A DNA stretch of 34,938 nt from Anaerolineales bacterium. Its GTDB lineage: Bacteria > Chloroflexota > Anaerolineae > Anaerolineales > UBA6663. Shown piece after piece: positions 1 through 34,938 of this stretch. The notes beneath the pieces are model-generated. The model had not been told where the DNA came from. It ran no database searches and saw nothing but the letters and a program-made list of their open reading frames with translations. Where the stretch lies: NCBI GenBank assembly GCA_020845955.1, contig JADLEU010000247.1, positions 1 through 34,938 of the forward strand, written 5' to 3'. Made by a program: the position numbers and the translations under genes. Each line of letters starts with the position of its first letter. Within the stretch, counting starts at the first letter, position 1.

Positions 1-12
1 GGCGGGGGTGGG

Positions 13-64
13 TATGAAGGGCATGAAGGGTCTGAGGGGTGTGAAGCATCTGCCCTTCAGACCC
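13..64. repeat. Short 9-nt-period degenerate tandem repeat with overlapping inverted repeats
   Basis: Four consecutive 9-mers of the type NNTGARGGG are visible (TATGAAGGG, CATGAAGGG, TCTGAGGGG, then a decayed copy TGTGAAGCA) at 13-48. The first copies can pair with what follows: TGAAGGGCA (15-23) is the exact complement of TGCCCTTCA (51-59), and GGGTCTGA (28-35) of TCAGACCC (57-64). The two pairings compete. The block lies just 3' of the minus-strand SPFH gene, so it may act as its transcript end, but there is no clear T-run. Function unknown. Confidence 0.4.
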
Positions 65-92
65 GTCCTGACCCTTGCACCTTGCTACACCC

Positions 93-965
93 TCAGCCCC
101 TTTGGTCCAAAATGCTTGCTAACAAGTCTGGCGTGACGGTCAGTGTCCCGATGCGGCCCGCGTTCTCGCCCAGCAGCTTGAAACCTAGGGCCAGCAGCAC
201 CCGCGGGTCGGTCTGGCGCCAGGGCTGGAGCCAGATGTCGTTGGAGCGGGCGTTGTACTCGGCCTGGCGGTTGTTGTTCTGACCTTCCAGATCCACCAGC
301 TCCTGCCGGCGCTGCTCGAGCAGCAGCTGTGTGTTCAGCTCGTTCTCCTTGATGCGCCGCTCTTGCTCCACGGCCGCCGCCCGCCGCGCGTAGATGGCTT
401 GGTCGGCGCGCTGCTGCAGGCCCTCGCGATACTCCGCTTCCAGCGCTTTGGCCATCTCGGGCGTGGGCTTGATGGCCGTGATGAACAGGCTCAGGCATTC
501 CACGCCCATGGCGGCCAGGGTCGGGTCGGCGCGCACGCCGGCCAGCACCGCGGCGGCGATGGCGGCCGCGCTGCGCAGGGCCTCGTCCAGCGCGCGCCGG
601 CTCAGCTCGCCGCGCAGTTGGGCCTGGACCGCGTTGACGATGCGCTGGGCCAGCTTCTCGGGATCGGTGGAGACGAAGGCCCGAGTGCGCGGGTCGACGG
701 CGAAATTCAGCACGCCGGCCAGCGCGCGTGGGTCCGCGACGCGGTAGGTCAACTGGCCCTGCACGGTGACGGCCTGGAAGTTTCCCGTCATCTCGTTCAA
801 GATAAAGGGCACGTCGGCCGTGCTGATCGGGATCGAGACGATGCTGGTGGTCGGCGCCCAATAGAAGAACGACAGGCCGGCGCCCGCGCGCCGCACCTGC
901 CCGTCGCGATAGACCAGAACGTACTCGGTGGGGTGACTCTTGTAGAAACCGAGAGCCAAGGCCAT
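93..965 (-). CDS. SPFH/band 7 domain protein (soluble, coiled-coil C-terminal half)
   Basis: 290 residues. Residues ~8-50 have the typical band-7 entry (YVLVYRDGQVRRAGAGLSFF, then APTTSIVSIPI), followed by the SPFH beta-sheet (VTVQGQLTYRVADP) and helices. Residues ~170-235 are a charged, Glu/Arg/Gln-rich coiled coil (AVEQERRIKENELNTQL). No obvious N-terminal membrane segment is seen, unlike the two SPFH proteins at 18248-20163, so it may associate peripherally or by oligomerisation. SPFH proteins generally form membrane-associated oligomeric scaffolds; a specific partner cannot be read here. The start is supported by an AAGGA Shine-Dalgarno (973-977) seven bases before the ATG. It is monocistronic, under the palindrome-rich promoter at 989-1037. 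It could be tied to a stress or proteolysis system, but the neighbours do not show which. Confidence 0.85.
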   Translation of the reverse strand: MALALGFYKSHPTEYVLVYRDGQVRRAGAGLSFFYWAPTTSIVSIPISTADVPFILNEMTGNFQAVTVQGQLTYRVADPRALAGVLNFAVDPRTRAFVSTDPEKLAQRIVNAVQAQLRGELSRRALDEALRSAAAIAAAVLAGVRADPTLAAMGVECLSLFITAIKPTPEMAKALEAEYREGLQQRADQAIYARRAAAVEQERRIKENELNTQLLLEQRRQELVDLEGQNNNRQAEYNARSNDIWLQPWRQTDPRVLLALGFKLLGENAGRIGTLTVTPDLLASILDQRG

Positions 966-988
966 GACCTATTCCTTTCGGCGCAATA

Positions 989-1037
989 GTGTACCCGGTA
1001 CACCATAGATACTAAGTGTATTTTGTACACTTGTCAA
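989..1037 (-). promoter_or_regulatory. Sigma-A-type promoter with two embedded operator palindromes for the SPFH gene
   Basis: On the minus strand, TTGACA (1032-1037) is followed by exactly 17 bases and TAGTAT (1009-1014). The spacer is occupied by an inverted repeat AAGTGTA-N5-TACACTT (1014-1032). A second palindrome, GTGTACC-C-GGTACAC (989-1003), covers the expected transcription start near 1002. Both share GTGTA/TACAC half sites. This is the layout expected for a promoter blocked by a dimeric repressor; the repressor is not identifiable. Confidence 0.75.
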
Positions 1038-1130
1038 GTCAGATCTCCGGTTGGCGAACAACGCGCCGATGCCACCTGGGAACCGGGACTGTCGTTTATC
1101 CGTCTATTCTAGTGGAAGGGAGGTGCTCGC

Positions 1131-1628
1131 ATGCCTGGACTCGAGCACGACCGGACGATGACGCTGCTGTTCTGCGCGGCCGCGTTGGCGGCGGCCCTGG
1201 CTGCTGGCTGTGGCCAAACGCCAGACCTCCTGGCGCCAGCTTCGCCCACCCCCTTCGGGCAGCCGCCTGGCGCGGCGGCCACGCCGACCCAGCCCGCGCC
1301 CAGCCTGCTGCCCGCGTCTCCCACGCCGGCCGGCGGTTCCGCGATCCCGCCGCGCACCGACCCCACGCCCGGCACGCCAGCGGAAATCGCGCGCAGCGCC
1401 CTGGCGGCCCGCCTGGGCGTGGCCAGCGTCCTGGTCACGCTGGTTTCCGAGGGAGCGTGGACGGCCGATCCCATCGCCTGTGAGCTGGATCTTCCGGCCA
1501 GGAGTGAACACCTCATCCAGGGGCAGCACAAGCAGGTGATGCTGATCGTGAAGGACAGGACCTATGAGGTTTGGGTCTTTGAGTCGGTCGGCGGAGTGCC
1601 GCTGGCGTTCCCGTGTTCGACGCCCTAA
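1131..1628 (+). CDS. Small secreted lipoprotein of unknown function
   Basis: 165 residues. The N-terminus has a signal sequence (TLLFCAAALAAALAAGC) ending in a good lipobox, LAAGC, with Cys at about residue 27, so the mature protein should be lipid-anchored. Residues ~29-90 are a Pro/Ala/Thr/Ser-rich low-complexity linker typical of surface-exposed Chloroflexota lipoproteins. The last ~75 residues (from EIARSALAARLGVASVLVTL) form a small globular domain with a PepSY-like feel (helix, then strands VMLIVKDRTYEVWVFES), containing Cys residues in its middle and near its end that could form a disulfide. A GGGAGG ribosome site (1118-1123) lies seven bases before the chosen ATG; an internal ATG at 1158 is a weaker alternative. 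It diverges from the SPFH gene and is followed by three hairpins. I recognise no specific family. Confidence 0.8.
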   Translation: MPGLEHDRTMTLLFCAAALAAALAAGCGQTPDLLAPASPTPFGQPPGAAATPTQPAPSLLPASPTPAGGSAIPPRTDPTPGTPAEIARSALAARLGVASVLVTLVSEGAWTADPIACELDLPARSEHLIQGQHKQVMLIVKDRTYEVWVFESVGGVPLAFPCSTP

Positions 1629-1636
1629 TGAGGTTT

Positions 1637-1696
1637 GGCGCTCAAGCGCGCCAGTGGCGCGAGCGCCGCCGCGGCAATAACTCGGCTTCTGCCGCG
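1637..1696 (+). repeat. Two tandem perfect hairpins in the 3' region of the lipoprotein gene
   Basis: GGCGCTC (1637-1643) pairs with GAGCGCC (1661-1667). Immediately after, CGCGGCA (1670-1676) pairs with TGCCGCG (1690-1696). Both stems are 7 bp and perfect. They precede the terminator at 1697-1740 and may stabilise the 3' end of the lipoprotein mRNA. Confidence 0.5.
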
Positions 1697-1740
1697 AACA
1701 CGCCCTGCCCCCGCTTGCGGGGCAGGGCGCGTTCGTTTTG
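1697..1740 (+). terminator. Strong rho-independent terminator
   Basis: An 11-bp perfect GC-rich stem, CGCCCTGCCCC (1701-1711) with GGGGCAGGGCG (1719-1729), is extended by GAAC/GTTC outside a one-base mismatch. It is followed by GTTTTGTT, a T-rich tract on the plus strand. It ends transcription of the lipoprotein gene and lies between it and the convergent protease gene; the stem may also slow transcription arriving from the minus strand. Confidence 0.85.
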
Positions 1741-1795
1741 TTGGCTGGCGGCGCCGCCGGCTGGCCTGTGGCCGGGGCTGGCACGCCGCTTCTGG

Positions 1796-4700
1796 CTAGC
1801 GGATGAGCATCGGGAGCAGGATCACTGGCGAGCAGACCGAGCCTGCCTTGGTGTAGGTATCGTGCTTCGGCCACAAGAACGGATCGCCGTTGTTGCGGAA
1901 CGTGTCGGTGATTGTCTCCTGGACCACCAGCAGGTTTAGCGGGCTGCTGGCGCAGCCGACCGGCAGGGTGGTGGCATACTCGATCAGCACGTCGGGCCGG
2001 TCGATGCGCGTGCCGCCCAACTCGCCGGTCCAGACGATGCTGACGCTGCCGGCCGCCACCGCGCTCGGGTCGAGGCCGTAGGCGGCCAGGTCGCTTGCCG
2101 AGGTGGTGGTGAAGACCGAGCCGTTCCCCGTCAGGCTCAAGGAGCCTGGCACCAGCTCGACGCCGGCCGGCAGCGTATCGATCATTACGGCGTCGAACAG
2201 GTGGTAGTGCGTGTCGCTGTAGCGCGAGCCGGAGCCGTCCTTTAAGGTGATGGTGTAGGTCGTCATCCCGCTCGGCCGCACCCCTTGCGGCTGGGCCCGC
2301 TTGTCCAGGAAGACCGTGTCGTCGTCCACCCAGAAGCGCACCCGGCCCCAGGCGCCGTCCGGGGCCTGGTCGACCACGGTCAAGTTGACACCGAAGGCGT
2401 TCAGGCCGGGGTTCCCCAGATCGCCGTAGATGTCCCAGTATGCCCAGTACGGCACGTTGTCGCGCGTCGGCAAGACCACGCCCGCGCCCGGGTCGATGAA
2501 GTCGCCATTCGCGATGCCCGGGGTGCTCCCCAGGCGGTCGCGGAAGTTCGGATCGGCCAGGCCAGCCGGGATCGTCGTGACCGTGTCGGTGGGCGCCTGG
2601 AGCACATTGCTGGACAGGTCGAACGCCGGCCGGTCGTCGAGCGTGAAGGCCGCGTCGAAGCTCGCGCGCCGCTCGGTGAGCAGGCGCGTGCCGGCCGCGT
2701 CGTCGACCACGTGCGGGTCGGGGTTGGCGTCCACCAGCAGCACCCGGCCGTGGGCGCCCCACGAGGGATCGTCTAAGAGATAGTTGACGATCTCGTTGTC
2801 GGCATAGGTGTTGTTGGCGTACCAGACGAGCATGCCGGGCGTATGGTTGAAGAACCGGTCGACGTGGGCGATGTTGCCGGCGGCGTCGAGCTCGTCGATC
2901 CAGTACATGCGGTTGAGGCCGATATCGAAGCCGGCGGTCGCAAAGGCCTGCGCTTCGGGCACACCTGTGAAGCCGGTGCCCTCGCCCGAGTTGCGCCATT
3001 CGACCAGGTACGAGTGTTCGGTCAGGATGGCGCCGTTGAAGATGAACCAGGGCTTGTCGGTGATGATGCCCTCGCTCTGGTGGGTCCAGGTGTCGCCGCT
3101 TTCGGCGTCGTCGGAGACGAGCGTTCCCGCGGCGCTGCCGGTGATCAGGATGTTGTCCAGGTAGACGCCCTCTTCCTGGACCGCGGCATCGGTCTGATAG
3201 CGGAAGCGGAACGAAACCGGCCCGGCCCCGAGTTGGGCGGCCGTCACCGGTGCGGTGGCCGTGATCCAGCCGTCCGAGGCCCCGGTGATGCCGTTGCCGG
3301 CGAAGTTGTTGCCGTTGGGATCGGTGTTCGTGGTGATGTCCACGCTGTCGCTGTAGACCTGTACCGGGGTCCAGCCGCCGGTGACGGTGCTGGAGATCTC
3401 CCAGTACAGGTAGTCCCAATCTTCTTCGATGTCGTAGGCCAGGTTGGCCGTGACGGTGATGTCTTCGCCGGCCCCGACGGTGAAGGCCCGCGCGATCGAT
3501 TCGTCGCGGTAGTCGCCGCGGTCGCTGTACCACATCAGGCTGCCGAACGGTTGCACCGAGGCAATCGTCTCCAGCGGCGGGAGCTTGATGCGTAGACCGT
3601 CGATCGCCCCGGCCGGCGGCTTCGACTGCTGGGCGATTGTGAATTCCAGGGCGTTTTCGGCGCCCACCGCCGTGGTGGTGCCCAGGTCGATCTCTACTGG
3701 AGAGTTCCACCCCAGGTAAGGCTCGGCCTTGTCCCAGATGGTGTGGTGCACCGGCTGCATGCCGCTCAGACCGCCGCCGAAGGTCCCCGAGTCCATCTCA
3801 TCCCAGAACCCGGGGTCGGCGCCAATCTCGCTATAGGAATAGTTATCCGGCAGCCCAATGTCGTGGCCGTATTCGTGCACCAAGACGCCCAGGCCGCCGA
3901 CCTCGTCGGAGACGGTGTAGTTGAGGATCCACACCCCGCCCAAGGGGCCGTCGTTTGAGACCTGGTAGCCGCCGAGCTGGTTGGCGGCTGGGCCTTCCGG
4001 AGTGCCGAGCGCCACATCCCAGCTGTGGGGCCAGATCAGGAACTCGCCATACTCGCCGCCTTGGGCCTGGCCGGCCTCGATCAGGAAGAAGTGATCGACG
4101 TAGCCATCCGCCTCTCTAAAGTCGCCATCGTTGTCGTAGTCGTAGACGTCCTCCTGGTCCCAGGCAGTCCAGTCGAAGGCGGGCTGTTCGGCGTTGATCT
4201 GCAGCGCCGCCGAGATGGCGATGCGCCACTCGACGCCGTTGTAGCTGTCGCCAGTGACGCCCTCGCCGCAGGCCCCGGCCCCAAAATAAGACGCCGGGCG
4301 CGGGATAGTGACCTCGATCACCTCGCCATCGGGCGCGTACACGCCGCGGGAGTTTTCGGCGTACCAGTTGCGGAAGCTGACGCCGCTGAAGTCGAAGCCC
4401 TGGCCTCCAGTCCAGGGGTTCTGCAGCTCGGGCCGCATGGTCTGCGTGTAGCCCGTCGTCGAGAACATCAGCAGATCGAAGTAGGCCTGGGTGAAGCCGT
4501 TCGTGTACGAATCGGCCGGGTCCACCCAGGGGGTCCAATTGTCGGTGGGCTGCGGAATTTCGTTAAATTGCGGGCCGTCGATGGTGACGGTGTACGTTGG
4601 CGGGAGGGTCGTGGTGTCGGTCAGGCACACCCCCTGGAATTCGACCGGGTCCGACGTGTCGTAAGTCTCGGTCCCGCTGAAGTTCATCATGACCGTCAAG

Positions 4701-5143
4701 AGCTGCGGCGTGCCCGTCAGGGCGGTGGACACCGCCGCGCCCTCGGCTCGCTGCTGTTCGGCCAGCTCGAGCTGTTTCAGCCGCCCCATCTGCGCCACGG
4801 GGTTCGGCCGGCTGGCCTGGTGGTTGCGCGCCTGAAAGTCCTTGTAGTACTGGTCAACCGCGGCCTGGACTTGCTCCCGGCTAGCCTCGGGCCCGAGCTG
4901 TTGCCGGACGACGCGGAAGACTACGTCCTCGCGCGGCGCGATCAGGTAGGGCTCGTTGCGCTGGAGCTTAGCCAGCAGGCTGTCATAGTGTGCCCGGCGC
5001 TCGGCTGGCAGGGCGCCGGCCCTTCCAGAAGCGCCCGGCGATGCGGCGGCCGCAGCCTGCCGGCCAGCCAGGCCGATCAACCCAATACTAAGTAGAACGC
5101 CGCCCGCCACCGCGCCAAGGACACTTGTGAGCCTGCTTCTCAT
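1796..5143 (-). CDS. Secreted M6-family (immune inhibitor A-like) metalloprotease
   Basis: 1115 residues from the ATG at 5141-5143, chosen because AAGGAG lies eight bases upstream and a signal peptide follows at once (SVLGAVAGGVLLSIGLIGLAG...AAAAA). The open frame continues upstream to 5317, but that stretch overlaps the promoter. The propeptide-like region (to ~140) has the M6 pattern of a helical segment with Glu/Gln-rich sequence. The zinc site is HEYGH at residues 423-427 within GVLVHEYGHDIGLPDNYS, and a Met-turn-like DEMDSG follows. An Asp/Asn-rich stretch (YDYDNDGDF) could bind calcium. The middle (~560-690) is a jelly-roll region like those of InhA (EGVYLDNILITG, DDAESGDTW). Residues ~930-1060 resemble a DUF11-type surface repeat (TLPAGVELVPGSLSL). 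The protein ends in VILLPMLIR, the hydrophobic tail also seen in two other secreted proteins here. Role: extracellular or surface proteolysis; the substrate cannot be told. Confidence 0.92.
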   Translation of the reverse strand: MRSRLTSVLGAVAGGVLLSIGLIGLAGRQAAAAASPGASGRAGALPAERRAHYDSLLAKLQRNEPYLIAPREDVVFRVVRQQLGPEASREQVQAAVDQYYKDFQARNHQASRPNPVAQMGRLKQLELAEQQRAEGAAVSTALTGTPQLLTVMMNFSGTETYDTSDPVEFQGVCLTDTTTLPPTYTVTIDGPQFNEIPQPTDNWTPWVDPADSYTNGFTQAYFDLLMFSTTGYTQTMRPELQNPWTGGQGFDFSGVSFRNWYAENSRGVYAPDGEVIEVTIPRPASYFGAGACGEGVTGDSYNGVEWRIAISAALQINAEQPAFDWTAWDQEDVYDYDNDGDFREADGYVDHFFLIEAGQAQGGEYGEFLIWPHSWDVALGTPEGPAANQLGGYQVSNDGPLGGVWILNYTVSDEVGGLGVLVHEYGHDIGLPDNYSYSEIGADPGFWDEMDSGTFGGGLSGMQPVHHTIWDKAEPYLGWNSPVEIDLGTTTAVGAENALEFTIAQQSKPPAGAIDGLRIKLPPLETIASVQPFGSLMWYSDRGDYRDESIARAFTVGAGEDITVTANLAYDIEEDWDYLYWEISSTVTGGWTPVQVYSDSVDITTNTDPNGNNFAGNGITGASDGWITATAPVTAAQLGAGPVSFRFRYQTDAAVQEEGVYLDNILITGSAAGTLVSDDAESGDTWTHQSEGIITDKPWFIFNGAILTEHSYLVEWRNSGEGTGFTGVPEAQAFATAGFDIGLNRMYWIDELDAAGNIAHVDRFFNHTPGMLVWYANNTYADNEIVNYLLDDPSWGAHGRVLLVDANPDPHVVDDAAGTRLLTERRASFDAAFTLDDRPAFDLSSNVLQAPTDTVTTIPAGLADPNFRDRLGSTPGIANGDFIDPGAGVVLPTRDNVPYWAYWDIYGDLGNPGLNAFGVNLTVVDQAPDGAWGRVRFWVDDDTVFLDKRAQPQGVRPSGMTTYTITLKDGSGSRYSDTHYHLFDAVMIDTLPAGVELVPGSLSLTGNGSVFTTTSASDLAAYGLDPSAVAAGSVSIVWTGELGGTRIDRPDVLIEYATTLPVGCASSPLNLLVVQETITDTFRNNGDPFLWPKHDTYTKAGSVCSPVILLPMLIR

Positions 5144-5178
5144 GCTGCTTTCTCCTTTTCCTGCACGTTGGATGACAG

Positions 5179-5271
5179 GAGGCGCTTTCAGCGCGCGCCT
5201 CATCGCCGTGACAGCCGGCACCGAGGAACGACGGGGATGCCGTAAGATTGGAGCGTTCAGCCTGATTACGG
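5179..5271 (-). promoter_or_regulatory. Structured 5' leader of the M6 protease mRNA
   Basis: The ~138-base leader between the promoter and ATG contains two hairpins: CCGTAA (5240-5245) with TTACGG (5266-5271), and GAGGCGC (5179-5185) with GCGCCTC (5195-5201). Neither is followed by a T-run, so they are not terminators. They may affect mRNA stability or access to the ribosome. Confidence 0.35.
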
Positions 5272-5287
5272 TAGCTGCACCGAGGCT

Positions 5288-5317
5288 ATTATAGAGAAAT
5301 ACAAAGGGGTTAGGCAA
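5288..5317 (-). promoter_or_regulatory. Promoter of the M6 protease gene
   Basis: On the minus strand, TTGCCT (5312-5317) and a perfect TATAAT (5288-5293) are separated by 18 bases. Transcription would start near 5281, giving a leader of about 138 bases. Confidence 0.7.
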
Positions 5318-5364
5318 GCCTCAATATGGCGCGAGGCTGCGGTCCCGCGTGGACTTAACGTAAA

Positions 5365-5394
5365 CAGGGCAGCCATTCGCGGATGACTGCCCTG
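5365..5394 (-). terminator. Probable terminator of the small-membrane-protein/GNAT cluster
   Basis: CAGGGCAG (5365-5372) and CTGCCCTG (5387-5394) form an 8-bp stem 21 bases after the stop of the 47-residue gene. Read on the minus strand, it is followed by TTTACGTT. The T-tract is weak, but the position between the cluster and the next promoter fits. Confidence 0.55.
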
Positions 5395-5415
5395 TCGTTT
5401 CCCTGGCCGGCCGGC

Positions 5416-5559
5416 TCAATGCCGCCGATTCAGGCCAATCCAGCTCAGCACCATCAGACTGCCCAGTACCGCCAACGTGACGGTCACCTGCGCGCCCGCG
5501 GCCAGCGCGCCTAACCCCACCAACCCCAGCAGCCCGGAGATGATGACCTTGCGGAACAT
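5416..5559 (-). CDS. 47-residue hydrophobic membrane protein
   Basis: A short gene that is easily missed. It reads MFRKVIISGLLGLVGLGALA and continues with AGAQVTVTLAVLGSLMVLSW, then IGLNRRH. Two hydrophobic stretches (residues ~5-21 and ~25-42) are bracketed by positive charges at both ends, which suggests either a helical hairpin or one long membrane segment. The start has an ideal AGGAGG (5567-5572) seven bases upstream, which is the main support for it being real. It follows the GNAT gene on the same strand after about 69 bases and is followed by the hairpin at 5365-5394. No family recognised; the function is unknown. Confidence 0.7.
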   Translation of the reverse strand: MFRKVIISGLLGLVGLGALAAGAQVTVTLAVLGSLMVLSWIGLNRRH

Positions 5560-5628
5560 AGCGTCTCCTCCTGTGCGGCGGATGCGCCCCTGCTGCCGGC
5601 CTTCGGCGTTGCCGGGCAGCGCTTGTGG

Positions 5629-6081
5629 CTAAGACGGCGGATGGTCTGTCGTTGTTCCGTCTCCCCCGTTCTCGATCCGCTTTTCACAAAAAACGCTGTC
5701 GTTCAGCTGATATCCCAGGCGCGCGTACAGGCGCCGCGCCGCCGCGTTTTCGGGCCGCGCCAGCAATCGCACGCCGGCCAAACTCAGGTCGCGCGCGAGT
5801 TGTTCGACGTGGGCCAGCAGCGCGCGCGCCACCCCCTGCCGCCGGTAGGCCGGCAGCACGCTGAGCTCGTCCACGAACAAGAAGCCGCGCCGCGCATCGA
5901 GCTTGGGAATCGGCACGACCACCGCCACGCCCACCGGCTGCCCCTCGAGCTCGGCGGCCAGCACCCAGGCCGCTTCCAGCGCCCAGGCCTCGGGTGGCGG
6001 CGGCTCGCCCGCCAGGGCGGCCAGCAGGCCAGCAAAGCGCTCGGCGTTTTCAGCCGTGATGCGGTGAACCTCGATGGTCAT
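5629..6081 (-). CDS. GNAT-family N-acetyltransferase
   Basis: 150 residues from the ATG at 6079-6081. The frame is open to 6180, but a longer start would overlap the preceding gene. The acetyl-CoA site is clear: VDELSVLPAYRRQGVARALL (the V-x-P-x-x-R-x-x-G-x-A signature), followed by NAAARRLYARLGYQ, the usual end of the fold. Family members transfer an acetyl group from acetyl-CoA to an amine (small molecule, peptide or protein N-terminus). The beginning, MTIEVHRITAENAERFAGLL, and the short size give no substrate. No good Shine-Dalgarno is seen, so it may rely on coupling to the upstream gene, 41 bases away. Located in the cytoplasm. Confidence 0.85.
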   Translation of the reverse strand: MTIEVHRITAENAERFAGLLAALAGEPPPPEAWALEAAWVLAAELEGQPVGVAVVVPIPKLDARRGFLFVDELSVLPAYRRQGVARALLAHVEQLARDLSLAGVRLLARPENAAARRLYARLGYQLNDSVFCEKRIENGGDGTTTDHPPS

Positions 6082-6122
6082 GTCAGTCGGGACCAACGCC
6101 ACAGGTCTGCCGCGCGTGACGC

Positions 6123-6497
6123 TCAATACGCGCGCGCAAAGTACGCCTTTTCCGCTGCGGGCCGCCCGCAGCGCACGCATGCCCCCTGGCCGCCGGGCTG
6201 TTCCAGCGGGATGCAGCGCGTCGTGGCCCGGGTGTCGTCCTTAATCGCCAGTTCGCACTCGCGGTCGCCGCACCACCAGCTGTAAGCCCAACCCTTTTCC
6301 ACCACCTGCTTGAACTTGGCGTAGCTGCCAGGCTCAAAGGTGTTGGCCTCGAAAAATGCCTGGGCGCGGTCATAGAGGGCCGACTGAACGTCGCGCAGCG
6401 CCTGCGCCACCGTCTCGGCCAGCCCCGCCTGCGCGGCGAACGACTTGCCGTCGCGCCCGGGCCGATCGCGCCGCGCCGATTCATCAACTGATGACAT
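6123..6497 (-). pseudogene. Orphan C-terminal fragment of archaeal-type prolyl-tRNA synthetase
   Basis: About 124 residues from the ATG at 6495-6497. From about residue 7 it matches the end of the archaeal/Thermus-type ProRS: the last part of the anticodon-binding domain (ARRDRPGRDGKSFAAQAGLA), then the C-terminal zinc domain with WCGDRECE (C-x4-C), TRATTRCIP, CVRCGRPA (C-x2-C) and the family's invariant aromatic terminus FARAY. All four zinc cysteines and the terminal Tyr are intact, yet the catalytic class II core and most of the anticodon domain (about 360 residues) are missing. The fragment starts exactly where the preceding membrane-protein gene ends (14-base overlap), so it looks like a rearrangement junction. 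A GGAG lies a few bases before the ATG, so it might still be translated. Either a recent remnant or a retained stand-alone zinc/tRNA-binding module. Confidence 0.78.
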
Positions 6498-6993
6498 CTT
6501 GCTCCACAAGCAGCATGAATGGCAGCTTTTCCAGCAGTCTGAACGCATGGGCGATACACTGGGCGGTGGAAGACTCGAAGCGGTGTTCGCACTGGTAGGC
6601 GCCGGGCGTTTGGGGAAGATCGCCCGCGTGACAGCTCAATTTCCCATTGGCGCCCAAGTAGGGGAGTTCGGACGCCGTGCGCGGCGACACCAAGATGCAC
6701 CAAAGGCCGTTTCCCGCCAGGAACGCGGCGGCAATCCACACAGGCAGGCGCCCGCGACTGGCGCCGAGCCGGGCAAATCGCGCCATGGCGGGCAGCCAGG
6801 CCAATGGGAGCAACGCGTGGATGGCTGGCACAAAGTTGAACACGGGGGGTTTCAGCCAGATAGGCCTTGCCAGGTCGAGCCAGATGCCAGCGCTCAGGCT
6901 GGCTGCCAGCCACAGCCAGACCGGCACGCCGGCAGGCCACAGTCTCGTTGACGACCGGAGCATTGGCAGCTTGCCTCTCCCGTACCATTGCAT
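6484..6993 (-). CDS. Small integral membrane protein, unknown function
   Basis: 169 residues from the ATG at 6991-6993; starts at 6963 or 7050 are also possible because no strong ribosome site is seen. Three hydrophobic segments are visible (GVPVWLWLAASLSAGIWL; FVPAIHALLPLAWLPAM; LPVWIAAAFLAGNGLWCILV), followed by a ~65-residue polar tail with three Cys (KLSCHAG, AYQCEHRF, AQCIAH), which could be extracytoplasmic. It is the first gene of a minus-strand cluster and its stop overlaps the ProRS fragment. The final residues (LVEQDVIS) lie at that junction, so its own C-terminus may have been altered. I do not recognise a family. Confidence 0.55.
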   Translation of the reverse strand: MQWYGRGKLPMLRSSTRLWPAGVPVWLWLAASLSAGIWLDLARPIWLKPPVFNFVPAIHALLPLAWLPAMARFARLGASRGRLPVWIAAAFLAGNGLWCILVSPRTASELPYLGANGKLSCHAGDLPQTPGAYQCEHRFESSTAQCIAHAFRLLEKLPFMLLVEQDVIS

Positions 6994-7016
6994 AATCCGC
7001 GCGCGTCGTTCATACT
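6988..7016 (+). promoter_or_regulatory. Possible promoter for the beta-helix gene
   Basis: TTGCAT (6988-6993), a 17-base spacer and CATACT (7011-7016) match the sigma-A consensus at four of six positions each. The start would lie about 20 bases before the ATG at 7044. No better candidate is visible. Confidence 0.35.
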
Positions 7017-7043
7017 TGAACCGTCTCACCCCAAGACGACGCG

Positions 7044-9323
7044 ATGGCATTCCGCCGCGGGCTGCTGCTCCTCATGCTTCTCCCGGCCGGCCTGATCCGG
7101 GCCCAAGCGCCCGCGCGGGCCGCGGCCGAGCTGGAGCTCTACGGCACATTTCACGCGCTGGGCGTCATCGTCAACGTGGACGCGGGCGACGATCCCGACC
7201 TGGATGCCGCCGCTGGCATCGCGTACCGCGTGCAGGGCAGCGGCAGCGCCTTTCAACCCGGGTTCCCGCTCAGCCGAGTCAGCGCCACCCGCTTCGTAGG
7301 CAGCCTGTTCTGGCTGGCGCCGGGCACAAGCTATGAGGTGCGCGTTTCCCTGTCTGATCCCGACGGCGGCCCGCTCCACACCGTAACCTTACAGGCCACG
7401 GTCCCCACCCGCGCCGAAATCGCCGTCCCCACGCCTACCGCATCGTTCTACGCCAGCCCGGCCGGCAGCGGGATGGCCTGCAGCCCAGCTGCGCCCTGCG
7501 CTGTCAGCACCGCGCTGGACCAGGCACAGGCCGGCCAGGCGGTGGTGCTGCGCGGCGGCGTCTACCACCAGGGCAGCTTCTCGCCTCCGCGCTCCGGCGC
7601 TCCGGGTGCGCCCATCGTCATCCGCAGCTATCCCGGCGAAACGGCTGTCTTCGATGGGGCCGATCCGGCGACCTTCACCTGGACGGCCGAAGGTGGTGGC
7701 GTCTACCGGACCACCGTCAACGTCGCCGACCCGCACCTGGTCACGGCCAACGGCGAGCGCCTGCTGCCGTATACCAGCCTGGCTGACTTGCAGAACCTGG
7801 TCTGGGGGGTGCCCGGCTTCTACGCCAGCGGCGCGGGCGTGTACGTCCGCCTGGCCGGCGATGCCGATCCCAATTCGGCCCTGATGCGCGTCTCGCGCTT
7901 CAACACCGCCTTCGCCGTCTCGCGTGACTTCATCTACTTTGTGGATCTGGCCTTTCGGCATTACGGCCAGGGGAGCTACGCCAAGGCTATCTACTTCAAT
8001 AATGCCAGTGACAACCTGGTGCAGGGATCGACTTTCAGCCTGAACGACCTGAGCATCGGCCTCAAGTACGACGCGCACCGCAACGTGATCCAGGATAACG
8101 TCTTCTCCGATACTCTTTTTGCCTGGCCGTGGGACGCGTTCTATGCCGGGATTGACCTCTCCGGCGGGGGGCTCCGCTTCTACTCGCCGGCCACCGGCCG
8201 CGGCACGGTCATTCGGCGCAACACCTTTTACGACTACTTTGACGGCCTGGGTGTCTGCCCCGGCACGACCGCCGGCCAGACCAACGAGACCGACGTGTAC
8301 GCGAACCTGGTCTACAACACCGGCGACGATGGCCTGGAAACCGACGGCGAGTGCAGCAACGTTCGCCTGTGGGGCAACACTTTCCACGATGTGCTGATCG
8401 GCATCTCGCTCGCCCCGGTCTACACCGGCCCCGTCTACGCCATCCGCAACTTGATCTACCGGACGGGCGTGGGCAACAGCGATTACACCGGCAGCCCCTT
8501 CAAGTTCAACAGCGGCTACGGCCCCTCCGGCCCCATGTACCTTTTCCACAACACGACCGATGCCGTCCTCAGCGACGATGACGGCCCCAACCACGGGCTG
8601 TACATCAAGGCGCCGGGCACGTGGCGGCTGATCTACGCGCGCAACAACATCTGGGCCGGGACGGACGCCGCCATCAACAATTACAACACCTCCCAGCCGG
8701 TTGATTTGGACTTCGACAACCTGTGGCGCGATGGCGGCGGCGCCCTGGCACGCTGGGATAACACTAACTATGCCACGCTGGCGGCGTTTACGGCGGCCAC
8801 CGGGCAGGAGCCCAGCGGATACAACCTGCCGCCCGGCTTCGCTGGCCGTGCGGCTGGCGACTACACGCTCACCCCAACCAGCGCGATGCTGGATGCCGGG
8901 CTCGCTCTGCCGGGCATCAATGACGGCTACGTGGGCCTGGCGCCCGACCTGGGCGCCTTTGAATACGCAGGCTACGGCTTCACGCTGACGGTCTCGCCGG
9001 CCGCCCAGGCGGCCGCGCCCGGCTCGGCGGCGTCCTACCGCCTCGACCTGCAAGCCATCGGCGCCTTCGCCGCCGGGGTCAGCCTGGCTGGCTCCAGCCC
9101 CACGCCCAATCTGGCCGTGCAGGTGTCACCGGCGGCGCTGGCACTGCCCGGCCAGTCTGAGGCCACGCTGGTCGTCACGAACACCTTTACCGGGCCGCTG
9201 CTGCCGGGGCTGTGGCACACTGTTCCGATCACGGCTGCCGGCGGGGGCCTGACGGTCACAGCCAGCGCCAGGCTGCTCGTCGGTGGCGCGCGCCTGAGCC
9301 TGCCGCTTCTGCTGACCCCCTGA
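7044..9323 (+). CDS. Secreted parallel beta-helix (pectate-lyase-fold) protein
   Basis: 759 residues. Signal peptide at 1-~27 (FRRGLLLLMLLPAGLIRAQA). Residues ~30-125 form a fibronectin/Ig-like domain (AYRVQGSGSAFQPGF, LAPGTSYEVRVSLSDPDG). From ~133 comes the typical opening of a right-handed beta-helix (SFYASPAGSG...PCAVSTALDQAQAGQAVVLRGGVY), with PbH1-like coils to about 590: NLVQGSTFSLNDLSIGLKY, NVIQDNVFSDT, TVIRRNTFYDYFDGLGV, NVRLWGNTFHDVLIGISL. Residues ~650-740 are another Ig-like surface domain. The end, RLSLPLLLTP, is the shared hydrophobic tail. Members of this fold bind or cleave polysaccharides; the TGDDGLETDGE loop is acidic, but a catalytic set cannot be assigned. It shares a hairpin with the convergent LOG gene. 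No clear ribosome site is seen. Confidence 0.85.
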   Translation: MAFRRGLLLLMLLPAGLIRAQAPARAAAELELYGTFHALGVIVNVDAGDDPDLDAAAGIAYRVQGSGSAFQPGFPLSRVSATRFVGSLFWLAPGTSYEVRVSLSDPDGGPLHTVTLQATVPTRAEIAVPTPTASFYASPAGSGMACSPAAPCAVSTALDQAQAGQAVVLRGGVYHQGSFSPPRSGAPGAPIVIRSYPGETAVFDGADPATFTWTAEGGGVYRTTVNVADPHLVTANGERLLPYTSLADLQNLVWGVPGFYASGAGVYVRLAGDADPNSALMRVSRFNTAFAVSRDFIYFVDLAFRHYGQGSYAKAIYFNNASDNLVQGSTFSLNDLSIGLKYDAHRNVIQDNVFSDTLFAWPWDAFYAGIDLSGGGLRFYSPATGRGTVIRRNTFYDYFDGLGVCPGTTAGQTNETDVYANLVYNTGDDGLETDGECSNVRLWGNTFHDVLIGISLAPVYTGPVYAIRNLIYRTGVGNSDYTGSPFKFNSGYGPSGPMYLFHNTTDAVLSDDDGPNHGLYIKAPGTWRLIYARNNIWAGTDAAINNYNTSQPVDLDFDNLWRDGGGALARWDNTNYATLAAFTAATGQEPSGYNLPPGFAGRAAGDYTLTPTSAMLDAGLALPGINDGYVGLAPDLGAFEYAGYGFTLTVSPAAQAAAPGSAASYRLDLQAIGAFAAGVSLAGSSPTPNLAVQVSPAALALPGQSEATLVVTNTFTGPLLPGLWHTVPITAAGGGLTVTASARLLVGGARLSLPLLLTP

Positions 9324-9342
9324 CCGCCGCAGGCGGTCAGGG
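9318..9342. terminator. Shared hairpin containing both stop codons of convergent genes
   Basis: CCCTGACCGCC (9318-9328) and GGCGGTCAGGG (9332-9342) form an 11-bp perfect stem with a GCA triloop. The TGA of the beta-helix gene (9321-9323) pairs base for base with the TGA of the LOG gene (complement at 9337-9339). No T-run follows on either strand, so it is a bidirectional mRNA-end structure rather than a textbook terminator. Confidence 0.6.
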
Positions 9343-9879
9343 CCCGTCGTCCAGGTACCGCACGGCCTCGTCAATGTCGGCCGCCAGGTAGAGCAGGCCG
9401 CTGTCGCCGGGGTGCAGGTAGCTGGCCGCCTCGCGCATGAAGGTCGTCACCGTCTGCGCCCACACCTGGCCTACCAGCACCAGCGGTTTGGCCTTCAGCT
9501 CCCTCGTCTGCATCAGGCTCCAGGTCAGCGCCACCTCCGACAGCGTGCCGATCCCGCCGGGCAGCGCGACGGCCGCGTCGCAGAACTCCACCAGGTGATA
9601 CAGCCGCTCGCGCAGCGTCGCAAAGCGCTGTTCCTCGCGCACCCAGGCGTTGGCCCGCAGGCTGCGCCAATCCTCGATCAGCGTGCAGGTGACGCCCACC
9701 ACGTGCCCGCCGGCCTCAAACGCCCCGCGCGAGGCCGCTTCCATCACCCCCGAGTACCCCCCGGTCGCCACGGTCCAATTTCGCTTGGCCAGCGCCTCGC
9801 CCAGCGCGCGCGCATCCTCGTAGGCGGGCGACCCGGGCCGGGGCGCTGACCCCCCATACACCGATACGATCCTGGCCAT
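9337..9879 (-). CDS. LOG-family protein (nucleoside 5'-monophosphate phosphoribohydrolase type)
   Basis: 180 residues, normal length for the family (TIGR00730). It opens with the Rossmann strand RIVSVYGGSAPRPGSPAYEDA and carries the two diagnostic motifs: GGYSGVMEAASRGA near residues 40-53 and PGGIGTLSE (PGGxGTxxE) near 105-113. Characterised members hydrolyse the N-glycosidic bond of (cytokinin) nucleoside monophosphates, releasing base and ribose 5-phosphate; in non-plant-associated bacteria the natural substrate is often AMP or another nucleotide, or unknown. The start is secure: AAGGAG stands a few bases before the ATG. It lies 23 bases downstream of the GPH-symporter remnant on the same strand and could share its promoter. 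Cytosolic. Confidence 0.88.
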   Translation of the reverse strand: MARIVSVYGGSAPRPGSPAYEDARALGEALAKRNWTVATGGYSGVMEAASRGAFEAGGHVVGVTCTLIEDWRSLRANAWVREEQRFATLRERLYHLVEFCDAAVALPGGIGTLSEVALTWSLMQTRELKAKPLVLVGQVWAQTVTTFMREAASYLHPGDSGLLYLAADIDEAVRYLDDGP

Positions 9880-9902
9880 TCGCTCTCCTTGCCAATTGGC
9901 AG

Positions 9903-10555
9903 CTACTCCGGCAGCCCGCGCGCCCGCAGTTGCGCGCGGATTTCGGCGTGCCGGGTCTTGGTAATCAGATACAAGGATACCGCGATCGTGCTCAGCAACA
10001 GGATTGCCGCGCCGGCCAGACCGACCAGCGCTCGCGGCCCCAGCAGGACGGCCGGAGGCGGCACCGGCGGCGGAACGACAGCCGCACCGAGGTCAAGCTG
10101 TGCGCTCGTCGTAGTCCCGGGGTCAGTTCGGGCGTGAGCGCCGTGTACGGCGCCGACACGGCCGTGAAAGCCGTGGCCAGCAGCGCTCCCGCCAGGGAGT
10201 GCCAGAACTTGCCCGCGTCGCCGAGCGGTGGCACGACCCAATGCAGAAAAAACGCCAGGCCAAACGGCACGGCCGCGAACAGCAGCCACGGCCGGCGCCG
10301 GCCGTGGCTGCTGGTGCTATGGTCGGTCAGCCAGCCGATGACGGGATCGTTGACGGCGCCCCAGATTTTGGCGATCAGGAAGGTGTTGCCGGCCACGCTC
10401 GGCCGCAGTCCGGCCACGTTGATGAGGAAGTCCAGAAGGAAGAAGCCGTTGACGGCCGAGACGATGGCCGGGCCGGCGTCGCCCACGCCAAAGGCCAGCT
10501 TGGTGGCCAGCGGCAGCTTGTGCCGCGCGAGCGGCGGGGTGTCCATGGCCGTCAT
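9903..10555 (-). pseudogene. GPH-family sugar:cation symporter remnant (internal deletion and frameshift)
   Basis: The N-terminal part, from the ATG near 10555, reads like the start of a glycoside-pentoside-hexuronide symporter (MFS_2): LATKLAFGVGDAGPAIV, VNGFFLLDFLINVAGL, IWGAVNDPVIGWLTDHS, GRRRPWLLFAAVPFGLAFFL, and the loop PYTALTPELTPGLRRAHSLT. Just after LTSVRLSF (about 10070) the frame becomes meaningless. In another frame the typical last helix and tail of the same family appear: GPRALVGLAGAAILLLSTIA, YLITKTRHAEIRAQL, ending in a stop at 9903. Together only ~210 of the usual ~450 residues remain, so roughly 240 residues of central helices have been lost together with a frame change. Sodium- or proton-coupled sugar uptake was the likely ancestral role. 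It cannot make a working transporter. Confidence 0.82.
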
Positions 10556-10594
10556 CACGTCTCGCGGGAAGTGGCAGCTCTGGATGCGGGGCCG

Positions 10595-10625
10595 ATTATA
10601 GGCCGCTTCGCGCGCGAGCGCCCAA
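10595..10625 (-). promoter_or_regulatory. Promoter-like site upstream of the symporter remnant
   Basis: A perfect TATAAT on the minus strand (10595-10600) lies 19 bases after TTGGGC (10620-10625). It could still drive the remnant and the downstream LOG gene. Confidence 0.5.
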
Positions 10626-10694
10626 CCGGGGGATCTATCCGGATCTATCACACTGCCTTCATTGGCGGGACACGTCAACCCCCACAAAGGGGTA

Positions 10695-10724
10695 TTGGAT
10701 CGGCAGGGCTTCTCGGGCTATCAT
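10695..10724 (+). promoter_or_regulatory. Promoter of the secreted two-gene unit
   Basis: TTGGAT (10695-10700), an 18-base spacer and TATCAT (10719-10724). Transcription would begin near 10731, leaving a leader of about 150 bases with the structures described at 10740-10877. Confidence 0.55.
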
Positions 10725-10739
10725 AACGAGCTAAGCCCG

Positions 10740-10877
10740 ATCCGCTGCCTGCCGCCCAGGCGTGGATGCACCTTGGGGCGGATGACTTGCCTGTCTACTC
10801 CCTTTCTCAGATCGACGGATCCTGCTCAACAACTCGGTTCGCTGCGTCAAGCGCCGTTGGCATTCGCCCCAAGGAGG
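10740..10877 (+). promoter_or_regulatory. Candidate SD-sequestering leader RNA with two exclusive folds
   Basis: CCTTGGGGCG (10771-10780) is the exact reverse complement of CGCCCCAAGG (10865-10874), which contains the first half of the AAGGAGG ribosome site (10871-10877). With one G-U pair the helix extends to 14 bp (10771-10784 with 10861-10874). The same leader segment can instead pair upstream: ATCCGC (10740-10745) with GCGGAT (10778-10783), and CCCA (10755-10758) with TGGG (10774-10777). The first fold would hide the ribosome site and the second would free it. Confidence 0.5.
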
Positions 10878-10883
10878 TTCATC

Positions 10884-12335
10884 ATGACCGGAAAAGTGCC
10901 TGGACTCGGAGCAGCGGGCGCAGTCGCGCTGCTCCTGCTCGTTGCGCTGGTGGTATGGGTGCGGCCGGCCGAAACGGCTGCCGGGCAGCCGGCGCCGGCC
11001 GCCGCGGCAGCCGCTGTGGTCGGGACCAGTTTCACCTATCAGGGCCGCCTGGTAGCCAACGGTGCGCCTGCCAACGGGAGCTTCGATTTCCAATTCCGGC
11101 TGTATGATGACGCCCTGGCCGGCAGCCAGGTGGGGGTTACGGTCACCGTCGCCTCCAAGACCGTGGTCGACGGCTACTTCGACGTTGCGCTCGACTTCGG
11201 TGCAGCCGCCTTTGGTGGGGGCGCCCGCTGGCTCGATATTGGAGTGCGCCCTGGCGGCACCGCCGGGGCCTACACCCTGCTCACCCCGCGGCAGTCGCTG
11301 ACGGCCGCGCCCTACGCCCTGGCGCTGCCCAACGTCTACACCGACGAGGGCAACAACTTCGTCGGCGTCGGCCGCGACTTCCGCATCTCCGGCAATGAGG
11401 TTTTCGGCGTGCGCTACGACGGCTCCGCCAACCAATACGGCGGCATGTATGTGGAGACCTCCCACACCAACGGGTGGCCCTTCTATGGCTATGCCACGGG
11501 CGGATCGTTTCGCGCGTGGACTTACTACAACGGGTCGAGCGGCGACTGGCACCTCTACAACGCCGGCATCCGTCTTTCGGTGCCCAACGAAGGAGGCCTG
11601 CGCATCGGCCCCGCCCTCGACTACAGCCTCGTTATCAGCAACACCACCGGCTCCGACGGCATCCGTATCTACGATACTGGCGATGACAGCATTCAAATCG
11701 GCGTGCCCCCAGACGTTGCCAACTACGGTGTTTACATCCCCTCGCCCGGCGTTTCCACTTATGGCCTGTGGTCCAACACTGCCAATGCTTCGGGCGAATG
11801 GGCGCTCTACAGCGTCGACAACGTCCAGGCCGGCAATGTCCTGGCCAGCGGCTTCTCGCTCCTGGCCCAGGTGACGGGCCCCGCTGCGTTGGAGCTTGGC
11901 GACGTGGTGGCCGTTGCGGCGGCAGGCAAGCCAATGCCGGGCGGCACCGACTCGCTGCCGCTGGTGCGGCTGGCCGACAGCGCCGAGCACACTGGCCTGA
12001 TCGGCGTGGTGAGCCAGCGCATGGTCTGGGCGCTGGCCCCCGGCAAGGAAGACGAAGGGGCCATGGCGATGCAGGGCGCCGAGGGCCCGGCCGAGCCGGG
12101 CGACTATGTGATGCTGGTCGTGGCGGGCGTGGCCCAGGTCAAGGTCGCGCCGGGCGCGCCCATCACCGCCGGCGAGCGTCTCACGGCCGACGGCCTGCCA
12201 GGTCACACGCGCGCGCTGCAGACCCGCATCATCGAGGGCATGCGCGTGACCGAGGGCGCACCCGTCATCGGCGTGGCGCTCGAAACGCCCGCCGAGGGGC
12301 AAGCCACTATCGCCGTGTACGTCAACTTGCGCTAG
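10884..12335 (+). CDS. Secreted surface protein with 'YQGRL' beta domain and tail-fibre-like C-terminus
   Basis: 483 residues from the ATG at 10884, chosen for its AAGGAGG seven bases upstream and an immediate signal/anchor sequence (AAGAVALLLLVALVVWV). Residues ~48-155 hold a domain common in Chloroflexota and Planctomycetes secreted proteins: TSFTYQGRLVANGAPANGSF, FRLYDDALAGSQVG, VDGYFDVALDFGAAAFGGGA, and the ending TPRQSLTAAPYALALP. The middle is Gly/Tyr/Asn-rich beta sequence. The last ~160 residues (ELGDVVAVAAAGKPMPGG, LIGVVSQRMVWAL, PGDYVMLVVAGVAQVKV, GVALETPAEGQATIAVYV) resemble the C-terminal beta module seen after phage tail-fibre-like and pilin-like shafts. No enzyme motif was found. 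Likely a cell-surface structural or adhesive protein, co-transcribed with the next gene. Confidence 0.75.
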   Translation: MTGKVPGLGAAGAVALLLLVALVVWVRPAETAAGQPAPAAAAAAVVGTSFTYQGRLVANGAPANGSFDFQFRLYDDALAGSQVGVTVTVASKTVVDGYFDVALDFGAAAFGGGARWLDIGVRPGGTAGAYTLLTPRQSLTAAPYALALPNVYTDEGNNFVGVGRDFRISGNEVFGVRYDGSANQYGGMYVETSHTNGWPFYGYATGGSFRAWTYYNGSSGDWHLYNAGIRLSVPNEGGLRIGPALDYSLVISNTTGSDGIRIYDTGDDSIQIGVPPDVANYGVYIPSPGVSTYGLWSNTANASGEWALYSVDNVQAGNVLASGFSLLAQVTGPAALELGDVVAVAAAGKPMPGGTDSLPLVRLADSAEHTGLIGVVSQRMVWALAPGKEDEGAMAMQGAEGPAEPGDYVMLVVAGVAQVKVAPGAPITAGERLTADGLPGHTRALQTRIIEGMRVTEGAPVIGVALETPAEGQATIAVYVNLR

Positions 12336-12344
12336 GAGGCGGGC

Positions 12345-12653
12345 ATGTCTAGGAAGATTTCGCTCCTGCTGGCGGCCGTCGTGTTGTGTCTCCTGGCCGG
12401 CTCGGCGCCCCGCTCGGTTTTGGCCGCGCCCGAGGGCTCAAGCGGCGGGCCCTATGTGCTCGACTGGTGGACCGTCGATAGCGGCGGCGGAACCAGCACC
12501 GGCGGCATCTATAGCCTGCAGGGCACCATCGGCCAGCCCGAGGCAGGCCGGGCGGCCTGCGGTCCCTACCGGATTGGCGGCGGCTTCTGGGCCTCGCCGG
12601 GGCGCGCGGGCGCGTGCTGGCTCAGCCTGCCGCTGATCTCGCGCGGTCCCTGA
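12345..12653 (+). CDS. Short secreted Chloroflexota-type protein with hydrophobic C-terminal tail
   Basis: 102 residues. Signal peptide (KISLLLAAVVLCLLAGSA...SVLA), then the repeat-like motif LDWWTVDSGGGTSTGG, IYSLQGTIGQPEAG, YRIGGGFW, which I know as a recurring unannotated motif in Chloroflexota exported proteins. The end is WLSLPLISRGP, the third example in this window of the LPL(L/I)-type tail. Its AGGAGG site overlaps the stop region of the preceding gene, nine bases upstream, so the two are translated from one message. Two Cys (AACGPY, GACWL) could pair. Function unknown. Confidence 0.75.
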   Translation: MSRKISLLLAAVVLCLLAGSAPRSVLAAPEGSSGGPYVLDWWTVDSGGGTSTGGIYSLQGTIGQPEAGRAACGPYRIGGGFWASPGRAGACWLSLPLISRGP

Positions 12654-12706
12654 CGGATCGGGGCGAACGACCACCCTAACCAGCGGCTAACAGAAGTTGG
12701 GCCGGC

Positions 12707-12734
12707 TTGCTCTGCGCGGCGATTCGCCTAGAAT
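12707..12734 (+). promoter_or_regulatory. Possible leaderless-type promoter of the kinase operon
   Basis: TTGCTC (12707-12712), 16 bases, then TAGAAT (12729-12734), which ends exactly seven bases before the ATG at 12742. Transcription would start at or next to the A of the start codon. No Shine-Dalgarno is visible, which agrees with a leaderless message. Confidence 0.45.
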
Positions 12735-12741
12735 CGCTGCC

Positions 12742-15700
12742 ATGACCACCGCGGCCGAGCCCGTGTCCCAACCTTCGCCTGACCTGGTGCCCGAGGCGTC
12801 TGCCAGCCAGCGCGCGGCTTGGGACCGCCTCGGGCGCGGCGCGGTGTTCGTCGTGCTGCCGCTGGCGCTGCTCGTCTACCTGGTGGCAACCCCCGCTTTG
12901 GCCTTGCGCTGGCGGGCGACCGTGCCTTTTATCGGAGCGTTCGTCGAGCAGACGCTGCTCTTCAACGACGTCGGGTCGCTTGGGCCGGACCCCTGGCCTG
13001 CCTTCGCCGCCGGCGTCCAGCCCGGCGATCAACTGCTGGCCGTAGATGGGGTGCCGGTGCGCAGCAGCGGCGACCTGGCGCGCGTTCTGTCCGCCAAGGC
13101 GCCGGGCCAGACGGCCACCCTGACTGTTGGCCCGGCCGCTGTCGCGCCCGGCCCGGCGCCCATGCCGCGGGAGGTGGTGGTGCCCCTCTCGCAATTCTCG
13201 CTGGTAGATTTTGGCACGTACTTCGCCGTTCCCTACCTCGTCGGGCTGGTCTATCTGGCCATTGGCCTGCTGGTATTTTGGCTGCGGCGCAACCAGGTGG
13301 CCGGCCGGGCCTTCGTCCTGTTCTGCGCCGCCGCCGCGGTTGGACTGGGCGGCATCTTCGACCTGTACACCACGCACCGCTTCACCTGGGCCTGGACCCT
13401 GGCCGTGCCGGGGGCCGGCGCCAGTCTGATGGTGCTTGGCCTGGTTTTTCCCCAGGAGATGCGCGTTTTAGCGCGCCGGCCCGGGCTGCGCCTGCTGCCC
13501 TTCGCGCCCTGGGCGGCGTTGGCCGGCTACGCGCTGTACACGCTCTACGCGCCGGGCGTCGACCCGCGCGCCTACATCCTGGCCTGGCGATCCTGTTACC
13601 TCTACCTGGGCGCGGGGATGCTCGTGTTGCTGCTGCTGCTGGCCTACCGGCGCCTCTCGAGTCCCTCGCCGCTGGTCCGCGAACAGAGCCAGGTCATCCT
13701 CATTGGAGCGCTGGCGGCCTTCGCGCTGCTCCTGGCCTGGACGCTTCAGCCGCTGTTCGTGCGTGACACGCGCCCCTTGAACGCCGCGCTCGACTTGCCG
13801 CTGCTGGTGGTGTTCCCGGCCGCGGTGGCCTTTGCGCTCCTGCGCTACCGCCTGCTGGACGCGGACTACGTCATCACCCAGACCCTGATGTATGCCGGGA
13901 TGGCGGTCCTGGCCCTGGCCGCCTATGCCCTGTTGTTGACGGGGGCGAGCCTGATCGCGAGCGCCGCCCTGCCAGCCGCTCATCCGCTGGTGATCGGGCT
14001 TCTAGTCTTCCTGCTGGTGGCGGTCTTCAACCCGGTGCGTGAGCGGCTGCAGGCGCTGGTCGACGACACCTTCTTCCGTGGACAGCGCGCCTACCGACAG
14101 CGGCTGCAGGCATTTGGTCGCGCCCTCACCCGGGCTGGGTCGCTCGATGAGATCGTCCGCGCGCTCGACGAACAGATCGAGGGTGCGTTGCGGCCAGCGC
14201 AGCGCCACCTGTACCTGCGCGATCCCGTCACCGCCGATTTCGCCGCCTATGCAGCGGCAGGCGGGTCGGGCCAGCCGCCTCGGCCGCCCTCAGAGATCCG
14301 CTTTGCTGCCGGCGGCCCGCTGGCCGCCGCCCTGGGGCGCGGCCGGTCCGCGCTCTTTCTAACGCCGGGCGGCGCCGTGCCGGCCGGCCTGCAGCCCGAG
14401 CGGGCGCGGCTGGCCGTGTTGGCCGCGGTCGTGTACGCGCCCTTGCCTGGCCCCTCGGGATTGGCCGGCTGGCTGGCCATTGGTCCCAAGCTCTCGGGCC
14501 TGCCGTTGACGCGCGACGACGTGCGCTTTGTCGAGGCGCTGGCCGACCAGGCCGCGCTGGCCATCGAGCGCGCCACCGTCATCAGCGACCTGGAGCAGCG
14601 CGTGCGCGACCTCAACGTGCTCAGCCAGATGTCGCAGGCGGTGAACTTCACCCTGACTTTTGACGATCTGTTGGAACTGGTCTATGCCCAGGCCAGCCGG
14701 GTGGTGGACACGCGCAATTTCTACATCATCCTGCGGCAGCCGCGCGGCGACACGTTCGCCTACGCCTTCTTTGTGGAAGACAACGAGCGCGACATAGATC
14801 AGGAGAATGTGCCCTGGCCGGCAGGGCGCGGACTGGCCAGCGAGGTCTGGCGCACCGGGCAGCCCATCCGCACCGACGACCACCTGGCCGAATGCCGGCG
14901 GCGTGGGGTAGCGCCCCGCTCGCGCAACGCCGAGTGGCGCGCCTGGATGGGCGTGCCCCTCAACGCCGGCGCCGACACCATTGGCGTGCTGGCCGTGGCC
15001 AGCTTTGAGCCCGACCAGGGCTTTTCCGAAGACCAGTTCCAGATCCTGCGGGCCATCGCCGATCAGGCCGCCTCAGCCATCGTCAAAGCCCAGCTGCTGC
15101 AGAAGGCCCAGGAGCGCGCGCGCCAGTTGGCCTTGCTCAACGAAGTCAGCACAACCATGGCCGAGAGCCTGGCGCTCGATCCGCTGCTCGAGCGCATCGT
15201 GCAGAGTTCGATGGACATTCTGGGGTGCGAAGCCGGCAGCCTGTTCCTGACCGACGAGGAGACTGGCGAGTACGTGTTCGGGGTGGCCGCCGGGCCGGTG
15301 GGCCAGAACTTGATCGGGATGCGCATCGCGCCCGGCAAGGGTTTCGTGGGCGAGGCGATTGAGTCGGGCGCGGTGATCATCGTCAACGACGTCCAGAAGG
15401 ATCCACGCTGGTTCCGCGGCTCGGACCAATCGACGGGCTTTGTCACTCGGGCCTTGATGGTCGTGCCGCTGCGGCGTGGCGAGCGCACCATCGGCGCGCT
15501 GGAGGTGATCAACAAGCGCAGCGGGGCGCCCTTCGACGACGAGGACCGGAGCCTGCTAACGGCTTTCTCGGGTCAGGCGGCGGTGGCGCTCGAGAATGCC
15601 CGGCTGTTCGCCCAGACCGACCAGGCCCTGGCCGACCGCGTGGCCGAGTTGTCGATGATGCAGCGCATTGACCGCGAGCTGAACGCCGCGCTCGACGTGC

Positions 15701-16866
15701 AGCGCGTGATGGACATCACCCTCGACTGGGCGATGAAGAACACGAACGCCACGGCCGGCTCGGTCGGCATGGTGACCGAAGCCGGCATCAACATCATCGC
15801 CACCCGCGGCTACGGCGATACGGTCGAGCAACTGCGCGACAAGCCGCTGCCGGTGGACCGCGGCCTGATGGGCCGGGTGGTGCGCAGCGGCGAGCTGAGC
15901 CTGGTGCGCGACGTGCGCGCCGACCCCGATTACCGCGGCATCCTGCCCGCCACCCGCTCGCAGCTCACCATCCCTATCCTGCGTGAGCCGGTGGTCGTCG
16001 GGTTGATCAACCTGGAAAGCGCGGAAGTGGACGGGTTCAGCGACGACCAGGTGGCCTTCGTCACCCGCCTGCTGGACCACGCCTCGGTGGCCATCACCAA
16101 TGCCCGGCTGTACGCCGAGGTGCAGGCCGCCAACATCGCCAAGAGCGACTTTGTGTCGGTGGCGGCCCACGAGCTGCGCACGCCCATGACGTCGATCAAG
16201 ATGTCGGCCGAGCTGATGCTGGCCGGGGCGGTGGGCGCCGTCAACGACACGCAGCGCCAATTCCTGAACACCATCAAGAACAACCTGGACCGGATGACGA
16301 CCATCGTCACCGATCTGAACGACATTACGCGCATCGAAACCGGCCGCCTGCGCCTGGACCTGCGCCCCTTCGACTTCCAGGGGCTGATCGATGAGGTGCT
16401 GCGGGCCTCGCGCGGCCTGCTGGAGGCCAAGCAGCAAAACCTGAAGCTCGATGTGCCGCTGGATCTGCCCGAGGTCTATGCCGACAGCAACCGCGCGGCG
16501 CAGGTGCTGACCAACTTGCTTTCGAACGCCAACAAATACACGCCCGAGCTCGGCGAGATCACGCTGCGCGTGCGCGCGGCGCCCGCCGACCCGGCGCCCG
16601 GCGGTCAAGGCGGCCCACGCCTGCACGTCGCGGTGCAGGACACCGGCATCGGCATCTCGCCCGAGGACCAGCGCCGGCTGTTCCAGAAGTTCTTCCGCTC
16701 CGAAGACCGGGCCGCGCGCGAGATGGCGCCCGGCACCGGGCTGGGGCTAAACATCGTCAAGAACCTGGTCGAGCTGCAGGGAGGCAACATCTGGTTTGAG
16801 AGCGAATTCCGGCGCGGGAGCACCTTCCACTTCACCCTGCCGTTGGCAGAGGCCAGGCCGGAATGA
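12742..16866 (+). CDS. Membrane sensor histidine kinase: PDZ, multi-TM, four GAF domains, HisKA-HATPase
   Basis: 1374 residues from the ATG at 12742; a TTG 45 bases upstream is in frame but less likely. Order: TM1 (~36-57); a PDZ domain (~83-150; AFAAGVQPGDQLLAVDGVPV); seven to eight hydrophobic segments (~164-430); a degenerate GAF (~460-615); three better GAFs (~640-790, 815-960, 985-1130) joined by short coiled coils; the kinase core with H box VAAHELRTPMTSIK (His1143), N box NLLSNANKYTP (~1258-1268), DTGIGIS and GTGLGL (1331-1336). It should autophosphorylate His1143 in response to a signal sensed in the membrane or by the GAFs (small ligands unknown). No receiver domain is attached and no response-regulator gene is near. 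Its stop overlaps the next kinase gene by four bases (ATGA), so the two kinases are co-translated. A PDZ domain between the first and later membrane segments is an unusual sensor layout. Confidence 0.9.
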   Translation: MTTAAEPVSQPSPDLVPEASASQRAAWDRLGRGAVFVVLPLALLVYLVATPALALRWRATVPFIGAFVEQTLLFNDVGSLGPDPWPAFAAGVQPGDQLLAVDGVPVRSSGDLARVLSAKAPGQTATLTVGPAAVAPGPAPMPREVVVPLSQFSLVDFGTYFAVPYLVGLVYLAIGLLVFWLRRNQVAGRAFVLFCAAAAVGLGGIFDLYTTHRFTWAWTLAVPGAGASLMVLGLVFPQEMRVLARRPGLRLLPFAPWAALAGYALYTLYAPGVDPRAYILAWRSCYLYLGAGMLVLLLLLAYRRLSSPSPLVREQSQVILIGALAAFALLLAWTLQPLFVRDTRPLNAALDLPLLVVFPAAVAFALLRYRLLDADYVITQTLMYAGMAVLALAAYALLLTGASLIASAALPAAHPLVIGLLVFLLVAVFNPVRERLQALVDDTFFRGQRAYRQRLQAFGRALTRAGSLDEIVRALDEQIEGALRPAQRHLYLRDPVTADFAAYAAAGGSGQPPRPPSEIRFAAGGPLAAALGRGRSALFLTPGGAVPAGLQPERARLAVLAAVVYAPLPGPSGLAGWLAIGPKLSGLPLTRDDVRFVEALADQAALAIERATVISDLEQRVRDLNVLSQMSQAVNFTLTFDDLLELVYAQASRVVDTRNFYIILRQPRGDTFAYAFFVEDNERDIDQENVPWPAGRGLASEVWRTGQPIRTDDHLAECRRRGVAPRSRNAEWRAWMGVPLNAGADTIGVLAVASFEPDQGFSEDQFQILRAIADQAASAIVKAQLLQKAQERARQLALLNEVSTTMAESLALDPLLERIVQSSMDILGCEAGSLFLTDEETGEYVFGVAAGPVGQNLIGMRIAPGKGFVGEAIESGAVIIVNDVQKDPRWFRGSDQSTGFVTRALMVVPLRRGERTIGALEVINKRSGAPFDDEDRSLLTAFSGQAAVALENARLFAQTDQALADRVAELSMMQRIDRELNAALDVQRVMDITLDWAMKNTNATAGSVGMVTEAGINIIATRGYGDTVEQLRDKPLPVDRGLMGRVVRSGELSLVRDVRADPDYRGILPATRSQLTIPILREPVVVGLINLESAEVDGFSDDQVAFVTRLLDHASVAITNARLYAEVQAANIAKSDFVSVAAHELRTPMTSIKMSAELMLAGAVGAVNDTQRQFLNTIKNNLDRMTTIVTDLNDITRIETGRLRLDLRPFDFQGLIDEVLRASRGLLEAKQQNLKLDVPLDLPEVYADSNRAAQVLTNLLSNANKYTPELGEITLRVRAAPADPAPGGQGGPRLHVAVQDTGIGISPEDQRRLFQKFFRSEDRAAREMAPGTGLGLNIVKNLVELQGGNIWFESEFRRGSTFHFTLPLAEARPE

Positions 16867-18110
16867 CCGTGACCGCCGCGTCCGGCGTTGACAAGCTGGC
16901 TTTGCTGGCCGGGACCTTTGGCGGCCTGGCCAGCGACGAGTTGACCGAGCTGGCCGGCCTGACTAAGGTCGGTCGCTATCCGGCCGGCCATGTCTTGTGC
17001 CAGGAGGACGCGCACGAGGACATCTTCTACATCCTGGCCAGCGGCGAAGCCGTGATCACCAAGCAGATCAGCGATGCCGAGGGCGAGCGGGTGCTGCGGC
17101 GCGTGGGTGTGGGCGACTACGTGGGCGAGATGGCCTTGATCCAGAACGCGCCGCGGGCGGCCACCGTGCGCACGGTCAGCGAGTGCACCGTGCTCGAGAT
17201 CGGCAAGCAAGACTTCGAAGCCATGCTCAGCCGCAGCCCGCGTCTGGCCATCAGCATCATCCGCACCACGCTCAGCCGCATGCGGGTTAACGACCAGATG
17301 GCCATCGGCGATCTACAGCGCACCAACCGCGTCCTGGCTCAGCTCGACCGCAACAAGCTGGAGTTCATCCAGGTGGCGGCCCACGAATTGCGCACGCCGC
17401 TCACGGTCATGAAGGGCTATCTGAACGTCATCAAGTCCGACGAGCGCCTGCCGGCCGGCGGGCTGCTGGCCGAAGCCCTGGCCGGCCTCAGCCGCGGCAC
17501 CGAGCGGCTGCAGGAGGTCGTCAACGCCATGCTGGATGTCGCCCGCATCGACGCCGACATGGCCGCCGGCCCGCGCTTTGCAGTGGTGCCCGTGCCGCTC
17601 AAGAGCATGGTCAACGACCTGGTGCGCCGGCTGGAAAGCGATGCCGAGGGGCGCCAGTTGCGCATCGATATCGAGCACGCGCGCGACACCCCGGCCCTAA
17701 ACGCCGACCCGACGCTGATCCAGAAGGCGTTGTACCAGGTGCTCATCAATGCCATTAAATACACGCCCGACGGTGGGCGGATCCTGGTGCGCACCCGGCC
17801 GGTGCAGCTCGACCGGGGCGTGCCGGGCGCCGAAATCAGCGTGCGCGACACCGGCATTGGCCTGGCGCCCGAGCATCAAGAGCTGATTTTCGAGAAGTTC
17901 TACCAGGTCGGGTCGGTGGACCTGCACTCGTCGCACAAGACCATGTTCAGGGGCGGTGGGCCGGGCCTGGGCCTAGCCATCGCCCGCGGCGCGGTGCGTG
18001 CCCACGGCGGACGCATTTGGGTGGAAAGCCTCGGCCACGACGAGGCCAACTGCCCGGGCAGCACCTTCTATCTGCACCTCCCGGTCGACCCGCCGCACGT
18101 GCGCGCCTGA
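16863..18110 (+). CDS. Histidine kinase with N-terminal cyclic-nucleotide-binding (CRP-like) domain
   Basis: 415 residues, soluble. Residues ~12-125 form a cNMP-binding beta-roll: YPAGHVLCQEDAHEDIFYIL, GVGDYVGEMALIQNAPRAAT (the phosphate-cassette region; the GEMAL...PRAAT pattern agrees with nucleotide binding). Residues ~160-230 are HisKA with H box VAAHELRTPLTVMKG (His174). The ATPase follows: ALYQVLINAIKYTPDGG, RDTGIGLAPEH, GGGPGLGLAIARG. There is no HTH DNA-binding domain, so it is not a CRP regulator. The start overlaps the previous gene's stop as ATGA. The H boxes of the two kinases are nearly identical, so they may share a response regulator or form a phosphorelay or heteromeric complex. 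A small hairpin follows the stop. Confidence 0.9.
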   Translation: MTVTAASGVDKLALLAGTFGGLASDELTELAGLTKVGRYPAGHVLCQEDAHEDIFYILASGEAVITKQISDAEGERVLRRVGVGDYVGEMALIQNAPRAATVRTVSECTVLEIGKQDFEAMLSRSPRLAISIIRTTLSRMRVNDQMAIGDLQRTNRVLAQLDRNKLEFIQVAAHELRTPLTVMKGYLNVIKSDERLPAGGLLAEALAGLSRGTERLQEVVNAMLDVARIDADMAAGPRFAVVPVPLKSMVNDLVRRLESDAEGRQLRIDIEHARDTPALNADPTLIQKALYQVLINAIKYTPDGGRILVRTRPVQLDRGVPGAEISVRDTGIGLAPEHQELIFEKFYQVGSVDLHSSHKTMFRGGGPGLGLAIARGAVRAHGGRIWVESLGHDEANCPGSTFYLHLPVDPPHVRA

Positions 18111-18124
18111 CGGGCGCTGCCCGT
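18110..18124 (+). terminator. Weak hairpin at the end of the kinase operon
   Basis: ACGGGC (18110-18115), GCT loop, GCCCGT (18119-18124), starting at the last base of the stop codon and followed only by TCT. The intergenic stretch to 18247 holds one more small palindrome (CCGTGA-CGT-TCACGG, 18225-18239) and no gene that I can support. Confidence 0.35.
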
Positions 18125-18247
18125 TCTCACCCCTCGCGCCCTGCTGGCATCCCGTCGCTATCCTGCGCGCACCATTGTCGCGCTGGCCCGCGAGGCATCC
18201 CCGCTCCGGTCGTGGCGGCTGCCTCCGTGACGTTCACGGCCGCGGCG

Positions 18248-19150
18248 CTACGCGCCGTCGCGCGCGGTCACCAGCTGGCTGAGCAGCTCGCTGCGAGGCG
18301 GCAGCAGGGTCAGCTCGCCCTTGTTCTCCAGGATCTTCTGGGTCTCCAGGATCTCGAAGACCGCCGCGGCCACCTCGGGGTTGGTGGTGATCGTCTTCAG
18401 CGCTTCGCCGACGATGCGCGGGCGAATGGCCGCGGCCCTGGCGAACTCGACTGCGGCCTGCCGCTCGGCCGTGCTGGTGATGATGCTCACCTGGTTGGCG
18501 CCGGCCTGCTTGATGGCTGAGGTGACCTGCCGCAGCCGGTTGACAACCTTGGCCTCGATCTGCTCGATCATGCCCTGGTCGCGGAAGTGCACCTTGCGGA
18601 TGTAGACCGAGCCGAGCTTATAGCCCCACTCGTGCGAACGCGGCGAGACCTCCTCGCGCACGGTGCGGCTCATGAAGTGCCGGTCGATCAACATTTGGTC
18701 CAGCGGCATGTTGCTCAGCGAGCGCACGACCGCGTTGCTCACGTTGGCCGCCAGCGAACCGCGCGGGTCGGCGTTCTTGAACAGATAGGACACCGGCTCG
18801 CTGATGTACATCTCGTACCAGATGCCGACGCCCATCGGGGCGCCTTCCTCGGAGTTCACCGGGTTACTGCGCAGGTACTGCTGGTCCAACCGCATGTCCA
18901 GCACCCGGCGCGAGCCCAGCCAGTTCACCAGGAAAGCGCTTGGCCCCAGCTGCAGCGGCAGCAAATGTAGGCCCGGCTCGCGCAGGATCCCGATCACACG
19001 GCCAAACAGGATGAAGACCTGGCAGGTGGCTTCTTCGACAATCGTATAGAAGCCGGCCAGCCGCAGAAAGAACATCCCGATCGGCACGACAAACCACATG
19101 CCGACAAAGACCAACGCCGCCCCGACGATGAATTGGATCAGCGCGTTCAT
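18248..19150 (-). CDS. Membrane-anchored SPFH/stomatin-like protein
   Basis: 300 residues. Two close N-terminal hydrophobic segments (FIVGAALVFVGMWFVVPIG and the LAGFYTIVEE entry), then the SPFH domain: CQVFILFGRVIGILREPGLH, VLDMRLDQQYLRSNPVNSEE, PMGVGIWYEMYISEPVSYLF, followed by helical sequence (IEQIEAKVVNRLRQVTSAIK, ERQAAVEFARAAAIRP) that normally mediates oligomerisation. Its ATG overlaps the stop of the upstream SPFH gene by one base (TAATG on the minus strand), so the two should be made in equal amounts and probably form a hetero-oligomeric membrane scaffold, as HflK/HflC do. No protease gene (such as ftsH or nfeD) is adjacent. Confidence 0.88.
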   Translation of the reverse strand: MNALIQFIVGAALVFVGMWFVVPIGMFFLRLAGFYTIVEEATCQVFILFGRVIGILREPGLHLLPLQLGPSAFLVNWLGSRRVLDMRLDQQYLRSNPVNSEEGAPMGVGIWYEMYISEPVSYLFKNADPRGSLAANVSNAVVRSLSNMPLDQMLIDRHFMSRTVREEVSPRSHEWGYKLGSVYIRKVHFRDQGMIEQIEAKVVNRLRQVTSAIKQAGANQVSIITSTAERQAAVEFARAAAIRPRIVGEALKTITTNPEVAAAVFEILETQKILENKGELTLLPPRSELLSQLVTARDGA

Positions 19151-20163
19151 TAGCCCAGCTCCCGGACCAGGCGGCGAGCGTGGGTGAAGAGCCGCAGCCG
19201 CACGTTCCGCAGGTAGGCCGGCAGGGTCTGGGGTCCGTGCTGCCGCAGCGACCGGAGCTGCTCGGCCAGGGCGATCAGCGGCTCGACCTCGGCCTGCGCG
19301 TTTAGGGTTTCGATTTCCACCGCTCGTTTCGATTGCACGATCTTCTGGTCCGCGGCGGCCTGCGCCAGGCTGATGTCGGACGAGACCTGGTTGTGGGCGG
19401 TGTTGATGGCGGCCAGGGCTGACTCAACCTCCGCCGGGGGATCGATCCCGGTGATCAGCGAGGCGTCGAGAAGGATGCCGTAACGGGCGGCCGAGGAGGC
19501 GCACTCGCGCTCCATGTGCTCGTTCAGGTCGCGCAGGTTCTTGCGCAGGTCATTGATCGAAACGCCGGTCACGCCGCTTACCCCCCCAGCGCTGGCCGCG
19601 GCGCCCGGCTCGCTGACCACGGTCTCTGCGCCAGCCGGCGCGGTTGGCGCCTCGAAGCTCGCGATCCGCTCGCGCAGCACCGAGACAAAGTAGCCCATGA
19701 CATGCGAGATCGGCCGCTTGACGCCGAACAGGTAGGCATACAGGTTGTTCTCGGCCACCCGGTAGCGGATCTGGCCGGTAAGGCCGGTGTTGAGCTGGTC
19801 GCGCGTCACGGCCTCCAGGATCGTGCCGCCCTCATTGGCCTGCGGCTCGTCGGGGTCGTAGGCCATGTTCACGGTCTGGGTGGCGACCGAGGCTTTGTAG
19901 ATGCGCTCCCACGGCCACTTGAAATAGGGTCCGCCGGGTGGAATGACGCGCACCTGCGGAAAGGTGTAGCGCTGCCTGTGCTCCGGGCTTAGCAGTTCGC
20001 CTAAGGCCGAGTCGACCGTGGTGGCGGCGCCCACCCGTTCCGCCCGGCCCAGAACGGTCTTGACCGCTCGCTCATTCTGCTCCACGGTGTAAAATCCCAG
20101 TAGCACGTAGCGCAGGATGAACCAGGCCACCAGCCCGGCCAGCATGCCCAAGATGAAACCCAT
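19150..20163 (-). CDS. Membrane-anchored SPFH (HflK-like) protein
   Basis: 337 residues from the ATG at 20161-20163, which has GGAGG six bases upstream; the open frame extends back to 20304 but lacks a good start there. One N-terminal membrane segment (GMLAGLVAWFILRYVLLGF), then the HflK-like start YTVEQNERAVKTVLGRAERV. SPFH core: VIPPGGPYFKWPWERIYKAS, TRDQLNTGLTGQIRYRVAEN, LNEHMERECASSAARYGILL. An Ala/Pro/Gly-rich insertion (~residues 195-225) sits inside the core and is unusual. The C-terminal helix (SLAQAAADQKIVQSKRAVEI) is typical. It forms a coupled pair with the gene at 18248-19150. Likely a membrane scaffold controlling a protease or microdomain; the partner is unknown. Confidence 0.87.
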   Translation of the reverse strand: MGFILGMLAGLVAWFILRYVLLGFYTVEQNERAVKTVLGRAERVGAATTVDSALGELLSPEHRQRYTFPQVRVIPPGGPYFKWPWERIYKASVATQTVNMAYDPDEPQANEGGTILEAVTRDQLNTGLTGQIRYRVAENNLYAYLFGVKRPISHVMGYFVSVLRERIASFEAPTAPAGAETVVSEPGAAASAGGVSGVTGVSINDLRKNLRDLNEHMERECASSAARYGILLDASLITGIDPPAEVESALAAINTAHNQVSSDISLAQAAADQKIVQSKRAVEIETLNAQAEVEPLIALAEQLRSLRQHGPQTLPAYLRNVRLRLFTHARRLVRELG

Positions 20164-20225
20164 TGACGGCCTCCATTGATCCCCCGGGATGTCGTGCCTG
20201 TGCCTTTCGTTGGCGCAGGGTTGGA

Positions 20226-20253
20226 ATTCTAGCCAGATCAGGGCTCGGCGCAA
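20226..20253 (-). promoter_or_regulatory. Promoter of the SPFH pair
   Basis: On the minus strand TTGCGC (20248-20253), 16 bases, then TAGAAT (20226-20231). The -35 element overlaps the T-run of the trxA terminator. The predicted leader is about 55 bases. Confidence 0.45.
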
Positions 20254-20284
20254 ATAAAAGCGCCCACCGCTGCGGGTGGGCGCT
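20252..20284 (-). terminator. Rho-independent terminator of trxA
   Basis: AGCGCCCACC (20259-20268) and GGTGGGCGCT (20275-20284) form a 10-bp perfect stem with a six-base loop. On the minus strand it is followed by TTTTATTT. It lies 16 bases after the trxA stop. Confidence 0.92.
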
Positions 20285-20300
20285 AGGGTTGGGGGGGCGG

Positions 20301-20642
20301 TCAATCCGCGCGAGGCTGGGGTAGGTGGGGGTTGAGGCGTGCCAGGATGCGCTCGCGCCGCATAAAACCCATCAGCCGCTCGACGGGCTGACCGTCTTTG
20401 AACAAGATCAGGGTTGGGAGGCCCATCACACCAAACTGCGTGGTTACGTTAACATTGGCGTCAGCATCCAGCTTGCCGACCTTGATCGCGCCGTCCCACT
20501 CCTGGTTCAGCTTTTCGATCACTGGCGCCAGCATGTGGCAGGGCCCGCACCACTCCGCCGTAAAATCGACCAATACGGGCGTCTGGCTGTCGAGGACCTC
20601 CGCCTTGAAGTTGTCGTCGGTAAAGTGGTGCAGGTCAGCCAT
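20301..20642 (-). CDS. trxA: Thioredoxin
   Basis: 113 residues from the ATG at 20640-20642, preceded by AGGAGA. The active site is VDFTAEWCGPCHMLAPVIEK, with the canonical CGPC redox pair near residue 33-36, and the conserved cis-proline loop is MGLPTLILFKDGQ. Length and fold are those of a standard thioredoxin, a cytosolic dithiol-disulfide reductant fed by thioredoxin reductase. It is monocistronic: its own promoter (20686-20714) diverges from the chaperone operon promoter, and a strong terminator follows. Co-location with hrcA suggests a shared stress logic, although the CIRCE operator lies on the hrcA side. Confidence 0.95.
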   Translation of the reverse strand: MADLHHFTDDNFKAEVLDSQTPVLVDFTAEWCGPCHMLAPVIEKLNQEWDGAIKVGKLDADANVNVTTQFGVMGLPTLILFKDGQPVERLMGFMRRERILARLNPHLPQPRAD

Positions 20643-20685
20643 GTGTGTCTCCTGGGTGGGCCGCGCCGGAAGTGGCGGCCAGCCA

Positions 20686-20714
20686 ATGTTAGCCGCTGCG
20701 CGGATGCGTGTCAA
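20686..20714 (-). promoter_or_regulatory. trxA promoter
   Basis: Minus strand: perfect TTGACA (20709-20714), 17-base spacer, TAACAT (20686-20691). The -35 element lies 25 bases from the -35 of the divergent hrcA promoter. Confidence 0.75.
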
Positions 20715-20739
20715 GCAGGGCAGCCGTCGCCGCGTCGAA

Positions 20740-20768
20740 TTGACACTCATCTATCGTGGCTGTATAAT
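20740..20768 (+). promoter_or_regulatory. Consensus sigma-A promoter of the hrcA-dnaK operon
   Basis: TTGACA (20740-20745), exactly 17 bases, TATAAT (20763-20768): a perfect match to consensus. Transcription should start near 20775, just before the CIRCE operator, so the operator lies in the leader. Confidence 0.95.
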
Positions 20769-20780
20769 TTCTCGGTAGGT

Positions 20781-20809
20781 ATTAGCACTCTCGGTCCGAG
20801 AGTGCTAAT
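20781..20809 (+). promoter_or_regulatory. CIRCE operator (HrcA binding site)
   Basis: The canonical arms TTAGCACTC (20782-20790) and GAGTGCTAA (20800-20808) are exact, with the standard nine-base spacer. The spacer TCGGTCCGA is itself symmetrical, and one flanking A/T pair also matches, so the whole 29 bases form an uninterrupted palindrome around a single central T. HrcA bound here represses the operon until unfolded protein titrates it from GroEL. Confidence 0.97.
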
Positions 20810-20821
20810 TGGTGATATGCC

Positions 20822-21853
20822 ATGGAAAAACTGTCTGATCGCCAAGAAACCATTCTCGGTCTAATCATTCGAGATTACATCGAGACGGCTCAGCCGGTAA
20901 GCTCGAAGGCGCTGGTGGAACGGTATCACCTGGGCGTCAGTTCAGCTACCGTCCGCAACGAGATGGTGGCGCTGACCGAAAAGGGGTACCTGCGCCAGCC
21001 GCACACCTCCGCCGGCCGCGAGCCTACCGAAGAGGGCTACCGCTACTTCGTGCAACGCATCGCCAGCGAGAATGAACTGCCCGTGGCCGAACGGCGGACC
21101 ATCAGCCACCAATTCTACCAGGCGGGGCGCGATTCCGAGGAGTGGATGCGACTGGCCGCCTCCGTGCTGGCCCACCATTCGCGCGGCGCCAGCCTGGTCA
21201 CGGCCCCGCGCCAGCTTAAGGCGCGCTTCAAGCACCTGGAGCTGATTTCAACCCAGGGTCGCCTGGCGCTGCTGGTGTTGGTGCTCCAGGGCGGCGAAGT
21301 CCGCCAGCAAATGCTGACCCTGGCCGAGCCGCCGGGGCAGGAGGGCCTGAGCGAGGCCGCGCGCGAGATCAATGCGCGCTGCCAGCGGCTGGACAGCGAC
21401 GGCGTCCTGGCGCAGAGCGCCTGCCTACCAGCGCTGGGCCAGGAGGTCGCCCGCCTGATTGCCGACATGATGCGCAAGGCCGAGGCCTTTTCGTCGGGCG
21501 AGATCTTTCGCGACGGCGTGACCACGGTCTTGGCCGAGCCCGAATTCGCCAGCTCGGATTCTGCCCGCCAGGCGCTGCGCATGCTCGAAGAGCGCACGTA
21601 CCTGGAGGAGTTCCTGGCCAAGGCCATCTCGCCCACCGTTGGCGGCGTCGAGGTCGTCATTGGCGGCGACAACTCGTGGCAGGAGCTGAAGGATTGCTCG
21701 ATGGTGCTGGCGCGCTACGGCGTGGCCGGCTATGCCACCGGGGCGATGGGCGTGCTCGGCCCGCAGCGCATGGCCTATGGCCGCACCATCTCCACGGTGC
21801 GTTTTGTGGCCGGGCTGATGAGCGACATGATGTACGAAGTGTATAGCGAGTAG
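20822..21853 (+). CDS. hrcA: Heat-inducible transcription repressor HrcA
   Basis: 343 residues, normal length. The N-terminal winged helix is textbook: LSDRQETILGLIIRDYIETA, QPVSSKALVERYHLGVSSAT, VRNEMVALTEKGYLRQPHTS, AGREPTEEGYRYFVQ. The GAF-like dimerisation domain follows, ending with VVIGGDNSWQELKDCSMVLA, VLGPQRMAYGRTISTVRFVA. It represses its own operon through the CIRCE element 13 bases upstream, so the circuit is autoregulatory. The ribosome site is weak (GGTGA), perhaps because the CIRCE hairpin occupies the leader; low HrcA translation is common. First gene of hrcA-grpE-dnaK-dnaJ-prmA. Confidence 0.96.
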   Translation: MEKLSDRQETILGLIIRDYIETAQPVSSKALVERYHLGVSSATVRNEMVALTEKGYLRQPHTSAGREPTEEGYRYFVQRIASENELPVAERRTISHQFYQAGRDSEEWMRLAASVLAHHSRGASLVTAPRQLKARFKHLELISTQGRLALLVLVLQGGEVRQQMLTLAEPPGQEGLSEAAREINARCQRLDSDGVLAQSACLPALGQEVARLIADMMRKAEAFSSGEIFRDGVTTVLAEPEFASSDSARQALRMLEERTYLEEFLAKAISPTVGGVEVVIGGDNSWQELKDCSMVLARYGVAGYATGAMGVLGPQRMAYGRTISTVRFVAGLMSDMMYEVYSE

Positions 21854-21913
21854 GCCGGCGAGCGCTGGCGCCTGGCCAGGCGGCGAGGGGCCGGATCTAG
21901 TGGAAGGCGTATT

Positions 21914-22444
21914 ATGGCTGACGAGAACGCGACGTTTGAGAATGTGGACAGCCCCCCGGCAGAAGAAGACGCCCGGGCGCTGGAGCACGAACTAGAGACG
22001 GTCAAGACCCAGGCCGCCGAGTATCTGGAAGGCTGGCAGCGGGCCCGGGCCGAGTTTGCCAACTACAAACGCCGGGTCGAAAAGGAACAGGCGGACATGC
22101 AGCAGAACGCCACGGCGCGCGTGGTCGGCCGGTTTCTTGACGTGATCGATGACTTCGATCGCGCCATGCAGGACCAGCCGGCGCCCGAGGCCGACGCTGA
22201 CACGCGGACCAAGTGGGCAGTGGGGATCGGCTTGATCCAGCGCAAGCTGCAGAATCTGCTGGATGCCGAGGGGGTCGAGCGGATCGCGGCCGACGGCCAG
22301 CCTTTCGATCCCAACTTGCACGAAGCGGTGACGCACGAGGACAGCGGGGCGCACGAGCCTGGCCGGGTGATCGGCGTGATCCGCCAGGGCTACAAAATCG
22401 GCGACCGGGTCATTCGGCCGGCGCTGGTCAGAGTAGCGCGCTAA
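21914..22444 (+). CDS. grpE: Nucleotide exchange factor GrpE
   Basis: 176 residues. An acidic N-terminus ([20 protein letters not shown]) leads into the long dimerising helix ([20 protein letters not shown]), then the four-helix bundle and the terminal beta domain with [20 protein letters not shown] and [18 protein letters not shown]. GrpE opens the DnaK nucleotide site so that ADP leaves; its long helix usually acts as a thermosensor. GGAAGG lies about seven bases before the ATG. It is 60 bases after hrcA and 23 before dnaK, with no promoter of its own visible. Confidence 0.96.
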
Positions 22445-22467
22445 CAGCTTTTCAGGAGACTTCGACT

Positions 22468-24381
<1,914 letters not shown>

Positions 24382-24397
24382 GTAGTCGTCGACACGA

Positions 24398-25519
24398 ATG
24401 AGCGTGACAACCAAACGCGATTACTACGAGATCCTGGGCGTGGGCCGGCAGGCCAGCCAGGATGAGATCCGATCGACCTTCCGCCGCCTGGCCAAGCAGT
24501 ACCACCCGGACGTCAACAAGGATCCGGTCGCCGAGGAGCGCTTCAAGGAGGTAAACGAGGCCTACGCGGTCCTCTCCGACGAGCAGAAGCGCGCGGCCTA
24601 CGACCGCTATGGCCACGCCGGCGTTAGCGGCATGGGCGCGCCCGACTTCTCGGGCTTCGGGATGGAGGACATCTTCGAGAGCATCTTTGGCGGGTTCGGC
24701 ACGCGCACTAACTCGCGCCGCAGCCCGCGGCGCGGCGCCGACGTGCGCTATGACCTGAGCATCACCTTCGAGGAGGCCATCAGCGGCGTCGAGAAGGAGG
24801 TCCAGGTCACGCGCCACGAAGTCTGCCCGACCTGCCGGGGCAGCGGCGCCGAGCCGGGCACTTTGCCGGTGCGCTGCCACACCTGCAATGGCTCCGGCGA
24901 GGTCCGCCAGGTGCGCCAGACGTTCCTGGGCTCGATGGTCAATGTCTCGACCTGCCCGACCTGCCAGGGTAAGGGCGAGACCGTTGCCACAGCTTGTGGC
25001 ACCTGTCATGGGCGCACCCAGGTGCGCCAGACGCGCCGGCTCTCGGTCAACATCCCGCCCGGCGTCGACAGCGGCACCCAGATCCGCATGTCTGGCGAAG
25101 GCGAGCCGGGCCAGAACGGCGGCCCCAACGGCAACCTGTACGTGGTCATTACGGTTCAGCCGCACAAGTACTTCCGGCGGCAGGGCGATGACATCGTGCT
25201 CGAAGTGGCCATCAACCCGGCGCAGGCTGCGCTGGGCACCGACGTCCTGGTGCCCACCGTTAATGGACAGGAGAAGGTCAGGATCCCGGCGGGCACGCAG
25301 CCGGGCACAACCTTCCACCTGCGCGGCAAGGGCGCGCCGCGCTTGCAGCGCAGCGGCCGGGGCGACCTGTACGTGCTGGTGACCGTGGCTACGCCCACCA
25401 ACCTGTCGGGCGAGCAGAAGCGGCTGCTCAAGGAATTGGCCAAGAGCCTGCCGGCTGACGCGGCGCCGCAGGAGCGGGGCTTGATCGACCGGATTCGCGA
25501 GGTGCTGATCGGCGAGTAA
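24398..25519 (+). CDS. dnaJ: Chaperone protein DnaJ (Hsp40)
   Basis: 373 residues. J domain: [20 protein letters not shown], with YHPDVNKD (the HPD motif that triggers DnaK ATPase). A G/F-rich linker ([20 protein letters not shown]) follows, then the zinc domain with four Cys pairs: [24 protein letters not shown] and CGTCHGRT. The fourth is degenerate, since the final Gly of CxxCxGxG is Thr, but all eight Cys are kept. The C-terminal substrate domains contain [20 protein letters not shown] and [20 protein letters not shown]. Type I DnaJ, delivering substrates to DnaK. It starts 16 bases after dnaK with no strong ribosome site, so translational coupling is likely. Confidence 0.97.
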
Positions 25520-25540
25520 GCGCGCCGGCCGTTAGGCCTA

Positions 25541-26458
25541 ATGCAGTGGCTTGAGATAACCCTGACCGTTGATGGCGAAGCAGCCGAGGCCGTGGCCGAC
25601 GTCCTCACGCGCTTTGCGCCCCAGGGCGTGGCCATGGAGGCCACCCGGCTGGAAACGTCACTCGACAGCGACGAGACGCGAGCGGTGGGCGACGTGCTGG
25701 TGCGCGCTTATCTGCCGGTGGATGCCGCGCTGGACGTGCGGCGGGCCGAGCTGGAGCAGGCGCTCTGGCACATGGGCCAACTGCTGCCACTGCCCGCCCC
25801 CACGTTCCGGCCGGTGGCTGACACCGACTGGGCCCAGGCCTGGAAGAGCAATTTCCGGCCGCTGCGGCTGGGCCGCCGGCTGATGATCGTGCCGGCCTGG
25901 CTCGAGCCGGCGCTGGAGCCGGGCGTGGCCGCCATCCGCCTTGACCCAGGCATGGCCTTTGGCACCGGCACTCACCCGACCACGCAACTCTGCCTGCTGG
26001 CGATCGAGCGCCACCTGGCCCCCGGCGCGCCCATGCTCGATCTGGGCACCGGATCGGGCATCCTGGCGATCGCTGCCGCGCGGCTGGGCAGCGGACCCGT
26101 GCTCGCCCTCGACGTCGACCCCGAGGCGGTGCGGGTGGCCGGCGAGAACGTGATCGCCAACGGTGTCGCCGGGCAGGTGCGCGTGGTGGCGGGCTCGCTG
26201 GCCGAGGTATTGGCCGGCCAGTATGGGCCAGAGTGGCGCGGCGCGCCGCTGGTGGTGGCCAATATCCTGGCGCGCATGATCATCACCCTGCTCGAAGTGG
26301 GCCTGGCGCAGATCGTCGCCCCGGGCGGGCTGCTGGTCGTGTCGGGCATTCTCGACACGCAAGCCTTCGAGGTCACCGCCGCCCTGAAGATCGCCGGTCT
26401 GACCATTGTGGCTCAGGAACAGATCGACGACTGGGTGGCCCTCATCGCTCGTAAGTAG
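25541..26458 (+). CDS. prmA: Ribosomal protein L11 methyltransferase
   Basis: 305 residues. N-terminal L11-recognition domain (WLEITLTVDGEAAEAVADVL), the linker motif TDWAQAWKSNFRPLRLGRRL, then the SAM-dependent methyltransferase: PGMAFGTGTHPTTQLCLLAI, MLDLGTGSGILAIAAARLGS (motif I), LALDVDPEAVRVAGENVIAN, and VVANILARMIITL, the PrmA-type N-x-L-A catalytic-loop region. It adds methyl groups to amino groups of ribosomal protein L11. Its position after dnaJ, 21 bases apart, is a known arrangement in Gram-positive and related phyla. No T-tailed terminator was found directly after its stop; the stretch 26459-26570 holds no supportable gene. Confidence 0.95.
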   Translation: MQWLEITLTVDGEAAEAVADVLTRFAPQGVAMEATRLETSLDSDETRAVGDVLVRAYLPVDAALDVRRAELEQALWHMGQLLPLPAPTFRPVADTDWAQAWKSNFRPLRLGRRLMIVPAWLEPALEPGVAAIRLDPGMAFGTGTHPTTQLCLLAIERHLAPGAPMLDLGTGSGILAIAAARLGSGPVLALDVDPEAVRVAGENVIANGVAGQVRVVAGSLAEVLAGQYGPEWRGAPLVVANILARMIITLLEVGLAQIVAPGGLLVVSGILDTQAFEVTAALKIAGLTIVAQEQIDDWVALIARK

Positions 26459-26570
26459 CGACGAAGGGCCGCGTGTTGGTCAGGAACACAAGGCCGCGCT
26501 TTGCCAGGGCCGGGCGGCTCAGCGCGCTGGCATCGGCCCTCTGGGTGGGTGCGGGGCTAACCGCCAGCGT

Positions 26571-26599
26571 AAAGAAAACCGCCTCGGGCGGCGAGGCGG
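26571..26599 (-). terminator. Rho-independent terminator of the rpsA-infA operon
   Basis: CCGCCTCG (26579-26586) and CGAGGCGG (26592-26599) make an 8-bp stem. On the minus strand it is followed by TTTTCTTT. It lies 24 bases after the infA stop and faces the convergent prmA transcript. Confidence 0.9.
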
Positions 26600-26623
26600 C
26601 GGGTGTTGTTCGTCGACGCTTGC

Positions 26624-26902
26624 TTACCTTGCGGCCGTCGTGCCGCTAGTGTCGGCTGGCGGGGGCATGGTGCCGCCGCCGGTGTTGAAGCGGTAGACGA
26701 TCCGGCCGCGCGTCAGGTCATACGGCGAAAGCTCCACCTTGACCCGGTCACCCAGCAGAATGCGGATGTAGTATTTGCGCAGCCGCCCCGACAGATAAGC
26801 CAGCACGGTGTGGTTGTTGTCCAGTTGTACCCGAAAGGTGGTGCTGGGCATGGCCTCAATGACCGTGCCCTCGACGACAATCTTCTCTTCTGTCTTCGCC
26901 AT
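26624..26902 (-). CDS. infA: Translation initiation factor IF-1, C-terminally extended
   Basis: 92 residues, about 20 more than the usual ~72. The OB-fold is complete: [66 protein letters not shown]. The extra tail is Gly/Pro/Thr/Ala-rich ([18 protein letters not shown]) and probably disordered. IF-1 occupies the ribosomal A site during initiation. It begins five bases after the stop of the S1-like gene on the same strand, so both are co-translated; infA is more often found near rpmJ-rpsM or adk. AGGA lies three bases before the ATG. Confidence 0.95.
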
Positions 26903-26907
26903 TCGTC

Positions 26908-28116
26908 CTAAGCCTCGTCCTCTTCCCGCGCCCCAACCGCTGACTCTGCCGCCGCGGCCTCATGCTCGACTGAGTTCACGTTCTCACCGGCCTCGGGCTC
27001 GTCTGGCTCGGGAGGCAATGGCGAGTCGGCGTCTTCGTCATACGCCGTGTCGGATAACACCGCCTGGAGCGCCAGCCCGATACGCTGGCGCTCCGGCTCG
27101 ACGTTCAAGATGCGCACGCGCAGCGTGGCGCCTTCCACCACTCCGGGTCGGTTGGCAATCTGGTTGGTGGGCAGCAGACCTTCCACGCCTTCGCCTAGGT
27201 CCACAAAGGCGCCGAAGGGGGCCAGCCGCGTCAGCGTGCCTTCCACGATCTGGCCGGGCTGGAACCGGTCGCCCACGCGCTGCCACGGATCGGGTTGGCG
27301 GCGCTTCAGGCTCAGGCCGATGCGCTTGCTCTCGCGGTCGACTTTGAGCACTTCCACTTCCACGGTCTGGCCCACGGCCAGGATCTCGCTGGGGTGCTTT
27401 ACCCGCCGCCAGGAAAGCTCAGAAATATGGATCAGGCCATCGGCACCGCCCAGGTCTACAAAGGCGCCGAAGTCCCGCAGACCGGTGACCGTGCCGGTGC
27501 GCACCTGGCCCTCGGCCAGGTCCGACAGCAGGCGCGCCTTCTGCTTCTCGCGGTATTCCTTCTGGGCGTTGCGCTGCGAAAGCACCAGCCGCCGGCGCTG
27601 GCGGTCGACCTCGATCACCTTGAAACCCATCCGGCGCCCGACCAGCTGCGCCAGGCGGCTCTGCCGCTCGTTCTCGGGCACGCCGCGCGGCAAATCGGTG
27701 ATGTGCGACACCGGCACGAACGCCTGCACGTCGCCAAACTGCACGATCAGGCCGCCCCGGTTGTAGCCGGTGACCGACCCTTCCCACATCTCGCCGGCGG
27801 CCATTAGGCGCTCGGCGGTCAGCCAGTCCTTCTGCTGCCGGCCCTGGTTGACCGAGACGCGCAGGTTGCCGTCTTTGTCCTCGGGCTCGATGACAACGAC
27901 CGGCACTTCCTGGTCGACCTCAAAGCTGACGCCCTCTTCCCGCAACTTGTCGAGCTCGGCGCGCGGAACGACCCCATCGCGTTTCAGGCCTAGGTCGACG
28001 ATCATGCCCTGGGTGTCAAGGGCGACAACCCGGCCGGACAAGACGTCCCCCCGCTGCGGACGCGGTGTGGCTTCCGAGCCTTCAAACAGCGTCTTGAAGT
28101 CTTCTGACTCGGCCAT
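26908..28116 (-). CDS. rpsA: Four-S1-domain ribosomal protein S1-like protein
   Basis: 402 residues from the ATG at 28114-28116; the frame is open to 28194 but that overlaps the leader terminator. Four S1/OB repeats: ~20-92 ([20 protein letters not shown]), ~107-175 ([20 protein letters not shown]), ~190-258 ([40 protein letters not shown]), ~275-345 ([20 protein letters not shown]). The third repeat is the best match, and the first two are the ribosome-binding type. A ~50-residue acidic tail follows ([20 protein letters not shown]). Four repeats is the count seen in many non-proteobacterial S1 proteins. It helps mRNA docking on the 30S subunit. The only SD-like sequence (GAGG) is 14 bases before the ATG. 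Expression appears to be governed by the leader at 28139-28218. Confidence 0.9.
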
Positions 28117-28138
28117 CGTGGCTAAACCATCCTCGACC

Positions 28139-28218
28139 AAACAAAAACTCGGCGATGTGCCAACTGACTTGGCGCGCCGAGTTGCCTGGGTCAAATCGTG
28201 CGAGGTGAAAACAACTCG
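28139..28218 (-). promoter_or_regulatory. rpsA leader attenuator: antiterminator and terminator helices
   Basis: Minus strand, within the predicted ~175-base leader. Terminator: AACTCGGCG/CGCCGAGTT (arms at 28175-28183 and 28146-28154), with an inner GCCAA/TTGGC helix (28169-28173 with 28159-28163), followed directly by TTTTTGTTT (28139-28147). Upstream, CGAGTTG (28212-28218) is the exact complement of CAACTCG (28178-28184), which overlaps the terminator's first arm. Only one of the two helices can form. This is the layout of transcription attenuation in front of rpsA-infA; the signal is unknown. Confidence 0.7.
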
Positions 28219-28297
28219 TAATTATCTCATCTCTGCCGTGTTGCCCCACAACCCAGACTGCGCCGTTTCGCGCGGCTCATACTAGATGAGTAGGTGC

Positions 28298-28326
28298 ATT
28301 ATACAACCCGCTTATTTCAATGTCAA
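28298..28326 (-). promoter_or_regulatory. Consensus promoter of rpsA-infA
   Basis: Minus strand: TTGACA (28321-28326), 17 bases, TATAAT (28298-28303), a perfect match. The start near 28291 gives a leader of about 175 bases. Confidence 0.9.
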
Positions 28327-28363
28327 TTTTATGGCTGAAATTGGGACAAATGAAACTCTACCC

Positions 28364-28392
28364 TTGACACTTGCCATTAGGTCCGATATTCT
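28364..28392 (+). promoter_or_regulatory. Promoter of the TetR-exporter operon
   Basis: TTGACA (28364-28369), 17 bases, TATTCT (28387-28392). The start would be near 28399, inside the first of the two direct repeats at 28392-28425. Confidence 0.7.
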
Positions 28393-28425
28393 TGAACCCC
28401 GGTCTAAATTTGAACCCTTATCTAA
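28392..28425 (+). repeat. Two direct repeats, 18-base period, between promoter and tetR start
   Basis: TTGAACCC-N3-TCTAA occurs at 28392-28407 and again at 28410-28425, so 13 of 16 bases are identical and the period is 18. They start at the end of the -10 box and run downstream. The position fits an operator for the adjacent TetR regulator, although TetR sites are usually palindromic. Confidence 0.6.
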
Positions 28426-28440
28426 TGATTTCTGCTTGGC

Positions 28441-29046
28441 ATGCCTGACCCACTGCCCTCCCTCCGCGAGCGCAAGAAGGCCGCTACCAAGGAGCGGATC
28501 TACTTCGAGGCGCTTGGTCTTTTTCGCCGGCGCGGTTTTTCCAAGACGACCATCGAGGACATCGCCGAGGCGGCTGGAGTGTCCAAAGGGACCTTCTTTA
28601 ACTACTTCCCCACGAAGGAGGCTCTGCTGCAGCATCTGAGCGAGCGCCAGGCGCAGGCCACCGCCGCTCAACTGCAGATCGTCCTGCTGCAGCCCGAGAG
28701 CACCACCCGCCAGCGGTTGGAGCGGCTGCTGCTGGCTCTGACCGCTACCGTGGAGGCCGACCGCGAGCTCACGCGCGTGGCCGTCTTCGAGTTCCTCAAA
28801 GCCCCGGCCGCTCTGGCCGCTAACCCTTACCGCAACCTCTTCCGCCAGGCCGTCGGCGCGCTGCTGGCCGAAGGGCAGCGGCGGGGCGAGGTGGCTCATG
28901 ATCTCGATCGCGACCTGCTGTCCAGCGCCGTCACGGGCGTGTATTTTCAGCAGATCTTCGAATGGTGCGCCGCGCCCGCGCCCTACTCGCTCAGCGCCCG
29001 CCTCGGCCAGTTACTCGACATCCTGTGGCGCGGGGTGGAGCGCTGA
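28441..29046 (+). CDS. TetR-family transcriptional regulator
   Basis: 201 residues. The N-terminal HTH is clear: RERKKAATKERIYFEALGLF, RRRGFSKTTIEDIAEAAGVS, KGTFFNYFPTKEALLQHL (helix-turn-helix at about residues 38-57). The C-terminal ligand domain (TVEADRELTRVAVFEFLKAP, LLSSAVTGVYFQQIFEWCA) is all-helical, as usual for the family, and gives no ligand. No Shine-Dalgarno is seen before the ATG. It is first in a plus-strand run with a glycosyltransferase and an ABC exporter (37 bases to the next gene), so it most likely regulates its own operon, releasing DNA when it binds an exported compound or a related signal. The direct repeats just upstream are candidate binding sites. Confidence 0.9.
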   Translation: MPDPLPSLRERKKAATKERIYFEALGLFRRRGFSKTTIEDIAEAAGVSKGTFFNYFPTKEALLQHLSERQAQATAAQLQIVLLQPESTTRQRLERLLLALTATVEADRELTRVAVFEFLKAPAALAANPYRNLFRQAVGALLAEGQRRGEVAHDLDRDLLSSAVTGVYFQQIFEWCAAPAPYSLSARLGQLLDILWRGVER

Positions 29047-29083
29047 TGCGGCTCGATGGCCTGGTGAGCCTGGGGCAATCACA

Positions 29084-30259
29084 ATGGGCTGGGTGATTCT
29101 GTCGACCGCGGCGCTGGCGTTCAGCCTGGCACTCACCTGGTGGCTGCACCGCTTCCACCGCTTTGGCCTGGAGGTGACGCCGGCCACGGCCGCGCTGGGC
29201 GGCAATGGACCACTGATCGGCGTGGTGGTGCCGGCCCGCAACGAGGCGCGCAACATCCGGCACTGCGCGCAGGCGCTGCTGTCCCAGACCTACCCGAACG
29301 CCCAGGTGATCGTCGTCGACGACGGCTCCGCCGATGCCACCCCGGCGATCCTGGCCGAGCTGGCCGCGACGGATCCCAGGTTGCGCGTTGTGAGCGGCAG
29401 CCCACTACCGCCGGGTTGGGCCGGCAAACCGCACGCGCTGGTGCAGGGGGTGCAGGCTGTCAGCCCGCGCGCCGAGTGGTTGTGTTTCGTCGACGCCGAC
29501 ACCTTCGCGCACGCCTCTTTGCTGGCTGCCGCCTACGCCGCGGCCCAGGTGCACCGGGCCGACATGCTCAGCCTCTTTACCCGCCAAGAGCTGGCGACCT
29601 TTTGGGAGAAGGTCGTCATGCCCGTTGTCTTCAGCGCCCTGTCGGTGGGCTTCCCGCCGCAGAGGGTCAACGACCCGCGCCGGCCTGACGCGATCGCCAA
29701 TGGGCAGTTCATCCTGATCCGCCGGGCGGCCTACGAGGCGGTCGGCGGGCACGCGGCGCTGTTCGCGTCCATTACCGAGGACAAGGATCTGGCGCAGAAC
29801 GTCAAGCGGGCCGGCTACCGGCTGCTGCTCGCCGACGGCCGCCGCCTGGCGCAGACGCGCATGTATACGTCGCTGGCCGAACTCTGGGAAGGGTGGACCA
29901 AGAACATCTACCTGGGGCTTGAGGGCCGCCCCTGGCTGCTATTGGCCGGCGTGCTCACCGGCCTGGCCGGTGCGCTGGCCCTGCCTGGCTGGCTGCTGGC
30001 CGGCCTGGTGTGGCTGGCGTCGGGCGGCGGAGCGCCGGCGTTGGTGGTGGCGGCCCAGGCCGCCCTGGCCTGGGCCTACGTCATCGCGGCTCGGGCGGAG
30101 GTCGCTCACGCCCTGGGCATTGCGCGCGTCTATGGGTTGACGCTGCCGCTGGGCGCCCTGGTCTTTGCCGGACTGATGCTCAATTCCACCCTGCGCGGCC
30201 TGACCGGGCGAGGCGTGCGCTGGAAAGGGCGGGTGTATAGACGGGATGGAGTTCAATGA
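29084..30259 (+). CDS. Membrane GT2 glycosyltransferase (carotenoid glucosyltransferase CruC-like)
   Basis: 391 residues from the ATG at 29084. An N-terminal hydrophobic segment (WVILSTAALAFSLALTWWL) anchors it. GT-A domain: LIGVVVPARNEARNIRHCAQ, VIVVDDGSADATPAILAELA, WLCFVDADTFAHASLLAAAY (the DxD-type metal/nucleotide site DAD), IANGQFILIRRAAYEAVGGH, SITEDKDLAQNVKRAGYRLL (ED acid/base region), then RMYTSLAELWEGWTKNIYLG. Several C-terminal membrane segments follow, and it ends GRGVRWKGRVYRR. The MYxSLxExWxGWxKN block and the topology are those I know from chlorobactene/diaponeurosporenoate-type glucosyltransferases, so a carotenoid or other lipid acceptor is possible. The frame continues upstream over tetR, but this start gives the proper anchor. 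It ends 19 bases before the ATPase start. Confidence 0.82.
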   Translation: MGWVILSTAALAFSLALTWWLHRFHRFGLEVTPATAALGGNGPLIGVVVPARNEARNIRHCAQALLSQTYPNAQVIVVDDGSADATPAILAELAATDPRLRVVSGSPLPPGWAGKPHALVQGVQAVSPRAEWLCFVDADTFAHASLLAAAYAAAQVHRADMLSLFTRQELATFWEKVVMPVVFSALSVGFPPQRVNDPRRPDAIANGQFILIRRAAYEAVGGHAALFASITEDKDLAQNVKRAGYRLLLADGRRLAQTRMYTSLAELWEGWTKNIYLGLEGRPWLLLAGVLTGLAGALALPGWLLAGLVWLASGGGAPALVVAAQAALAWAYVIAARAEVAHALGIARVYGLTLPLGALVFAGLMLNSTLRGLTGRGVRWKGRVYRRDGVQ

Positions 30260-30278
30260 GGGAGGCGGGAATTCGGTG

Positions 30279-31016
<738 letters not shown>

Positions 31017-31042
31017 CCGGCGTTTCGCCGGCCGCGCCCGCC

Positions 31043-33661
31043 ATGTTTGGCTCACTGCCGCTTCTGACCCCGCTCGTTCTGGCGCTGCGCAACATGCGCG
31101 TGCGCTGGATGCGCACGGCCCTGACCTGCCTGGGCATTGTGCTGGGTGTGGCTGTCATCCTGGCCATCGCCATCACCAACGAAAGCACGCTGCGTTCCCT
31201 GCGCTCGGTGTTTGACGAGGCCTCGGGCCGCGCCAGCCTGGTGGTGCTGCCCACGGCTGGCGACGGCGAAGGCCTTGACGAGACCGCGGCGGCGCGGGCG
31301 GCCGGCCAGCCGGGGGTAGTGACGGCTGCCCCGACGGTCATCGGCACGACCCTGCTGGCGCGGGATGTGGAGAGCTGGCAGTTCGCCGTCAGCCTGTCCG
31401 GCCAGGCGGTTGGCAGCAGCTTGCAGATCTTGGGCGTGGATCCTGAGCTGGACCCGCTGGTCCGGCAGTACGCGCTGGCTGGCGGGCGCTGGCTGCAGGG
31501 CGAGGCCTATGAGGCCGTGCTGAGCGAGACCTACGCCGGCGATAAGGACCTGCGCGTGGGCGACGACCTGGTGATCGTGGCGGCCGGCGGTCAGGAGCGG
31601 CTGCGCATCGTGGGACTCGTCCGCCGCGAAGGCGCCGGCCTGCTCAACGACGGCCAGGTGGCCTTTGTGCCGCTGCCGGTGGCGCAAGACCTGTTCGGGC
31701 GGGCTGGCTATCTGGACGAAATCAGCATCGTGGCCGCGCTCGAAGTGGCCAACGCGCCGGCCGCGCTGGAGGCGCTGAAGGATCGCCTGGGCGAACGTCT
31801 GGGGCGCGGCTATGATGTCACCTATCCAGCCGAACGCGGCCGGCTGGTGACCCAAATGTTGTCCACCTATCAGCAGGGGCTCTCGTTCTTTTCGGTCATT
31901 GCCCTGTTCGTGGGCGCCTTCCTGATCTACAACGCCTTCACCATGACCATCCTGGAGCGCACCCGCGAACTGGGCCTGCTGCGGGCGCTGGGTATGAGCA
32001 GCGGGCAGGTGCTGGGCCTGGTGCTGACCGAAGCCGTGACGCTGGCCGTGTTGGGGTCGGCCCTCGGGCTGGGTTTCGGGATGGCGCTGGCGCGCGGGCT
32101 GATCGCCATGCTCGGCGTGGTGCTGGCCAGCGACCTCAGCGCGTTTTCAGTGCCGCCGGGAGGTTTGCTGCAGAGCCTGCTGGTCGGCGGGCTGGTGACG
32201 GTGGGCAGCGCGCTGGCGCCCGCGGCGCAGGCCGCGCGCACCTCGCCGCTGGAGGCGCTGCGCACGGCCGGAGCGCAGGCGGCCGGGCGCCCGCGCCGCC
32301 CAGCCTGGCTGGTGGGGGGCGCCCTGATCTTCGTGGCCTGGGCGGCGCTCTACGCCCTGCCTGTTCGGCCAGAAGCGGGCTTCGCCGTGGGCGGCCTGGC
32401 GATTCTATTGCTGCTGCTCGGCGCCACCCTGATGGTGCCGGCCGTGGTCGGGCTGGCCGAGCGCTTGGTTCGCCCCGCGGCAGTACTGGCATTTGGCGCC
32501 GAGGGAGTGCTCGGGTCGGGCAACGTGCGCCGGGCAACCGGGCGCACGGCGCTGACCGTGGCGGCCCTGCTGGTGGGGATTGCGATGGTCATTGCCACCA
32601 GCTCGCTGTCTGGCGCCTTCACGCACGACCTGACCAGTTGGGTCGAGACGGCGCTGGGCGGCGACCTGTATGTGCGCTCGCCGCAGCCGATGCGCGAGCA
32701 GTTCGAGCGCCAACTGGCGGCGCTGCCTGGCGTGGAGGGCATCACCAAGATCCGGTACTTTGCCGTCCGGGCAGCAGCCTCGGCCCTTGCCTCCGGCGCC
32801 GACGGCGATACCAGCCTGATCTATGCCGCGATCGATCCGGCCACCTACCAATCGGTCGGCGAGTTCCAGTTTGCCGCCAACCAGGGCGACCCGCGGGCGA
32901 ACTGGGCGCGCTTTGCGCGAGGCGATGCGCTCTTCATCTCCACGGTGGTGGCCGACCGCTACCAGGTGCAGCAGGGCGACACCCTGCGGTTGGTCACGCG
33001 CCGTGGCGAGCACGACTTCTACGTGGCGGCTGTGGCGGTGGATTTTACCGGCCAGGGCTATATCGTCACCGGCCACTGGGACGACATGCGGCGCTGGTTT
33101 GCGCAGAGCGGTGTCGACCGCTTTACGATTGGCGTGGCGCCCGGCTACACCAGCCAGCAGGTGGCGGAGACCATCGAGGCGCGCTATCAGGCCGCGCGCA
33201 ATGTGTCGGTCGAGACGACCGAGGACTTCAAGCAGAAGATCACTGGCCTATCGGCCCAGTCGTTCCGGCTGTTTGACGTGCTCGGCCTGATCGGGCTGGT
33301 CGTGGCGGCGCTGGGCGTTATCAACACCCTCATGATGAACGTGCTCGAGCGCCAGCGTGAGATCGGCAGCCTGCGCTCGCTGGGGCTGACCCGCTGGCAG
33401 ATCACCAAGATGGTCCTGGCCGAGGCCGGCACGCTGGGCCTGATCGGCGGCGCGTTTGGGCTGGCATTCGGCTATGTCCTGTCACAAGTCTTTGTCGATG
33501 CCGTCAACGCCATGGTGGGATACGACCTGCAGTACATCTTCATCCCCGCGCCCTTTCTTGCCGGGGCCGGACTGGCGCTGGGTGTTTCGCAGGTGGCCGC
33601 CCTGTATCCGGCCTGGAAAGCGGCTGGCGTGAACATCGTCGAAGCCATCAAGCATGAATAG
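31043..33661 (+). CDS. ABC exporter permease with two FtsX modules
   Basis: 872 residues, about twice the size of MacB/LolC. First module: TM1 (ALTCLGIVLGVAVILAIAI, ~27-45), a large extracytoplasmic domain (~46-275), then three membrane helices (~278-400) with the FtsX block ILERTRELGLLRALGMSSGQ. Extra membrane helices sit at ~425-470. Second module: TM (TALTVAALLVGIAMVIATSS, ~503), a second extracytoplasmic domain (~530-740) and three helices with VLERQREIGSLRSLGLTRWQ, ending VSQVAALYPAWKAAGVNIVE. This duplicated layout is that of the large DUF/FtsX permeases of monoderm-like bacteria, which form monomeric rather than dimeric transporters. It works with the preceding ATPase and the following HlyD-like adaptor. 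The substrate may be a lipid, peptide or amphiphile. No strong ribosome site before the ATG. Confidence 0.92.
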   Translation: MFGSLPLLTPLVLALRNMRVRWMRTALTCLGIVLGVAVILAIAITNESTLRSLRSVFDEASGRASLVVLPTAGDGEGLDETAAARAAGQPGVVTAAPTVIGTTLLARDVESWQFAVSLSGQAVGSSLQILGVDPELDPLVRQYALAGGRWLQGEAYEAVLSETYAGDKDLRVGDDLVIVAAGGQERLRIVGLVRREGAGLLNDGQVAFVPLPVAQDLFGRAGYLDEISIVAALEVANAPAALEALKDRLGERLGRGYDVTYPAERGRLVTQMLSTYQQGLSFFSVIALFVGAFLIYNAFTMTILERTRELGLLRALGMSSGQVLGLVLTEAVTLAVLGSALGLGFGMALARGLIAMLGVVLASDLSAFSVPPGGLLQSLLVGGLVTVGSALAPAAQAARTSPLEALRTAGAQAAGRPRRPAWLVGGALIFVAWAALYALPVRPEAGFAVGGLAILLLLLGATLMVPAVVGLAERLVRPAAVLAFGAEGVLGSGNVRRATGRTALTVAALLVGIAMVIATSSLSGAFTHDLTSWVETALGGDLYVRSPQPMREQFERQLAALPGVEGITKIRYFAVRAAASALASGADGDTSLIYAAIDPATYQSVGEFQFAANQGDPRANWARFARGDALFISTVVADRYQVQQGDTLRLVTRRGEHDFYVAAVAVDFTGQGYIVTGHWDDMRRWFAQSGVDRFTIGVAPGYTSQQVAETIEARYQAARNVSVETTEDFKQKITGLSAQSFRLFDVLGLIGLVVAALGVINTLMMNVLERQREIGSLRSLGLTRWQITKMVLAEAGTLGLIGGAFGLAFGYVLSQVFVDAVNAMVGYDLQYIFIPAPFLAGAGLALGVSQVAALYPAWKAAGVNIVEAIKHE

Positions 33662-33697
33662 GCGGAGGTTCGAAGTGGGAAGTCAGAGGTTGGACGT

Positions 33698-34938
33698 ATG
33701 AGTCGCGCGCGCGTCTTCATCAGCCTGCTCGTCGTCGTGCTGCTGGCCTCGGCCGGCTATTGGGGCTACCAGACCTATCTGGCGCCGGCGCCCCCCACGC
33801 CGAGTCCCGAGCCGGCCGGCGCGAGCACACCCGCCCTGCCGGCCCTGGTCGCAGCCGAAGGCCGGCTTGAGCCGGCGCGATCGGCCACGCTGGCCTTCCG
33901 CCTGGCGGCTCGGGTGGCTGAGGTGCTCGTCCAGGAAGGCCAGCCAGTCGAGGCCGGGCAGACCCTGATCCGCCTCGAGAGCGCCGACCTAGATGCAGCG
34001 GTGGCGCAGGCCAGGGCCGCGGTGAGCCAGGCCGGGGCTGCCGTGGCGCAGGCGCAGGCCGCCGTGGCGGTGGCCCAGGCGCAGCTCGACCAGGTGCGCG
34101 CTGGTCCCCGGCCGGAGGAAATCGCCACGGCCGAGGCGCAGCTCAAGGCCGCGCAAGCGGCGGTCGGCCAATCGGTGGCGCAGCGTGACCAAGTCACCCG
34201 CGGCGCCGAGGCCGGCCAGGTGGCGGCGGCCGAGGCGCAGCTGGCCCAGGCGCTCGCCCAGCAAAAAGAGCTGCAGATCGCCTACGACCAGGTGCTGGAC
34301 GACATCGAGTTCCTGGCCGGGCCGACCGAGGAGCGCACGCGCTTTCAGCTCAACGCCGCTAACGAGGCGGTGGCGGCGGCGCAGGCGGCGCTCGACCAGG
34401 TGTTGGCTGGCGCCAGCGCGCAGACCATCCAGGCCTACAACAGCGCGGTCGGCGTCAGCGCGTACCAGCGCGACGCCGCCGCAGCGCGCCTGGCCTTGCT
34501 GAAGGCCGGCGCCTCGCCGGAGCAGCTCGCGGCAGCCGAAGCCGGCCTGGAGCAGGCCGAGGCCCAGGTGCGGCAGGCTGAGGCAGCCCTGGAGATGGCC
34601 TCGGCCGGCCTGGCGGCGGCCAAGGCGCAGCAGGCCCAGGCCACGCTGGCCGCGCCTTTCGCGGGAACGGTCGTCCGGCTGGACCTCGAAGCGGGTGAGT
34701 TGGCTACGCCGGGCGCGCCGGTGGTCGAGCTGGCTGATCTCGGCGCCTGGCGCGTGCGGACCGTTGACCTAGCCGAGACCGATGTGGTGCTGGTGCGGGT
34801 TGGGCAGACCGCCGCGATCACGCTGGATGCCCTGGCGGACGAAACCTTCACCGGCCGGGTGACCGAGATCGCCGCCGTGGCCGAGACCAACCGCGGGAAC
34901 GTCACCTATGCGGTCACGCTGGAGCTCGATCCAGTGGA
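33698..34938 (+). CDS. HlyD/MacA-type adaptor protein (3' end beyond the window)
   Basis: At least 413 residues; no stop before the window edge. It begins MSRARVFISLLVVVLLASAG, an N-terminal membrane anchor, then a Pro/Ala linker (APAPPTPSPEPAGAS). First lipoyl half: GRLEPARSATLAFRLAARVA, VLVQEGQPVEAGQTLIRLES. A very long Ala/Gln/Glu coiled coil (~95-310) follows, with two similar internal blocks (VRAGPRPEEIATAEAQLKAA and LKAGASPEQLAAAEAGLEQA), so it arose partly by duplication. The second lipoyl half and barrel are ATLAAPFAGTVVRLDLEAGE, LADLGAWRVRTVDLAETDVV, VGQTAAITLDALADETFTGR. It starts 36 bases after the permease stop, with AGAGG about nine bases upstream. It should link the ABC exporter to its substrate path outside the membrane. 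Confidence 0.93.
   Translation, partial: MSRARVFISLLVVVLLASAGYWGYQTYLAPAPPTPSPEPAGASTPALPALVAAEGRLEPARSATLAFRLAARVAEVLVQEGQPVEAGQTLIRLESADLDAAVAQARAAVSQAGAAVAQAQAAVAVAQAQLDQVRAGPRPEEIATAEAQLKAAQAAVGQSVAQRDQVTRGAEAGQVAAAEAQLAQALAQQKELQIAYDQVLDDIEFLAGPTEERTRFQLNAANEAVAAAQAALDQVLAGASAQTIQAYNSAVGVSAYQRDAAAARLALLKAGASPEQLAAAEAGLEQAEAQVRQAEAALEMASAGLAAAKAQQAQATLAAPFAGTVVRLDLEAGELATPGAPVVELADLGAWRVRTVDLAETDVVLVRVGQTAAITLDALADETFTGRVTEIAAVAETNRGNVTYAVTLELDPV

Follow-up and report, generated by a model that had tools for sequence, protein, structure and literature searches.

The leader of an S1-type ribosomal protein gene and its neighbour infA, encoded on the minus strand of an Anaerolineales bacterium (Chloroflexota), has a strong promoter and, beyond it, a hairpin of the kind that stops transcription. 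It has the appearance of an RNA switch, not named before, by which the amounts of S1 and of translation initiation factor IF-1 are set. The promoter and the terminator are conserved, the terminator covaries, and the combination is confined to the lineage of this S1 gene, here named S1-A to denote the S1 gene linked to infA. On balance, we consider it rather probable that the S1-infA operon has here a leader acting in cis by transcription attenuation, which terminates by default and is probably subject to feedback by a product of the operon. The features found in the analysed stretch of 34,938 nucleotides, hereafter the window, are collected in Table 1.

Table 1. Features of the S1-infA operon and its leader, in positions of the window.
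Feature	Position	Strand	Remarks
infA, translation initiation factor IF-1	26624..26902	-	TIGR00008 112.3 bits, cut-off 61.15
S1-A gene	26908..28116	-	402 aa, four S1 domains; ATG at 28116
Terminator U-tract TTTTTGTTT	28139..28147	-	tail score 4.63
Intrinsic terminator hairpin, outer stem 9 bp and inner stem 5 bp	28146..28183	-	stem covaries in relatives
CGAGTTG segment of the initial annotation	28212..28218	-	model R1 has a U-rich stretch at that place
ATGAGATAAT element	28221..28230	-	identical in L003, the 88% orthologue
Candidate antiterminator strand GGCGCAGTCTGGGTTG	28249..28264	-	complementary to CAACTCGGCGCGCC of the terminator 5' arm; prediction only
5' hairpin CTCAT-ctagt-ATGAG, at the transcript start	28276..28290	-	counterpart CTCATctaggATGAG in L003
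Sigma-A-type promoter TTGACA-17-TATAAT	28298..28326	-	12/12 consensus; predicted start ~28290

The two genes had been described as a fused rpsA-infA unit, but they are adjacent and separate, the infA start codon at 26902 lying 5 nt past the S1 stop codon, which ends at 26908. Nor is this the only S1 gene: the genome holds three of the S1 type, one in the window (contig C247) and the others on contigs C156 and C220. No IF-1 gene other than the infA of the window, which sits behind S1 and beside prmA, dnaJ, and dnaK, turned up in the genome, and the assembly yielded no 16S rRNA gene. Among about 100 Anaerolineae loci, nearly all carry a same-strand infA downstream of S1-A, and within the family of the window S1-A occurs at high identity in only two of six genomes (100% and 88%). 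The S1 paralogues of this family have short leaders, without terminator and without infA, and in the genome of the window the long, terminator-bearing leader is found at the infA-linked gene only. As for 20 S1 genes from outside the class, none has infA beside it and one has both promoter and terminator. At L162, outside the class, the start codon of an S1 gene that lacks a neighbouring infA is preceded by a 12/12 promoter and by a hairpin resembling a terminator, which may be due to chance or represent a parallel case.

Regarding the layout of the leader, the perfect sigma-A promoter proposed in the initial annotation was confirmed, with the -35 box at 28326-28321 and the -10 box at 28303-28298 of the minus strand, separated by a spacer of 17 nt, and from the predicted start the leader extends for ~145 nt to the terminator. 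The complete intrinsic terminator said to lie between promoter and ATG is present as well: its outer stem is formed by AACTCGGCG (28183-28175) and CGCCGAGTT (28154-28146), its inner stem by GCCAA (28173-28169) and TTGGC (28163-28159), and the hairpin, of -19.9 kcal/mol, is followed immediately on its 3' side by the U-tract, as is characteristic of the sequence of intrinsic terminators. The upstream neighbour at 28441 is a divergent, TetR-like gene on the plus strand, and because it runs the opposite way the terminator serves no upstream gene; the window has no minus-strand gene upstream to which the hairpin could belong. This TetR-family gene (28441-29046) is retained beside the leader in L003 (58%) and was not seen at the other orthologous loci.

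The promoter-terminator layout is common to most Anaerolineae relatives of the window. In a scan of one collection of 80 loci, a promoter matching at least 11 of the 12 consensus positions was present within 400 nt of 76 of the 80 S1-A genes and of 6 of the 222 other open reading frames drawn as controls from the same loci, none of which (0/222) had promoter and terminator together. The leader set was composed of 98 non-identical S1-A leaders, each with a promoter of at least 11/12, and in 66 of them a strict intrinsic terminator lies between the promoter and the start codon, compared with 8.6 expected from dinucleotide shuffles, which is more than chance would give. The remaining 32, about one-third, fail the strict definition, some of them through a weak tail only, as exemplified by L046, L069, and L073, in which a similar hairpin is kept with a weaker tail. 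The median tail score is 4.30 and the median hairpin energy -19.5 kcal/mol, and the pairing probability of the terminator stem in the full leader has a median of 0.94 over the 66. In other words, a conserved terminator stands between the promoter of the operon and its first start codon, which is the arrangement of an attenuation leader.

Closer relatives retain more of the leader than these two elements. In L003, the promoter, the 5' hairpin, ATGAGATAAT, and the terminator are all retained, and in the inner stem GCCAA has become GCCGG opposite TTGGC, with pairing preserved via G-U, while L112, which comes from another family and has 60% identity, retains the promoter and CAACTCGGC...GCCGAGTTTTG. 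The covariation sought for both helices was found for the terminator: its arms covary in every leader group tested (0/2000 permutations), and 7 of the 11 pairs of the stem have changed on both sides among 16 leaders by pair counts, figures that are inflated to some extent by kinship among the leaders.

A covariance model, R1, built on 16 leaders from another Anaerolineae group, was searched against 345 kb from 64 sources outside the training set at E up to 10, and 24 of its 25 matches fall in S1-A leaders, that of the window included. The match on the window spans 28137-28215 of the minus strand and is weak, with 13.1 bits and an E of 0.012 in a 69-kb search; similarly weak scores fall at the terminators of L112 (10.0 bits) and L003 (8.9 bits). 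Because these weak scores occur at the expected places and nowhere else in those sources, we take the terminator element to be homologous across the class and the rest of the leader to have diverged strongly in the order of the window. A class-wide scan with R1 matched 2 of 150 genomes, but it scored only the best 16 candidates per genome under strict filters that drop weak matches, and it was not used to describe distribution. As to named RNA families, none in Rfam 15 exceeded its gathering threshold in the window or in 20 orthologous loci, which agrees with the initial annotation; the sole trace was a sub-threshold isrJ match on the opposite strand. Known riboswitches and ribosomal protein leaders, such as L10_leader, L20_leader, and others, were rejected on this basis.

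The part of the earlier reading that did not hold is the specific switch, in which CGAGTTG was supposed to pair with CAACTCG of the terminator and exclude its fold. The 7-base complement does exist, between 28218-28212 and 28184-28178 with 27 nt in between, but a perfect complement of at least 7 arises by chance with P = 0.11 in shuffled leaders, and the helix is missing in L003, in which the longest perfect complement is only 5. Moreover, over the 66 leaders the upstream sequence shows no excess of complementarity to the terminator 5' arm (mean z -0.06; three with p < 0.05), and CGAGTTG was dropped as a conserved antiterminator on these three grounds. What stands of the attenuator reading is the class-wide succession of promoter, leader, and terminator before S1-infA.

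A different segment, at 28264-28249, is a better candidate in the window and its nearest relatives. Its duplex with the terminator 5' arm has a predicted energy of -23.2 kcal/mol (p 0.03 against shuffles). As long as the 3' arm does not yet exist, the 5' arm of the window is predicted to pair upstream with a probability of 0.85 (shuffle rank 0.025), the corresponding ranks being 0.05 in L003 and 0.0 in L112. In the order of the window, its own combinations of upstream segment and arm are matched by only 4 of 2000 permutations; within the trio of the window, L003, and L112, swapped combinations are as good as their own, and there is no covariation. We put forward as a hypothesis, drawn from folding predictions, that 28249-28264 of the window, like an upstream segment in L003 and L112, may act as an antiterminator. 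With the 3' arm in place, folding predicts the terminator as the default, with a probability of 0.96 in the window.

The mechanism that we favour would then proceed as follows. RNA polymerase would start at about 28290, make the leader of ~145 nt, and reach the terminator at 28139-28147, which would form by default, so that S1 and the only infA would be reached solely by polymerases that read through. The read-through fraction would be regulated, presumably by a product of the operon, and either S1 or IF-1 could act on the leader; excess S1, acting on the U-rich or structured leader in negative feedback, is the most likely regulator, since ribosomal protein leaders as a rule serve autogenous repression. 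In the closest relatives of the window, an upstream segment may act as an antiterminator by holding the 5' arm of the terminator. That transcription terminates there in vivo, that read-through is regulated, and that the product feeds back are all what the leader's sequence leads us to expect; precedents for attenuation among ribosomal protein leaders are given in PMC10931766 for L4, L10/L12, and L20.

In other Anaerolineae groups the leader contains a second conserved helix, P1, formed between its first 10-25 nt and the sequence that directly follows the U-tract, as in L071 (GACTCTGG with CCAGGGTC) and L042 (CTACGG with CCGTAG). P1 is possible only in read-through RNA, in which it encloses the terminator hairpin, and it may thus add a translational layer of control in these groups. 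It covaries in 35 other Anaerolineae leaders, whose own pairs are reached by permuted partners in 0 of 2000 trials. Taken jointly over 16 leaders, terminator and P1 are 90% paired, with 10 of 20 pairs changed on both sides and a covariation score reached by none of 500 shuffles and by no slid version; in a second group of 12 leaders, 4 of the 11 pairs of P1 have changed on both sides and the score is again reached by 0/500. The permutation test is the stronger evidence, because the columns used for the pair counts were picked from the very alignments scored and the permutation test used no picked columns, and kinship raises the P1 figures, too, to some extent. In the order of the window, P1, the strongest structural mark of regulation, is not detectable (1858/2000 permutations), which counts against the attenuation reading. 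The conserved structured RNA expected of a ribosomal protein leader is therefore present in the relatives as covarying P1 and terminator, whereas the order of the window shows the terminator part only.

A more far-reaching proposal, which we advance tentatively and hold to be somewhat less than an even prospect, is that the leaders form an undescribed, Anaerolineae-wide RNA family that senses S1 (or IF-1) and exerts control at two levels, namely at termination and, in the read-through RNA of many relatives, at translation via a helix between the 5' end and the sequence before the Shine-Dalgarno. If true, this would be the first S1 attenuator known to us and the first leader linking the dosages of S1 and IF-1. 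In gammaproteobacteria, S1 is described as regulating its own translation, and how IF-1 amounts are set is understood mainly for model species; a conserved S1-IF1 attenuator would mean that another lineage came to control S1 through transcription termination, and it would couple two initiation proteins, including the only IF-1 gene of the genome, in one switch. In addition, the leader is a small RNA on which binding and termination can be assayed directly, and it gives a little-studied phylum a candidate RNA family that Rfam lacks.

Among known systems, the Bacillus subtilis leaders of L20 (infC-rpmI-rplT) and L10 (rplJL) are alike in being long ribosomal protein leaders with a terminator before the first start codon, and the L20 operon also holds an initiation factor gene, like S1-infA; attenuation by the product, which those leaders have (PMC10931766), is proposed here. 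The S1-infA leader differs in its genes, in having no Rfam match, in that its antiterminator and protein site are putative, and in that P1 of the Anaerolineae relatives joins the 5' end to post-terminator sequence. The L4 attenuator of the Escherichia coli S10 operon shares the single leader terminator hairpin with its U-tract and a possible dual control of transcription and translation; however, L4 binds defined leader sites and works with NusA. The autoregulated rpsA of gammaproteobacteria has the same first gene and structured leaders, and the Anaerolineae leaders L117 and L120 likewise lack a Shine-Dalgarno, but there the control is translational and no leader terminator is described in the accessible portion of PMC10931766. 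Premature rpsA 3' ends, due to termination or processing, were reported in stationary-phase E. coli (PMC10687069) and are not the equivalent of a leader attenuator. Twenty novel ribosomal leader candidates, elements of the same kind obtained by comparative genomics, were reported by Eckert and Weinberg in 2020 (PMC7247131), and the main text of that article mentions neither bS1, rpsA, infA, nor Chloroflexi. In the open-access literature, neither an attenuator for S1 nor an S1 leader from Chloroflexota came up, and an earlier description elsewhere is possible.

The strongest rival is that the hairpin with its U-tract is a translational operator, in which S1 would block initiation by binding the U-rich stretch and structured leader of the message that encodes it. 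In gammaproteobacteria S1, a binder of single-stranded RNA, does repress its own mRNA, and in E. coli this autocontrol is translational (PMC10931766). This rival owes its rank to P1, which covaries and draws the hairpin into the structure of the mature mRNA, and to L117 and L120, in which the terminator-like hairpin and a U-rich stretch, UUUU(A/C)UUUAAUG, abut the start codon without an intervening Shine-Dalgarno. A (C/T)CC-N2-4-GGGG element, which could mask the Shine-Dalgarno and lies ahead of the start codon in Anaerolineae leaders L042-L095, occurs in 42 of the 98 leaders and points the same way; CUCCC, the first nucleotides of several leaders, is also complementary to GGGGG. However, the U-tract comes directly after the stem and has terminator-grade scores (median 4.30), the median hairpin energy being -19.5 kcal/mol, and the order of the window keeps the terminator while P1 and the GGGG hairpin are undetectable; we consider the operator unlikely.

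Two further readings, about equal to each other, are improbable. The terminator could be melted by IF-1 (and cold-shock proteins), which would place the only infA, sitting behind the hairpin, under IF-1 or cold-shock antitermination, and E. coli IF1 is indeed an antiterminator in vivo and in vitro according to a review that cites Phadtare 2007 (PMC3017892). Such melting is not sequence-specific, though, and would need neither a covarying P1 nor conserved leader elements, and the first gene is S1, not infA. Alternatively, the terminator may merely lower the output of a very strong promoter by a constant proportion, without any regulator, as would suit a default terminator fold and an antiterminator that is not conserved class-wide, but conserved leaders of 100-300 nt, the covarying P1, and elements outside the terminator exceed what this would need. 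Both are less convincing than the attenuation leader.

Very improbable is another sensor, be it a peptide encoded in the leader, a riboswitch for a small molecule, or a boxA-like motif bound by NusB/S10, as no riboswitch family matches and the 5' motif GATCTTTAAGG of L048, L054, L059, L069, and L086, despite its resemblance to the boxA consensus for NusB/S10, GYTCTTTAANA (PMC5725501), is confined to one set of relatives, covaries as the 5' strand of P1, and is absent in the window. The putative leader peptide MSRAKRRSLGCGATRQR was refuted, the open reading frame in the leader of the window stopping after 4 codons in L003.

Finally, a conserved U-rich, CGTGYTTGTT-like stretch is found in the middle of Anaerolineae leaders (alignment A3, columns ~73-91), and model R1 aligns the mid-leader U-rich region to GTTGTTTTC of the window.
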